Positions 1 to 64,000 of a stretch of DNA of 64,000 bases are shown in pieces (within the stretch, counting starts at the first letter, position 1; each line of letters opens with the position of its first letter). Under the pieces are notes generated by a model, which saw only the letters and a program-made list of their open reading frames with translations, was not told the DNA's origin and made no database searches. Source of the stretch: Tetramitus jugosus. Lineage: Eukaryota; Heterolobosea; Eutetramitea; Acrasida; Vahlkampfiidae. The translations under genes and the position numbers were made by a program. The DNA is taken from assembly GCA_937625935.1 (NCBI GenBank), contig OW569382.1, forward strand, positions 1 through 64,000, read 5' to 3'.

Positions 1-879
1 CCAAACCCAACCCAAACCCAAACCCAAACCCAAACCCAAACCCAAACCCAACCCAAACCCAAACCCAACCCCCAAACCCAAACCCAAACCCAAACCCAAA
101 CCCAAACCCCAAACCCAAACCCAAACCCAAACCCAACCCAAACCCAAACCCAAACCCAAACCCAAACCCAAACCCAAACCCAAACCCAAACCCAAACCCA
201 AACCCAAACCCAAACCCAAACCCAAACCCAAACCCAAACCCAAACCCAAACCCAAACCCAAACCCAAACCCAAACCCAAACCCAAACCCAAACCCAAACC
301 CAAACCCAAACCCAAACCCAAACCCAAACCCAAACCCAAACCCAAACCCAAACCCAAACCCAAACCCAAACCCAAACCCAAACCCAAACCCAAACCCAAA
401 CCCAAACCCAAACCCAAACCCAAACCCAAACCCAAACCCAAACCCAAACCCAAACCCAAACCCAAACCCAAACCCAAACCCAAACCCAAACCCAAACCCA
501 AACCCAAACCCAAACCCAAACCCAAACCCAAACCCAAACCCAAACCCAAACCCAAACCCAAACCCAAACCCAAACCCAAACCCAAACCCAAACCCAAACC
601 CAAACCCAAACCCAAACCCAAACCCAAACCCAAACCCAAACCCAAACCCAAACCCAAACCCAAACCCAAACCCAAACCCAAACCCAAACCCAAACCCAAA
701 CCCAAACCCAAACCCAAACCCAAACCCAAACCCAAACCCAAACCCAAACCCAAACCCAAACCCAAACCCAAACCCAAACCCAAACCCAAACCCAAACCCA
801 AACCCAAACCCAAACCCAAACCCAAACCCAAACCCAAACCCAAACCCAAACCCAAACCCAAACCCAAACCCAAACCCAA
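1..879. repeat. Telomeric repeat array, CCCAAA hexamer
   Basis: Head-to-tail CCCAAA units (TTTGGG on the other strand) fill the first 879 bases and stop abruptly at unique sequence. The C-rich strand reading inwards from base 1 is the orientation expected for a left chromosome end. From about base 150 to 878 the array is essentially perfect. The first ~150 bases contain variants with CCCAA or CCCCAAA units, which is the reverse of the usual pattern of degenerate proximal repeats and may reflect poorer consensus at the extreme tip. TTTGGG differs from the TTAGGG and TTTAGGG types. Confidence 0.95.
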
Positions 880-1166
880 GTCAAAATCCATTTTCTCATC
901 ATAATCTCGAAATCATCTCGAAATCCATTTTTATGCAGGAATCCAATGTCAACCATTGTAATCTTGTCTTGTATTCCTTCTTTCTTCATATTACTACACC
1001 TTGGAACATCCAATTATTTACTTGTTGTCTCGCTCCCTCTGCAGAGTGCTCCTGCCGTTGTATTTCAGGTTGACCTCCTTCACAAATCTACTGTCATATA
1101 CATGTAGGTGTTGTATTCCTTCTTAATCCGTTACAATCACTTTCCTCATTGGTCGAAATTCTTTGC

Positions 1167-1362
1167 TGGAGCCAAAAAGCTCCACTGGCCATTGGCCTGA
1201 GAAGAACAGGTGGAGCCAAAAAGCTCCACCAGGAAAACTCTACCTATAAGAACAAAGCTCCACCAACAAAATTAGGCAGAGCCAAAAAGCTCCACCAGAA
1301 AAAAGCTCAATTACACAAGAAAAGTTCCTTAGTAATTTTAGGTGGAGCTTTTTAGCTCCACT
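1167..1362. repeat. Short palindromic repeats, TGGAGC(n)GCTCCA
   Basis: Self-complementary units occur at 1167-1184, 1209-1230 and 1342-1362, with a half unit near 1255-1264 and a mismatched copy near 1277-1295. Each has arms (G)TGGAGC and GCTCCA(C) around a 5-6 base A-rich or T-rich loop. The last copy is in the opposite sense (TTTTT loop instead of AAAAA). They lie 290-480 bases inside the telomere. An apparent 68-residue frame across them is an artefact of the repeats. Confidence 0.75.
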
Positions 1363-1540
1363 GGAAACCCAACTTGAAACCCAACTGGTTACATGTACTT
1401 TGCAGAACAGTTCAACAACAACAACATATTTTTTATTGATAAGCTTAGTTTGAGGGTTTCAGAACATGACAAACACGATGCGTACTATTTCATCTAACGA
1501 CGGGTTTGGGCTATACAATATTGGTTTGTCTTTATGTCAC

Positions 1541-1565
1541 AACCCAAACCCAAACCCAAACCCAA
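1541..1565. repeat. Interstitial telomeric tract
   Basis: About four CCCAAA units in the same orientation as the terminal array, 660 bases inside it. This is a typical trace of past end healing or recombination between chromosome ends. Confidence 0.8.
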
Positions 1566-1965
1566 TGTTTTTTGATTCTTTACAATAGAATAAGTAGATA
1601 ACATGTTGTTCTATTCTGATTCACTTCATGATACTTCTTAACTATTGTTGCCCGCGCTGAATTTCTTCGTCCGCAGATTGGTGTAATCAAGACTTCTGTG
1701 CTGACTTTGAAATGTCTTTATTCAACTATTGAGTCATTTACTTCGTAGTTTGAAGTTTATACATCATGATTCATGTTAATACCTGGTTGATTACTTGTGT
1801 TTTTGGTTCAATACATTCTCGGACTAGTTGAAAGCTGCAGGAGAATGAAACTCTAACCAAGCATAGATTTTATCTTGTAAAGCATAATAGGAGGCTTAAT
1901 AACACTGTCGGTATCAGAGAATCTATGTTCACTTCACTCTTGCACCAATCATGACATAAAATTGA

Positions 1966-2480
1966 GGTTGGGTAAGGGTTTATTAGATGGTTGGATACAG
2001 ATTGAACCTCTGACATGCATTCTCAATGTAAATAACTTCAGAACCAATAGATTACGAACATATATGATAATTAGGACGTAGAAATGCTCTGAATCCTGAA
2101 CAGTCAAAAAGAAAAAAGGTTGGGTAAGGGCTTATACACTGGTTGGAGGAGAAGTCAACCCTAAATGAATTTTTGACATAATTAGTTCGCGATTCAACAG
2201 AGATACAATTGAAGATTCATTGAATGACTACAGAGCTCTCTACGACCTATTCTACCAGATAAAATCAAAAAGTAAAAAAGGGTGGGGTTTGGGTTTATAT
2301 GTTGGCTGGAGGGAAATTGAACCTAAATCTTTTGTTCAACAGAACTGACTTGCGCTCCAATACAAGTGTTATTGAAGGTAAGTTGATTGGCCATAAGGCT
2401 TTCTCATGTTCAACTCCAAAAAATTTGGAGGCCAAAGGTTGGGTTCGGGCTTGTATGCTGGTTGGAGGAGATATCACTCT
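1966..2480 (+). repeat. Degenerate ~157-bp subtelomeric repeat with G-rich core
   Basis: A core resembling GGTTGGGTAAGGGTTTAT followed by TGGTTGGA and a distal CAACCCT/GAACCT appears at 1966, 2118, 2280 and 2437, with spacings of 152, 162 and 157 bases. The cores are clearly related while the intervening ~115 bases have diverged. A weaker copy (GGGTTTGGGCTATACAATATTGG) lies at about 1502, three periods earlier. The G-rich strand is on plus, opposite to the telomere. Confidence 0.6.
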
Positions 2481-3233
2481 AAAGTGCAGTCCTTAAGACA
2501 GCACAAGCTCAAAGTTCAGCTGGCATACTATTGGAGGCAATAGATAGATCAGAGGTAAGCCAATTCTTTCAACATCTAGTTTAAAACACAAGGTTTTTCA
2601 TACAGAGCTACGTCTTCTGTCATCTCTTTCTGACAACCAAAAACAATTGGAGTAGTGAGCTCTGGAAAAGGTTCTTTAGACTATTAACTTGCTGTGCAAT
2701 AGAAGAAAATTCACTGGAGAGAATCCTGGAGTCATACTAAAGTAAAAACATTGAGCTTGCGTGACCGTATCAACACTTTCCTCTAGTATGTTGTCTTCAA
2801 TTCAAAAGTCTCATTAATCAATTGTTTTAGGCTCATTGTATCTTCGAAAGTAGGTAAGTTGTATGTAGCAGTCACGAGAAAACAACTACTCAATCAGAAA
2901 CAATTCCGATTCAGTTCGAGATAAAAAATGTTCTGATCAGCTAAATCTGATTGAAAAGCGGAGGTGTGTATAACGGAGAGTGATAACAAAGAGTGTATTC
3001 GGCAATGGTTCGTAAGAGTACAGAAGCCTTCATGATTTAGAAGTGATTAACCTCGCTTTCTTGCCCTCATCTATACAAAGCTACAAGTATAGAAAAGGGT
3101 ATAGAGTCCATTGAAAGTGTCTCGCGGTCATTTCAACAAGAATCTGACTGCATTCTTAGGAAAATCTAGAATTGATCAAAAAAAATAGTGAGATTTATCT
3201 TTGGAGCGAGCAGAGGCAGAAAAAAATCAAGAA

Positions 3234-3353
3234 GTCATGCATTGTTCGCTTGAAGCTCACAAAGCAAAGAAATCTATAATGTTATGCATTGCTCGCTGAT
3301 GCTCGCAAAGCATCCGCTTTTTTTCTATAACGCCTGCGTCTAACGCCGCAGGC
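3234..3353. repeat. Degenerate 47-bp duplication followed by a GC hairpin
   Basis: ATGCATTGTTCGCTTGAAGC near 3236 is repeated imperfectly as ATGCATTGCTCGCTGATGC near 3283, each followed by CTC(A/G)CAAAGCA. Just downstream, GCCTGCG (3332-3338) and CGCAGGC (3347-3353) form a perfect 7-bp stem with an 8-base loop. No function can be assigned. Confidence 0.5.
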
Positions 3354-3364
3354 AAATTCCTGAG

Positions 3365-3408
3365 GGTTGGGTTTTGCCAAAAAAAATTTCATAAGCCCAA
3401 ACCCAACC
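3365..3408. repeat. Telomere-like inverted repeat
   Basis: GGTTGGGTTT at 3365-3374 and AAACCCAACC at 3399-3408 are perfect 10-base inverted arms separated by an A/T-rich spacer. Both are telomere-like. The right arm continues as AAGCCCAAACCCAACC. It sits at the 3' side of the recombinase-like pseudogene, whose other side is marked by another telomeric tract at 5364. Confidence 0.7.
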
Positions 3409-3496
3409 TTTAGTACAAAAAAAAACACCAAAATGCTCCTTTCAAGGAGCTCTTTACTTACAACCCTGCCAGCTAATGCAAGGATAGCTCGTTTAC

Positions 3497-5084
3497 CTAG
3501 TCTCTCCGGTGCAGTGCTTGTTTAACGCCAACCCCCAACCCAGCGTTCACCTCTTGTTCAAATTTTTCAACCAAGTCATTCAATGCCATTGCTTTCTCAA
3601 TTGCAAGTACAGCATTTCGATATTGATCTCGCTTGGTGCGATCTGCTTTGTGTCGTTCTAGTTTTCTCTTGGCATCGATGTATTGGGTCAACTGGTTCAG
3701 TTTGGCGGTTAGATTCTTGGAATGTTCTATTAACAAAGCCTGCCAGTATGTTGTCCAAACATAATTCTTCTTGGACTTGTCATTTGCTACTCTCTCTTTC
3801 AATGAGCTATTGTGCTTCAAAACAAAAGCTTTCATGTCCTTTGGGAGCTTTCTCCAACGTACTGTCGATAGAGTTTCAAGCACTTGTCTTTTTGCTTGTC
3901 TTCTCCTTTTGGGTAGCACAACTTGATCGCTTGATTCACAGCGACTTGGTTGACGAATGGTTGAATCACCAGTGGTGATTGCTATCAGCTCAATCACATC
4001 ACCGATAGGATTGGAAAAGGCGTCCGGATCAAGTAGTGATTGAATGTGTTGGTACTTGGTTTGGGCTGTTACATAACCTTATGTAACATAGAATGGACTT
4101 TACGTCCCTCCATCCCACATGTGTCTTGATGGCGATGTAGTCGCTAGTGTCGACAGAACCCTTGGATCTGATCCCATTGATGATAAATTGGCACACACAT
4201 CCTGATCTCAATGACCTGGGAGTGTATCCCTTTGCTAGATGCTTCGCAGCACTCAATTTCATTGACTTGCTCAATGCATTGTTGTCAACGATTACATTGT
4301 TGTCATTCAAATGAGTGAGCAAAGGCCAAGTCAAACATTCTTGTCTGACTTGGAAGTCGCCTGTCCATATGAGTTGTTGGAAATCATCGCGGGCAAAAAC
4401 ATGCCTTTTGATAGATACCATAAAAGAGCCAGGTTGGGACAAGTGATCATGTTTCCAGTGCCATAGATTGTCTGTTCACGAGGTTCGTGAAGAAGAACTT
4501 TGTCCTTCACGATCGTGAAGATGGACACGGAGGTGTTTCAATTCATTTCCAAACTCTTGTTTTGGATCCCCTCGTCGTGTATCCCGTAGGTGATTGGCTA
4601 AACTATTAGCAAATGTATCGCGCACCGTTTTGTAACTGTAGTTTAGTTCCACTCTCATACTCCACAAAAACAACAAAAAAGTAACTTTCTTGATAGGAGA
4701 AGGTTGTTCCTGATAGCCTTTTAAAGGCCAGTAGAAGCTCAGCAGTCATGGCCAGAGCTTGAATTCGTTCTGTCAACGATTTTGGTTGTTCATTGATGAT
4801 GTGACAGGCTGGAAGATCTTTTGTCCATCTTGTTCAGTGAGAGCAGTCCTCTTGATGAACTTTTGAGTTAATAGATCTATATCATCCAGCAAGTGATCAT
4901 TGATGATGGTATCACCATCCAGAACATTAATTTCCTTGTCAGTCGTCAAAAAACCATCCACAAAGTCAGGATGGTCTTGTTTCTGCAAAATTTTATTGTA
5001 CAAGTTACTGTATCGCTGCTCCATCTTGTTGGTTTTTGTCGGTTGGATGCAACTCAATTCAATCCCAAATCTCTTTGAGGTCAT
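3497..5084 (-). pseudogene. Tyrosine-recombinase-like pseudogene (Crypton/DIRS-type element relic)
   Basis: Minus-strand open frames at 5084-4773, 4676-4476, 4528-4331, 4442-4029 and 3997-3497 follow each other in different frames and look like one gene broken by frameshifts. The middle has ITCPNLALLWYLSKG, typical of the segment before the catalytic core of tyrosine recombinases (CPxxALLxYL). The next frame has TPRSLRSG, resembling the HxLRxG box but with Arg where His is usual, then HVGWRDVKSILCYIR, matching the H/W...Y end of the catalytic domain. A one-base shift near 4030 separates this from a basic C-terminal region rich in Lys/Arg. The family call rests on these motifs only; Crypton or DIRS cannot be distinguished, and no reverse transcriptase is visible nearby. 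Confidence 0.45.
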
Positions 5085-5401
5085 GGTTGGCCATGGCTTT
5101 TAATAGTTTGTCATTAGTCATTATTCATGATTCCAATTGTAGTTCACCGTTCGTCGGAGAGAGTCAGTCCACCGAAAAAGTTCAAATGAATAAAGCTCCG
5201 CAACCTGGAGTTTATGAGCTGACAATGTCAGTCGATTCTCTCATATTTGTTGCTTGTTGTTCTTGTTGTAGGTTTTGTATCCCTTACGCGAAGGAGAAAC
5301 AACCAGGGTCACAACAAAACCAATAACCATCAATTGACTGGGTTCAGGACTACTATAAGTCCTACCCAAACCCAAACCCCAACCCATGCCAACCATGCAA
5401 T
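5085..5401. other. Intergenic stretch between two relics
   Basis: No supported gene. Short plus-strand frames here lack a plausible start or family resemblance. The telomeric tract at 5364-5386 is the only clear element. Confidence 0.5.
5364..5386. repeat. Interstitial telomeric tract
   Basis: ACCCAAACCCAAACCCC followed by AACCCA, in the same orientation as the chromosome-end array. It lies on the far side of the recombinase relic from the telomere-like inverted repeat at 3365-3408. Confidence 0.75.
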
Positions 5402-5682
5402 AATACCGAACGGTACATAGCGAATCTTGTTTTCCCTCCAGACGTGTTTGTCAATTTGCTACATGGTGTCATTGAGCAACACAAGATGCAAAAACGTGTG
5501 ATTATTTAGTCATTTGATGTGAGAACGTTGAAACTCATGAGAGAAAAGTTGTTGGTTGACAAATCAAAGAATTTCCATTTTCAGGACAAGTTGGACGAAT
5601 TGGGGTTCTTGCCAGAGTACTACTCGCCTCCCTATAGTCTAATGACTACTGAGATTGCAGAGTATATGAAGCTAAACAAATG
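5402..5682 (+). pseudogene. Glycerophosphodiester phosphodiesterase fragment
   Basis: Reading in one frame from 5402 gives a run ending VIEQHKMQKRVII, then TAG, then SFDVRTLKLMRE, and later YYSPPYSLMTTEIAEYMKLNK and a stop at 5682. GDPD-family enzymes carry a VIIQSFD-x-RTL strand and, further on, a SPxY...LTxE segment, so the TAG (5507-5509) sits exactly where the family has Gln (CAG to TAG). N-terminal catalytic residues and the C-terminal end of the barrel are missing. The family hydrolyses glycerophosphodiesters to glycerol-3-phosphate and an alcohol; this copy is surely inactive. It could be a remnant of a gene disrupted by subtelomeric rearrangement. Confidence 0.5.
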
Positions 5683-6491
5683 AGTGCATAATTTTACTTT
5701 TTTCCAGCTTCGAACACTTCAGAGCGGTAGTGATGAGCACGTTAGCTGAGATGCTGGCCATTGTCTTCCATATCCTGATCTACATTGCTAGACAACGAAT
5801 TGTTCATGATATCAGTGTCGAAATAAGCTTCAGTGTCTTCAGAGAGCCTCTTTCTTTTATACATATCACCTGGATGGTAGTGAGCGAAAGTAGCAGGTAA
5901 TGATCTGATCCTCTTCTGTGGATACAATGCTCTCAGAAATGCCTCGTGCCTGCGAGTTCTTCAATATCTTCCAATAGTGAAATATTGTATTTTGCCCTGC
6001 CATAGCACGTGTCTGGAGTGCAACACGAGAACATCATTTGCTCTTCTATCAATGAACCATAGCTGTTTCCGTGAGTTGACAATCATACTCGCTCTGGTTT
6101 ACTGGCTGTGTGTCACTTGCATTGCTTTTTAGCTGAAAAACTTGTTTTTTTATGTGTATCTATTATCACCCTCTGGATTGTTTTTGTTGAATGAGTACCC
6201 ATGTTGAACAAAAGTACTGATGAACTGCCTGTCTTAAAGACACAGGTTTTCTTGCTACGGTACATATGATTGAATGGCGACCACAACAAGATGAGTTGAA
6301 TTGGCTATTCACTTTCGTACGTAATGGAAGTAGGATCCTGGTTTTGCGCAAAATCACATCTTGATGGTGACTAACTTTGTGACTCGATGCACATATGGGA
6401 AAATGAGTCTCATTGTATTCGAGGTTACGTTCAATAATTAGGTTCTTGAACCCTAATTAGGTTTCCACAGATATCAATTGAATGGTGCCTC
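5683..6491. other. No confident gene; short minus-strand frame at 5742-5927
   Basis: A minus-strand frame of about 60 residues (5742-5927) begins without ATG and carries basic and then acidic residues; a second at 6166-6357 is equally unconvincing. Either could be a decayed exon. Nothing else recognisable occurs before the stop of the ABC transporter. Confidence 0.4.
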
Positions 6492-8390
6492 CTATTCATC
6501 ATCAAAATCAGAATCAGTGGAGGTGTCTCCTTTTGCTGGTCCAGATGCAATCATCATCTGTCTGGAAGCAAGATTGAAATAATGACCGTTCTCTATTTTC
6601 ATTAGCTCTGTGTGTGTTCCCTTCTCTCGGAGCTTCCCTTTTTTCATCACACATATTACATCACAGTCAATAACAGTAGAGAGTCTGTGAGCAATGATAA
6701 TACATGTCCTTCCAATCATCAACTTGTCCAGAGCTTCTTGTACAATAGACTCTGATTGAGTATCTAACGCGCTGGTGGCTTCATCCAGCAACATTACTTT
6801 TGGATCTTGAATCATTGCTCTGGCAATAGCGATACGTTGCTTCTGACCACCAGACATGGATACGCCTCGTTCTCCTATAACTGTATTGTATCCATTAGGA
6901 AGTGCAGATATAAATTCATGAGCATTTGCAGCTTTTGCAGCATTGATGAACTCCTCCTCTGTCACGGTTCTTCCACTGTGCTTGACAGCATACAAAATAT
7001 TTTCTCTGATAGTGGTAGCGAATAAGGTAGGCTCCTGTGTCACAATTCCAATGTTACGATGCATCCACCGAGGATCTATCTCTGTAAGATTTGTACTATC
7101 TAACAATATTTCCCCAGATTCAGGCTCGTAGAACTTTTCTAACAGTCCAACAATAGTCGATTTTCCAGATCCTGAAGCACCAACCAAAGCAACTGATTGG
7201 CCAGGAAGAAAAGTGAGATTGAAATCTCTGAGTACACGTAGATTAGGTCTTGTTGGATATGTAAATGAAACATTCTTGAATTCGATATGTCCAACAATCT
7301 TTTCTAAAAACAAACCTCCACTAGGTCTCATTCTTGGAGTTCTTCGTATTACCTTCATCAATGATAACATAGCTTGGTCTGATTTTCCAAAACTAGTTAA
7401 TAAGGTAAGGGACGATGACACACACATAAATCCCAGTAAGAGGTACAGCAATATTTGGAACAAATTTCCAAATGTGATCTTACTCTCAGTTAGCAGCGAA
7501 CCTCCATACCAGAAACCCAATGCTACACAAGCCCAACTGAGGAACATGGAGATACCAATATTTGCACCGTGCAACAAACCCTTTGCAGCAATCCACTTAT
7601 CGCCCTTTTCTAACTCTTGCTGAAACTTCTTCTTCTCTGCCTCTTCTCCATCCATAGATCTCACTGTTCTAATTGCACTCACTACTTCATTAGATATACC
7701 CGCAGCAGAACCAATAACACTATTGATATTCCTCTGAAACAAGCCAACTGATGCACCAGAGACAGTTGCTACCAAGACAAACAAAGGAATAATTGACATC
7801 ATTACCAATGCTATTTTCCATTCCAAAACGAGCGCCATGACAACTGAGAATAATAACTGAACTATCACATTAGCTAACTCTCCTATCTTGGTTGTATAAG
7901 TATCTTGGATCAGTTCCATCGATTCACTTAAATCACTCAATAGCTGTCCCGTTTTTTTCATATCAAAGAAGCCAATCTCTTGATCAAGTAAAGCTGAGAA
8001 GTATGTTTTCTTGAGCTTTGCTCCAATGCGGCCATGAGCAACAGTCATCATCCCATGCCACAGAGTGTATGTGACTAGTGCTCCAATCCCAATCAATGTC
8101 ACCTGTAAAGCAAATGAATTGACCAGACTCGTGACCTTCGCTTTTGCTAAGACGGCCATTGCAGCTGACATAATCTCAGAACCAGTATTCACTCTTGAAG
8201 GATTTGATGCAATGCTATCAAGAACACTGCCAAATACATAAACCACGATGCAGGGAATAATCGCTGCCCCAGCAGCTCCTATCACTCCAAGTAGTATAGG
8301 TATTATTTCTAAACCGATGTACTTCCATGAAATCACGGTTGGTACTCTCTTAGGTTCTCCTACATCTATTATAGTATCTTGCTGACTCAT
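6492..8390 (-). CDS. ABC half-transporter, ABCB (MDR/TAP) type
   Basis: A 632-residue protein with one transmembrane domain followed by one nucleotide-binding domain, the half-transporter layout that works as a dimer. The first ~330 residues hold about six hydrophobic segments. The ATPase part shows Walker A GASGSGKST (about residue 408), signature SMSGGQKQR (about 513), Walker B VMLLDEATSALD (about 533) and the H-loop IIAHRLST (about 567). ABCB proteins export peptides, lipids or drugs using ATP; the substrate cannot be told from sequence. The ATG at 8390 is the first in frame. It is transcribed away from the Zn2Cys6 factor gene, with 216 bases between the two start codons, so they may share a promoter region. 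No N-terminal organelle signal is obvious. Confidence 0.9.
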   Translation of the reverse strand: MSQQDTIIDVGEPKRVPTVISWKYIGLEIIPILLGVIGAAGAAIIPCIVVYVFGSVLDSIASNPSRVNTGSEIMSAAMAVLAKAKVTSLVNSFALQVTLIGIGALVTYTLWHGMMTVAHGRIGAKLKKTYFSALLDQEIGFFDMKKTGQLLSDLSESMELIQDTYTTKIGELANVIVQLLFSVVMALVLEWKIALVMMSIIPLFVLVATVSGASVGLFQRNINSVIGSAAGISNEVVSAIRTVRSMDGEEAEKKKFQQELEKGDKWIAAKGLLHGANIGISMFLSWACVALGFWYGGSLLTESKITFGNLFQILLYLLLGFMCVSSSLTLLTSFGKSDQAMLSLMKVIRRTPRMRPSGGLFLEKIVGHIEFKNVSFTYPTRPNLRVLRDFNLTFLPGQSVALVGASGSGKSTIVGLLEKFYEPESGEILLDSTNLTEIDPRWMHRNIGIVTQEPTLFATTIRENILYAVKHSGRTVTEEEFINAAKAANAHEFISALPNGYNTVIGERGVSMSGGQKQRIAIARAMIQDPKVMLLDEATSALDTQSESIVQEALDKLMIGRTCIIIAHRLSTVIDCDVICVMKKGKLREKGTHTELMKIENGHYFNLASRQMMIASGPAKGDTSTDSDFDDE

Positions 8391-8606
8391 CTTCTGGTTA
8401 TCTTTGTTTTGAACTTGGGTTTCATTCGCACGTTTGGGTATTTATGTCATGTTGAGCGGGGTGGACAATAGTAGTGGATGATACGGAAGGAATAATATGG
8501 TGGAGTTCAGAAATCGGACAATACATTTTATTTCCCTCAATGGTCCGCGTATGTGCGCATCATCAGAGCAAAAAACCGATTCGTTTGTTCGCGAAACACG
8601 TCAACC

Positions 8607-10199
8607 ATGGAACAACAACAAGTAGCATCACAACACAGCGTCACACATGAACATGGAATGAGTCAATCCTATTATCTTAAAGCGTGTGTCTCATGTAAAA
8701 CCAAACATCGTGTTTGTGGTCGAGAACTACCGGGTTGTAAGCAATGTAGCATGAAAGGAATCACTTGCTACTACGCTCCTCCAAAGAAGCGTGGTAGACC
8801 TCACAGAGCTCCAGACAGAGTAATGGAAACTCAATCACACGGAACAGAAGTGCAACATACAACAACGCAAAATCATAATGTTTTGAGTCGTGTACTGAGT
8901 ACTTGTTTGGACGAACGTATTAACTATGCACAATGGCTCACAACCAGAGCACTCGTGTTTATTAACATGCAATACAAACCGCTCTTTGCACAATCAGAGT
9001 GCGCCAGAATTGGACAACAGATAGCGATCATATCTCCCTCTGTTGATACAAGTGAGCTTTATAGCCTTACTCAAAGGTTATCCAGAACCGAACTTTGCGA
9101 ACACTCTGTCGCAATGTTTCACAAAGCAAAAGAGGTTGTATTGCATCCAGATGTTTTTCCTTACATTGCATCAAATGCCACGCTTTCATACGTTTGTTTT
9201 GGATTAGCGCTTCATTTAGTAGTAGAGAGGAAACAGATCGTTCCTGAATCTTTATTATTTAGTGCTGCTGCTAAAGTTTTTGTGAAGGCGAATAAGCATT
9301 TAGCGAATGTAGACGTCTCGATGTTACCTGACATTGAAAGATCCAAGGCTTTAGTACATAGGAACAGCATTCTGATTGTGACAATATCATACTATTTTAC
9401 CAAAATCATATACTGTCTCAATTCAGATATTCAAAATTTATCCCTGGAAGATCTGGAGAATGTATTTCATTGGATCCATACGATTTCAAAGTACATCGTA
9501 TTTATGGAGCAAAATGTCTTCTATCGTTCAGTAATGAATCATTTATCAGAAGGAATCAAGAAGTTCTCTACGTTGCAAGGAGTTGCTCGTGTAACAGCTA
9601 TTGTAGAACCACTAGAGGAATTTCTTGTTCACGTTGTCAACAGTTGGTTTAAAGCACCAGAGTCTGCGAGGGTGGTCGTACGAGGATTACAGCTGTTGAC
9701 AATTACTATTGCAATCAAAACCATTCAGGGTTCAGGTGATAAGCTACTGAAGATACTACAATTGAAGCATATTAACCTATTATCGATGCTGCTAACGGAG
9801 AATATTTTCTCAGGTATGCTAGCAACGATCGCGCACCGACTTTGTCTATATGTCTGTGAAATGCATATACAACAGTGTGATCAACTATTATCGAATCCAA
9901 TCTTAGACACAATGATATTTTCAGATATGTTAGCATTTGTACAATCAGATCTTATACTGCTAGATCGTTTAAATAGGTGTGCCCCTTTCCCTCGATATCA
10001 AGAAATACTACAGCAATTGAATTCAAGACTCCTCGTTGTAATCACAGCTATGCAGGAGATGAATAATGTCAAGGAGCAATCAGCGAGTCAAGAAGACAGC
10101 TGTCTTACACGACCGAATGATAATCAAACAAATGCTATTGAGGTTGATAGTGTCACAAGTTGGGATATGGAAGACTTCGACTTCGACTTTGACATTTGA
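8607..10199 (+). CDS. Zn2Cys6 binuclear zinc cluster transcription factor
   Basis: A 530-residue protein. Residues ~27-56 contain CVSCKTKHRVC, then CKQC and a final Cys: six cysteines spaced CX2CX6CX6CX2CX6C, the binuclear zinc cluster known from fungal Gal4-type factors, followed by a basic linker (PPKKRGRP). The rest is helical and resembles the regulatory middle domain of such factors. The last residues are acidic and aromatic (MEDFDFDFDI), as in activation domains. It would act in the nucleus, binding paired triplets. The ATG at 8607 is chosen because the longer frame starts at GTG. Its divergence from the ABC transporter gene suggests, without proof, that it could regulate that neighbour, as drug-pump regulators do in yeasts. 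Confidence 0.85.
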   Translation: MEQQQVASQHSVTHEHGMSQSYYLKACVSCKTKHRVCGRELPGCKQCSMKGITCYYAPPKKRGRPHRAPDRVMETQSHGTEVQHTTTQNHNVLSRVLSTCLDERINYAQWLTTRALVFINMQYKPLFAQSECARIGQQIAIISPSVDTSELYSLTQRLSRTELCEHSVAMFHKAKEVVLHPDVFPYIASNATLSYVCFGLALHLVVERKQIVPESLLFSAAAKVFVKANKHLANVDVSMLPDIERSKALVHRNSILIVTISYYFTKIIYCLNSDIQNLSLEDLENVFHWIHTISKYIVFMEQNVFYRSVMNHLSEGIKKFSTLQGVARVTAIVEPLEEFLVHVVNSWFKAPESARVVVRGLQLLTITIAIKTIQGSGDKLLKILQLKHINLLSMLLTENIFSGMLATIAHRLCLYVCEMHIQQCDQLLSNPILDTMIFSDMLAFVQSDLILLDRLNRCAPFPRYQEILQQLNSRLLVVITAMQEMNNVKEQSASQEDSCLTRPNDNQTNAIEVDSVTSWDMEDFDFDFDI

Positions 10200-10398
10200 G
10201 AGAATTACTGTCCATCACCTGTTTCGAAAAGAATGAAGCATGGTATGTTCAAGAGGAGACTTTAGTGCGACTATCATAGTTGGTTTATGTCTTTGTACGA
10301 CCAAGATTCATAAAACTAAGGTTGAAAACTGAAAGGATCGAACCTGATGAAAGAGTGTCCTCAGGCTGAATCAAAATGTTCAATGGATTCACCGTCAT

Positions 10399-11262
10399 TT
10401 ATTCGACAACTGTTGATGGATAGTAAGCGACTTCCAGAGCAAGTTCTCCTTCGAAAAAATTCAATGGTACATGCTTTGGCGGCATCTCAGTTGAGTCCTC
10501 GCCAATGTCGTCAACAGTGCGTTCACCAAGAGCATCTACAATAATATTTAACAAAGATATGGAGGATTCCTGTACAATACGATTCTTTGTTCTCGCACCT
10601 TCTTCATCATTAACCAATGGCACTACAATCGCATCTGGAAATCGACCTCTCACAGCTTTGTTAAACTTTTTGAACTCTACTTCTTCGTTCATTTGATTAA
10701 TGGCATGTTCCTTATCCCTCTCCAGTTTAATGTCTTTCAATTGGGGTGACTTATCCATCTTTGTAACAGCAAACAGAACAACACATTTCTGTTCTTGAGC
10801 TTCTTTCACAAAGGGTTCGTGATCATCCAATAACGCTGCAATAGGAGATCCGCTAATTGTCAGATAATCAACCACAAAGACCACGACATCAATCAGATAG
10901 TTAATGTTTCTTTCACTAGGTGTAGAGTCAGTCATTTTCTGACCATTCTTGAACTTTCCAGTCAGAATATGTCCATACTCTCCTTTTAGATAGTTTGCAT
11001 TCTTCTTAAAGCCCCAAACATCAACCAAAACAATGTTAGAGTTCTTAATCTCATAGTGTCGGTACTCTTGAGTTAATGTCTCATTCTGGGTCTTATCAGA
11101 TTCATTGCGAACAGCGCACCTTCGACTCACTTTTGTCCCTTCCTCACCGTTGGAGTCAATGTTGTTGATGAGCGAAGATTTGCCCATAGCTGAATCTCCA
11201 AAGAGGAGAACATACACTTTTTTCCTAAAGCTTGGTTTATAATTTTGATAGGGTTGTGCCAT
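10399..11262 (-). CDS. P-loop GTPase, septin/AIG1-like
   Basis: A 287-residue protein with a G1 loop GDSAMGKSS at about residues 20-28, a DVWG motif (DxxG, G3) near residue 80 and a TKMD motif (T/NKxD, G4) near 165. The open VLLFGDSAMGKSSLI strand-loop is that of TRAFAC GTPases. It lacks prenylation signals and a transmembrane tail. The longer open frame upstream starts at TTG and runs into the promoter region shared with the TLDc gene, so ATG 11262 is preferred. Which GTPase subfamily it belongs to is uncertain: AIG1/GIMAP, septin-like or a protist-specific group. Confidence 0.65.
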   Translation of the reverse strand: MAQPYQNYKPSFRKKVYVLLFGDSAMGKSSLINNIDSNGEEGTKVSRRCAVRNESDKTQNETLTQEYRHYEIKNSNIVLVDVWGFKKNANYLKGEYGHILTGKFKNGQKMTDSTPSERNINYLIDVVVFVVDYLTISGSPIAALLDDHEPFVKEAQEQKCVVLFAVTKMDKSPQLKDIKLERDKEHAINQMNEEVEFKKFNKAVRGRFPDAIVVPLVNDEEGARTKNRIVQESSISLLNIIVDALGERTVDDIGEDSTEMPPKHVPLNFFEGELALEVAYYPSTVVE

Positions 11263-11450
11263 TCTTATCGTGTTTTTTCTGTGATTTTTGTTGCCTGATG
11301 TGAAGGTTTTTGTTCTGGAGCGGGATATACTGTCAATCTGCAAGGGTTGTAATCTAGTTGTTGTAATATTATTCCGTTCATTGAACAACCGTCAGGGCTC
11401 TTTTTTCTTCTTGAAACAACAAGAACAAAACACCAACAAGAAACAACAAG

Positions 11451-12544
11451 ATGGATTTTTATCGACTCTTAACCATTTGTGGACTTAATTGGAGACTCTA
11501 TGCCTCAGCAGGATTCAATGATTGTAATGAACCTGTATGGAAGCTCCACTTGACCAATTACGAAAAAAAAGTCAAGTTTGAAGCCTTCGTTTTGTCTCGC
11601 GAGGATACTCCCGACATGAAGCAGCACTTGGAGAGTGTCTTCCATGAAAAATGTTCTCTGGTCTACGAGTTTCTGTCTCCCACAGTCACACAAAGTCGCG
11701 TCTCCTCAAAAGTATTCGATTCAACAACTCAGCAGGTCAATATATCAGTCCTATCAGGGATTCCATTTGTGTTCCAAAAGACTCCCTACAACCACCCGGA
11801 GGAGATGGCGATAGAGAGGCTCATTTTCATTCAAAAGAAACCAATAGAACTCCAAAATGAATTACTCAAAACTATTGATTCGTTGAAAGAGAAGATTGTT
11901 GTCTTGGAAAAAGAACTGGCGGAAACAAAAGCAACGTTAGTACCAAGTTCCATACTAGCTAACAATCAATCTTACATTGCCCATATTGGACGATGGCTTA
12001 AGCAATCAGGGTTTAGCAAAACTTCTCTGCTGTACAGAGCATCAACAAATGGATGGACCGCTCAAAATTTTCACTCAACATGTGATAACAGAGGTCCTAC
12101 TTTAACTATCATTCGTTCGTCTTTGAACTATATTTTTGGCGGCTTTACAACCCATCCATGGAATTCTTCTAACACCTATGCGTCAGGGAATGCCCACTCA
12201 TGGTTGTTTTCTCTGTTTAATGCAGCGGGATTGGGACCAATTCAATTACTCAACATCAATGCAAATTCTCAGCACAACCACTCAACTCAAGGACCGACCT
12301 TTGGGTCTGGACATGACTTTCGTATGTATATCTGACTTGCAACTAGTTTTGATCAAATTAGCTCACCATTTCTTTGTTAGATATCTCCAACGGATCAAAC
12401 ACAAACAACAGTAGCTACTCCAACTTGGGAAATTCTTATAGAACTCCGTTGGGTATCTATGGATCCGATGAAGCCAGAAATTTTCTGGCTGGAAGTTACA
12501 GTTTTACTGTTTCGGAAATTGAAGTGTTCCTTGTTCACAATTAA
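11451..12544 (+). CDS. TLDc domain protein (one intron)
   Basis: Exon 1 11451-12321 and exon 2 12381-12544 join across a 59-base GTATGT...TTAG intron (12322-12380) to give 344 residues. Without splicing the protein stops inside the TLDc domain; with it the domain completes as FGSGHDFHISNGSN ... LAGSYSFTVSEIEVF, the classic ending of the fold. An N-terminal region of no known family (1-140) is followed by a short coiled coil (about 140-165) and the TLDc domain (about 185-340). TLDc proteins are linked to oxidative-stress protection and V-ATPase binding; the role here is unknown. The stop codon TAA at 12542-12544 lies within TTAAGGT, the possible left end of the Fanzor element. Confidence 0.85.
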
Positions 12545-12669
12545 GGTTCCTAAAGAGAGCGGGGCTCGTATAAATGAAAACTTGCTGGACAGAAAACACG
12601 AAAAATCATCAAATAAAGACCCTGTATCATCAAATTATCACCCAACAACACAATAAATCAAACAACATT

Positions 12670-14247
12670 ATGCCTCGTGGTGTGCCTAAAAATGGCAAGA
12701 GGAAGAGAAAGACCCTAGAAAAGGAGAAATACTCGTCACACTCTGTCACACTCGAGCAAAGGTTAAGAAAGTATCTGAGAGTAAGAATGAACGAACTACA
12801 CAAAAACTCATCTATTCCAAAGTCTGAATACAGAAGAGTTGTGGAATATCATCAAAAGGTTAACATTCACTGCTCCAGTTTATGATTTTATCAAACTTCC
12901 ACCCAAGGAGTTGATTGAGATCATTCCTGTGTTGACTCAAGAGATTCGAACACTTGTTGGTGTTGAAACTGACAAGATAATGAATCTTTTGTGGAGAACA
13001 ACACCAACAACATGCTGAAATTTTACTGGCATGTTCAACGATTTGTCATTAACAATAACGAAATTATTTGCACTGCTTCCTTTGTCTCACTTCAAATGCA
13101 GGTGCATGGAAATTGGCACAGAAGAATTGGTTAAGATGCTCCAACGGGCAACGTATCCAAATAGAAGAAAGAACGAAATTCGGGAACCGATAGAATTCAG
13201 ATACAACCTCAAGCGCTTGCACATTGGTGAAAAGAAAATCCAAATAGACTCGATCAGAACTGACGGCATTCAGGTCTCTGTTGTTCTCAGACATAAACTT
13301 GTTGGAAAACACAAAAACAATAAGGCAAAGGAATCCAAGGGCCAAAAAGAAGCAAAGAAGAGCACAAAGAAACAACCGCCATGATTGGTATTGACCCTGG
13401 TATTGTTACATTGTTGAGTTGTGCTGATTCAGATGGCAAGAAGTGGGAGTTCTCTAACAAGACATACAGACATCTGTCACATCATTCAAAAAACTAAGTT
13501 GTTGAACACAAAGCAGAATGGAACAGAAAGAATGGAAAAGATTTAGATGAACTCCACAACTCGATCAAACAAGCCAGTGTATCGACAAGTGATCCATTCC
13601 TCGAACACATTGATTCTGTGATGAAGGTTGAGGATGATTTGTTGGATTTTTATTGCAGCCCAAAGGTGAAGAGACCGAACTGGGACAGCTATATCATGAG
13701 AGACAAAACAATCGCTAACGTTATGAATGATCTTCACAAGAGAGCAAATGGAAGAAAGATGATCATAGGGATGGGCAATGCCGGTTTCAAAAGTTATTTC
13801 AAAGGACACGCTCCAACACCAAAGGACAAATTGCTGAAAAAATTGAATGAACGATTTGACGTGAAGGTGATTGACGAGTTTATGACCAGTCAGACTTGTT
13901 GTGCATGCCATTTTCAGCTCAAGCCAGTGAAGCATAAGAGGCCAGACAAGAATGGAGTATCGGCAATATCTATTGTACGAGGAGTTAAACAGTGTGCAAC
14001 CACTAAATGTTTAGTCACTCACAATAGAGACCTCAACTTGCTTTGTCTTTTGAGAACAGAAATCAATGGACAACCACGGCCAGTTGTCTTCAAGAGGAAG
14101 ACAAGGGTCGCAAAACAATTGAATCGAATGGTGGAACACCTCCAAGGCTCATTCTATCATATAAATCCCAATTATATAGTAGCGTTAAGGTCAGGGAAGG
14201 GCGGTATTTTGGGAACCATATTTTTTATTGTGGACGGATGGGAGTAG
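12670..14247 (+). pseudogene. Fanzor (eukaryotic TnpB-like RNA-guided nuclease), decayed
   Basis: The gene is split over frames. A basic N-terminus starts at ATG 12670 (MPRGVPKNGKRKRK), continues after a shift near 12840 (FIKLPPKELIEIIP, to 13018), then at 13031-13384 (KKIQIDSIRTDGIQVSVVL, the pre-RuvC strand pair of TnpB/Fanzor) and, after another shift near 13378, in one frame from 13381 to 14247. That last part has RuvC-I MIGIDPGIVTLL (Asp), an in-frame TAA at 13495, IGMGNAGFKS, a Glu in VIDEFMTSQTC (13876), a zinc ribbon CCAC...CATTKC, and RuvC-III HNRDLN (Asp 14029). The Glu next to the zinc ribbon fits the rearranged active site described for Fanzors. Two or three frameshifts plus the stop make it non-functional unless they are assembly errors. 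No GT-AG intron removes them. Confidence 0.75.
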
Positions 14248-14260
14248 ACCGCCACCTTAA
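14185..14260 (+). ncRNA. Possible guide-RNA-like structure at the Fanzor 3' end
   Basis: TTAAGGT (14185-14191) pairs with ACCTTAA (14254-14260), and GGCGGT (14200-14205) with ACCGCC (14248-14253), giving a two-part stem with an 8-base bulge on the left side only. Inside, CCATA can pair with TGTGG around a T-rich loop. The Fanzor stop codon (14245-14247) lies inside the structure, as expected for TnpB/Fanzor guide RNAs, which start in or near the 3' coding end. This is inferred from hand pairing only. Confidence 0.4.
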
Positions 14261-14300
14261 GTTAGATAAAGCATCAATATCAAGTAGCAACAAAAATTCA

Positions 14301-15512
14301 TTAGGTAGCAATTGATTGCAGAAGTTCCTCTAGTAACTTTAGTTGCTCCTCATTCTTCTCCTGATACTGCATATCGATACACATCATATCTGCTTCACTC
14401 TTAAACACAGCAAGATAAATAACCCGTTTTTTCTCTCTGGGTTGCTCTAAGTGGACGCCTGACGGAAACTCTTGTTTTTGCAAGTTCCAATACTCCCATT
14501 CAGCTCCCTGTCGTACCCTGAGATTCACCAACACCATATGTATCACACTATTAGTTGAGGAGTGAGCCCTCAAATTGGCTACAATTTCGCTGTAGTCAAA
14601 TAAATTGGGAGCTCCGACAACTAAACTAATATGCAAAACAGCATTTGACGGTGAGCCCTCTTGCGTATGGATATCTGGATACTTGTTAATATGAGATTCT
14701 ATTCCCAATCGCTTCATTCGCTCCGTTAGTACTTCACCAAAAGAGTTGTCCAAATATCTAAAATTCACAATATCCAAGGTGATCTTTTTCTGCTGTTGAT
14801 TCTTAGGGTACACCACCGAAGAAGAGTTCCACCGACTAATATGAGAGGAGTGCTCAAGATTCAGCTGATGAGCTCCATTGGAAGAAAAGAATTGATTTCT
14901 ATCTCTTGAAAAGTTGGTATGGATATCCCTTTGAGTAGTGGTACTGTGATTGATGAAAGGACCCAAGGATTGTACTGTAACTACCCTTTCTTCACTCTGA
15001 ATCGAACCGCTCTTGATCGTGTAACTGAATGTTCTTTGTTCTTGAATATCAAAATCTTGATATCCAGCTTCAGCAACCAGTGCTATCCATTTTCCGTCTC
15101 GAAACACATTGAAGACAAGTTTGGAGGTATCTCTCCCTGCCAAAGAGTAATCCCATACCAATTCAACCATGTTACCAACCAAAGAAGCACGGAAGTTCGA
15201 GAAACGACTGGATGAATACCAGAAACTGGAACAGGGAATTATGGTTCCAACCCTTTTCTGTACCGCGTTATTCTTTGGTGGCTGAGGCACAATCGATGCT
15301 CTGCCATATTTTTGTTCGAAAAGCGATTGAAAGTGGGAATACGATTGAACCAGATCTCTGTCAAGTTCTTTGACTTGTTCGCGTTGAGCCCAGTGAGGAT
15401 TTATGTTCGTGAGTTCACGCAGTAATGTGATGGTTTGGATGGCATCACTTTTCCTATTGACATGTGTTAGAGCACGGAAACAAAAACATGATGATACAGG
15501 AACACAAACCAT
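14301..15512 (-). CDS. Hypothetical protein with a possible beta-sandwich segment
   Basis: A 403-residue protein starting at ATG 15512. I do not recognise the family. Residues ~110-185 (around LVWDYSLAGRDTSKLVFNVF and the following FSYTIKSG) have the alternating pattern of a fibronectin-III-like sandwich. The Ser/Gln/His-rich middle looks like a linker. The C-terminal ~150 residues look like a mixed alpha/beta domain and end in a short Glu-rich helix. There is no signal peptide or membrane segment. Its stop lies only 41 bases from the end of the Fanzor structure, with the two genes converging. Confidence 0.6.
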   Translation of the reverse strand: MVCVPVSSCFCFRALTHVNRKSDAIQTITLLRELTNINPHWAQREQVKELDRDLVQSYSHFQSLFEQKYGRASIVPQPPKNNAVQKRVGTIIPCSSFWYSSSRFSNFRASLVGNMVELVWDYSLAGRDTSKLVFNVFRDGKWIALVAEAGYQDFDIQEQRTFSYTIKSGSIQSEERVVTVQSLGPFINHSTTTQRDIHTNFSRDRNQFFSSNGAHQLNLEHSSHISRWNSSSVVYPKNQQQKKITLDIVNFRYLDNSFGEVLTERMKRLGIESHINKYPDIHTQEGSPSNAVLHISLVVGAPNLFDYSEIVANLRAHSSTNSVIHMVLVNLRVRQGAEWEYWNLQKQEFPSGVHLEQPREKKRVIYLAVFKSEADMMCIDMQYQEKNEEQLKLLEELLQSIAT

Positions 15513-15806
15513 GAACCATCATTGTTTTGCAATGATCGAAGGAGGTGCAATAGAGTTGGGTTGTTTAATTCAGAAACAAGGTTTTCGATTGAATTGAGGT
15601 CGTACATCTGTTTTTTTTGGGTTTTTTGATTACATATTTTGTAAAGCTGACTCGGACAAATGTCAAGGAAAAAGAGCCAAACTCCGCCAAAACTTGTATT
15701 TTGGAGGCTTTGATTTGATCTTATCTCGATGTTTTATCAAAACAACCTACTATCTACTGATAGCAATAGCTCCATGAAAATAAACTTAAGGGATGATGAG
15801 TAAGCA
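15513..15806. other. Intergenic, nothing recognised
   Basis: AT-rich spacer between two minus-strand genes. It must hold the promoter of the upstream-lying hypothetical gene (start 15512) and the 3' UTR of the membrane protein (stop 15807). Confidence 0.4.
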
Positions 15807-16889
15807 TCAGTTTATTTTAGAGTACGACTCGTGTGATTCTTGTTGAACCTCCTGCTTTTCATTTCCAAGCTGATTCAGTCCCAAAATTAGAATACTGCCA
15901 TGGAAGATAATGAGAAATTCTGATCCAACAAGAATCCAACTGATACCCGTGTATTTATCTGGAATTATCTGCTTGAACCAGAAAATACTCGCAGTGATAA
16001 TTGTAATCAAATGGGATACAGACATGCCAGTGATGCATGTAATAAATGCAATGGTAGAGAAAAGCCTTGGTTGGTGGCTGCCCTTCAATGCAAATATCAT
16101 GAGACCTGCGAGTGTGGCAAGAAGTCCAAATCCTCCACCTACCATACCCATTGCACAGGTAGCATGATGTAATTTGAGAGTGGGCCCGAGTAATTGTGGG
16201 ATCAATATCATGGCTTGATTCATTAAACGGATTCGTGTGCCTCCAATAACGAAGCAGTTGATACCAAATACGAACAGTATGAAACACACAAACAGCAATA
16301 AATAATCTGAAGTCGTAATAGGAGCTGGTCCGGTTCCATGAGTGGTGCCTGGGGATGTCTGATGAACTTTCTCGTGAAGATTCGTTTGTGGGTCTAAAGC
16401 GGCAGTAGTTTTCTCTCCAGGAGTTAGATTCAACTTGTATCTCCTTAGTTCCCCTTCTAACTTTACAACTGCATTCTGGATACTCGTGATTGCAATATGT
16501 TCATCAGTCAACTTCTGAGAGAATTGATTCACTATATCTAACTTTCTACTTTTGATCTTGATCAGTTGACGTTGGATAAAATCAATATTCTTGTGTTGGA
16601 GTGCCCCAAAAGTTTTGTTCAGCTCTTCAATGTAGGCATCTTGTAACTCATTTCTTTCCTGAAAATCCATCAACCCTGCATTCATTAGGGAAATTGCTTT
16701 CAACACATGTTTCTGTTGTTGGTCTTGGTCCTCCGCTGCAAATGTTGTCTTTTGCAGTTCAAGGAGAAACTCTTTTTCAACTTCGCTCTTGAGTTTTGCA
16801 AGTGTCCTGTTGTATGCTTCAGTACCAACAACATCAATTTCCATAGCGCTGTTAAAAACAGTGCCTGTTTGCTGAACGAAGTGTGCCAT
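15807..16889 (-). CDS. Coiled-coil protein with four C-terminal membrane segments
   Basis: A 360-residue protein. The first ~150 residues are charged and helical, with heptad-like Leu/Ile spacing and many Glu/Lys/Gln. A Thr/Pro-rich linker follows (about 155-185). Four hydrophobic stretches come next, beginning near YLLLFVCFILFVFGINCFV, then a Gly-rich one (MGMVGGGFGLLATLAGLMIF), one around FSTIAFITCITGMSVSHLI and one around LIIFHGSILILGL, ending in a short hydrophilic tail. No family is recognised. It is most likely an integral membrane protein with a cytosolic coiled coil. ATG 16889 is the first in frame. Confidence 0.6.
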   Translation of the reverse strand: MAHFVQQTGTVFNSAMEIDVVGTEAYNRTLAKLKSEVEKEFLLELQKTTFAAEDQDQQQKHVLKAISLMNAGLMDFQERNELQDAYIEELNKTFGALQHKNIDFIQRQLIKIKSRKLDIVNQFSQKLTDEHIAITSIQNAVVKLEGELRRYKLNLTPGEKTTAALDPQTNLHEKVHQTSPGTTHGTGPAPITTSDYLLLFVCFILFVFGINCFVIGGTRIRLMNQAMILIPQLLGPTLKLHHATCAMGMVGGGFGLLATLAGLMIFALKGSHQPRLFSTIAFITCITGMSVSHLITIITASIFWFKQIIPDKYTGISWILVGSEFLIIFHGSILILGLNQLGNEKQEVQQESHESYSKIN

Positions 16890-17333
16890 TGTCTGTGTAA
16901 TTAATTTATGAGCTGGGGTTGTGTGATTTTAGTGAGCTCGAGGTTAAATCTCCGAAAGAAAGTTTTCACTTCAAAAGTTCATTGAAAGTTCAATCCAAGT
17001 CAACTCAACAACTGATAATTAGGAAACAACCAGACTCACATGTGACAACAAACATCCATAACAAATATTCGTTCCTCCAACAAGTGGTGGTTTTGCCCTG
17101 CATCCATGGTCCTATTCAATTGAACTCAAATTGTTGTCAGATCAAATCTATCCATCAACTTTCAATCTAGAGACACTTATCATTTTTCTTTGTGTCTCTT
17201 GGTCGGATGGATTCCCTCGAAACGTTATCTAAATATCCCGAAGCGATTCGTAACTCAACACAGCGTTGGCCATCAATTTATCAGGATTGCTGCAAACACC
17301 CAGCAGTTAGAAACAACACACAACACAACCAAA
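16890..17333. other. Divergent promoter region
   Basis: 444 bases between the start codons of the membrane protein (minus) and the BTB gene (plus). An open frame running through 17190-17333 continues into the BTB gene but begins with a hydrophobic, family-unlike segment and is read as 5' UTR. No specific motif was identified. Confidence 0.4.
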
Positions 17334-18620
17334 ATGTTGATCCACAGAGAGTCATTGTTTGACAAGCTTTATACCAATTCCGTGGTTCCACACGATTGGT
17401 CAATCATCGTCAAGAAGCCCATGAGCAGAGAAACAAGAACCTTTTTTGTACATCAAATCGTTCTGGCAGTCTCTAGTGCCATGTTCTCCACAATTTTCCA
17501 GAACAAGGCATTTTCTGTGGAGCACAGCGAGAGAAGCACGACACTTGAATTGGAAGAGTATGAATGGCAAGTGTTCGAAAAAATTTTCATCAAGTTCATG
17601 TACTACTCGGATTTCACTATTGAAGATGGAAAGGAACTTGCTTGTACTCTAGTCATGAGTCGATATTGTCAAATGAGTGAACTGGAGAACTATTGTGTGG
17701 ACTGCAAGGATCATTTTAAGGAAGAAGACGAATTCAGTTACTACATGACACTCTTCGACCATCCTACTCTTTGTATGGATGAAGAGACGAGAAACAGAAC
17801 AATTGACTACGTGTTACAAAACTTTTCCACTCTTCATCAATCAACCGATATGTATTCCTTCCCTAGTGACCTCGTTGTTGATCTCATGTACTCTAATCAA
17901 TTGATTGTCAAGAACGAGGATGAAGTATTCCACTTTATAAACAAGTACATACAAGAGAAAAAGTTGAATGATGAGACGGTGGAGAAACTGTGGGGAGCAG
18001 TGAGAGTCAATTGTTTGAGCCCACAGATTCTTGAAAAACTTTCATCTATTCAGACTGTGAGTGACAACCTTGTGAGAAAGATGTTCAACGATATTGTAAG
18101 ATACAAAACTCTACTGATGACCCCAGGAATAAAAAGTGAAGAAGATCGAATGATATGCGCAAGAAGCTTGGAGTGGACATTCAATCCTGATCGCAAGCAC
18201 CAGGGAATTATCTTGTCCAACAACAATCGAACAGTAGGAATGAGCCTCCCCAATCAGCATGCTTCGGTGATTGGAACTCGAGCTTTCACCACAGGTGTCC
18301 ATGAATGGAATGTTACAATTCAAGGAACCAATAGTCACTGGGTTGGTATCGGAGTTTGCGAAGAAAAGCATCTTTCACTCATGAATGATTTCTCTCACTT
18401 CTGGGGATGCAGTAGTGCCACACAACATTACAAAACATCAGGACCTCTAGCAAGATTTCTTGTTGGAGATATAATCAATGTCAGGTTAGATTGCGACCGA
18501 GGTGTCCTAAATGTTTCGGGGCGAGGAACAAATATATGTGCTTCTGGTCTACAAAAACTCGTTCTGTACCCCATCATCAACCTAACAAACTCTGCTAACC
18601 AGGTAACGATTTCTTGTTGA
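17334..18620 (+). CDS. BTB-BACK-SPRY protein
   Basis: A 428-residue protein. Residues ~15-115 form a BTB/POZ domain (FFVHQIVLAVSSAMFSTIF, then a strand-helix around YEWQVFEKIFIKFMYYSDF). A BACK-type helical segment follows (about 150-255) and then a SPRY-like region (about 300-428; GVHEWNVTIQGTNSHWVGIG is the typical SPRY core). BTB-BACK proteins usually serve as CUL3 substrate adaptors; the SPRY part would bind the target. ATG 17334 (after AACCAAA) is preferred over an earlier in-frame ATG at 17190, because the extra 48 residues match nothing in the family. Confidence 0.8.
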   Translation: MLIHRESLFDKLYTNSVVPHDWSIIVKKPMSRETRTFFVHQIVLAVSSAMFSTIFQNKAFSVEHSERSTTLELEEYEWQVFEKIFIKFMYYSDFTIEDGKELACTLVMSRYCQMSELENYCVDCKDHFKEEDEFSYYMTLFDHPTLCMDEETRNRTIDYVLQNFSTLHQSTDMYSFPSDLVVDLMYSNQLIVKNEDEVFHFINKYIQEKKLNDETVEKLWGAVRVNCLSPQILEKLSSIQTVSDNLVRKMFNDIVRYKTLLMTPGIKSEEDRMICARSLEWTFNPDRKHQGIILSNNNRTVGMSLPNQHASVIGTRAFTTGVHEWNVTIQGTNSHWVGIGVCEEKHLSLMNDFSHFWGCSSATQHYKTSGPLARFLVGDIINVRLDCDRGVLNVSGRGTNICASGLQKLVLYPIINLTNSANQVTISC

Positions 18621-18774
18621 CAAATACACGAAAAGTTTTGAATAAAACAACAGAACTTCTTCGACCAAAGAATAGCAAGCTTCACACCCAGGAACTTAGT
18701 ACATTGCTTCTTGAATCTTGCACGAAACTCCAGTCTTCGCTTCATTTCAATTCGTTCAGAACGAAAAACTAAAT

Positions 18775-20739
18775 TTATTCTTCACTCGGAAGTTGATGCC
18801 TACTCAGTTTCGCTATTTTGCTCACAGAGTGCACATACTCAGTATTCACCAACTTGTCACGCAGTTTCTTCATGGAGAGAGAACTAGTAGTTATATCTTC
18901 ATATACTTGTCGTGCAACTTTGTGCTTGGCCTGTGTATAACTCTCAGAAAACGCACGATCAATCAAATGATCGTTCACATAAAGTCCAACACAGATCAAT
19001 TTGTACTTGTCCGGATATTCAATCAATGCGTGCATTTGTTCATCCTTGTCATCTTCTGAAGTCAATCCAGCAATGACATTTGCCTTGTACACACTTCTAT
19101 CCATCTCTCTCTGCATATCCACCTCGCGCAGCAACTTTTCCCTTCGCTTGCTGTAAAGAGCTTCAGACATTTGTAATTCGGAACGTACATCAATATATCT
19201 GTATTCTGGCTCATACTTTGTCTGTTGCAACAAAAACTTCTTTAAAATATTTGGATAATGAGTAAAATCCTTTGATTCACTGCTCTCCTGCACATTGTTG
19301 ATCGCCAACGGCACAATCTTTGAGTTAAATAACTGCCACGTCTTATCCATACCGTGGTGCATATAATAGACACCCAATAGTGATCTTAGCACATTGGAAT
19401 GAGCCGCTATTTCCAGTTGTTCTGCACTCTTTTCCTCTGAAATACCATGGAAATGATCTGGATCGTACACTTGTGCAAATGGAACAAAACGAACAAACAC
19501 ATCCATTCCTAAATCCTTCAAAATTTGCTTCAGAGTTGCGAGATTTCTCAATGGTTTTTCAATCGACAATATTTCTTGTTTCGTGAGTGGAATATGAGGC
19601 AAATCTGTAAGAGCAGGCAACACTTGATTCTCCTTGACTTCGACAAGAGAAGTCACGTTTGCTTCCAAGAGTAAATTAGTAACGTTTCCATCTTGTTGCG
19701 GTAATCTCGTTTCCGCCACAGAAAATCTCATTACATAATCTCTCACCAAACTGTCCAACAATGAAGTTCCAAAAGTTTTCAACTCCTACATACAACAATT
19801 TTTTCAAATAATGAACACCAATGAACAAATTGTCAACATCACCAAATACTAACAAAAAAGAAGAAGCAGCAAATATGACTTCACACACGTACAATATTAG
19901 AGAAATGCTTGATGGCATTTGGTGAAATATCTCTTACTGCATTCACCAAGAAACTAGGATCAATCAGCGCTTGAACAAATCTCTGTAGTTCATTGGATTG
20001 CCCAGCACCATTCTCTAAAAATCCATTCTTTTCCAACGTGCTCTGAAAATTGCTCAAAAAGCTTTCATCTGTGATTAAGCTCTGCTTGGAAAACATGTAC
20101 AAGTATCGATCAATAAAAAGCTTCTCTTTGATCACGTCTTTTCCTTGTTGTTCAGCTATTTGTTGTAGGTTGCTACTCTCTGTACCAAATTTTCGAAGCG
20201 CCTTCAACACATCACCCATAACTATACACAATCAACAAAAAACAAACAAAAAAATTTTGTTCGCTTAACAACCCAAAAAAACAACAACAATAAGAAGAAG
20301 AAGAAGACAACAATCACTTACTCTCCGTATGAATGACTCGTTTCGCAGTTGCCAAATTATCAAACTCGACAATCAATTTTTGAATACGTGTTCTATCCGT
20401 TTCTTGCAACTGCTGTAAAAACTCTTGCTTCTTTGGTGTGTCATCCACACGTGGATCATACTGTAAATGAATGATATTTTTAGTTTTTGGTGATGGTTTA
20501 CGAAGTTTGTTGTTGCTATTGTAGATGGACTTCTTTTTGGCATAGTAGTGAGAAGCAGTCGTGTGATAGGAAGCGAGAGAACAAATGACACATGATGATG
20601 ATTGAGAATGATGATGATGATGAGTGGAACATGATGTTGATGATGATGATGTTTGGTTGTGAACGAGTGAAAAGAGAGAGGTGAGTCCTCTGGTTATTGT
20701 TGTTGTTGTTGTTGGTATTCGACTCTTGGTGACTAGCAT
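18775..20739 (-). CDS. mL44-like mitochondrial ribosomal protein (RNase III fold), two introns
   Basis: Exons 20739-20322, 20221-19893 and 19785-18775 join in frame through introns of 100 bases (20321-20222, GTAAGT...TATAG) and 107 bases (19892-19786, GTACGT...TGTAG) to give 585 residues. The N-terminus is rich in Ser/Thr/His/Arg, as in a mitochondrial presequence. The middle follows the RNase III pattern: VQALIDPSF, then GTSLLDSLVRDYVM in place of FLGDAVL, then VLRSLLGVYYMHHGM in place of EALIGAIY. A dsRNA-binding-like segment (LICVGLYVNDHLIDRAFSES...AKHKVARQVYEDI) ends the protein. The catalytic acids of true RNase III are replaced, as in mL44, so it is probably structural in the large mitoribosomal subunit. 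A diverged dicer-like enzyme is less likely. Confidence 0.6.
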
Positions 20740-20960
20740 TTTTCTTGTCGTCAAATATGAAAATCAAAGTTTGTGTTTTGTTGAATGTTTGAGTGAAAAA
20801 TTGAAGTTTTTGTTTGGCGGTAAAATTCGCGAATTTTCATAATTCTGCGACTTTCACTCACGAAATTGAGAGTGCCATTGTAAGATGCTTCTCTCTCCAG
20901 TCACAAGAGCAACAACAACATCCATTCTCAAACAACAACAACAACAACAATAATAAAAAA

Positions 20961-22040
20961 ATGAACAAGGATCAAATATCCACCAAACTACGAGAGTTGG
21001 TGATTGAAAACATGAAAACATCATCATCACCATCATCCTCACCACAAGTTGATGTCGAACAACAACAACAACAACAACAAATCATTACCAAATCAAGAGA
21101 TCCAAGCTCATTGGCCGTCATTGCCATCTCTGTTCTCACTCAAGTCATTGAACAATCAAAATCAACAACCATGATGGAACTCAACAATGAGTTGAAATCT
21201 GCAGTCGAATGCATCAAGCACACTGCTCTTCATGATTTGACAGATATTGAAGAACTTCGAACATCTACCATCTCTCTCTACAGTGCCTGTGAATTGTTTA
21301 TGAGATTTGTGACTAGACAATTTGTAGAGAGCAATGATTTCAATGCTTGTAAACAAAAGCTTTCAGAGAGAGGAACATATATTGCTGAATTGTCATCTCA
21401 GAGCAAGAAAAAAGTCGTTACACTGTTTACACCATTCTTTAGAGACAATATGACTGTGATGGTTGTGGGTCACAGTAAAGTGGTCATGTCTGTTTTGCTT
21501 CATGCGGCTCAAAACGTTCGTTTCAGTGTCATTATCCCTGAGAGCAGACCTGATGCTGAAGGTTACAAATCAGCCAATGAACTACAAAAGGCAGGTGTTC
21601 CAGTCACATTGATTGTGGACTCTGCTGTTGCACATGTGATGAATTCGGTTGATTTTGTCTTGTCTGGTGCGGAAGGTGTGGTTGAGAGCGGTGGTGTCAT
21701 CAACAAGATTGGAACATATCAAATTGCTATTTTGGCCAAGGTTCACAAGAAGCCATTCTACGTTGCTGCGGAGAGTTTCAAGTTTGTGAGATCCTATCCA
21801 CTGAATCAATCTGATATTGCTAGCTTCGAGTACATTAACCCACCAGCATACACGCGCATACCAGAAGAACAGAGCTCTTCCAACGATTCTGTCATACTGA
21901 AGGAATTGGACTCTGGAATCACAATCAGAAATCCAACAAGCGACTTCACTCCACCGAGCTACATTACGCTTCTGTTTACGGATTTGGGAATTCTGACGCC
22001 GTCAGGTGTGAGCGATGAACTGATCAAGCTATACACATAA
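20961..22040 (+). CDS. Translation initiation factor eIF2B subunit alpha
   Basis: A 359-residue protein, slightly longer than the usual ~305 because of Ser/Pro and Gln-rich insertions near residues 20-45. The segment from SERGTYIAELSSQSKKKV to SVIIPESRPDAEGY and the Asp-containing FVLSGAEGVVESGGVINKIGTYQIA matches the Rossmann-like domain of the eIF2B alpha/beta/delta family, and the length and simple layout fit alpha. eIF2B is the cytosolic GDP/GTP exchange factor for eIF2; the alpha subunit bridges the decamer and senses phosphorylated eIF2. The longer open frame starts at TTG, so ATG 20961 is used, directly after an (AAC)n tract that is 5' UTR. It diverges from the mL44-like gene with 221 bases between starts. 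Confidence 0.9.
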   Translation: MNKDQISTKLRELVIENMKTSSSPSSSPQVDVEQQQQQQQIITKSRDPSSLAVIAISVLTQVIEQSKSTTMMELNNELKSAVECIKHTALHDLTDIEELRTSTISLYSACELFMRFVTRQFVESNDFNACKQKLSERGTYIAELSSQSKKKVVTLFTPFFRDNMTVMVVGHSKVVMSVLLHAAQNVRFSVIIPESRPDAEGYKSANELQKAGVPVTLIVDSAVAHVMNSVDFVLSGAEGVVESGGVINKIGTYQIAILAKVHKKPFYVAAESFKFVRSYPLNQSDIASFEYINPPAYTRIPEEQSSSNDSVILKELDSGITIRNPTSDFTPPSYITLLFTDLGILTPSGVSDELIKLYT

Positions 22041-22154
22041 GTCAACTTTGCTGTTTGCATGCATCGTCGAACACACATAAAGACATTTTCAGTTCAAGAG
22101 ATGACTCGGAAAATTTTATGATACAGTTATATGGTATTTACTTAGGACCATGGC

Positions 22155-22746
22155 TTAGAACAAGTTAGTTTTCTTCATGATTCTAAAGAACTCCTCTTCA
22201 GTAATCTCACCACTCTTGCTCTTGGATGCCTCTTCAATCATTTCTCGCAATTCATCATCAGTCATGTTCTCACCAAGCTCCTTAGCAACTCTCTTCAAAT
22301 TGGCAAAAGTAATTGTACCAGTGTCATCATCATCAAACAATCTGAAAGCTTTCATAATTTCAGCTCTAGAGTCCTTCTCACTCATTTTGGCTGTCATCAA
22401 GTTCAAAAAATCTGCAAAGTCAATCTTTCCACTTCCTTCCTTGTCAATCTCTGAGATCATCTTCTTGATTTCGTCCTTTTTTGGCTCAAATCCCAGAGCT
22501 CTCATGGCAACTTTCAATTCCTTGGCATCAATCTTGCCAGAGCCATCAGTGTCAAACAAATCGAAAGCTTCTCTAATTTCTTGTCTTTGTTCGTCAGTTA
22601 GCTCTATTTGCACCTTGTTTCCTCTGGCATTGGATCCTATCTTCTTGTATGATTTCTGTGAACAAGATCAGAAAAATTCAAAAAAATTAGCATGTTAAAT
22701 TTCGGATCGTCAACAATTGGTGACGTGAAATTTGGTGCCATACCAT
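22155..22746 (-). CDS. Centrin (start codon alone in exon 1)
   Basis: Exon 2 (22655-22155) encodes four EF-hands but has no usable ATG of its own at the 5' end. Upstream, ATG at 22746-22744 is followed directly by GTATGG, and TTCACAG precedes exon 2; removing the 88-base intron (22743-22656) gives a 167-residue protein beginning [10 protein letters not shown], the normal centrin length. Centrins are calcium-binding proteins of basal bodies and spindle poles. EF1 ([12 protein letters not shown]), EF2 ([12 protein letters not shown]) and EF3 ([12 protein letters not shown]) look competent. EF4 is [12 protein letters not shown], lacking Asp at positions 1, 3 and 5. The C-terminal MKKTNLF resembles the usual phosphorylatable tail. 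The gene diverges from RCL1 with 241 bases between starts. Confidence 0.85.
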
Positions 22747-22987
22747 TTTTGTTGTATTGTTCGCTCTGTGATTTTTTATTTTGAGCCTTGCGTTCTTCGA
22801 CTAAAATTCGTAACTCAAACACAAAGTATTTGAGCGCCAAAAAACTTACAATCCGCCGCCATCATTTCACCGAAAATTTCGAGCGTGCACAAACTGATTG
22901 AAACTTCCATTTTTTCACACCAAACCAGACAAACAAAGAAAGAAAACTCTCGCCAACAACAACACACAGTCGCAACAAAAGCATCCA

Positions 22988-24199
22988 ATGGCACAAGTTA
23001 TCCAATTCACCGGTGCACAAAACTTTCGACAACGCATCATTTGCTCCGTTCTGAGCAACCGTCCCATCATTATCACTCAAATTCGATCTCCACCACCATC
23101 CTCATCATCGAACTATCATTATCAACAACGCCAAAACAACAACAACTATAACAACAACAACAACAAGAATAATAAGCAAAAAACTGGATTATTACCTCAT
23201 GAAATCAATTTACTCCGACTCATTGATCGAATCACAAAGGGAACAGCTGTACAAGTGAGTTCCGATGGTACTACACTTTCATTCAAACCTGGTACGATAA
23301 CGAATATGAATGGTCAGCCTATTACCCATCAATGCACCACTGTAGGTGACAGAGGTTTTGGTTATTGGTTAGAGTGCTTGTTGTGCATTGCTCCTTTTGG
23401 TAAAAAAGCTCTTGATATTACGTTGACAGATGGTTTAACAAACTCACAAAAGGATATTTCGGTGGATTGCGTGAGAAACACGACACTCTTCTTGTTGAAT
23501 CAATATTTTTTAAAGAATGGCGATGGCGGCAATGCGACGCTTCAAATTCTCAAGCGTGGTGCGTATCCTGAGGGCGGCGGACAAATTAGACTAAAAATAC
23601 CAATCGTAAAGAACCAAATTCCTCCGATTCAACTACTGAACGAGGGAATGATTAAGCGGGTGAGAGGCATTGCGTATGCGACTCGTGTCGCTCCAGCATT
23701 GGCCAACAGAATGGTCGAGAGTGCAAAGGGATTCATGCACAATTTTATTCCTGATGTCTGGGTGTACACGGATCACTACACGGGAGCTGCATCAGGAAAT
23801 AGCTCTGGTTATGCACTGTATTTGCAAGCAGAGAGTGATACGGGTGTTCGTTTGTCTGTTGAATACACACCTGAACCCACTAATCAAGAGCTAAAAACAC
23901 TCAATGTGCCAGAAGACATTGGAGAACATGCTTCCAAGTTGTTGTGTGAAGAGATTAAGGTTGGTGGCTGTGTTGATCGTATGAACCAGTGGATTGTCTT
24001 GCTGTTTATGGCGTTGAGCTCTCAGGATGTGAGCAAAGTTCGATTGGGAAAGTTGACACCGTACAGTATGGAATGGCTGCGAACGATACGCGAGTTTTTT
24101 GGTGTCGTTTTCAAGATTACACCAGACTATGAGACGAGAACACTGGTGTTGAGTTGTGTCGGAACAGGTTATCGTAATATGGCCAGAAGAAGCAACTAA
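22988..24199 (+). CDS. RCL1: RNA 3'-terminal phosphate cyclase-like protein (RCL1)
   Basis: A 403-residue protein; family members are about 370. It opens with FTGAQNFRQRIICSVLSNRPI, the RtcA/Rcl1 start. An Asn/Gln-rich insertion lies near residues 40-65. Then come the family segments GLLPHEINLLRLIDRI, TVGDRGFGYWLECLL, RGAYPEGGGQIRL and VRGIAYATRVAPALANRMV. The RtcA cyclase signature with its active-site His is not apparent, as in Rcl1 proteins, which act with Bms1 in the nucleolus during 18S rRNA processing at site A2. ATG 22988 is the first in frame; the upstream extension begins at TTG. Confidence 0.9.
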   Translation: MAQVIQFTGAQNFRQRIICSVLSNRPIIITQIRSPPPSSSSNYHYQQRQNNNNYNNNNNKNNKQKTGLLPHEINLLRLIDRITKGTAVQVSSDGTTLSFKPGTITNMNGQPITHQCTTVGDRGFGYWLECLLCIAPFGKKALDITLTDGLTNSQKDISVDCVRNTTLFLLNQYFLKNGDGGNATLQILKRGAYPEGGGQIRLKIPIVKNQIPPIQLLNEGMIKRVRGIAYATRVAPALANRMVESAKGFMHNFIPDVWVYTDHYTGAASGNSSGYALYLQAESDTGVRLSVEYTPEPTNQELKTLNVPEDIGEHASKLLCEEIKVGGCVDRMNQWIVLLFMALSSQDVSKVRLGKLTPYSMEWLRTIREFFGVVFKITPDYETRTLVLSCVGTGYRNMARRSN

Positions 24200-24277
24200 G
24201 TAAATGCAAACCACCAAATTTTCAAGTTGTTCTTTTGTTGTTATTATTTTTTACAATTTTATATTACTTAATATGCT

Positions 24278-25094
24278 CTAGTGATATGCGTGGAGGGAGG
24301 ATGTTTGAGATGGATCACCGAATGGACAACGAGAGGTATCTCCCTCTTCGTCCAATGGTTGCAGATGTTGTGTTCTCTGAATACATTGATTGAGCTGCTG
24401 TCTCTTGAGATCCAAATCTTGTTGTGCCTGTTTCAACAACTCTGTATCGCCATCCGCGCTGGCCAACTTTCGTTCCCATTCGATGGTAGCCATGTCTTTT
24501 TCAACCTTCCGTCGCTTGGCGGCTCCTCTTGCGTACTTTGTCCACATTGCTCTGTCGAATGCTTTTAAGAGAGCATATTCGTCAGTGTGATTGATACGGA
24601 ACATGGGATCGATGTTCTCTAATCCAATGACGAATTGATCAATATCTTCGTGACTCGAAAATTTCACCTTCTTTTCCATCTTGAACTTGGCAGCAAAGGC
24701 TTCGTTTGTTGGATAAAAGGATAGTCCACAGGATCCCTTGGTTTTCAGCTTGTTCATAAATATTCCAATAGGTGATTGTCGATGTATACTCGTTTGTATT
24801 CCAAGGTGATCCAATATCGAATCCACAAAGTCCTGACAATTCATCGTAGTGACACAATCACCCCCTGCGGATACATAGTCAATATGACCATTAATATGAA
24901 TAATGTACTTTGCGATCCGTTCCAGAACTTCGACAATTGCACCCGAGGAATGAACTGTAGCGATATCAGCACTCAGAATGGTATTATCTGATCCTAATTG
25001 ACAATTCCTAGGAATGCACAACCCAGAGTTATTGAACTCTATAATAAAAGGGCCCACAAGGAGCGCACTATGAAACTACACGAGATTTGTTCAT
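24278..25094 (-). CDS. Papain-like fold protein (NlpC/P60-LRAT style), 5' end disturbed
   Basis: The intact frame covers 25057-24278, with in-frame codons FHSALLVGPFIIEFNNSG at its start, then NCQDFVDSILDHLGI about 75 residues later. A His before a strand and a Cys in NCxxFV is the arrangement of LRAT/NlpC-type papain-like hydrolases, so these are the likely catalytic residues. The last ~100 residues are charged and coiled-coil-like. No ATG opens this frame. An ATG at 25094-25092 lies 19 bases before the conserved Phe-His and is out of frame by one base, so a one-base insertion (true or an assembly error) or an unseen upstream exon is needed. The stop of the next gene (25150) leaves little room for another exon. 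Confidence 0.5.
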
Positions 25095-25149
25095 TAATTG
25101 TAAGAAAAAAGTTTAGTGACTTCACTCGTGGGACAAAAACACAAAATGA

Positions 25150-26736
25150 TTAGATAATTGTGCTCATACATACAATGCCTAGTTCAGGAAAGTATTGACT
25201 GTGAGAAGCCAATGGACTAATCAACCTTCTAAGGTTCATTCTACGCCCTACAGTCAAGGTGTTTCGAACCTCTGTAATTAATAATTTAATTTTCATTGTC
25301 TTCTCTTGTTCCTTTGGATCATATTCCTCAGCAGCTCTCTGCAGCATCTCATCCGTAATCTCAAAGTCATTCTCTCTCTCTTCTTCACCCAATACTTTTT
25401 CAGGATCGGCGACATCATCCAATTCAGTGATAGCACCATTATTATTCTCAACAGCTTCTGCTTCTGGATCACTTTGTTGACTCATAAACTTTTCTTTGAG
25501 AATCTTCTTCTCAAGAGCTTTCAGAATTCTGTCATCCGAGTTGTGTCTCGCTAAGATTTGAGAGACACTCTTGTTAAAGTACTTGTTTTGAAACTCTTTT
25601 TCATTCACAAGACAAAGAACAAACTTGTCAATGATTGCTTCATCTTTCAATTGTTTGCTATAGTATGTAGAAGCAAGGATTTTGCTTTTGACCTTTTGGA
25701 ACTCATTCGTCTTTCCTGTCAATGCCAACCCTGCAGATTCAGACTGGGGTACAGTGACTTGTTGCGGCCGGAAAGACAAAATCACTGGTACCCAAGCAGA
25801 AAACACTTGATCAATGAAGCATGCTATAAACAAAAAGTATCCATAGGGCCAATATCTCTCTGCCGTGACATAGATTTTCCAGAAGAGAGACGATAGAATC
25901 GTAAAGACAACAAACACCAATATCCACTGACATCCAACAATCACCAATTCAATCTGCATGCCACGTCTATTCTGTCCACCGCCTCTACGAACAAACAGAA
26001 ACACAAACAGAATCAATTGTCCAGCCAAATAAAACATGACCTGTCCAACAATCACATAACCAATAATGGGAGAGATGGAACACGTTCGATTAAAACTAAA
26101 ATACAGTGATATATCTCCCTTGGCCACACCAATTATCAAGAAGAACATTCCATGAATCAAAAAAGCAACCAATATCGCAATCGTTGTAAACTTCCATCCG
26201 ATCCAAAACTTCCACAATGATAGTGCTCGTTTCATTCGCTTCGACACATCCAATATATCCTGCGATACTTCTACTGTCATTGTCGTCGAAGCATGATTCC
26301 TTCGACGCATCGTCATGTACAGCATTTCAATCGATTGAAGCTCATTCAACACGATTAATCTCCAACAACGGAGCAAACCAGGCAAAAAGGCAACTGGAAT
26401 CAACAATGAGAAATTAATGGCGTACAAGAAGCAGGGATATCTCCACCGACCAATCATGAACCTCGAAGCACTCATGACAACAATGTACGATTGACCAATC
26501 AATGACAGTAACAACAAGAGTGCGTTCCTAGCTTTCACAGGCTCATGATTTCTTCGTATGATTATGAGTGCACCCAACACCAATAGTTGAATGACACCAA
26601 TAGAGAAAATGATGGCCGAGGAGATGGGGACGGCCAGAGAATCCCGGTAATTGACAAACACTTTTCCGTCTGGACGTGTATCATTGTATGGGGCATTCCA
26701 TGAGCTCTTGGGAAAGGACAGAGGATCCACTGTCAT
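25150..26736 (-). CDS. Seven-transmembrane receptor-like protein
   Basis: A 528-residue protein. After a short outside N-terminus with an N-glycosylation site (NDT) it has about seven hydrophobic segments between residues 35 and 320, including VPISSAIIFSIGVIQLLVLG and FYLAGQLILFVFLF. The stretch IGRWRYPCFLYA recurs almost unchanged in the 7TM-RGS protein at 61364-63076 (IGRWRYPCILYS), so the two are paralogues. The cytosolic tail (about 330-528) is helical and acidic. Unlike the paralogue it has no clear RGS domain, although a segment near DKFVLCLVNEKEFQNKYF might be a remnant. It probably acts in plasma-membrane G-protein signalling. Confidence 0.7.
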   Translation of the reverse strand: MTVDPLSFPKSSWNAPYNDTRPDGKVFVNYRDSLAVPISSAIIFSIGVIQLLVLGALIIIRRNHEPVKARNALLLLLSLIGQSYIVVMSASRFMIGRWRYPCFLYAINFSLLIPVAFLPGLLRCWRLIVLNELQSIEMLYMTMRRRNHASTTMTVEVSQDILDVSKRMKRALSLWKFWIGWKFTTIAILVAFLIHGMFFLIIGVAKGDISLYFSFNRTCSISPIIGYVIVGQVMFYLAGQLILFVFLFVRRGGGQNRRGMQIELVIVGCQWILVFVVFTILSSLFWKIYVTAERYWPYGYFLFIACFIDQVFSAWVPVILSFRPQQVTVPQSESAGLALTGKTNEFQKVKSKILASTYYSKQLKDEAIIDKFVLCLVNEKEFQNKYFNKSVSQILARHNSDDRILKALEKKILKEKFMSQQSDPEAEAVENNNGAITELDDVADPEKVLGEEERENDFEITDEMLQRAAEEYDPKEQEKTMKIKLLITEVRNTLTVGRRMNLRRLISPLASHSQYFPELGIVCMSTII

Positions 26737-27327
26737 TTAGCAAACGTTTTATGGTCGTCTGATGTCCTTTTCGCGTTTTTGTGGTTTGACAGTGTTGTGT
26801 TCGCAGATTACAGAAGATGCCAAAAGTCAAACAAAAAATTTGTTCGAAGTAAACAATTCTGCGACATCGTCACAAGTCAAATATTTTGTTCTGATCGGAA
26901 GATTAGTCGTGCAACAACCAGGACGGAAATACCTCCCAAGTGTTGTGTGTTATCTTGTGAAACCAACTACTCGTTTCAATTGGACAGTTCATTTTGAGTG
27001 TTTATAACCAATAGAACGGCGATCCATGGCTTCATTTTGTTTGTGGTCGTCTGTTTGCCCAAAGAGAGCGCCATCCTCTTTTTAGCTACTGGGATGAGCC
27101 ATTGAGATGGCATCGTCCACACATTGAGTGTCATCTATTTTAATGACAGCATGACTCTAAGAAATCAAAGTATAAAAGACCCCTGGATAGAAGGTCAAGA
27201 ATCAGTTACTCACTGAAAATAATAACAAAACTATTAAGAACTAAGAACCATCAGGCCATATTGTTTTGAAGTGTTGATCACAATAGTAGTAGAAGAATAC
27301 GATAGAACTTAAATTTTTTAATCAAGT
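26737..27327. other. Divergent promoter region
   Basis: 591 bases between the 7TM gene (minus) and the G8 protein gene (plus). Short frames here match nothing. A TATAAAAG-like box occurs at about 27171, ~155 bases before the G8 gene ATG, and could be its core promoter. Confidence 0.4.
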
Positions 27328-30015
27328 ATGATAGCTTCTAATAGAACCCTAAGATTGGGAGCAATGTTGATGCTGGTGTGTCTATTGCTCTTTTCCTGGT
27401 CTGAAGTCATTCGGTCAGCAACCGACTGCCCTCATTTGAGAGAAGGTTTGCTCAAATGGTCCTTGGCTGAGACTTGGACAGCCAATAACATGCAAGTACC
27501 ATCAAACATGAGTACAGTTACTATTAACAACGGAATGCATGTATTGTTAGATGTTGAGAACCCTCCTAGGCTATCTGGTATTGAAATTATGCCCGGTGGT
27601 TCATTGACTTGGGATTTGAAACCCATTCAATTGAACGTCGGCCACATCCTCGTCATGGGTCAAATGATCATTGGTAATGATAGTTGTAGATTTGACCAAA
27701 ACACTGTAATTACGTTGGAGGATGAAACAACGACTCCTGCTGGAGGAGTTGGACAAAAGGTCATTGGTATTTTGGAAGGTGGTGAACTGCTCATGTACGG
27801 AAAGGTTTACAGCCCAGTGTGGACCAGAATAGCAAAAACGGCAACTAAGGGATCTAATTCCATTGAGCTGGTTGAGTCTGTGGAGTGGAGAGTCGGAGAC
27901 AAGATTGTTATTGCTCCAACAGGTTATGACATGAATGAAGCAGAGGAGAATGTAATCAAATCAATCTCCACTGACAACAAAACCATTACTTTGACTAATC
28001 CATTGAAGTATGAACATTTTGGAGTGAGCCCTGACAGTAACGACGGGTTCGAAGAAAGAGCTGAAGTAGGTGTTTTGAATCGATATATCAGAGTTGAGGG
28101 AAACATGAATTCTGAGAAGAATGGATTTGGAGGACATACCATGGTCATGGACATGTACAAGAAGGCTGACTTTGTAGGTGTTGAATTCACTCGATGTGGT
28201 CAAAGAGATGTTCTCGCACGTTATCCAATTCACTATCATGTGGTTGAAACAGGTGCGAACAGTATGGTGAAAGACAACTCAATTCACTACAATTATCAGA
28301 GATGTATTACATTACACTCTGTCAGTTATTTACCAGTTTTGAACAACTTGTGCTATGATGTCGAAGGTCATGGAATTTTCATTGAAGATGGTTATGATGT
28401 AGGTGCAGTGATGGATCACAACTTGGTGATCAAGGTGAATCCAGGAACTCTTCAACCACATGACAAGTATGCCTCCAGTGGTTTCTTCCTAACCAATCCA
28501 AACAACACCTTTACTAACAATCAAGTATCTGGTGCCATTGGTAATGGGTTTTGGTTAGCACCTCCCATGGAACTAATTGGACCAAGTCATGATAAGTATG
28601 ATCCAACTGACCCCTCAAGAACAATCCTTGGAAAGTTTGAAAACAACAAGGTTCGTACTGTTAAGCAGAATGGTTTGTTCGTTGACTTGGGTCCAGATAT
28701 GGAAAATCATCCTGTTGTTCCAGGTTATGATCCAAGACAGAATCCAAACGATCCAAAGTCTACTCCTGTTGCAGCACTATTTTCCAAGTTCCAAGCAACA
28801 AAGGTTTCACAGGTTGGAGTGTACACTCGAGGAGGATATCATGTCATTCAAGATGCAATGATTGGTGGTGCGTTCGCTGGCGTCCGATTTGCTAACGCTC
28901 CTGGGGCTATCGCACGACAAACAATGAGTGGAGGATTGATTACTCGAGTCACAAAGAACAGCCCGACTGACTTGCCTCACAAAGGAACAGATTATGAAAG
29001 TGAACCCGTTAGAGGAATCATTGGCAACGGAGGTCCAAATTCCTTCTCCGGTGTCAAGTTCCAAGGATTCACTCTTCCTAATGGAGCCTGCATTGCATCG
29101 ATGGGAACAGAACAAATGTCACCTCGCAACTCCTACAAGGATTTGGTTTGTGACGGAGGTCAAACTCTTCTCTATGCTAACACTGGAACCAAGGTGACGG
29201 ATAACGAGAAAATGTTTGCTGCTTTGCAGATCCAAGGAACAAGTATTCAGGAAATTGTTGTGAATAATGACTTTATGAGAGCATCTGCCTCTAAATGCGA
29301 AAAGAAGAGTGATTCATTATTGAATTGCAAGAGTGGAACTCATGTTCAACTTGCCATTGAAGACTTATCGTATGCCGATACCGTGTATCCTTCCTCTTTG
29401 AAACCAGCAGATCCCCATGCCACAGTGTATAGACTAAATGCAGCCAACAAGTACAGTGTCAAATCAAAGATTACAGTAACTGGCTATAGTAACACGTTTA
29501 TTACCAGTACTGGAAAGACAACAATGTATCCACTCATTGTTCCACTCGAGGATAGCAGTGATTCCTACGGTATTGCATTCCAACATCAGACACCAACTAG
29601 AACAAGAGTATCTCTGGATAGCGCAACAAAGGGTTCTATGACTATCGTTCACATGTGCTACAATCCAAAGTCCTCGTCTATCAAAGCAATTCAAACAGAG
29701 GGAAAGTCAATGACAGCAGCTGCCAGCGAAAGCGAACTCAGCCAAGGAAACAAGTATTGGTATGATAACAAAAATGGTATTCTCTCCTTCCCTATTGTAT
29801 CTCTGAGAGATGATGTGACAGCGACAGCTGGCAACACCTCTACAATTGTGATAATCGACGCTGAGGTGACAAGTTCCGATCCATTCAATTGTTTCTCCGG
29901 ACTTGAAGGCCAACAGAGTTCTAACGATGCCAACATGATAGTTTCATGGCGTTCTAGCTTGATAATCAGTGTTGTTGTCATCATCTCAACAATGGTTGCC
30001 TTCTTCACCCATTAA
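27328..30015 (+). CDS. CEMIP/TMEM2-like secreted G8 and beta-helix protein, probably GPI-anchored
   Basis: An 895-residue protein with a signal peptide (hydrophobic residues ~10-26). A G8 domain spans about residues 38-165 (LLKWSLAETW ... VGHILVMGQMIIG ... VIGILEGGELLMYGK), followed by a right-handed beta-helix: VGVEFTRCGQRDVLARYPIHYH, NSIHYNYQRCITLHSV and GHGIFIEDGYDVGAVMDHNL are the repeated rungs seen in the cell-surface hyaluronidases CEMIP/TMEM2 and in fibrocystin. The C-terminal ~25 residues are a hydrophobic stretch (SLIISVVVIISTMVAFF) ending just before the stop, as in a GPI-attachment signal. It should face the cell exterior and may bind or cleave a polysaccharide; catalysis is not proven by sequence. 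Confidence 0.85.
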   Translation: MIASNRTLRLGAMLMLVCLLLFSWSEVIRSATDCPHLREGLLKWSLAETWTANNMQVPSNMSTVTINNGMHVLLDVENPPRLSGIEIMPGGSLTWDLKPIQLNVGHILVMGQMIIGNDSCRFDQNTVITLEDETTTPAGGVGQKVIGILEGGELLMYGKVYSPVWTRIAKTATKGSNSIELVESVEWRVGDKIVIAPTGYDMNEAEENVIKSISTDNKTITLTNPLKYEHFGVSPDSNDGFEERAEVGVLNRYIRVEGNMNSEKNGFGGHTMVMDMYKKADFVGVEFTRCGQRDVLARYPIHYHVVETGANSMVKDNSIHYNYQRCITLHSVSYLPVLNNLCYDVEGHGIFIEDGYDVGAVMDHNLVIKVNPGTLQPHDKYASSGFFLTNPNNTFTNNQVSGAIGNGFWLAPPMELIGPSHDKYDPTDPSRTILGKFENNKVRTVKQNGLFVDLGPDMENHPVVPGYDPRQNPNDPKSTPVAALFSKFQATKVSQVGVYTRGGYHVIQDAMIGGAFAGVRFANAPGAIARQTMSGGLITRVTKNSPTDLPHKGTDYESEPVRGIIGNGGPNSFSGVKFQGFTLPNGACIASMGTEQMSPRNSYKDLVCDGGQTLLYANTGTKVTDNEKMFAALQIQGTSIQEIVVNNDFMRASASKCEKKSDSLLNCKSGTHVQLAIEDLSYADTVYPSSLKPADPHATVYRLNAANKYSVKSKITVTGYSNTFITSTGKTTMYPLIVPLEDSSDSYGIAFQHQTPTRTRVSLDSATKGSMTIVHMCYNPKSSSIKAIQTEGKSMTAAASESELSQGNKYWYDNKNGILSFPIVSLRDDVTATAGNTSTIVIIDAEVTSSDPFNCFSGLEGQQSSNDANMIVSWRSSLIISVVVIISTMVAFFTH

Positions 30016-30733
30016 TACCCATGACAATTTGTAAATAAATTGAACCAATTCTGTGAAAGCGCGCAAACATTTTACAAAAAAACGGTCGAGTCCGAAAGAG
30101 GTGGAACACCTCCAAAATGGAAGGAAACTTCTCATTTTGGTTTGAACTGACATCACCGCACTTGTCATCTTTGATGTGAGGAACAAACAACAAGATGTGA
30201 GAGACATATGAAAGACGGAAAATGAATTACTGTAATTTACTGCACTGTGAATGAGACCACACACATGATGATAAAAATGTTCAATGTTGGCGGTGGTTCC
30301 TCATTGTTCAGTTGTGAGTAGCTACTATTGCTGTTGAGTGGTGTTGGAGATCACTCACTAATATTATTATTATTGTTATTGTTATTTGATTGTTAAATAT
30401 GATTAAAAATCATAAATGGTGGTTGGTAGTAAATGTGTGTGTTTGTGTCTGTGCATGAGAGAGGGGAGAGTGTGAGAGATAGATGGCTAATATATGAGAG
30501 AGAGAGAGAGAAATGTTGAGGTCTCAACTATTGTATGTGTTGAGAGATATTGTTGTTCTTGTCAATATTGTGTGTGTGTGTGTGTGCGTGTGCGTGCTAC
30601 ATCTATTGTGCATTGAAGATTGAAATGTTCATCAATGGAGACAACAATAAATGGACGACACATTGCACACATCACATACATCAAACATCACTACACACAT
30701 ACAGAAAAGAAAAATGGACAATAATGAGAGACA
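30016..30733. repeat. Convergent intergenic region with microsatellites
   Basis: Between two convergent genes. It holds ATT/GTT triplet runs (about 30360-30395), a GA run (about 30497-30511), a TG/CG dinucleotide run (about 30568-30597) and CA-rich sequence (about 30664-30705). No gene is apparent; a 93-residue plus-strand frame across the TG run is low-complexity. Confidence 0.65.
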
Positions 30734-31489
30734 TTATTGCGTTTTGCATCCTTTTCCTCTCTTGCTCTTTGCATTATCCTGTAGTTCTTCTCTCGTTGGT
30801 ATTTGATCCTCTAGAAAGTCTTCTGCACTGACGACTATGACATCGAATTCTTCGACAAAGTGCCATGCCATATCAATCGCCTTCTTCTTGCCCTTTGGCT
30901 TATTGAATTCGACAAATGCAGCTGAAAAGACAAGAGCTCCTGATCGTGTAATTTCAACATATTTGACACCTCCATCACACTTTTTGAAAAAGTTGTTGAC
31001 TTCGTCTTCTTCAACGACAAATGGTAATTCTAGTACACATATGGCCCTGGAAAGAAATGTCTATTTTAGATGGATTAATTGATTGATTGATTCATGGATG
31101 GATGACGACGAATAATTGTTCGTTTTTGTATCATTTGTTTGTTTGGTTGGTTGGTTTCATGTGATATTTGTATGTGTGTATATATATAGAAGGAAGCAAA
31201 TTGTGTCAGTGGTCATTGAATTTCTCGCTCGTCATCGTCATCGACAAAAAAAATCAAAGGTGTTTCGTAGAGAAAAAATTGTTTTTGATGGAGGTTTTTG
31301 GCGCCAAATGTAAGTTATTTTTGTTTTTTGTCGCTGCCCAGTCGCGATGATGAATGGCGGTTGAAGTCTATCATCAGTTGGCTAATATGCGTTGGTGAAA
31401 AAGTGAATAGTGTTTGATCATACCTTGTCCGCTATGCTTCTCTCTGTTAGTTTCCTCTTGAGCAATGTCACGTTGTTTTCTAGAACCAT
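30734..31489 (-). CDS. Small RRM RNA-binding protein (one intron)
   Basis: Exon 1 (31489-31424; MVLENNVTLLKRKLTERSIA then DK) and exon 2 (31060-30734) join in phase 0 across a 363-base intron (GTATGA...AAATAG) to give 130 residues. Exon 2 alone has no ATG. The spliced protein reads AICVLELPFVVEEDEVNNFF, then GALVFSAAFVEFNKPKGKKKA, which are the RNP2-like strand, the first helix and the RNP1-like strand of an RRM; the RNP1 aromatic is kept in AAFVEF. The tail is basic (KSKRGKGCKTQ). It probably binds RNA in the nucleus or cytosol; no specific orthologue is recognised. Confidence 0.65.
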
Positions 31490-31824
31490 TTTTTGTGTTT
31501 CGCCGTCTATTGTTTTTTTTGATGGGTTTGTGTGTTTGGGTTGTTGGTTTTTGGTGTTTGTAGCTGATGTTGTGTTTTGATTGTTGGTCGTTTGGGTGAA
31601 GAAATTTGGAGTGCTGAACCAAAGTGGGACCTTCTTATCTCGGTGTGGTGTGTTTTGTTTGGGACACTATGTGTTACTGACAGCGGTGAATTTTTGACAT
31701 GTCAGTAATATTGTAAAGCTCAAAATTTTGGCCCTTTCGAGTTGGCTTCCGGTGCGACAAAAACACCCGCACAGGGAGAAATATCCCAGACAGGGTGTCG
31801 ATTGCCCCACGGAGGCGCAAAGCT
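31490..31824. other. Intergenic, nothing recognised
   Basis: Lies between the RRM gene start (31489) and the stop of the coiled-coil gene (31825), both on minus. A 5' frame of the RRM gene extends into it without an ATG. Confidence 0.4.
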
Positions 31825-33696
31825 TCAGGTGCCAAAAGACGAATCATCCAGATGAGAGGTAGAGAACAAGTGGCTGTGTTGTTGGTTGAGAAGCTCGAGC
31901 TGGGCGTTGAGGGACTTCTCCAGATCCTCCTTGTGAACCACCTTTTCGACCAGACGTTTGTTGAGCTCTTCCAGATACCTGTTCCGCTTTTTAAGGCTGT
32001 CACAACCGTTTACGAGGTAAATGTTCTTCTTCTTCAATGCTTCGAACTTTTTGTTCCTTGTTATTTGTTTCTCCTTCATTTGATCCATTATATCTTTCAG
32101 TTTGGAATTTTCGGATTGAACTTGATATAGACTCTGTACTTTCTTCCGTTCTTCATTCAGTTCCATGTTGAGCCTGTTATTGAGCTGTTCGTACATTTTA
32201 TCGTTGAATGAGCTTGAAACGGTGTTCTGCTCGAGCTCCAATATCTTTTTTCTCAATGTTTCAATCAGCTTTTCTTTTTCCTGAGTCCTCCGGTCTGATG
32301 CAATCTGAATTTGCTTCTCCTTGTCAGCAGTCATCTGCTCACGAAGTTTCTTTAGATCGTCATTTCGTTGTCTTTTCACTTCTTCAACCTCAGACTTCTT
32401 AGCTGAGAGCTGTTGTTGTAGTTCGGCCATTTCTGTTTCCATCTGTTGTTTAAAGTGCAGTTGCTGTTGCGATAGATATCTCAAGTTTGCTTCGTGCTTC
32501 TTCGCCAGAGTGCTCTTTAATTCCTCCATTTCTACATCTTTTTGAGCAAGTACTCTCTGCTTCTCCATCTCAATTTGCTCTTTTATCTGCTTTACTTTCT
32601 CAGAGTACTCTGAGTTTTGCTTACTCCGAGTCTCATGATCTTCGCACCGCTTCTGTAGCTGAGCAATCTTCTCTTCTCTTTCGTGCATCAACTGATCGTT
32701 CCGGGCCATCTTACTGCGTAAAGTTTGAAGTTCTTCTCGAAGCTTATTGTTTTCTAAAGACCGTGTTTTGAGCATTGTCGTCGAATTTGAGTTCTCATCG
32801 ATCAATCGTTCCATTTCCTTGCTCTCCACACTCTCATTCAACTCCCTCTCCTTTTTCAATCTCTCGACTTGGCTCCTCGAATGTTCATACTTTTGAACAA
32901 TATCCTCTTTGTCTTTCAATGACTTTTCCAACTGTATCGACTTGTGTTGCAACAATTGTCCTCTCAACAAATCTAAACTAATACCGTTTGATTCACCATT
33001 CTTGCTTCTAAGTAAATGTATCTCTTCCTTCATATTTTCTATTTCCTGTGCCAATTGATGATTCGATCGCTTTAATTTATACAAATCTTCTCTTAGCTTA
33101 TCACATTCTTGTTCATATTGACGACACCGACGCGCACAAATATCATACGATCTCTTCAACTGACTGTTCAAATGATAAAGGGAATTTTGATCAGAGAATG
33201 GATGAATCTCCTCCATATGAGAACTTAGGGTTGTAGTTTCTAATGGACTAGTCTTGTTACCAGAGCTCACTGCACTCGTATTAATACTTGTTTGGGAGGT
33301 ACTACTTGGACTAGGTCCATTTGTCTTCAAAGGTGCAAACTCAACATGTTCCTTCTGATCCGTTTTGTTGTTTTGTTGTTGAATTGGTCTTCTGATGGGT
33401 GAGATTCGACGATTAGTAGTTGTAGTTGTGGTCGATGAGGAGAGTCTAGGTGGAGAAGATGGAGGAATGTGAGGAGTAGTTGAAGACGAGTGACTCATAT
33501 CACTGTATGCAAAATTCATACTATTGTTTCCACTACTACTTCCGTTCATACTATTGTTGATACTACTTGGGATACTGGGTATCATGTCGATTAATTGTCT
33601 TAGCTCTAGCTCTCGTTGCCTGTCATAGTACTGAAGCAACTGTTGCTGTTGAATTTGCTTGGAGTCATACTGAAGCGAAGTTAAATTGTTCATCAT
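31825..33696 (-). CDS. Long coiled-coil protein
   Basis: A 623-residue protein. The N-terminal ~190 residues are disordered, rich in Ser/Gln/Asn/Thr/Pro. Residues ~215-610 are an almost unbroken coiled coil (dense Glu/Lys/Arg/Gln/Leu heptads). The tail ends SSFGT. No catalytic domain is seen. Proteins of this kind serve as scaffolds at centrosomes, basal bodies, Golgi or cytoskeleton; the family cannot be named. The longer open frame begins at GTG; ATG 33696 begins MMNNLTSLQ. It diverges from the OST3/6 gene with 176 bases between starts. Confidence 0.7.
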   Translation of the reverse strand: MMNNLTSLQYDSKQIQQQQLLQYYDRQRELELRQLIDMIPSIPSSINNSMNGSSSGNNSMNFAYSDMSHSSSTTPHIPPSSPPRLSSSTTTTTTNRRISPIRRPIQQQNNKTDQKEHVEFAPLKTNGPSPSSTSQTSINTSAVSSGNKTSPLETTTLSSHMEEIHPFSDQNSLYHLNSQLKRSYDICARRCRQYEQECDKLREDLYKLKRSNHQLAQEIENMKEEIHLLRSKNGESNGISLDLLRGQLLQHKSIQLEKSLKDKEDIVQKYEHSRSQVERLKKERELNESVESKEMERLIDENSNSTTMLKTRSLENNKLREELQTLRSKMARNDQLMHEREEKIAQLQKRCEDHETRSKQNSEYSEKVKQIKEQIEMEKQRVLAQKDVEMEELKSTLAKKHEANLRYLSQQQLHFKQQMETEMAELQQQLSAKKSEVEEVKRQRNDDLKKLREQMTADKEKQIQIASDRRTQEKEKLIETLRKKILELEQNTVSSSFNDKMYEQLNNRLNMELNEERKKVQSLYQVQSENSKLKDIMDQMKEKQITRNKKFEALKKKNIYLVNGCDSLKKRNRYLEELNKRLVEKVVHKEDLEKSLNAQLELLNQQHSHLFSTSHLDDSSFGT

Positions 33697-33872
33697 TTCT
33701 TGGCCGTTTTTTTGTTGTGGTGTGTGGCGCGGGGGAACAGGTTTGGCGCCAACCAATAACCGTACACTGATTTCAACGCCTGTCCTACTCCGGGGAAAAT
33801 GGCAAGTTCTAATTGAACAATGCACAAAAGGATGTTGATCTCTGTTTTTGCGCCAAAACACAAAAACTGTAA

Positions 33873-35108
33873 ATGATCAAAGCTTCTTCATTGTTGTTGC
33901 TCGTCGTGCTTTCACTCACGATTGCATGTTATGCAGTCCTAGCATCACAACAATTAGATTCCCTCATGTCAGAAAGCATCAACAACAAAAACTATTTGAT
34001 ACCAATCAATGATTATCAAATGTTTCAAAGGTATGTGTCATGATCTAGAAGAGAGGATAGAAAAATTGGACCACCATTTTTCGCATCATTATCATCACTT
34101 GACAAAAGCAAAAAACATTTTTTGACACGTCGATTTTTTTTGTAAAGTTCGATTGTGACGGAGAAATCTAAGCCTATTGTATTGCTGGTCACTGTTGGCC
34201 CTGATCGTGCTCAAGACTGTCCATACTGCAGTGTTTTCAAAAAGGTGATGCAAGAGGTTTCCAAGAGAGCTTACGCAGAAGACAAGAAAACTCCAGTTTA
34301 TTTCGCATCGGTTGAGTATTCTGCTGAGACTCAATTGATTGCAAGAGAATTGCAAATTGCTCAGGTACCCATGATTATGATTCTGAAACCAGGCAAGGCC
34401 AATCAACCAATCAAGTGTGATCTCTCCAAACAACAAGTGCACGAGTTTGTGCAGGAACATACGGGAGTGAACGTTGGTCTCTCAGAGGAAGAAATTGTGC
34501 AGATTATGATGAACGATGAGGGATTCAAGAAGGCAAGAAAGGAACAACAACAACAAGCAGGACAGCAACAACAACAACAGGGAGGACAAGCAGAGCAACA
34601 AACATCTCTGTCCTCATGGCTGAGACTAGGTTGGCAAATTGGTTTCATTAGCATGTTCGTCATATTGATTCTGTTCTGTTTGCCCTATCTGACCTCTATT
34701 CGACGATTTACTCTGCTCACAGTTGCATCCTGGATTATCTACGTGATTTGCCAGGGAGGAACCGTGTACAACATGATTCATAACACTGGTCCATTCCAGT
34801 ACAATCCATACACGGAACAGTTCACATTCCTCTATCCAGAGATGCGTTCTCAGTTCAGTCTCGAGGGATACTTTGCTACGGCTTGTATGGTGTTGGGTGG
34901 AGCATGTATTGTTGCAACTACTCAACTCGTGCCACTCGTCAAGAGCAATTATATGCGAAGATTACTGGCTCTATTTTTGGTCTGCATGTTCTGGCTTTGC
35001 TTTGGCACTGTATTTGTATTCTTCTCCTTGAAAATGAGTGGCTATATGCATGGATCTAACATGTACAGTTATGTTCAACTCGCTACAACCCTATTCGGTG
35101 GTAACTAA
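33873..35108 (+). CDS. Oligosaccharyltransferase subunit OST3/OST6 (TUSC3/MAGT1 family), one intron
   Basis: Exon 1 (33873-34030) and exon 2 (34148-35108) join across a 117-base intron (GTATGT...GTAAAG) to give 372 residues. Exon 1 supplies a signal peptide (LLLLVVLSLTIACYAVLA). A lumenal thioredoxin-like domain has the active CPYC at about residue 76 and the cis-Pro neighbour in AQVPMIMILKPG. A Gln-rich loop follows and then four membrane segments starting at about residue 215. The family acts in the ER, forming mixed disulfides with nascent chains so that the OST complex can glycosylate sequons near cysteines. Without exon 1 the protein would lack its signal peptide. Confidence 0.85.
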
Positions 35109-35164
35109 AGAATAATCAGTATTTATTTCACACAATCGACGCGCTCAACTTTTTGTTGCCATCA

Positions 35165-37897
35165 TCACTCTAGTTGGTTTGAATAGAATTGAGGAAAGAT
35201 TGGGACGAGGAATGGTTGACTTGGATTGAGATTCGATGGGGGATAATCGAACATGTTGTCATCTTCGTCACTTGCTTCTTCTGCGTTCTCCCGTATTGAA
35301 TGGTAGTTAGTGTTGGTTGAGGGAGTTGATGTTTCTTCATTGAAATTATCATCCTTGGGATACTCTTCTGATTGCGAGAAGTGTTGTATGCGAGTTGTGC
35401 TCTTTTGTGTCATAAATTGGAAATCATCTTGTGATAGAATGTGATCACTTCCTTGGGATTGATGCTTAGGCATAGGTTTGTTTGTGAAATTAAATACTGC
35501 CATATCTTCATCATCTTCGCTATTGTATTGGAACTGCCTCAGTCGATGTCTTTTGGGAATTTGATCCGCTTTCATCGACCAGTTAGACTCCTGGGAACTC
35601 TGAGTAGAACTATTCCGTTTTGTGTCTGAACCTTCTATAGATTGTGACCCCTCATTATGATTCTCCAGTTCCAGATCAAGAGGATCATCGAATTGGTCTA
35701 TCATATCGTTCTGAGCAGGAGACAACAGTTCATCTCCTGCATCAGATGTTTTATCCATATCTTCATGATTGAACTCGATTTCCATATTCTGTGCCGGTTC
35801 TGGCCTTTTTGTTTGCTTCGATGATTCTTCGAAGGTGTACTCAGCATTTACCTCCAAGGCATCTGAAGATTGTAAATCCGTAACGAAGTTAAAATTACTT
35901 GTTGGATCATCCGCTGTGAACTTGAGATGGGTTATCGATTCGATAGTATGACCAGGCTCACTGAAGCTAAATCTCTCCACATGTCGAGAACTAGTTTCTT
36001 CTTGATGAATAACTTCAGACATTGGTTGGTCTGATTCGCTTTTATCGAAGTGCTCCTCATGTGACATAATTGGTTCTTCGGGAGCGATTGAATCATCAAT
36101 TCGCTGAATCTTCTTCAGTTCATTATCTTCTCCTTGATTTTCATCTCGTTGTCGTTTCTTACTCTTCTTCGAAAGATGATCCTCTCTCGATTCATCCTTC
36201 AAGTCTGATTTGTTAGGGTGGTCAATGACTTCCTGGTGTGCTGACCCACTGGCTTCTCGACCTGTACAAATAGGACTACCATCATTGGTTGAACTCTTTT
36301 CAAAAGGTAAATTCTGCCGACTACCAACCACAAAATGTTTCGGCGTAACTGGTAGTTCTAACTCTCCCCTTTCTTCGCAACTTGTATACCTCCGTATCGC
36401 TCTGTTTCTTCTCTTCTCAGCAAGAACGAACTGATTGATTGTTCCCAGCTCGAAAGACCCAATCGTCATAAAACACTTAGGGCACTGTTTGCGACAGTTC
36501 CGACTACCCACACATCGATGCAGACAAGATAAGTGAAACACATGTTGACAAACCTCCAATTCGTGGATTGATGAACCGTCGTATAAATCCAGCAAACATA
36601 TTCCACAATCTGTGTCTTTGTAAATCTCTGATAGAGACTTTGGTATCTCGTTAATATTGATCCCTAGAATGTCTACACTCTGAACAGGAGCAATTTCCTC
36701 AGATATCGCTGTTGATTGGCTTGTTACTACTGCAGAGGGAACATTTGTGATATGTGGTACTGCCACTGACGACGATTTCCTGGACGAAGATGACGACCTG
36801 TTGGTTTTCTCTTTAAAAGTTGTTGCACAACCTGTTTTGAGCTCACAACTCGGACACACAAACTTGTCTATCTTCTTGGATTGAACTCTGGTGATTGAAA
36901 CACATCTACCGTGCCACCACTCATCACACAAATCACAGGCAATCATCCAGCCGGCACTTGCAGGCTTACGGCAACTACAGTAAAGAATGGTGTCATCCTC
37001 GTCATCTTGTCTAGAAGTACTTTGGGTTTTCTCGACCGAATTGGACTGATTGGTGAGTTGCGACTTCTTTTCAAAATGGTCATAAGGACGGGAGTGGGAG
37101 GCACCATCAGCTGCCGACGCGTCATCCACCAATCTTTGGACAAACAACTCACCCATTGCTCTAGAGTGGTCATCCAACAGCAAAGATGGTTCTTGTGCAA
37201 AATTAAGGATAGTGGAAGAATCTACATTGAATTCAGTGGTTGGTTTGGATTTTTCAACTTGGGGTGATGCCACCGTCGAGCTTTGGTTGTCCGAGGAGTG
37301 TCCACTCGAAGGAGAAGTATCAATGGCGGTGTCCGTTGTAGTTCTACAGTAGTCCGATGTAGAAACAAATGAAATCGAATTTTGGTCGCTGGAAGAAGAC
37401 TTAAGGACCAAAGAACCGTTAATGAGCGACGAGTCGTCATCCTCTGAGCGTAGATCGTGAACTGTGCGTGTTTCGGAGAATGGAAAAAAAGCCAAGGGGG
37501 AGACTCCTGCCTCTTTGGGCATCAAGACAAAAAAGTCTTAGCGAACGGATCAAACATCAAAACAAAAATATTCACTGGCTTCCAGGCTGGATGTGGAAAA
37601 TCATGTTGCGTGACAGAATAGTAGCTGCATACCTTGTTGTGACAGAGTGAGATTAGGTGACTTGTGAATACTTTGCAAGACGAGCTGCACGAGATTGGCA
37701 CCAGTGTCTTGCACGACTCTCCACTGCTTGTTGTGTGAAGCTCCAGAGTGAAGTTTTGGAGATAATCGTTGCCTATTGAGTCTCACATTCTGCAAGTGAT
37801 CACTCCAATGAAGCAAGAAGGAAACGATTTGAGACAAGTCTTTGCAAAGAGCCCCCTTCTTCTGCTTCAGGAGTTGTTCTCTGGGTAGTGGAGGCAT
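35165..37897 (-). CDS. PHD and RING finger protein
   Basis: Exon 2 carries a PHD finger (about residues 265-315: YCSCRKPASAGWMIACDLCD, WWHGRC, FVCPSC) and a RING-type finger (about 390-440: CGICLLDLYDG, CQHVFHLSCLHRC, CPKC), followed by ~350 disordered acidic residues. Upstream, a frame from ATG 37897 (MPPLPREQLLKQKK) ends at a donor GTATGC (after 37633) in phase 1. Either of two acceptors, before 37512 or before 37536, joins it in frame, giving about 870 residues. Otherwise the gene starts at ATG 37522. PHD-RING proteins are usually nuclear E3 ligases that read histone tails (PHRF1-like). Substrates are unknown. Confidence 0.8.
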
Positions 37898-38808
37898 GAT
37901 TTGTAGCTCTTCACTGTCTATTGAGAGATTTTCACGTGTCAATGAGACGTTTTTGGTCAAATTGTTGTTGAAAAAAGAATACAAAAAAATGAGTAAAGCC
38001 CTTAAGTTAGGTACCTAGTGGACAGTCCTCAAAAAGAGACTCATCACATTCAATCAGATCAGTTTGAAGAACTGTAGTAGGTGTGGAGTTCGTCATTTGG
38101 AAGAAGAAATACACCAGAGCTAGTATCTCAAAAAAAATCTGAAAGTTTGTGTTTTTCCTCGCAAAAGCGATGGTGTCCTAATCGTAGTTGTCTGTGTGAC
38201 GCAATCGGCCGAAAAGTACGGAGGGGACCACGATCACATCCCCCTAGCAGGAGATTTTTGTAGTACTTTGGAACTTATGAGTCCGTTTCGCCCTTCCTCG
38301 AGTTCCCCATTTACTTTCCCAGTCGAGGAAGAAGCCTTGGGACGTGGTTTGGCACCAGGACTTTGTTTAAACTCCCACCAACCCCTTCATCAGTACCGAA
38401 CAAACCACAACAACAATTGTCGTTGCCTTGCACCTCTCTCTTCACTTTATCTTCACAACTGGTTGTTGGATTCGTTCTTCTTGTGTGTCTTCGTTTGGTT
38501 GTACGGTCTCTTTGCTCTGAAAGAAACCTTCATTCGAAACAACAATATTTTCCAGCTCATTCGCCAAATCCTAAAAACATCCGTCACCAATCATCAATAC
38601 CGTACCAACTCTGGGTACCTAAACCAAACAAACACCACGAAACCAAGGCACTTGGCGCAACTCGACCTTTTGGTACTACCAAAAAATACGCAAGAGGTCT
38701 CCACACTCGTATTTAACAATCTGCAACCCACACCACCAGCCAAAAGTTCGAAGCAGAAGCAGCAGACAACAACCAACCACTACAGTTGTTTCTCCGCCAT
38801 TCTCAGCA
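37898..38808. other. Long divergent intergenic region
   Basis: 911 bases between the PHD-RING gene (minus) and the Asn/His-rich gene (plus). A plus-strand frame from 38196 begins at GTG and has no family likeness. TTTCTCCGCCATTCTCAG, ending at 38806, resembles a splice acceptor just before ATG 38809, so a non-coding first exon may lie here. Confidence 0.4.
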
Positions 38809-39840
38809 ATGATAGCAATGAATCCTTGCACCATGATCCACGATGATAATCCAGGATTCTTCTCCATGAACTATGATCACTTTGTGTGCAATGACTTTGA
38901 AGAGCAGTGTCAATTCTTGGAACATGCTCAACAGTTCTGGGCACCTCAACCTCCCTCACTCTCATTCTCACAACTGCCTTCCTTCTCATCATTATCACCA
39001 AGTCCACTCCCATTGGATCATAAGAATCATCACAAAAATCATCTCAACGACAACAATACAATAATAACAACAGCAAACAGCACTGAACAACAACAAAATC
39101 ATCAGTTGATTGCATTTCGTTGTGAGCGATCACTTCACCAACAACTAGATGAAGAGATCATACCCAGCTTTAGATTTGTTCATCAACAAGCGAAAGCTAA
39201 AGCTTCAGTGCCCTTTTATGGAGCTTCTACTCGTTATCGTCAGCATCAGCCTGAACATGATGAACTTCCTCATAGCCACAACATTGACCTTTCTCACAAC
39301 CCCATGACTGACTGTTTCGATGAATTGTTTGGCGGCGACGACAACGACGAGAACATGTTGAGCGATAACTTTTTTTATTTTGGTAATAGTGTTGATCCTT
39401 CAACAACTGTGATCGCAGCAAACAATAATGATCATTTTACTCAGTACATGACATCGAAACCACACCACCAACGGCAGCAACAACAACAACAATTGAATCA
39501 ATCAGATAATAATAATAACATGATTGTTCATCAATCTGTATCAACTCCTATTCGCTTCGACCTACTTTTTGCTCCTCCAACAACAACAACAACAACAACA
39601 ACTCACTCTCATGATAATAGTCATAGCTCTCATCATCATCATCATCATGACTTTCCCATGATTAACAAAGACTTCTCTTTCCCAAGACCTCCCTCTGTAC
39701 CAACAACGATATCTTATCATGAACAACATCAGTTACAACCAACAAATGGGTTGACTGATCAGTTATATAATAATAATAACGATAATCCCAAAGTACAGCA
39801 ACAGTGGAACATGGAGAACAATCATGGCGATATCCGGTGA
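38809..39840 (+). CDS. Asn/Gln/His-rich low-complexity protein
   Basis: A 343-residue protein starting at ATG 38809. It is rich in His, Gln, Asn, Pro and Ser, with a run of seven His near residues 278-285, a Thr run just before it and several Gln and Asn runs. No folded domain is recognised; an acidic patch (DELFGGDDNDENM) lies near residue 175. Composition of this sort is common in transcriptional regulators of protists, but there is no DNA-binding motif. The low complexity makes function unclear; the frame is long and begins with ATG, supporting a real gene. Confidence 0.55.
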   Translation: MIAMNPCTMIHDDNPGFFSMNYDHFVCNDFEEQCQFLEHAQQFWAPQPPSLSFSQLPSFSSLSPSPLPLDHKNHHKNHLNDNNTIITTANSTEQQQNHQLIAFRCERSLHQQLDEEIIPSFRFVHQQAKAKASVPFYGASTRYRQHQPEHDELPHSHNIDLSHNPMTDCFDELFGGDDNDENMLSDNFFYFGNSVDPSTTVIAANNNDHFTQYMTSKPHHQRQQQQQQLNQSDNNNNMIVHQSVSTPIRFDLLFAPPTTTTTTTTHSHDNSHSSHHHHHHDFPMINKDFSFPRPPSVPTTISYHEQHQLQPTNGLTDQLYNNNNDNPKVQQQWNMENNHGDIR

Positions 39841-40425
39841 CATCACTTTGGTTATCCCAGGCCGAAAAAAAAGATACGGCTCATCTAGTTCTTTATGTGG
39901 TGAATCGTCATCGTATGTCAGCTTTGTCAGCTGTCATCAAGAATCGCGCGTTTTTTGTGCAAGCTTTTTTCACACACTGGTGATCTGAGTATTTTTGGCG
40001 AGAGATTATTCTGTGGGGGGAGCATTAAACACACAATTTTGCTGATTGCGAATTTGCTTTGTTTCTTCCTTTTCAATTCCTTTGATACCTTAATACACCA
40101 ATGACACACTCCAAACAGAAACAATGATCAGCACAAGAAGAAAGCGAAGTCGTGTTGCCATATGGCACCACACAACATTATTATTAATAAAGATTCCAAT
40201 TTACCTACATTGATTCAGTCAATCAAGGTTCAGAAGAAATTGATTTTGTATTGTCCATGACATTTTGTTTATTTGAGAGGAAAATCTTTTTGCTGTGGTG
40301 CTCGTTGGTTGAGCTATTCAAACTTCTCGGATGCATCATTTATCTGTCTTCTTTTCAGTCTTCAACAGACTTCAATAGCACAGAGAGAAAGACGAAGAAA
40401 GCTTTGAACTCAAGCAAGCATATGC
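39841..40425. other. Intergenic, nothing recognised
   Basis: AT-rich sequence between convergent genes. A 54-codon frame starting at ATG 39824 overlaps the end of the previous gene and is probably chance. Confidence 0.4.
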
Positions 40426-40728
40426 TTAACAACGGCAAGATGCCCATCCAGTGGCACGGTCCTTGGAGCAATTGCATCCCTTTCTGAAGCAAGGTTCACA
40501 ACTTTCCATGGTGGCAGTATCAGAGTGTACCATTGGGCGGAAGACTGGCTTTTGAATTGGGAATCGCTTGAAAGAGAGGTCGGAGAAACTTGCGTTCAGG
40601 CAGGCGTCGACACATCTGCCAATTTGGTATTTTCCAGTGTAGCGTGCGCGGCACTTGGAGGCACAGGAGGACTCGGCAGAGGCAACAAAGGCAATGAGCA
40701 ATAGGATGAGAACAATAAAGTATTTCAT
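40426..40728 (-). CDS. Small secreted cysteine-rich protein
   Basis: A 100-residue protein starting at ATG 40728. It opens with a clear signal peptide (MKYFIVLILLLIAFVASA, cleavage likely after ASA). The mature part has ten cysteines, arranged as CxxxC, CxxxC, CxxC, CxC and CxC with a ~30-residue cysteine-free middle, and ends in SCRC. This suits a disulfide-rich extracellular or vesicular peptide. No known family is recognised: it could be an inhibitor, an antimicrobial peptide or a signalling peptide. The even cysteine number and intact signal argue for a real gene despite its size. Confidence 0.65.
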   Translation of the reverse strand: MKYFIVLILLLIAFVASAESSCASKCRARYTGKYQIGRCVDACLNASFSDLSFKRFPIQKPVFRPMVHSDTATMESCEPCFRKGCNCSKDRATGWASCRC

Positions 40729-41854
40729 GTTAGTAGTTGTAGTATGGGTGTGAGATGTTTTTGTTTTGTTGATTGAGATTGAAAGAATTTGACTGACGTT
40801 CAATCACACGGACGGTGGCGAACACGGGGGAAGGAACACGGCAAAACAGGGAGAATATCTTGCGCCGCCAAAACTTGATTGGGTCATGGCAACAAATACA
40901 ACAACAGTCAACTGACATCAATTTTGTGGTTCTCTGCGCTTTGTTTCCCTCAACAATGAAGGAAGGTTGTGTGGCTTTTTCGTACAACCACCCCCTGCTG
41001 CTCACTTGAGTGCCTGTTGTTTCAGCTTCACCAAAGCTCGTGAACAACGATCCTGGTCGCTCTTTTTATGGTTTTTCGGTAATATTGGGACTTAATATCC
41101 GATTTACTTGTAAGTAGAGGTCCATTACTTCTGTTTCTCTTGGGTAGAAGTGAACTGTGTGACGGAGGATAGTGAGATCATGTCCTCACTTTAACTGCAA
41201 ATTACCTCCTGCTGGGTTAGCCAAACTTGGTTTTAATACAACCATTTCCGCACTGCTTGTTAGTAACGCTTGCATTGTTGTTTCGCTTTTGTTGTGGAGA
41301 AGAGGTGAAGGAGAGTCGTGAGACATCTCCGTTTCACTCCATTCACATAATTCTTGCTTTTTTCGGCCACTGCTACTTTGACTCCATCGGCTACTAAGTT
41401 GGAGATATCTTCGATGACTCTCGTTTCGATGCGTTACTGTACACCGCTTTTTTTTAATACAACCATTGCAGTTGCTCTTTTTATTGTCTTTCGTTTACAT
41501 TAGCCAACGGTCGCAGAGCGTTGGCCCTGGTAATCTGTACCTTATTTCACAAGAGCGTCATTGCTTCTGTTTCTCTTTGGTTGACGTGAACAGTTGATGG
41601 AGTGTCGTGAGGCATCTCCGCTTCACACTGTAACCCCGTCCCTACCAACATACATCAACACCGTTTGGTGTACTAGAATGATATGTTTGTCAACGGCAGG
41701 AACAATTGCTTGTTGTTCTCTTCCCGCCCAACATTTCCGTTAGAAGTTTGAGCGCCAAAAATTAATTACGAAAGCGCCAAATTCTGGGAAGAAACTCTCT
41801 TTCTTGGCTCTCGAAAAACTGTCTGAACTCTGATAAAACAAAGAAAGATCAAGG
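40729..41854. other. Large intergenic region with degenerate duplications
   Basis: 1126 bases without a supported gene. Related segments recur within 41119-41640 (listed separately). It must hold the promoters of the two divergent neighbours (starts 40728 minus and 41855 plus). Confidence 0.45.
41119..41640 (+). repeat. Degenerate intergenic repeats
   Basis: CTTCTGTTTCTCTT followed by TGAAC occurs at about 41128 and 41571. GTGAG(A/G)CATCTCCG(T/C)TTCAC occurs at about 41318 and 41606, with a looser relative near 41169. TTTAATACAACCATT occurs near 41230 and 41452. Order and partial spacing suggest two or three diverged copies of a unit of roughly 220-440 bases. Confidence 0.45.
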
Positions 41855-42235
41855 ATGTCTGAAAATCTGCTAGGAACATTCATCTCCAAAGAATATCCTC
41901 TCAAGAAAGTGTTGAGAATAGTTTCCAATGAAGCTGTTCTGGTTGTTAGGCTCAACAATGAGGTCACACCCAAGCTAAACCTCCTTGAAATTAAAGCACA
42001 AATATTGGAAGAAGAAAAACTTGTGAAACACCTCCAAAAACAAGAGCAAGAGTTAGAAGCAGCTAAGAAAGAATTGGAGAGAGCAAGATCTTTGCTCGAA
42101 CATCAAGACACAGAGATAGCCCGTCTTGAAGCCATGATTTTCTTAGAGCCTGACCTGAATGCTTCTACCATGAGTGATGTGGGTCTCAATACATCTAGTG
42201 GCTCCGAAACGAGTGATACTCTTTCTGGATCTTAG
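41855..42235 (+). CDS. Small coiled-coil protein
   Basis: A 126-residue protein starting at ATG 41855. A short N-terminal beta-like region (KKVLRIVSNEAVLVVRLNN) is followed by a coiled coil of about 55 residues (LEEEKLVKHLQKQEQELEAA and on) and an acidic Ser/Thr-rich tail. No family is recognised. The composition and clean start favour a real cytosolic gene that pairs with a partner through the coil. Confidence 0.5.
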   Translation: MSENLLGTFISKEYPLKKVLRIVSNEAVLVVRLNNEVTPKLNLLEIKAQILEEEKLVKHLQKQEQELEAAKKELERARSLLEHQDTEIARLEAMIFLEPDLNASTMSDVGLNTSSGSETSDTLSGS

Positions 42236-43001
42236 AGCAGCCAAAACTATTGTTCATGCAGCTATGAATTGACATGGCACATTTCAGAAGATGGATCTTT
42301 CGTGTTTGTTCAATAAACTATCTTCCCTCATTGAAGTAGGAAGCTTATTTTCGTTTCAATCATACTTGCACTACATAATTGTGAAGGTGCAAGTTGAATT
42401 GCAATCCTGGCGACAAACTTTTTATCGCCCTCATCTCCCTTGTTCTTCTCATTGGATTGAGACACCAGATAGCGAAGAGCTAGACAAATTATCCTTACCA
42501 AAGAACTTCTCGTCAATTCATCCACTTGTGGCACCATAGTTTGATTCTTGTTGTTGTTGCTGCTGTTGTTTCTGACTACCTTATCCGAGTAGTTCAATCC
42601 TTGAAGACAATAGAACCAACCCGCTCCAGACGCGACACATTTTACTACTTACGTACGGATACACTCTCACGATAAAATAGTGAAGACAATACGATGCAGC
42701 AGTGGGATGACTGCATCCGAGCGTCCCAAGGACGATCTGGGAAACTAAAAGAAAGGAGGACAGAGCTGCCGTGCCGGAAAAGAAAGGAAGAACAGATGAG
42801 AGCAGTGCGAAACGGAGGAGTCTCACGACCCTCCTTCATCTGTTCACCACAACAAAAGTCAAACAGAAATGAAGTTCTGCGAAGAGATATGCGGCGAAAA
42901 TTGCGAACTACAGTTCGTGCGGCGTTTGATGAATTTGTCTCACGTGATGAGCATGTTTTGCAAAGAAACCCTCTATCGCATCAAAAACACACCATTACCT
43001 A
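42236..43001. other. Intergenic with a doubtful small frame at 42694-43002
   Basis: A 102-residue basic frame starts at ATG 42694 and its stop overlaps the ATG of the calcium pump. It has many Arg/Lys and no family likeness, and is more likely chance or an upstream open frame in the pump mRNA than a protein gene. Nothing else is visible. Confidence 0.35.
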
Positions 43002-46000
43002 ATGATTCTCATGAACAACAGGAACAAAGTGCAAGATAATTCCAACCAGACAAAAGAACCTTTCAAGTACGGTCCCGAAGAACTCTCGGACTTAATGGAG
43101 TCTAATAGCTTGTCAACTTTAAACAATGACTATGGTGGTGTACATAGTATCATTGAAGCTCTGAGGACGAGTCATACTTCAGGTCTTTGTGAGTCGGATG
43201 AGAATCCATTTCATCAACGGAGGGCTCTCTTTGGAGTGAACACTTACCCCTTACCACCTGCAAAGAGTATCATTGTCATGTTTATAGAGAACTTGAATGA
43301 TCTTTCGTTGATTATTTTGATGGTGTTCTCTGTTGTATCTATTGCTTTGGGATTAGCTTTTCCTGATACACCGAATGATAGAAAATATGGTTGGATCGAA
43401 GGTTTTGCTATTTTGATGGCTGTTGTTATCGTTTCTGGGGTGTCTTCCATCAACGATTGGAACAAGGAAAGAAAATTCAGGTCATTGAACAAGGAGAGTA
43501 AAAAGATATTGATATCTGTGACGCGAGAGGACAAGACAACGGAGGTGTTGATCGATGAGATTATGGTGGGAGAAATAGTTCATTTGCGGACCGGTAAGTT
43601 TTCTTTTGTTGAAATTGTTCCAACATCTCAAATCGAACAAGTGTTAATAATTTCGTTATTCATTCGTAGGGGATCAAGTGCCAGCAGACGGTTTATACAT
43701 TACAGGATTTGATCTCAAAACAGATGAGTCAGCTGTCACTGGTGAAACAGATTTAATCAAGAAGACAAAGGATTCTCCTTTCCTAAGAAGCGGAACCCAA
43801 GTAGCCGAGGGGGGATGTGACATGGTGATCGTAGCTGTTGGTCCTTACTCACAGTGGGGTAAGGCACTTACAATGATTGCAAAAGGGAAAATGGATGAAT
43901 CTCCAGAAGAGAAGAAGGAGTTGACCAAGGAGGAAAAAAGGAGGAAGGAGGAGGCAGAATCTGGAGAAACACCATTGGAAATGAAATTGAACGGCCTTGC
44001 CACGAGTATTGGTAAGTTGGGCATTATTGCCGGTGTATTAACAACTGGCGTACTCATTATTGGTTGGGCAGTGAGAAAAGTAATCGATGTGAATCATGGC
44101 GATCAGGAATGGTCAAAGAAGGATGCTATTCAATTGGTCAACTTTATTGTTATCGGTGTTACAATTGTCGTTGTTGCGATTCCCGAGGGTTTACCTCTTG
44201 CTGTCACAATATCACTCGCTTACTCTGTACGAGAAATGTTGTTGGACAATAATTTAGTTAGGCATTTGGCTGCTTGTGAAACCATGGGGGGCGCGACAAA
44301 CATTTGTTCCGACAAAACAGGAACACTAACCTTGAACCAGATGAATGTCGTTCAAGGTTATTTTGGTGGAAAGGACTACAAAGATGCCATTCCTCAACTC
44401 CTAACAAACTTAAAAACGAAGACGATAGATCTTTTAATCGAGGGTGTAATTGTCAACTCAAAAGTTAATGTGATGATGAATGACGTAGAAAAGGAGGAAA
44501 AGCCCAAAACTGAATTTCAAAAGAAGATACATACACTCGGAGTCAAATTGGGAATAGTTAGGCAGCCAAAGGTGAGAAAGAGCAATCCTGAAGATCGATG
44601 GAAGGTAGTAGGATCAAAAACTGAAGGTGCCTTGGTTCTCATGCTAATCAAACACTTCAACAAGAATTTGGAGTACCCAGAACAAGAACTCAAGAGGATG
44701 GAGGCAAATCATTCAATCGCTCACCAATTTAGTTTTTCATCAAAGAAGAAAAGAATGAGTACTGTCATTAGATTAGATCATTTGTTCGATCCGAAAAATC
44801 CCCATATTCCTGATGTTACTCGATTGGACACTTTCAACTACAAATTTTACTCAAAAGGAGCAAGTGAATTGTTATTAGAGGATTGTAGCTATTACTTGAC
44901 GGAGAGTGGAGAGCCAGAAGCAATTGACGAAAAGAAGAAGAGAGAACTCATAAATTGTATCGACACAATGGCCAATCAGGGATTAAGAACACTATGCCTT
45001 GCTTACAAGGATTTCTCTCGTGTGTACCATCCGAGAGCTGACTTGAAACATCACGATTTTAGCATGGGAGATGGTGATTCTCTAGATGGATACATTGAAG
45101 ATCCGAGAGAGAGGGAATATTTCGAATCCATCGATGAAGGAGAGTTGGGCAAGAAAATGACGATGATTGCGATTGTGGGTATCAAAGATCCTGTTAGAGA
45201 AGAAGTACCTGCTGCTGTTTCAACTTGTAAGAAAGCTGGAATCATTGTTCGAATGGTGACTGGAGATAACATCTTGACCGCTAAACATATCGCTCGAGAG
45301 TGCGGAATTCTATCGACAGATGGTATTGCCATTGAAGGGCCAGTGTTTAGAAAAATGAACGATGATGAGATCAAGAAAATATTGCCACGGCTACAGGTGA
45401 TGGCTAGATCAAGTCCTGCGGATAAGTACAGACTTGTAACTAAGCTGAGAGAGCTAGGTGAAGTAGTCGCTGTAACAGGCGACGGTACAAACGATGGACC
45501 GGCACTCAAAGCAGCAGATGTAGGATTGGCGATGGGTTTATCAGGAACTCAAGTCGCAAAGGAAGCGAGTGATATTATTATTTTGGACGACAATTTTGAT
45601 TCAATTGTTCAGAGTGTCAAGTGGGGACGTTGTGTATTTGAAAACATTCGTCGGTTCTTACTCTTCCAAGTTACTGTCAATATTGTTGCACTAGTATTGA
45701 CAGTCATCACTGCCATCACAACATTCATCATTGGTAAAAGAGAGGAAGGAACTGGAATTATCAGATACGAACCACCATTAACAGCTATTCAGCTACTGTG
45801 GGTAAACTTAATCATGGATACTTTTGCTGCCCTTGCTTTGGCCACTGAGAAACCAACAGATGATTTACTCTTGAGGAAACCACATGGAAGAACAGAAAGC
45901 TTGATCAGTAAGAAGATGTGGGTATTCATGGGAGTGCAATCATTTTATCAACTATTGGTGCTATTACTAGAGTATTATATCGCTGAGAGGATAGGAATTT

Positions 46001-46512
46001 TTAAGTGGGAGCAGGATCCACATAGAATAGAGGGCTTGAACAGGACTCTCGTGTTCAACACCTTTGTGTTTCTCCAGTTCTTTAACCAATTCAACGCTCG
46101 AAAGATTAACTTTGAATTCAACATTCTATCGGGCATATTGAAAAGTCCTTGGTTCCTAGTCATTTCAGTGATCACTCTCGCTCTTCAAGTCGTGTTTGTG
46201 AATGTGGAAGGTAAATTTACTCAAACAATGAGATTAGATTGGCATCATTGGTTGATTAGCTTAGGCCTGGCATTCCTTTGTATTCCAATCGGTCTTGTTA
46301 CTCGGATAGTGGCGAGATTTGTCCTGTACGTGGTACAGAGAAGAAAGGAGACTGGATACCAACCCCAAGAGGACTCTGATAAGACTGAGACTGATCCTGA
46401 AGAGCCAAAAGAAACATCAGAACCAACCAAGAACAAGTCGTACGAAGTCATCTTTATTCACCAACAACCAAGGTCAACAAGTGAAAAGAAACTTGAAAAT
46501 TATCACCTCTAA
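43002..46512 (+). CDS. Plasma-membrane-type calcium ATPase (P2B), one intron
   Basis: Exon 1 (43002-43593) and exon 2 (43670-46512) join in frame (HLRTG|DQVPADG) over a 76-base intron (GTAAGT...TTCGTAG), giving 1144 residues. P-type motifs are all present: TDESAVTGETD (actuator loop TGE), AIPEGLPLAVTISLAYS (M4), CSDKTGTLT with the phosphorylated Asp at about residue 412, MVTGDNILTAKHIA and VTGDGTNDGPALKAADVG. Ten membrane segments are expected. The P2B family pumps calcium out of the cytosol or into vacuoles. The C-terminal tail (about 70 residues, starting at VVQRRKETGYQPQ) is short, and a calmodulin site there is possible but not obvious. Confidence 0.95.
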
Positions 46513-46697
46513 ACACATAAGCTCGTACCAAAAACTCTTGTTCATTCAAAATCCCAGCAACAGAGCATTAAATTTCCCCGCGGTCATCACAAATCAACGA
46601 AATTCCGATCTTGTCAACAGTCAAACTGCTTTGTTGTTAAAAAGCAACGGACAAAAGAGAAAAAATAACGAAAAACGACGAAGAGACAACACCACCA

Positions 46698-47969
46698 ATG
46701 TCATCATCATTGTCAACAACAGACAACAACAACAACAACAATGGCTTCTCCTTTCAACTTTCTCTTGGGGCCAAATTGAATGACTTGGCCGTTGATTTCA
46801 GCACCATCTTCTCCAGACCAGCCTCCCAGTCGTATCTCTCCAGGGATTTACTGCGCCTGTACAAGAAATTCTTTCTGTATGATGAACGAGTGAACGACTA
46901 TGTTCCATGGTTGGACTATTATCATCAATATGTCAACAACAACAACAAATCAACAAACGAACAACAACAGAATAAGAAGAATCATAGTAACAATAGTAGT
47001 AACAATAGTAATAGTAGTAGTAACAATAGTAGTAATAATCATGAGAGTGAGAGTATGATGTGCATGTTTTTGAATACAATGTGCGTGTACATGAATATCA
47101 CTGATTGTTTATTAATCGATAATGACGACTTTGAAAAGAATGGTCTGTATCATCATCATCATCAAGTATCATCAATCAGTAACGGCGGTGGCGGCGGCGA
47201 CAACGACAACAAGAAAATTATTCAGATTCGGGAGGAAACATATGAAGAACACGTACCACACGAGCAAATGCATCAGAGCTTTACAAAATTTCTCAGTACG
47301 TATTTTGGTGATGATCACAAGCTGTGTAAACTATTAAAGTGTGTCGATCAAGCTTTTGTGGTGGCTCTGTTGGGCAATTTGGCTGAAAGCTTATTTTTTT
47401 GCAAGTATCCAATGAGGTTCAAGGATCTACAGGGCACATGGAATATTTGTGTGCGCAAAAATGAAGAAAACTTTTCGTTTATACACAGAAGGAGAGAACA
47501 AGGACTGAAACAAGTCAACAATGCATTGTTGGCAGAGACTTTCCAATTTTCCTGGGAATTGGAGTTTGTTTCCAATAATGATCAATTTGAGCGCTTGGAA
47601 ACCATGCACGTTCGATTGATTGACTTGAATTGGAAGAGCTTATCCCCACTGTTGATGGAGCGGTTAGCGGAGGAGGAGAAAGTGGCCATGGAAAACGAAT
47701 TTCGGACAATGTTTACGGGCAATGACGGTGGTGCGATCGATGAAATTTCTCAGAATCACATGTCTGCATGTGTCAAGAGGAATAAGATGAGTCAGGAGCA
47801 GTTGGTAGAGATGCGAAAACAAGCTCTCGCTAGGCAATTGGAAGCAACCAATCAATTCAATTCAACAACAACAACAACAACGAACAATGGTAGAAACAAA
47901 GCTCCTCAAGATGAAGACACAGAAGACGATACAGCTCACGGTTCTTTTGGCTCCTGTTCCATATTGTAA
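46698..47969 (+). CDS. Unknown protein with C-terminal CaaX box
   Basis: A 423-residue protein. Asn and Ser runs occupy residues ~85-115 and a Gly run lies near 165. The rest appears folded, with WDYYHQYV- and FADQAFVVALLGNLAES-like helical parts, then a strand-rich part around FSWELEFVSNN and a helical end. It terminates in SCSIL: the last four residues CSIL fit a CaaX motif with Leu last, which favours geranylgeranylation, and another Cys lies three residues upstream. It is therefore probably membrane-attached. No Ras-like motifs are seen and the family is unknown. Confidence 0.6.
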   Translation: MSSSLSTTDNNNNNNGFSFQLSLGAKLNDLAVDFSTIFSRPASQSYLSRDLLRLYKKFFLYDERVNDYVPWLDYYHQYVNNNNKSTNEQQQNKKNHSNNSSNNSNSSSNNSSNNHESESMMCMFLNTMCVYMNITDCLLIDNDDFEKNGLYHHHHQVSSISNGGGGGDNDNKKIIQIREETYEEHVPHEQMHQSFTKFLSTYFGDDHKLCKLLKCVDQAFVVALLGNLAESLFFCKYPMRFKDLQGTWNICVRKNEENFSFIHRRREQGLKQVNNALLAETFQFSWELEFVSNNDQFERLETMHVRLIDLNWKSLSPLLMERLAEEEKVAMENEFRTMFTGNDGGAIDEISQNHMSACVKRNKMSQEQLVEMRKQALARQLEATNQFNSTTTTTTNNGRNKAPQDEDTEDDTAHGSFGSCSIL

Positions 47970-48207
47970 AAACAACATTCAAAGCTATAAAACTTTGTCC
48001 ATTCACACAATCACCATTTTTCCGTAAAGGTAAAACTACGACCGTTATTCAACTGGCGCCTCTTTTCTGTCCGGAAAACACTTGAACTTCGCCTCAAGCG
48101 AACAACAGTTCCACAAAGTCTTTCTTTAGCTTAACAGACAGAAAAAATCAACCATTTCCATCAGAAAAAAAGCAACTCACACAATATACCATATTTCTTG
48201 TATCATC

Positions 48208-49716
48208 ATGTCCTCAGAAGACAATCGTCTCGTTCTCAACCAACCCACCACACAGTCCACATTTGGTCAATCCACTTTTGTTCACAACGAACAAATGCTT
48301 CAACAATTGATTCAAATGGGATTTGATCCTGAACTGTCCAAATCAAGTCTCTTGGCCACAGGCAATCGATCTGTTGATGCTGCCATTTCTCATCTCACTG
48401 ATCCCTCTTCTTCTGTCCCTGCAACAAATACTCCGACTCCCGCCAATATTATTACTCCGACCACTACGATTGAAGATGAATCATCAACCACCACAGCAGC
48501 ACCATTATTCTCATCAGCCAATCAAGTCAAACGAACAGCAGATGTCCTGTCCAGTGCCAGAAGAGGTCTCAAGGGTGACTCACTCGAAAACAAGTTGGAA
48601 TTTGAACAGAGACAACGACAAGTCGAAGCAGAGAGAATGGCCAAGGAACGAAGAGAAGAAAAATTGAGGCTTCAACAGTTGAGACTGAGAGAGCGTGAAG
48701 AACGCGAATCTCGCATCAGAGAACAAGAAGAGAGAAGACTGAGATTTGAACAGAATTTGGTGGCAAGAAACACGGTACAAACAAACAAGTATGACATTTC
48801 TGATGTGGTCAGTGGTGGTCCTGCTGCTGTCACCTCAACTACTAGTGTCCCTACTAGCTCTGCTTCTACAGGTGGTAGTTCAAGTAGCTCAGGTGCAAAG
48901 AGAGATTGTGCGATTCAGGTAAGATTGCCAGATGGATCCAGTGTGACTACAACATTGCAAAGTGATTGTACATTGCATGATTTGTACATGTTTGTTCATG
49001 GTGCTGCACCTGAATTCTCTCATGAACAATTTTCATTGATTTCTCCGTTTCCCCGACGTGAATACAATCCACAAGAGTTGGATTTGAGCACAGTGTCACT
49101 GAGTCAAGCAGGGTTGGTGCCACGTGGTTCCATTGTTGTACAACAATTGAAGAGCAGAGGTGTTGTGACTCGAGGGGAGTCCGATGCTACGACTGCTGCA
49201 ACAACCACACCTGACACTGATGATACTCACGGTGGTGATGAAGATCACGATATGACTGGTGGTGGAGATAATGAAGAGAGTGCATTCCAAGGTGAAGCCA
49301 GATCACTTGGTGACACAACTTCTCATCTCGAATTGTTGGTCATGAACGGTCCATGGTTGCAAGTCAGTGAGGAAGAAGCAGAATTGAACAGCATTCAAAA
49401 CACTCTTCCACAAGCAACAGCAACTGTGAATTACCACCCCATTTCAATCTTTAGACCAAAGTCATGGGTCGATCAGAACTGTGATACCAGGAGAAGAACA
49501 GCTATTAATTTCATGGGACAATCGCTCGTTTCAGAGTCCAGAATCGATCCTTCCAACGGTGTCATGACCAGTCTCACAGGAGCATTCAAGTTGCGCATGG
49601 GTTATCGTGACAGAAGGACAGAGATGTCTCTGGCAATGAACGGAGAAGCAGCACGCACCTACACAATCTTGTCCTTGACAAGCGAGGTTCTCGTGTTGGG
49701 TACAAGCCCTAAATAA
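48208..49716 (+). CDS. UBA-UBX protein (p97/Cdc48 cofactor type)
   Basis: A 502-residue protein. A UBA domain (about 28-70; MLQQLIQMGFDPELSKSSLL) is followed by a charged coiled coil (about 125-185; Arg/Glu-rich) and a UBX domain (about 233-316; CAIQVRLPDGSSVTTTLQSD, then ISPFPRREYN as the FxxPRR-like p97-contact loop). This is the UBXN1/SAKS1 order. An extra C-terminal region of ~180 residues with an acidic stretch and a folded end (MSLAMNGEAARTYTILSL) is unlike those proteins. It should bind ubiquitin and Cdc48 in the cytosol and guide ubiquitylated clients. Confidence 0.85.
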   Translation: MSSEDNRLVLNQPTTQSTFGQSTFVHNEQMLQQLIQMGFDPELSKSSLLATGNRSVDAAISHLTDPSSSVPATNTPTPANIITPTTTIEDESSTTTAAPLFSSANQVKRTADVLSSARRGLKGDSLENKLEFEQRQRQVEAERMAKERREEKLRLQQLRLREREERESRIREQEERRLRFEQNLVARNTVQTNKYDISDVVSGGPAAVTSTTSVPTSSASTGGSSSSSGAKRDCAIQVRLPDGSSVTTTLQSDCTLHDLYMFVHGAAPEFSHEQFSLISPFPRREYNPQELDLSTVSLSQAGLVPRGSIVVQQLKSRGVVTRGESDATTAATTTPDTDDTHGGDEDHDMTGGGDNEESAFQGEARSLGDTTSHLELLVMNGPWLQVSEEEAELNSIQNTLPQATATVNYHPISIFRPKSWVDQNCDTRRRTAINFMGQSLVSESRIDPSNGVMTSLTGAFKLRMGYRDRRTEMSLAMNGEAARTYTILSLTSEVLVLGTSPK

Positions 49717-49771
49717 ACCACTGCAATCAAACAAGTAATTAATGTATATAATAATTGTAATATTTACATGT

Positions 49772-50749
49772 TTATTCGTACTTTCTTGTTGCTCTGCCGG
49801 AATCTCCTTCGAATGTTTGTTCGAATGGAGGAACAAGTCTGTTTGGATTGATGGAGTCATGAGACATGTAATAATGGTACTTGATGTGTCTCATGTTCAC
49901 AGTTTCCTTGACACCAGGCATCTGGTAGATATCCATGGTATACTTGTGCAAATTCTTGAATTGAGCGAGCAATTTCCAATTGCACTTGAAATGAGTGTGA
50001 TACACGGTATCGAAACGAACCAATGTCGTAAACAGACGAACATCAGCCATAGTCAACTGATCATTGCTAAACAAGAATCGCTTCTTGTCCAAAATGTTGT
50101 CCAATCTCTCCAATGATGCGAACAATTCCTGATAGGCTTGTTCATAGGGTTTCTGTTGCGTAGCGAATCCACACTTGTACACTCCATTGTTCACCGTATT
50201 GTACACCCATTCGTTCAACTCATCAATCTCCTTCTTCCACTTGCTAGGATACAAATCAAGAGATGGATTCTTTGCCAATCCATTGTTGTTGAACTCTGAG
50301 TTTAACATTTCAATAATCTCAGAGCTCTCATTGGAAACAATCTTGTTTGTCTTCTTGTCAAAGAGCACAGGAACAGTGACTCTTCCTTCATAAATTGCAG
50401 GAGCAGTCGACTTGTTATAAATTTGTCTCAAATACTCCAGCTTCTCATCAGGGAACAATGGCTCTTCATCTCCTTCATGACCAAACCTCCATCCATTTCC
50501 CCGATTTTGTAAGAACCAGTCAACCGTAGTTACTCCGATAATATGATCCAGACCCTTGAGTTTAAGAACAAGAAGGCATCTACATGCCCATGGACAAGCA
50601 TAACTAATGTACAAGTGATACCTGTTTGCTTCTGGAGCAAAATTTGTGGAACCGTCTGCTTTGATCCAATCTCTGAACTGGGAAGTTACACGTTGGAAAC
50701 TACCGTCCTTTGCAGAGTCATCACCTACCTTGAAATCGTGAGCTGTCAT
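49772..50749 (-). CDS. Glutathionyl-hydroquinone reductase (omega/xi GST, Ecm4/YqjG type)
   Basis: A 325-residue protein, the usual length for the family. The N-terminal thioredoxin-like half has the catalytic Cys in YISYACPWACR (about residues 47-57), the signature of the xi class, with NRYHLY before it. The C-terminal helical half has DVRLFTTLVRFDTVYHTHFK, also typical. The enzyme reduces glutathionyl-hydroquinones using glutathione, in the cytosol or mitochondria. ATG 50749 is the first in frame. The last residues converge on the UBA-UBX gene, only 55 bases away. Confidence 0.9.
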   Translation of the reverse strand: MTAHDFKVGDDSAKDGSFQRVTSQFRDWIKADGSTNFAPEANRYHLYISYACPWACRCLLVLKLKGLDHIIGVTTVDWFLQNRGNGWRFGHEGDEEPLFPDEKLEYLRQIYNKSTAPAIYEGRVTVPVLFDKKTNKIVSNESSEIIEMLNSEFNNNGLAKNPSLDLYPSKWKKEIDELNEWVYNTVNNGVYKCGFATQQKPYEQAYQELFASLERLDNILDKKRFLFSNDQLTMADVRLFTTLVRFDTVYHTHFKCNWKLLAQFKNLHKYTMDIYQMPGVKETVNMRHIKYHYYMSHDSINPNRLVPPFEQTFEGDSGRATRKYE

Positions 50750-50972
50750 TTTTTTGTTTCACACTGGATGGATAAAAAGTATGTTATTGGTATATGTTGT
50801 TATTGCTTTTTGTGTTGTTGATCTGTTGAGCTGAAATTTTCGCTGCCCTCTTTATTTATACTTTGTGAAAGAAGACTTGGGCTGTGAACCCTTCTCAGAA
50901 CACTCCAACAGGTAAGAGGATGGTCGGACAATATTGCTTGTGTGCTCTTAAGAGACTTCCTAAATGTACAAC

Positions 50973-51962
50973 TCAACTCAAGATGCATCTTGACTTTGGA
51001 GCTGCTTCATTTGGTAGAGGATCTTCAAGGGCAGCCTGTTGATGAAATGTGTAAAGGCGTCTCAGTATTATATCAGACATTAGGGGTGCATTGTCGCAGG
51101 TCAGCTCAAAGTATTCCAAAGGCAAAACATCAAACACTTCTGCACAATCTTCGAGGAACCTATGTTTTGAAATGGGTGCTTCTTCTGACCAAACACCAAC
51201 GCCTACAATTAACACACCTTGGCACGCCTTTGGTGGAACAATATTTAACTGTGGTTGACTCTCCTTGAGGGCTACCAAAGCCCTTGACAAAGAATTAGAG
51301 TCGTAGGTACTACGTGAATAAGCAGTGGAATAACTGTCATCATTCCATGCATGCCGTGTGTCTACTGTGATCACCAAGCTTTGAGCTGCGCGGTAGTATA
51401 ACCTTGAAGTGAAGTCTGGAAAGCACTCTGATCCTTGACCTATCGTCCACCAGTGAAAGGTCAAGTTCGGAGTCACCTTTGGCTGTCGAGAAGCCATGCA
51501 CAAAACCCTGAAATCGATGCCCAACTGGTTGAACGGTGCACCGTCCTGTGGTATCACGAGCTGTTGGCTCTCTAAGGCATCTATCACTGTATGATTAATG
51601 CTGTTCTGCACACCAAACAAAATCTTTGTCTCCGTGCTATTCTTCGAGTGGTCATTCATGGATGTGGCCTCCACTCGATCGAACGGAAATTGATATAAGC
51701 GAACGTAGCACACATAGTCCTTCATTTCTTCACAACAGTTTTGGCTCATCATTGAAGTTATCCCCAGAGATTTCAACCCTCTTGTTGGTTGCCATTGTTC
51801 CATGATGCAAGCAAAGTCTCTCTTGAGAAGCACTGTCCACAAGTATCGGTCGGATAGGATGCGGTCCCGTGCAGCGAAGTTGATCTGAGAATAATGACAC
51901 ACATCGGATATAGGAAGAAAGAGCAGAACCTGGAAGAGTTCATCCCGGCTGAGTGTTGTCAT
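50973..51962 (-). CDS. F-box protein fused to a Rab/Ras-like pseudo-GTPase domain, CaaX end
   Basis: A 329-residue protein. An F-box lies at about residues 3-45 (LSRDELFQVLLFLPISDVCH ... LWTVLLKRDF). From about residue 115 on, the sequence follows a Rab-like fold: ETKILFGVQNSINHTVIDAL sits where the P-loop strand is expected, then LGIDFRVL (TIGVDF-like), LTFHWWTIGQGSECF (like LTFQIWDTAGQERF), LYYRAAQSLVITVD (YYRGA...VYD), VLIVGVGVWSEE where VGNKxD is usual, and YFELTCDNA (YFETSAK-like). The GxxxxGK(S/T) and NKxD residues are missing, so nucleotide binding is doubtful. The C-terminus CILS is a CaaX box (farnesyl-type). ATG 51962 is preferred; the longer frame overlaps the divergent neighbour. 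Confidence 0.6.
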   Translation of the reverse strand: MTTLSRDELFQVLLFLPISDVCHYSQINFAARDRILSDRYLWTVLLKRDFACIMEQWQPTRGLKSLGITSMMSQNCCEEMKDYVCYVRLYQFPFDRVEATSMNDHSKNSTETKILFGVQNSINHTVIDALESQQLVIPQDGAPFNQLGIDFRVLCMASRQPKVTPNLTFHWWTIGQGSECFPDFTSRLYYRAAQSLVITVDTRHAWNDDSYSTAYSRSTYDSNSLSRALVALKESQPQLNIVPPKACQGVLIVGVGVWSEEAPISKHRFLEDCAEVFDVLPLEYFELTCDNAPLMSDIILRRLYTFHQQAALEDPLPNEAAPKSRCILS

Positions 51963-52065
51963 GTTTTTTGACTTGTGGTTCTTGGGTGGAATTTTCTCTT
52001 TCCACGAACAAAAAACAAAGAACAAGTGTGTGAACCTCGAGTGAGCCCACACAATAGATTTGAGA

Positions 52066-52953
52066 ATGGGATCAACAGAAAGCACACAAGCCAGTAATCC
52101 ATCCTCGGATGAAGAAGAATTGAATCAAAATATTTATGAGGTCTTGTCATGTGACCTGCAATTGTACGTTCTAACGTTCTTGTACCTCACAGACCTGTAT
52201 CACATTTCATTGAGTTGCCAGCATGGTGCGGACTTGGTGCTGAGTGCTAAAAGTGATGGATACCTGTGGATGTTGTTGGCCAGTAACCTCGGGATCAACA
52301 ATAATGAAAACAGCAGTGTCCCACAGGAATGCAGATGCATGTGGAGACAAATTGTTCGTTCAAATATGATCCAATGGGATCCTGAGACAAGGAGACCAGT
52401 CACTGATCTTCGAATGCACAATAACAACAAGACCATATCATACAAGCGATACGGTGAGTGGGATACGATCCTAACCAATAGAAAACTTGAAATGGGAAGG
52501 GTTCATTGTTGGGAATACAGTCTAGATGAATACGGGACTGGTAATGCATACCGCATATTCGTTGGAATTGAGAGAAGCACTTTTGCGTTTACGACAGAGG
52601 GGCGCGACACGATTATCGGGTACTTTAGCGAAGGTGTGAGCTACAATGTTGGTGAGCATTCAATTCACAAAGAGGGATCTCGTACTGGGAGATCTGTTCT
52701 GCAGGAAAAGTTCCAAACGGGAGACAGGATTGCTATCAAACTCGATTTGAAGAATTTGAGCAGCTCAAAGACTGCTTCCATGTATCTCTTCAAGAACAAT
52801 GAGCACTTTCACACAGTGGGGGACATTGCGACACAAGATATAGTGTATTATCCTGCTATTTCAGTCATTGGTCGACAGAGAGTGTCCATTCGAACTAGAG
52901 ATCCTTCCACTCTGCGTTCCAGTATGTGGTTTGGAAATCACAAAATTATGTAA
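52066..52953 (+). CDS. F-box-like SPRY protein
   Basis: A 295-residue protein starting at ATG 52066 (the longer frame begins at TTG). An F-box-like helix set covers about residues 25-70 (LSCDLQLYVLTFLYLTDLYH, then GYLWMLLASNLG). The second half (about 145-290) has a SPRY/B30.2 character: VHCWEYSLDEYGTGNAYRIF, then VGEHSIHKEG and a final YYPAISVIGRQRVSI. The N-terminus MGSTES fits the N-myristoylation consensus MGxxxS. It would act as an SCF-type adaptor, possibly at membranes. It diverges from the F-box/Rab-like gene with 103 bases between starts. Confidence 0.6.
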   Translation: MGSTESTQASNPSSDEEELNQNIYEVLSCDLQLYVLTFLYLTDLYHISLSCQHGADLVLSAKSDGYLWMLLASNLGINNNENSSVPQECRCMWRQIVRSNMIQWDPETRRPVTDLRMHNNNKTISYKRYGEWDTILTNRKLEMGRVHCWEYSLDEYGTGNAYRIFVGIERSTFAFTTEGRDTIIGYFSEGVSYNVGEHSIHKEGSRTGRSVLQEKFQTGDRIAIKLDLKNLSSSKTASMYLFKNNEHFHTVGDIATQDIVYYPAISVIGRQRVSIRTRDPSTLRSSMWFGNHKIM

Positions 52954-53118
52954 ACTTTCAATCGAACAGTTCGTTGGCCCTTTTCTGTAAGTACGGATCA
53001 AAATTATCCGATGTGACAGGTAGGGTAACTTCCCCCTTACATTTGACACATTGCGAGTTCACGAGGTCATAAACACAATCCAGAACACAAAGAACGAACG
53101 AAACGAAACCTCACCCCC

Positions 53119-54711
53119 ATGAAACGATTAAGACTTGAGGAAGAGACTTCTTCCACTCCCAGAAAATTTCTCAAAAATTCTGGTGACTCCAATGGTTTGT
53201 CACATGACATGCTCGTCAACATTTATCACTTCTTGCCTGCACGTGAAGTGTTTGATTCTTGTGCTCTGGTGTCCCAAGATTGGTACCACAGTTTTTCTGA
53301 TCAAAACATGTGGAAAGACAGATACTTGAAAAAGGAGTGGGAGTCTGATACTGCGGATGATACTGTCGTGCCTATTGATCAACCATCGACTCTGAGGGAT
53401 GATCAGACGGATCAAATGAACTGGAAGGCTTGTTACAAGAACAGTGCAAGAAACATGTGGTTGATGGAGACCTATTTGCATAGATTGAAAAAACGTGTAG
53501 AAGCTCTAGCAAATACTCCTGGTATCACAGTGACTCACTTTAATCTGTCTGAAGGCATCACTAAAGACTCTGCTTTTGAAGAGATGGAGAAACTACAATC
53601 AAGTGAAGATGGTGACGTCAAAATCCCAGGTCCTTTGAGAGCGTTCTATCAACAAACAAATGGTTTTGCACTTCGTTGGACGGAAGATCCAGATGCTGAG
53701 CCATTTGAGTCTACCTCGGAGCCACTTCTTGATATCACGCTCATGTCTGGAGAGGAGCAAGATGAAGATGAGGAGGAGGATGAAGAGACAGAGAGCAAAG
53801 TTCGTTCATTTGTCATCAACATTCAGTCCTTAGAAAAGTGCTTCAAGCCCTTTCATACATGCTACTTTGACATATTCGGTAATGATATCGATCTCAGAAC
53901 TCTATTTCCTTTTTCTGTGCCTCAAAATGATCATGTTGACTTCTTGATTGATCAAAATGAGGATGCTGGATATACCTACTGGTGGACTAAACAACACAAG
54001 GAAGAAGGCGACTGGTCTGATGGAATTGATTGGACTGAGTTCACGAATGGAATCAAGTACACGCCTGAAATTGCATCACCGTCTCTTTACCTCGAAGAGC
54101 TCCTCGTAGGAATTGACTACTTTATTGCTCTCCGAGATACCACTCACTCCGCCGAGTATACAGATGTGAAATCTTTGATGTTGGTGAATCCAAGTTTCGA
54201 GTGGAAAGATTTTGAAGATGAAAGAGAGTTAGATCCTCCAAGAGGAGACTATAGCTCTCAAGATCGCGACTTACTGAACATCGCGAACCACAGACGATTG
54301 ACCTCCATTTCTTTCTGCATTCGTTTCGCACATGATGGAATTGAGAGAGTAGTATCATTGTATCCCAAACAATGGAACAAGAAGGGAGGATTGGTTCTGG
54401 AAGGAAAGTTGGAACAACCACTGGTAGGCAACAGTTATACTGTCATCATTAGCGCTGGTAGATATAAACTCGCAAATTCTTGGCAGAATATCGTTGAAAC
54501 CAAGATGGACGACAATGCCGCAACAGGTACCTTGGACATGGAGCTGTTGAATGGTGCAATCACGCTTAGTACCTCAGCAGAGGATATTTCAGTGACATTG
54601 AATGGAAACTATGACTCCTCCGCATTGATCAACAAGATTGCCGGGCTCGGAGTATGGTACCGATTCACCAAAGAGAACTCATTCAAGACAGTGGGCATTG
54701 CTCCCTACTGA
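53119..54711 (+). CDS. F-box and SUKH (SMI1/KNR4) domain protein, FBXO3-like N-terminal layout
   Basis: A 530-residue protein. The F-box is at about residues 25-70 (LSHDMLVNIYHFLPAREVFD ... WYHSFSDQNMWKDRYL). A SUKH-type domain follows at about 155-320: IPGPLRAFYQQTNGFALRW is the hallmark start (Pro, then NGF and Trp), and later strands run through FDIFGNDIDL. F-box followed by SUKH is the layout of FBXO3. The C-terminal ~200 residues form another, probably beta-rich, domain that I could not assign to ApaG. SUKH domains bind partner proteins, so this is likely an SCF ubiquitin-ligase receptor. Confidence 0.7.
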   Translation: MKRLRLEEETSSTPRKFLKNSGDSNGLSHDMLVNIYHFLPAREVFDSCALVSQDWYHSFSDQNMWKDRYLKKEWESDTADDTVVPIDQPSTLRDDQTDQMNWKACYKNSARNMWLMETYLHRLKKRVEALANTPGITVTHFNLSEGITKDSAFEEMEKLQSSEDGDVKIPGPLRAFYQQTNGFALRWTEDPDAEPFESTSEPLLDITLMSGEEQDEDEEEDEETESKVRSFVINIQSLEKCFKPFHTCYFDIFGNDIDLRTLFPFSVPQNDHVDFLIDQNEDAGYTYWWTKQHKEEGDWSDGIDWTEFTNGIKYTPEIASPSLYLEELLVGIDYFIALRDTTHSAEYTDVKSLMLVNPSFEWKDFEDERELDPPRGDYSSQDRDLLNIANHRRLTSISFCIRFAHDGIERVVSLYPKQWNKKGGLVLEGKLEQPLVGNSYTVIISAGRYKLANSWQNIVETKMDDNAATGTLDMELLNGAITLSTSAEDISVTLNGNYDSSALINKIAGLGVWYRFTKENSFKTVGIAPY

Positions 54712-54913
54712 TACAGAAGCTCCCTTATCATTTCATTGGTCCGTTGTTCCTCCTCGGAAAGTTATTTGGCGAGATCAACCAGATTGAATCCGACCAAACG
54801 ATACTCTACTCATAATAAACACGCCAACTTAATATGCCACCTTCAAAAGTGGCGAAAAACAAAACCATTAAAATTATGAGAAATAGTAAAATTGGTGGTT
54901 TTGTAATCACAAA

Positions 54914-54983
54914 TCGGTCATGGTATAGGGGTAGCATTCCAGACTGTCACTCTGGCGACCCGGGTTCGATTCCCGGTGATCGA
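54914..54983 (+). tRNA. tRNA-Asp (GTC)
   Basis: A full cloverleaf can be drawn: acceptor TCGGTCA with TGATCGA (7 bp, one G-U), a D arm GTAT/GCAT with one A-C mismatch, anticodon stem CCAGA/TCTGG with loop CTGTCAC (anticodon GTC), a four-base variable loop and T stem CCGGG/CCCGG with TTCGATT loop. No intron and no encoded CCA. It lies between two F-box genes. Confidence 0.9.
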
Positions 54984-54987
54984 GATC

Positions 54988-54992
54988 TTTTT
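54988..54992 (+). terminator. Pol III terminator (T5)
   Basis: TTTTT starting four bases after the last tRNA base, the expected RNA polymerase III stop. Confidence 0.7.
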
Positions 54993-55045
54993 GTGATTTT
55001 GGAGTGGTTCGCAGGAGTTCCGGATAACAAACAAAAACCAAAACC

Positions 55046-56185
55046 ATGGGAGCCTTTTTGTGCAAGGATGATCCTGCTGTGACACGCAACGATGCTCACC
55101 CGTACGGCAACTCCAAGTTGTCCCAACAGATACCTACCACCAATATTCAAGAGTTGTTGTCATTCCAGTCTGACGTCCTGGCACTTATTGTCTCTTTTCT
55201 GGCCCATGTGGACAAGCAAGCCAGAATTGCAATGTCCAACAAGTCTGCGGATCGCAACGTGTTCAATCTGAGCTACTGCTGCAAAGAATTTCATTTCAGT
55301 ATTCATTACTCTGACGGTATGAACGAATTTTGGAAGAATCGCCTGTTGCACTACTTTAGTTTCTCTCGGTGGAATCGGAGCTTGTTGTACCAAAAGGAAA
55401 ATGATGCTTATTTGGCACAAATGGTGGATGATTATACGCAAGAAGCAAGTGGATATCGATACTTGTCACAAGCCGAGAAGGAGAGAGTGGGTCTAATGCC
55501 GCCACTGTCCTTCTTTTTTCAGTATCAGATTGAACAATTGAAGGCGATTCGTGAGTTGAGTCAAAAGAAAAACGTGAGATTTATATCACTCACGGGATAC
55601 CACTTGTCAGATGAGCTTGAAGTGATTGATTTCCTTGTTCGACATGTGGCTGATAGGCCGAAACGAAGTCACGAGCGCATATCTCTGACGAATTTGGAGT
55701 ATGAAAAGTGTCATCCTATGGCTCAAAAATTGTTCACCCTTTGTACGAGAATTACTCAGATATGGGTTGACAATAAGCCAATTGTTATTGTACGTATGGA
55801 GCGAAGTGTTGTAGGCTATTACAAGTACAGAGGCTTATCATTTTATGGATACGTCTACTGCGATCGAGAAATCGAACCGAGTGAAGAACCAAACAGCACA
55901 AGCTCAGATAGTCAAATAGCACTCCAAGAAGGACATTTTAAGTCGTCTGGAATTGCTTCCACAGAGAGAAGAGTTATATACTGGATGAAAACCGAGGCAG
56001 GAAAGGTGTTGACAAAGAGAGCTGATAGTTTGTTCCAGGCTCCCCTTTGGAGAGCTGCAGATGAAGAACATACCAAACGACGTCTAAAAGTGAAGAAACG
56101 CATCATTGGCGTACACGACTACAACCACAAGGACACCCTATCGGATTGGCTCAATGGTTCCATCAAGGATGTCTATTGGCGATAA
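55046..56185 (+). CDS. F-box-like protein with lipidation-type N-terminus
   Basis: A 379-residue protein starting at ATG 55046, only 54 bases after the tRNA terminator. MGAFLCKDD has Gly2 and Cys6, which suits myristoylation or palmitoylation. Residues ~38-95 look like a diverged F-box (LLSFQSDVLALIVSFLAHVD, then FNLSYCCKEFHFSIH ... FWKNRLLHYF). The rest is mixed alpha/beta of no known family. By position and style it belongs to the F-box group next to it. Confidence 0.55.
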   Translation: MGAFLCKDDPAVTRNDAHPYGNSKLSQQIPTTNIQELLSFQSDVLALIVSFLAHVDKQARIAMSNKSADRNVFNLSYCCKEFHFSIHYSDGMNEFWKNRLLHYFSFSRWNRSLLYQKENDAYLAQMVDDYTQEASGYRYLSQAEKERVGLMPPLSFFFQYQIEQLKAIRELSQKKNVRFISLTGYHLSDELEVIDFLVRHVADRPKRSHERISLTNLEYEKCHPMAQKLFTLCTRITQIWVDNKPIVIVRMERSVVGYYKYRGLSFYGYVYCDREIEPSEEPNSTSSDSQIALQEGHFKSSGIASTERRVIYWMKTEAGKVLTKRADSLFQAPLWRAADEEHTKRRLKVKKRIIGVHDYNHKDTLSDWLNGSIKDVYWR

Positions 56186-56331
56186 AAACCAAACATCGGA
56201 CAAACAATTGCTGTTCAGAACATCATGCAACCACCACACACCCTTCCAAAAAGAATAAAAAAGTAAATAAAAGTAGAATTCAATTTATTCTTCTTCTCCA
56301 TGGAAAGCAAAAAAATCATCAAACCAAAATC

Positions 56332-58788
56332 ATGAATCAAAACAACATCCAACAACAACAACCATCACAACCACCACTCTCAACTTCAACTTTCTCTCCT
56401 TCATCCACAACATCCTCTCCCCACTCTCCCACCTCCAACAACTCGACCAACAACTCTACCGACAACTCTACCAATAACACTTCCAATAACAGTAATAATA
56501 ATAGTAACAATAATGAAGAACCAACGATACTTCAATTACTCATCAGTACAGCTTCTTCACTCAAGAGAGCATTTCCACAGTACAAGCATGTTACGATTGG
56601 TGACTTGGTATTCGGATTGGTCATGGTTGCTCATCAACATGACTCTCACCGTTTTTATGAACAAGAACTCGAAAATCCAAAGTGTCTCAAAATTCCTCCG
56701 ACGACAATGATAACTCCGATGACTACAGCTAAAAATAGTCTTCACATGTGGAAACCACACAAGTATATTAATCCGGAGCATGTTCCAATGACTCTGATTG
56801 AAAAGAGTCATTTGTTGTGTCATTATTCTGATTTGGTGTATTATCCAATTTGTCATTGGGAAGAAGAAGCGCAACAGCAGCAGTTTCAATCCGAAGCTGA
56901 ACACCAATTGGAAAACGGTGAAAATTTAGAAAACGCGGAAAATGCGGAAAACGCGGGAAATGAAAAATTACAGGTTGAAAAATCTGAAAACTCAGAACAT
57001 GCATGTGGTAATCGTAATAGTAGCAATCGAATGGAATGGACACATGATCCAAATTCATCAGAGACAACAACAGAGGGATTGAATTCTATTCTAATGCCAC
57101 ATGCCTATTTGGACAATGGAATGAGACCGACGAGTTACATGAGACATTTGCTGTATTATCGATCGGAATCAAAGCACTGTCAACAAGTGTACATGTGTAA
57201 ATTGGATTTGAATCTAAAGAGCTTGATTGTGAGTATTCGAGGAACGAAAAACGTGTTTGATATATTTACGGATTTGTCATGTGAGGCGAGTGAATTGGAA
57301 GCGCATGAATTTTATTTGACAACGCGACAACAAGGAGAGAAGAATCGGAATCTATCAGCATCATTGCAGTGTGAAACGTTGTGTGAGACGAGTCATGCTG
57401 ATAATGGCGATAATGAAAAGTATGATCAAATGATCAAGGGTACGGTTCATGGTGGGTTTGTCAAATCGGCCACCTCAATGTTTAATCAAATGAAGCCGTT
57501 GATTGATGCCTTGTTCTTGAATCGAAATAAGCCACTATTGGGCACGGATGATGACACACAAATGATGAAATCGTCAAAACATACGATTGTTCATCCTCGG
57601 TTGCATCAGGAGATTGAAACGTATCGCAATGAGATTCAATCTATTGATTTGTGTGGTCATTCGATGGGTGGTGGAGTCGGTACCATCTTGGCCATCTTGT
57701 TGCGAGAGTACTTTATCAAGCAACGCGAGAAGTGCCGCCAGAGTGATCACAGCGATGAAAGTACTGTTTTTTGTCCTGATATTCAAGTGACGACATTTGG
57801 TAGTTCTGCACTCGTTGATGCCAAGTTGTCTCAGTGGTCACAATCATTTGTCAATTCATTTATTTTGGGTGGTGATATCGTCCCTCGTTTGTCTCTCGGT
57901 CAATCAGAGATTTTGCGCCAGGAAGTGAATGCAACCAACTGGAGAGATCGCTTACAAATGATATTGAGTGAGCATGAGAGAGTGGGCTATGTGGCCAATA
58001 AGGCAGATCAATGGCTCACGAGCTGGGGATTGCCTGGTATTTTTAACACGCCTACGAGTGGCACAAACAGTGCGACATCTCCCATGTCTAAAGATGCAAA
58101 TGATGAGGATAGTGTGTTGGCAGGGCCCATGCTTACAGATGCTGCGGAAGCGTTGACGACCTTGGAACAAATGCCGCCTCTTGTAACACTATTCCCACCT
58201 GGTAACTGCTACCTTCTTGTTCCTCTCCGTCACAATGCTACTCGTATCGATTTCAAACAGGTGCTGTTTGATGCAATTGATACTCGGTTCGGTGGAGGCA
58301 ACAGTGAAGATATGACAGAGAGTGACTCAACAGAAGAGAACAGCAGTAAGAAAAGTGTTCTGGAGCGACTGAAAACCGAGTCCACACCGAAGAAGAAGCG
58401 GAGTTACAAGAGTTGGATCAGTAATAGTCTGGGTAACGTTCTGAGAAGCACTGCGAGCAGTCTAATCGAAGACACTCCAGCATCACATCGTGACAGCACA
58501 GAACAGAGTAAGTATCCTGTTCGAGTCATTACGCGGTGCAGTCCAGGGGCAAACAAGGAAGGCTTTGTGCTACGGAGAGTAGATGCTCAACACTTTGACA
58601 AAATCATATTGAGTCAGTACATGTTCGATGATCACAGATTGGACCACATGTTTGACGCATTTAGTTGTGTCTTGAGTATGGAACGGAGGATGATTGAACA
58701 GAATCAAGTTTGCCTCGATGACAACAACATAGATGAAGCACAAGAGTTGTATGTCAGTGCCAAGATACCCTCATTTCCTCAACAATAA
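56332..58788 (+). CDS. Class 3 lipase, diacylglycerol-lipase-like
   Basis: An 818-residue protein. The first ~65 residues are low complexity (Gln, Ser, Thr, Asn). The alpha/beta-hydrolase core has LIVSIRGTKNVFDIFTDL, VHGGFVKSA and the nucleophile elbow IDLCGHSMGGGVG with Ser at about residue 444. The acid is probably Asp in LGGDIVPRLS (about 513) and the base a His in FDDHRLDHMFDAF (about 768), the order found in sn-1-specific diacylglycerol lipases. Insertions rich in Ser and acidic residues separate these. No obvious membrane segments occur, unlike animal DAGLs. ATG 56332 is used because the longer frame starts inside the previous gene without ATG. Confidence 0.8.
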   Translation: MNQNNIQQQQPSQPPLSTSTFSPSSTTSSPHSPTSNNSTNNSTDNSTNNTSNNSNNNSNNNEEPTILQLLISTASSLKRAFPQYKHVTIGDLVFGLVMVAHQHDSHRFYEQELENPKCLKIPPTTMITPMTTAKNSLHMWKPHKYINPEHVPMTLIEKSHLLCHYSDLVYYPICHWEEEAQQQQFQSEAEHQLENGENLENAENAENAGNEKLQVEKSENSEHACGNRNSSNRMEWTHDPNSSETTTEGLNSILMPHAYLDNGMRPTSYMRHLLYYRSESKHCQQVYMCKLDLNLKSLIVSIRGTKNVFDIFTDLSCEASELEAHEFYLTTRQQGEKNRNLSASLQCETLCETSHADNGDNEKYDQMIKGTVHGGFVKSATSMFNQMKPLIDALFLNRNKPLLGTDDDTQMMKSSKHTIVHPRLHQEIETYRNEIQSIDLCGHSMGGGVGTILAILLREYFIKQREKCRQSDHSDESTVFCPDIQVTTFGSSALVDAKLSQWSQSFVNSFILGGDIVPRLSLGQSEILRQEVNATNWRDRLQMILSEHERVGYVANKADQWLTSWGLPGIFNTPTSGTNSATSPMSKDANDEDSVLAGPMLTDAAEALTTLEQMPPLVTLFPPGNCYLLVPLRHNATRIDFKQVLFDAIDTRFGGGNSEDMTESDSTEENSSKKSVLERLKTESTPKKKRSYKSWISNSLGNVLRSTASSLIEDTPASHRDSTEQSKYPVRVITRCSPGANKEGFVLRRVDAQHFDKIILSQYMFDDHRLDHMFDAFSCVLSMERRMIEQNQVCLDDNNIDEAQELYVSAKIPSFPQQ

Positions 58789-58893
58789 GGCGATCTTGAC
58801 GATCTTGAGGTAGCATCGAAATTCTTCATTAACATGAACTCATTGTAAGTTCAATTCCGGAGTTAGTTGAAATGGAACGGCTGCAGGAAACTA

Positions 58894-58929
58894 CGCCCGA
58901 GTTCAACCTCACTCCGTTGAACTCGGGCG
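58894..58929. repeat. Perfect 14-bp inverted repeat
   Basis: CGCCCGAGTTCAAC (58894-58907) and GTTGAACTCGGGCG (58916-58929) are exact inverted arms around the 8-base loop CTCACTCC. It is far more GC-rich than its surroundings and lies 120 bases before the ATG of the beta-trefoil gene. It could be a protein-binding palindrome or an RNA hairpin in the 5' leader. Confidence 0.75.
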
Positions 58930-59048
58930 TCATGTCACCGCCGCTCCACCTCCCCTTCTAGGATAGGATAAAATCCAAAGCCTTCTTTCAGCCAATTGTG
59001 TCACAAACAACAACACATATCCCAGAATACAAACAACAAAACTACAAC

Positions 59049-59525
59049 ATGATCATCCATGAGGGCCTATTGCACCAAACTGAGTGCGTCATTATTCACA
59101 AAGAAACCGGACTTGCACTCGACTGGAGTCAATCTGAGAATCCAAACAACACTAAGCCTGTAGTCATCCTCTCCCCATTGGATGTCAACCAAAGAACACA
59201 GAGATGGCAATTCCATTTGAACTTTCTCTACAACTATGTGATTACCACTACCAATGATGCCAAACTTGCAATTCAGGTAGATCCATCCTCTGGTATTGTC
59301 TTGGGTTCTCACAACATTGGACAAGGTGTCCACTGGAGAAGTTATGGTCAAACATGGGCAGTTGAAACCGTTGGACAAACTGATTTGCACAACATTGTTG
59401 AGGTCACTGGTGATAAAACAAAGGGTAAAGCACTTGAATCTGCTGATGGTGCTACCAACACTCCATTCACATCCAAGGTTGATGAATCCAATGTCAACCA
59501 ATTGTGGGAAGTGAGAAAGGTGTAA
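59049..59525 (+). CDS. Beta-trefoil (ricin-B-lectin-like) protein
   Basis: A 158-residue protein starting at ATG 59049 (the longer frame begins at GTG). The regular units with Q-x-W endings, QRWQFHL, TWAVETV and QLWEVRK, spaced by ~40-50 residues, and segments such as TGLALDWSQ and AKLAIQVDPSSG fit three lobes of a beta-trefoil of the ricin-B lectin type, a carbohydrate-binding fold without catalytic activity. There is no signal peptide, so it is cytosolic or unconventionally exported. A sugar or other ligand cannot be predicted. No toxic catalytic chain is attached. Confidence 0.65.
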   Translation: MIIHEGLLHQTECVIIHKETGLALDWSQSENPNNTKPVVILSPLDVNQRTQRWQFHLNFLYNYVITTTNDAKLAIQVDPSSGIVLGSHNIGQGVHWRSYGQTWAVETVGQTDLHNIVEVTGDKTKGKALESADGATNTPFTSKVDESNVNQLWEVRKV

Positions 59526-59739
59526 TATCCAACGTTGGAATAAAATCTACTGACACTCGAACATGATTTAGAAACAAATTTTATTACTGCCCACCTTTTT
59601 GCATCTTGTGGCGGACTGTTGCGACTCATACCCAAATTCATGACCACATGCATCAATCCATGGATAGATCGGCAGATCTCCGATTCACACACCTTCGTCT
59701 GACTTGGTGAAACAAAAACAACAACAAGAAGGCCCAATC

Positions 59740-61164
59740 ATGTTGCGTGCTTTCCGGACAACACCCAAAAGCTTTTTGCGATCATCATTGTCGCACAAGC
59801 GATCAATCCTTTCAACAAACAATAGCAAATTGTTTCAATTGAAACAACAAGAACAAAAACACGTGCTTTACTACGCTACAGTAGATCCCAAACAATCAAC
59901 AACTGAAGAGAAAATTTCTCTTGATGACGATCGTCATCCCATTCAACAGTTGAATGATCAAAATGAGATCAAAGTAGCTACATACTACAAACAACATCAT
60001 CACGGTATGAGAAACATGATTGTAAAGACATTGATGTTTACTGTTGGTTGCACCTTGTTTGTCTTGTTGGTGGATCAACTGTATCACAAGGATGAATCCA
60101 GTTTGCTTGACACCATGATCCTCAATCCAATAAAGAGCTCTAATTCGTTGTCTTCTTCGTTGTTGGAGAGAAGTACGATTGGAAGCTCCAATGAGGAACA
60201 ATTGAGACTTTTGGGTGAAATGTGGGATCGTTTCAAGTGCGACGTGAAGCGCTATCCTGAGCTTTACTGGATTATTGGCGCCAATGTCGCAGTCTTTTTG
60301 CTTGTTCGAGCTCGATGGAGAGATCCTCGTTTTTATCCATTTTTTGCAAAGCACATGAGTGTGTCTGTGATGGGCACTGTAATGATGGCTCAGCAAGGAA
60401 TGAAAAGATATCACACTTTGTTGACGAGTAGCTTTACTCATGTGGGAGGTCTTCATTTGGCGTTTAACATGTATGCGCTATACAATATGGCACCACTATT
60501 GATTGCGCACTTGGGAACAGCGACATTTTTGTCATTTTATTTCAGTGCGGCGTTGGTGAGTGGTATGGGTGCGTTGACTGTTGATTTGTTACGAAATCGT
60601 GTCATTCGTGGAAGTATTGGTGCCTCAGGTTGTATATTTGCCGTTTTGGCAGCCGGTTTAGCTCTCATGTCTGATGATGCCAGGGTTTCGCTCATCTTTT
60701 TGCCATCGTCCTACAGTTTTGATCCCAAAATCTTCTTGCCCATTTATCTGTGTGGAGAAATCTTGTTCAATATATTGCAGAAGAAGGTGAGTTTAGGAAC
60801 GGCTGCTCATGTTTCTGGAGCACTATTTGGTTATTTGATCATGTCGTTGCTACGCACACGCGAGCACCATCGAAAACCAAGAAAAGTCAGTGTCAATTTG
60901 AGACATCACTTTTATCAAGGAGATGTTGTGCAATTCAGGGCAAATGGCCAAGGAAGAATGGTGTCAAATGTGCTCAAGTATGAAGGAGGATTCAAGAATG
61001 ACAAATTCAATGGTTATGGTGTCCTGGAGACACCTGCACTGAGGTACATTGGCATGTTTGAGAAGGGTCATTTCCATGGACCAGGTAAGTTGCAAGTGTT
61101 GAGTGGTGGAAAGGTTGTAAAGACTATTGTGGGCGAATTTGCTGAAGGAAAAGGACAGCAGTAG
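59740..61164 (+). CDS. Rhomboid protease with C-terminal MORN-like repeats, probably mitochondrial
   Basis: A 474-residue protein starting at ATG 59740. The N-terminus is Arg/Ser/Leu-rich without acids (MLRAFRTTPKSFLRSSLSHK), typical of a mitochondrial presequence. One membrane segment lies near residue 100 (TLMFTVGCTLFVLLV). The rhomboid core has HVGGLHLAFNMYALY, the catalytic Ser in GSIGASGCIFA (about 296) and His in GTAAHVSGALFGY (about 356). After residue ~400, YEGGFKNDKFNGYGVLE, YIGMFEKGHFHGPGKL and GEFAEGKG are MORN-type units. PARL-type rhomboids cleave membrane proteins in the inner mitochondrial membrane. The MORN tail is unusual. Confidence 0.8.
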   Translation: MLRAFRTTPKSFLRSSLSHKRSILSTNNSKLFQLKQQEQKHVLYYATVDPKQSTTEEKISLDDDRHPIQQLNDQNEIKVATYYKQHHHGMRNMIVKTLMFTVGCTLFVLLVDQLYHKDESSLLDTMILNPIKSSNSLSSSLLERSTIGSSNEEQLRLLGEMWDRFKCDVKRYPELYWIIGANVAVFLLVRARWRDPRFYPFFAKHMSVSVMGTVMMAQQGMKRYHTLLTSSFTHVGGLHLAFNMYALYNMAPLLIAHLGTATFLSFYFSAALVSGMGALTVDLLRNRVIRGSIGASGCIFAVLAAGLALMSDDARVSLIFLPSSYSFDPKIFLPIYLCGEILFNILQKKVSLGTAAHVSGALFGYLIMSLLRTREHHRKPRKVSVNLRHHFYQGDVVQFRANGQGRMVSNVLKYEGGFKNDKFNGYGVLETPALRYIGMFEKGHFHGPGKLQVLSGGKVVKTIVGEFAEGKGQQ

Positions 61165-61363
61165 TTTGTGGTAAAATTGCCTGAACCAGTTTTTTACTGA
61201 GCCGTTTTTTTTGCGGTGATACCCAGAATTGCGTCGCAACCAAAAGGGGTACTTGGGACACTGCGAAATTTCACAAAGAAGGGGGTATTGTCACAACGTT
61301 GTCAAACGAAAATTAGGAGAACGGATAGACCCCAAAACTTCGCAACAAACAATCACAAACAAG

Positions 61364-63076
61364 ATGGCCAATACGTGGCTCGAGCGTCAAGCACTAAACG
61401 ATGAAGTATTGTCGTGGAGAGATGGATGGTATGAGCCGTACAACTACACAACATTTATTGGCACATCGTTCACGTTGCAAAGGTATGTAAATAATTTACT
61501 TGTCAGAATTGTGTGGGTGATGGAAATGAACTCATTGTACTGAAATTAATATCAATAGAGATGGCTGGAGCTCGCCTGTCCTTTCATGGATTTTCATTGT
61601 CTACTATGTTTTTATAACGCCGACACTAGTTGCTCTTCTGATATGGAGAAGAAACAAGCAGCCTATTAAGGCCAGAAGTTCTCTGTTAATGATTTTTACA
61701 GTTGTATCTCAGCTTGTGCTTGTTTTGTCGACAACAGGTATGTTTTACATAAATTCATTTAATTCGTTCGTCTGTGCCACATATGAACGAAAATTGCTAA
61801 CTGTGAATGACGATTGGAAGTTCGTTTGGGAATTGGAAGGTGGAGATATCCATGTATATTGTACTCTGTGGTATTCTCGATTCTTGTTCCATACTACTTC
61901 ATTCCGACCATCTTTCGAATGTGGCGTCTCTTCTTCATATTCAGAATCAGTCAGCTGAAAGGCAATCTAGGTGGCAAGAAAAAGGAACGAAAGGAACTTG
62001 CCGAAGTTGTAGAGGAGATAGAGATGAATTCTTCGCCATTCGATGGATATACTCAAGAAACAGACACAGACTTTGATTTCAATCGGAAGAAGAGTCGATC
62101 TATTGCCATTCAAAAGTTTCTCTTCTCCAATCGGTTCTTAGTATCTGTGCTTGTGGCGGTGATGATTATACATTTCCTCATTTGGTTTTTTGCTCTGTTT
62201 ATCCCGTATCCCAATCAACAGAATCTCAAGGAGATGTTTGCGTTTCGATTCACATGTGGGTCTGATGTGCCTCGTTCCGTTATCATTGGTGTTCAGATTA
62301 TTTTCTACCTTTGTATCCAAGCAACGTTTTTGGCAACGTTGTATATATTCAAGATCAGGGACAAGTGGGGAGTGCGTTTGGAGCTTACAGTGTCATTGCT
62401 TATTATTTCCGTGACATTTGCAGCCACACTACTGTTAACGAGTATGGGTGATCTCATTTACTTGAAACCTGAAGCTGCTTTTCCTGCAGTTTTCTACGGT
62501 TTATTTGGACTTTCTATTGACTTGGTTTGGAGTTGTATGTGGCCTATCATCCAATCATTCTTCCCCAAGAACAATAAGCAACTAGATGAGGAACCAGATT
62601 CATTACTCATGGAGGTGCTAGAAGATGAAAACTTTCGGGCAGTCTTTAAACAGTATTGTGCGGCTTCTCTCGTTGTAGAACCAGTATGTTTCTATGAGGA
62701 TAATTGTGAATTCGCTGATCCAAGCAACATGAGCAACAAGAGGCTAATTCGCGAGGCGAAACAAATGATTGAAAAGTACTGTAGAGATAATTCTCCCTTA
62801 TTGCTCAATTTGCCAAACAAGGACAAAATGCTGGAGCCAATCGAGTCCAAGATTAAGGAATACGAAGCAAGGTTGATTCACGAAGCCCAGAACAAGTCGA
62901 ACGACACGCCACAAGAGAGATGGGTCGATCCTAACTTATTCATCAGGATCAATAACGTTTGTCTGAGTGATATGAACAATGATACATTTGTTAGGTTCAG
63001 ATTAGATTCTGCATATGAAACCTACTTGAAGGAGAAACAGAAGCTAGTGAAACAGCAGCAACAATTCGGAATTTGA
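61364..63076 (+). CDS. Seven-transmembrane protein with RGS domain, two introns
   Basis: Exons 61364-61482, 61559-61737 and 61821-63076 join in frame through introns of 76 bases (GTATGT...CAATAG) and 83 bases (GTATGT...GGAAG) to give 517 residues. The second join yields STTVRLGIGRWRYPCILY, which lines up with SASRFMIGRWRYPCFLY in the 7TM protein at 25150-26736 and so supports the splice sites. Seven hydrophobic segments occupy about residues 35-330. The cytosolic tail holds an RGS domain (about 350-500; LEDENFRAVFKQYCAASLVV, CFYEDNCEF, then FVRFRLDSAYETYL). RGS domains speed GTP hydrolysis by G-alpha subunits, so this is likely a membrane receptor that turns off G-protein signalling. Confidence 0.8.
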
Positions 63077-63222
63077 TTCAGTGTTGATAAACAATCCAGC
63101 ACAATTTTTGTTGTTAGGTTTCTGACAGATGTATGTCTCAACAACATTGTTCTTTTCATTTGCGGACATTGTTCGTTGACCTCGAATTTGATTTCAATTG
63201 CAACATGCAATATTCAGTTTTA

Positions 63223-64000
63223 TTATGATGCTTCTTCACTAGCAGGTGTTGAGCGCCTCTTAAGAATTAGATGTTCTTTCTGAATCTTGGCAGTCACTAA
63301 GGTTTCTACAACAGGTTCATGTGTCAGCGGGTCAATGTTAGATGGGAATTCAAATCGATAGTTTTGCAAAAATCTGACCACAATAGCTGTGATCTCAGTC
63401 ATGGCAAATTTCTTTCCCACACAAGTGCGAGTACCATAACTGAATGCCTGAAAAGCAGTAGTTTCATACTTCTTAGTGGAGCGATCAGGGTCGAAAACGA
63501 GAGGTGCTTCCCAGATTTTCTCATTCATGTGAGCAATGTACGTATTCACCAAGATGTTGGTGCCTCGAGGAATGTTGAATCCTCCCAAAGTATCATCTCC
63601 TTTTGCCACCTTTGGCACTGCGACGATCGGACTATGCATTCTTAGACACTCATTAATACATTTCTGAACATAGGGCAATGAAGAATCATATGAAAAACTT
63701 CTACCCTCCAGTTCTCTATCAATTTCATCAATACACTTTGTCTGGATATGAGGATTCTTGGCCAGTTCGCAGAATAGATGTCCCATGACAGTAGCCGATG
63801 TCTCATGACCTGCAAAAAGAAAGATAAAGGTATTGGATAGAATCTCTTGATCAGTCAGCCTTGACTCTCCCTCACCAAGCTCATTCGACTTCAACAACAG
63901 ACTGATCAGATCTGAGCGAGCTTCAAAACCTTTCTTTCTCCTTTGATTCAAGAGATCAAGGATATAGTTCTGAACTGCTGTCTTGGCATTCCAAATCGGA
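63223..64000 (-). CDS. Cytochrome P450, C-terminal part (cut by window edge)
   Basis: The frame is open to the last base and ends at 63223. The visible part (259 residues) contains the I-helix FAGHETSA (oxygen-activation Thr replaced by Ser in ETSA), the K-helix ECLRMHSP (ExxR), the PERF-like DPDRST and the heme loop FSYGTRTCVGKKFAM with the ligand Cys. The N-terminal half, including any membrane anchor, lies beyond the window. The pattern resembles microsomal CYP4/CYP5-like enzymes, which oxidise fatty acids or similar substrates; the substrate cannot be told. Confidence 0.9.
   Translation of the reverse strand, partial: PIWNAKTAVQNYILDLLNQRRKKGFEARSDLISLLLKSNELGEGESRLTDQEILSNTFIFLFAGHETSATVMGHLFCELAKNPHIQTKCIDEIDRELEGRSFSYDSSLPYVQKCINECLRMHSPIVAVPKVAKGDDTLGGFNIPRGTNILVNTYIAHMNEKIWEAPLVFDPDRSTKKYETTAFQAFSYGTRTCVGKKFAMTEITAIVVRFLQNYRFEFPSNIDPLTHEPVVETLVTAKIQKEHLILKRRSTPASEEAS

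Follow-up and report, generated by a model that had tools for sequence, protein, structure and literature searches.

What is the broken gene at 12670-14160 (+) of the window, the 64,000-nucleotide stretch of Tetramitus jugosus DNA analysed here, and do its relatives record what such a nuclease does for the element that carries it? The biological roles of Fanzors, the RNA-guided nucleases of eukaryotes, have been called unknown, with a TnpB-like role suggested as possible (Saito et al., 2023; PMC10432273). We find that the gene belongs to a known kind and is a fossil, and that the family around it is more interesting, since it offers a candidate, refutable genomic signature of Fanzor action.

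A dead Fanzor gene, probably of the Fanzor1 type, in a TTAA-bordered transposon

The first-pass annotation had read this locus as a decayed Fanzor/TnpB gene, on the basis of an IRTDGIQVSV strand followed by RuvC-I, VIDEF, a zinc ribbon and RuvC-III, and each of these motifs was found where it had been placed. The RuvC-I motif IGIDPG (13384..13401, +, by reading) is conserved in the sister copies, and open-frame translation, Pfam and alignment located the RuvC-II Glu (VIDEF), the C4 zinc ribbon and the RuvC-III HNRD at 13867..14034 (+). Searches in line with the check that the annotation had proposed returned both a Fanzor chain and PF07282. The longest open piece of the copy (13498-14244, 249 residues) has SpuFz1, the Fanzor1 of Spizellomyces punctatus (PDB 8gkh), as its best solved relative (E = 2.8e-8), also matched Parasitella Fanzor 1 weakly among PDB chains (E = 0.1), and scored 26.9 bits against the TNB domain PF07282, just above the cut-off of 26.3. 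The Fanzor fingerprint has been defined as DPG in RuvC-I together with a Glu six residues ahead of the first zinc-finger Cys (Yoon et al., 2023; PMC10711439), and the window copy reads IGIDPG and IDEFMTSQTC at these positions. These results, along with an alignment to the open sister L022, confirm that 12670..14160 is a dead copy of a Fanzor gene, probably of the Fanzor1 type. The choice of Fanzor1 over Fanzor2 was made from the chains matched (SpuFz and Parasitella Fanzor 1) and from element ends of the TIR/TTAA kind, not IS607, rather than from a tree. The annotation had also pointed to reports of Fanzors from Naegleria; such a protein is in print (NlovFz2), but it is of the Fanzor2 type, whereas the window gene is nearest to Fanzor1 chains. 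An AlphaFold model of four homologues reached a pLDDT of 38.9, too poor to use.

Piecewise protein alignment matched 12670-12750 (frame 2) to aa 1-29 of L022, 12748-13098 (frame 2) to aa 149-263, 12848-13372 (frame 3) to aa 183-360 and 13336-14160 (frame 2) to aa 349-636. About 119 codons, roughly aa 30-148 in L022 numbering, are gone, and a few residues are missing 3' of the RuvC-III motif. The TAA at 13495, which falls in the RuvC frame and is one of several stops, and the two frame changes are present as first noted, the second of them (reported near 13378) being placed near 13375 by alignment and the other near 12840. Protein identity to L022 is 65% and 75% in the two main pieces, and dN/dS against three sisters was 0.22-0.28 over the aligned pieces, an approximate value because the pieces overlap. 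Since the frame is broken all the same, the gene evolved under constraint and then decayed. Indel errors could by themselves give the frame changes, and the annotation had offered a fossil and a faulty assembly side by side. The first of these stands: besides its frame changes the copy has lost a long internal stretch and has a degenerate left end, which makes a fossil far likelier, and with several stops and 65-75% identity to the aligned sister as well, an intact gene broken by assembly is barely credible.

The window Fanzor sits in a TIR-bounded transposon that has TTAA at both borders and no transposase of its own. This transposon is decayed and spans 12541..14260 (+), both TTAA included, so that the feature is wider than first described. 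Its right end, GTAGACCGCCACCTTAA (14244-14260, +), is an exact match, and its degenerate left end, TTAAGG...GGGCTCGTATAAAT (12541..12575, +), was recognised by eye against intact left ends. Immediately upstream lies a host gene with a TLDc domain (11415..12544, +; PF07534, E = 1.2e-19), with an open frame from 11415 and a second exon assigned by reading, and the TTAA of the left end (12541) overlaps the apparent stop codon of this gene at 12542-12544, again by reading. A TTAA overlapping the stop codon of the upstream gene was used, by reading, in several insertions (window 12541-12544, L022, L043 and L063), and the L021 and L044 insertions are no more than about 10 bases away from a stop codon. 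The locus had been described as near a telomere, and the contig does start with a telomere-like array of about 147 CCAAAC copies (window 1-879). Three open pieces on the minus strand at 3497-5099 resemble a decayed tyrosine-recombinase or other mobile-element gene and had no Pfam support.

The family, its ends and its cargo

A search of the genome (26.3 Mb, 56 contigs) with the window piece gave 45 matches, the window itself counted, and 23 other places matched at least 219 of the 249 residues. Twenty sister loci of 9.5 kb each were fetched, and the intact relatives that had been thought possible elsewhere in the genome were found: in 18 of these loci, all except L023 and L040, the frame stays open for 606-649 codons, counted from the first Met. 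DPG and the ExxxxxxC motif (IDEFMTSQKC) are present in all 18 open sisters and the RuvC-III NRD motif in 17, L026 being the one in which it was not found. PF07282 scored above cut-off in the window, in L024 and in 27 places of the genome, and in one of the open sisters the SpuFz1 (8gkh) match extended over aa 134-617 (E = 1e-15). Mean dN/dS over the 18 open frames was 0.17 and the closest pairs have a dS of 0, demonstrating that the open frames are under purifying selection and that the family was recently active. In the protein database, five homologues from jgi and ena sources are 59-85% identical. The enolase piece of the host genome has 7ugh, the Naegleria fowleri enolase, as its best match, with 189 of 277 residues (68%) identical, which points to a heterolobosean distinct from N. 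fowleri. A viral contig set searched with the family protein yielded no viral relatives, and one exact 17-base TIR match in viral contigs was taken as chance.

Both TIRs, each bordered by TTAA, were identified in 15 of the 20 fetched loci. We infer the TSD of the Fanzor elements from the TTAA that borders each end and from copies truncated on the left. The TIRs are of two kinds, A (TTAAGGTGGCGGTCTAC, with a variant) and B (TTAAGGATGTAGTTCG), and the same nuclease family occurs in both. B-type ends also flank a separate Fanzor copy on contig C32, which is 41% identical. This copy, with an open frame of 379 aa at C32:2808-4989, a few kb from the contig end, represents a second Fanzor family and a possible source of the B ends. 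Elements of kinds A and B (L024, L028 and L037) have boxes resembling TATAAATA about 25-50 bases in from the left end, possibly as element promoters. PF13843 (DDE_Tnp_1_7) gave 12 genome matches, some of them pieces of one locus, and none was inside any Fanzor locus fetched. An open 653-aa gene for a piggyBac-type transposase was observed at L041:1371-3329 (PF13843, E = 1e-31); L041, the one transposase locus fetched, was rejected as the mobiliser because it has no TIR matching those of the Fanzor elements. With neither a transposase of their own nor a matching one among the loci fetched, the elements are classed as TTAA/TIR only and not as piggyBac-type. A transposase acting in trans probably mobilises them, and the TTAA points to one of the piggyBac type.

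At the right end of the window copy, a putative omegaRNA-like scaffold was delineated at 14167..14260 (+) using a 13-copy alignment, folds and pair counts. It contains a hairpin CCATA... and a UUAAGGU able to pair with the ACCUUAA formed by the right end plus TTAA. For Fanzor1 elements, TIR and TSD have been predicted to lie within the RNA scaffold, and the reRNAs of insect-virus Fanzor1, whose scaffold is predicted to include the TSD, extend about 15 nt past it (PMC10711439). By analogy with these reRNAs, the right flank at 14261..14280 (+) is the predicted guide, and hence target, of the window copy. The UUAAGGU:ACCUUAA helix can form in 12-13 of the 13 aligned rows and is nearly invariant; because it hardly varies, the pairing proves nothing. 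Covariation was not found for this helix as the named structure in the 13-copy alignment, and RNAalifold's own structure lacks it and has two two-sided pairs, each in one sequence. L036 and L039, which have open frames and are outside the 13 rows, lack the stretch that the 5' side of the helix would need. Fold z scores were weak, -1.1 to -1.6 in four copies and 0.02 in the window.

Many copies carry, left of the nuclease gene, part of VPS35, a gene of the retromer (PF03635, E = 2.4e-44), with 26 genome matches to VPS35 that include the parent gene (L042) and in several cases are pieces of one copy. The copied parent DNA starts inside an apparent intron (L042 position 2430, the next exon frame opening at about 2473), and so genomic DNA was captured. 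Copies are 97-99.8% identical to the parent over blocks longer than 300 bases, with mostly silent differences. We do not argue that the cargo is a conserved passenger protein, the pooled dN/dS among copies being 0.70 with L029 as an outlier. On the right, the VPS35 piece of L037 and L039 stops at the TTAA of the parent's stop codon plus one base. All seven element pairs compared have VPS35 pieces that are about 99% identical, whereas the nuclease genes in two of these pairs are only 83-84% identical, which shows that cargo moves between element lineages. Furthermore, the leftmost cargo of L023-L025 shares about 92% identity with the DNA on the left of the L035 element, and its junction with the element in L024 falls at the TTAA junction of the L035 locus; we read this cargo as a probable capture from the L035 locus. 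L024 and its relatives have a second cargo ORF (L024:1512-2060, minus strand) that is F-box plus chromodomain-like by reading, with sub-threshold Pfam matches only.

Left-junction scars and flank asymmetry

Seventeen copies have a right end but lack any left end that could be recognised within the fetched DNA, and their left sides were inspected as far as this DNA extended; two copies or ends on C6, C7:634437, C8:43682, C16:148794, the right junction of C24, C26:15927, C32, C38:437237, C48:10517 and C52:91097 were left out. In six of the 17, TTAA plus 9-22 bases of the copy's own right flank are duplicated at the left junction, and all six duplications begin exactly at TTAA. The length r of the duplicated flank is 12 in L021, 9 in L022, 9 in L035 and 11 in C52, and in two imperfect cases it is about 19 (C24r, two mismatches) and 22 (C25r, one indel). 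The exact prefix shared with the own flank is 8-12 bases in the six scarred copies. As a control, the seven TTAA-bearing left junctions (the six plus L033) were compared with the right flanks of other copies, and the maximum over 224 pairs was 5. The other 11 copies have no clear scar. Among them, L033 is flush at TTAA with one base shared, C1 shares a 7-base word with r21-27 and C10r a 9-base word with about r15-23 (both by eye and ambiguous), and no scar was found at the left junctions of L026, C19, C2, C11r and C43r. C4 and C35 are old copies in which no clear scar was read, and C47, fetched after scars had been predicted in left-less B-type copies, had none, so that this prediction failed. 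Mirror scars at the right junction were seen in neither of the two right-end-less copies tested (L043 and L044). At L061, L064 and L065, right-end remnants keep an omegaRNA-like scaffold with its own flank and have lost the nuclease gene; these are possible stand-alone guides.

The bases next to TTAA also differ between the two sides. On the left, 25 of 27 copies have A or T directly before TTAA, while the complementary base on the right is so in 18 of 33 (Fisher P = 0.0013); as this comparison was post hoc, with eight positions and two groupings looked at, the P value is to be read as about 0.02 (Bonferroni). In paired tests, the discordant counts were 13 versus 1 among 24 copies with both flanks (P = 0.0018) and 8 versus 0 among 15 full-length copies (P = 0.0078), and A or T precedes TTAA at all six scar sites. 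Because TTAA is palindromic, a transposase that treats both ends alike is expected to leave mirror-image flanks. The scars and the asymmetry fit a predicted TAM of [A/T]TTAA with the right flank as the guide. The element's own right end reads CCTTAA, with C before TTAA, and such a TAM would thus spare the donor.

Homing as a proposed explanation of the scars

Taken as a whole, these observations are best explained if Fanzor cuts the empty allele and the element is copied back one-sidedly from the element-bearing chromosome, an explanation that we consider somewhat probable. A transposase in trans would move the element, and Fanzor would bind an omegaRNA read from the right end, with a scaffold ending in TTAA and the right flank as guide. 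Excision or segregation would leave an empty allele that offers [A/T]TTAA plus the guide sequence, and Fanzor would cut this allele 3' of [A/T]TTAA. To the right of the break, homology with the donor would reach as far as the cut, and from this side the element could be copied leftwards from the element-bearing homologue or sister, while the left side would end in up to about 22 target bases without homology to the donor, as a tail. If this tail were joined unclipped, the product would be a left-truncated, immobile copy with a duplication of TTAA+9..22, and the observed r of 9 to 22 matches the junctions expected from such copying and joining. In four Fanzors for which it has been measured, the cut falls 9-21 bases away from the TAM (PMC10432273). 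Left-truncated copies beside host genes may later be mobilised along with the host DNA on their left side, and cargo like the VPS35 fragment would be explained in this way. The junctions are observed directly, and excision, cutting and copying are deduced from them. We judge it evenly balanced whether the TTAA+r scars, seen on the left only, are relics of a natural homing process in which a eukaryotic Fanzor is guided by RNA, because the six clean cases are few, most left-less copies are scarless and one prediction failed. A literature search of titles and opening lines of abstracts that left most subscription papers outside its reach found no paper linking Fanzor homing to such scars.

Repair after transposase action could also produce the scars, leaving Fanzor no part in them: of the TTAA ends, the left one would anneal at the right TTAA, copy 9-22 bases of flank and switch to the partly copied element. 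Templated insertions are a known product of end joining, and truncations flush at TTAA occur on both sides (L033 left, L044 right). Indeed, L033, L044 and the VPS35 border, all flush at TTAA give or take one base, are explained equally well in this way. However, the clean duplications are left-only (six on the left, none in two on the right) and reach about 19 and 22 bases, and the asymmetry at -1 is unexpected for a palindromic TTAA unless the transposase treats its two ends differently. Moreover, the parallel in Chlamydomonas discussed below is a Helitron, not an element moved by a TTAA transposase (PMC3627910). We regard this explanation as rather unlikely.

New insertion is another route to left-truncated copies, in which the scars would be target duplications of 13-26 bp that arise through target-primed reverse transcription or through some process that begins at the right end. 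LINE-type insertion gives left truncation with a duplication of variable length. One-ended transposition is a name already published for copies of this kind, having been proposed for CRe-1 by Bao and Jurka (PMC3627910). Against such an RNA-mediated or one-ended route, which we hold to be improbable, all six duplications start exactly at TTAA, no poly(A) is present at the right ends inspected, and L022 keeps in its left end a TATA-like box that probably lies upstream of any transcript start. That Fanzor is an inert passenger of a dying family and the scars are chance appears very improbable: the window copy and several others are broken, but dN/dS is 0.17 across 18 open frames with near-identical pairs, and own-flank prefixes of 8-12 bases stand against a cross-pair maximum of 5.

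Outside this genome, the closest parallel to the scars is found in the Fanzor1-bearing, Helitron-like elements CRe-1, CRe-2 and CRe-3 of Chlamydomonas, which are often 5'-truncated with right ends almost always intact (PMC3627910). As described there, most copies that deviate from the consensus 5' end, above all the 5'-truncated ones, have duplications of about 7-19 bp just after TTTT or a similar sequence, a few duplications greatly exceed this length (44-443 bp), copies whose 5' end is the consensus one are without them, and a non-Fanzor Helitron family has duplications in 1 of 200 copies. The authors left the cause open between Fanzor and the shorter length of the Helitrons (PMC3627910, 2013). 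The CRe elements thus share with the present family left truncation, intact right ends, a duplication after the target tetranucleotide and short extra sequences at some left junctions, and differ in their Helitron ends, TTTT target, exon-rich gene and few much longer duplications. We consider this recurrence of the same geometry in another transposon type the strongest outside support for the homing model.

Other known systems resemble the family in part. SpuFz1 likewise belongs to a multi-copy inverted-repeat element with an omegaRNA at its right end and, at some loci, further genes between the repeats, but its ends are different and its TAM is CATA; left-truncation scars, present here, are not mentioned for it in the portions of PMC10432273 available to us. 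GtFz1 of Guillardia theta has a measured TAM of 5'-TTAAN, like the TAM predicted here, but its locus was reported as seeming to lack inverted repeats (PMC10432273). Pack-TYPE TIR transposons also hold host gene fragments between their TIRs (PMC8903248); unlike in these, the fragments here lie left of the nuclease gene and two right borders are at TTAA. For bacterial TnpB of IS200/IS605, a guide recorded from the insertion site directs cutting of the element-free site, and guide-driven spread of the element has been reported (PMC11870625; PMC10432273), whereas in the Fanzor elements described here both target and act are deduced from scars only.

If the homing model is true, genomes already record what Fanzor does for its transposon, in a form that can be tested by haplotype comparison, and this record is present in two different transposon types that share Fanzor1. 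The TAM and the approximate reach of the cut would then be readable from genomes alone, and homing would explain the 5'-truncated, duplication-flanked Fanzor copies described from Chlamydomonas in 2013. Fanzor-driven repair would also be a way for elements to capture host genes on their left and for cargo to pass from one element lineage to another, and natural RNA-guided homing, shown for bacterial TnpB, would be eukaryotic as well.
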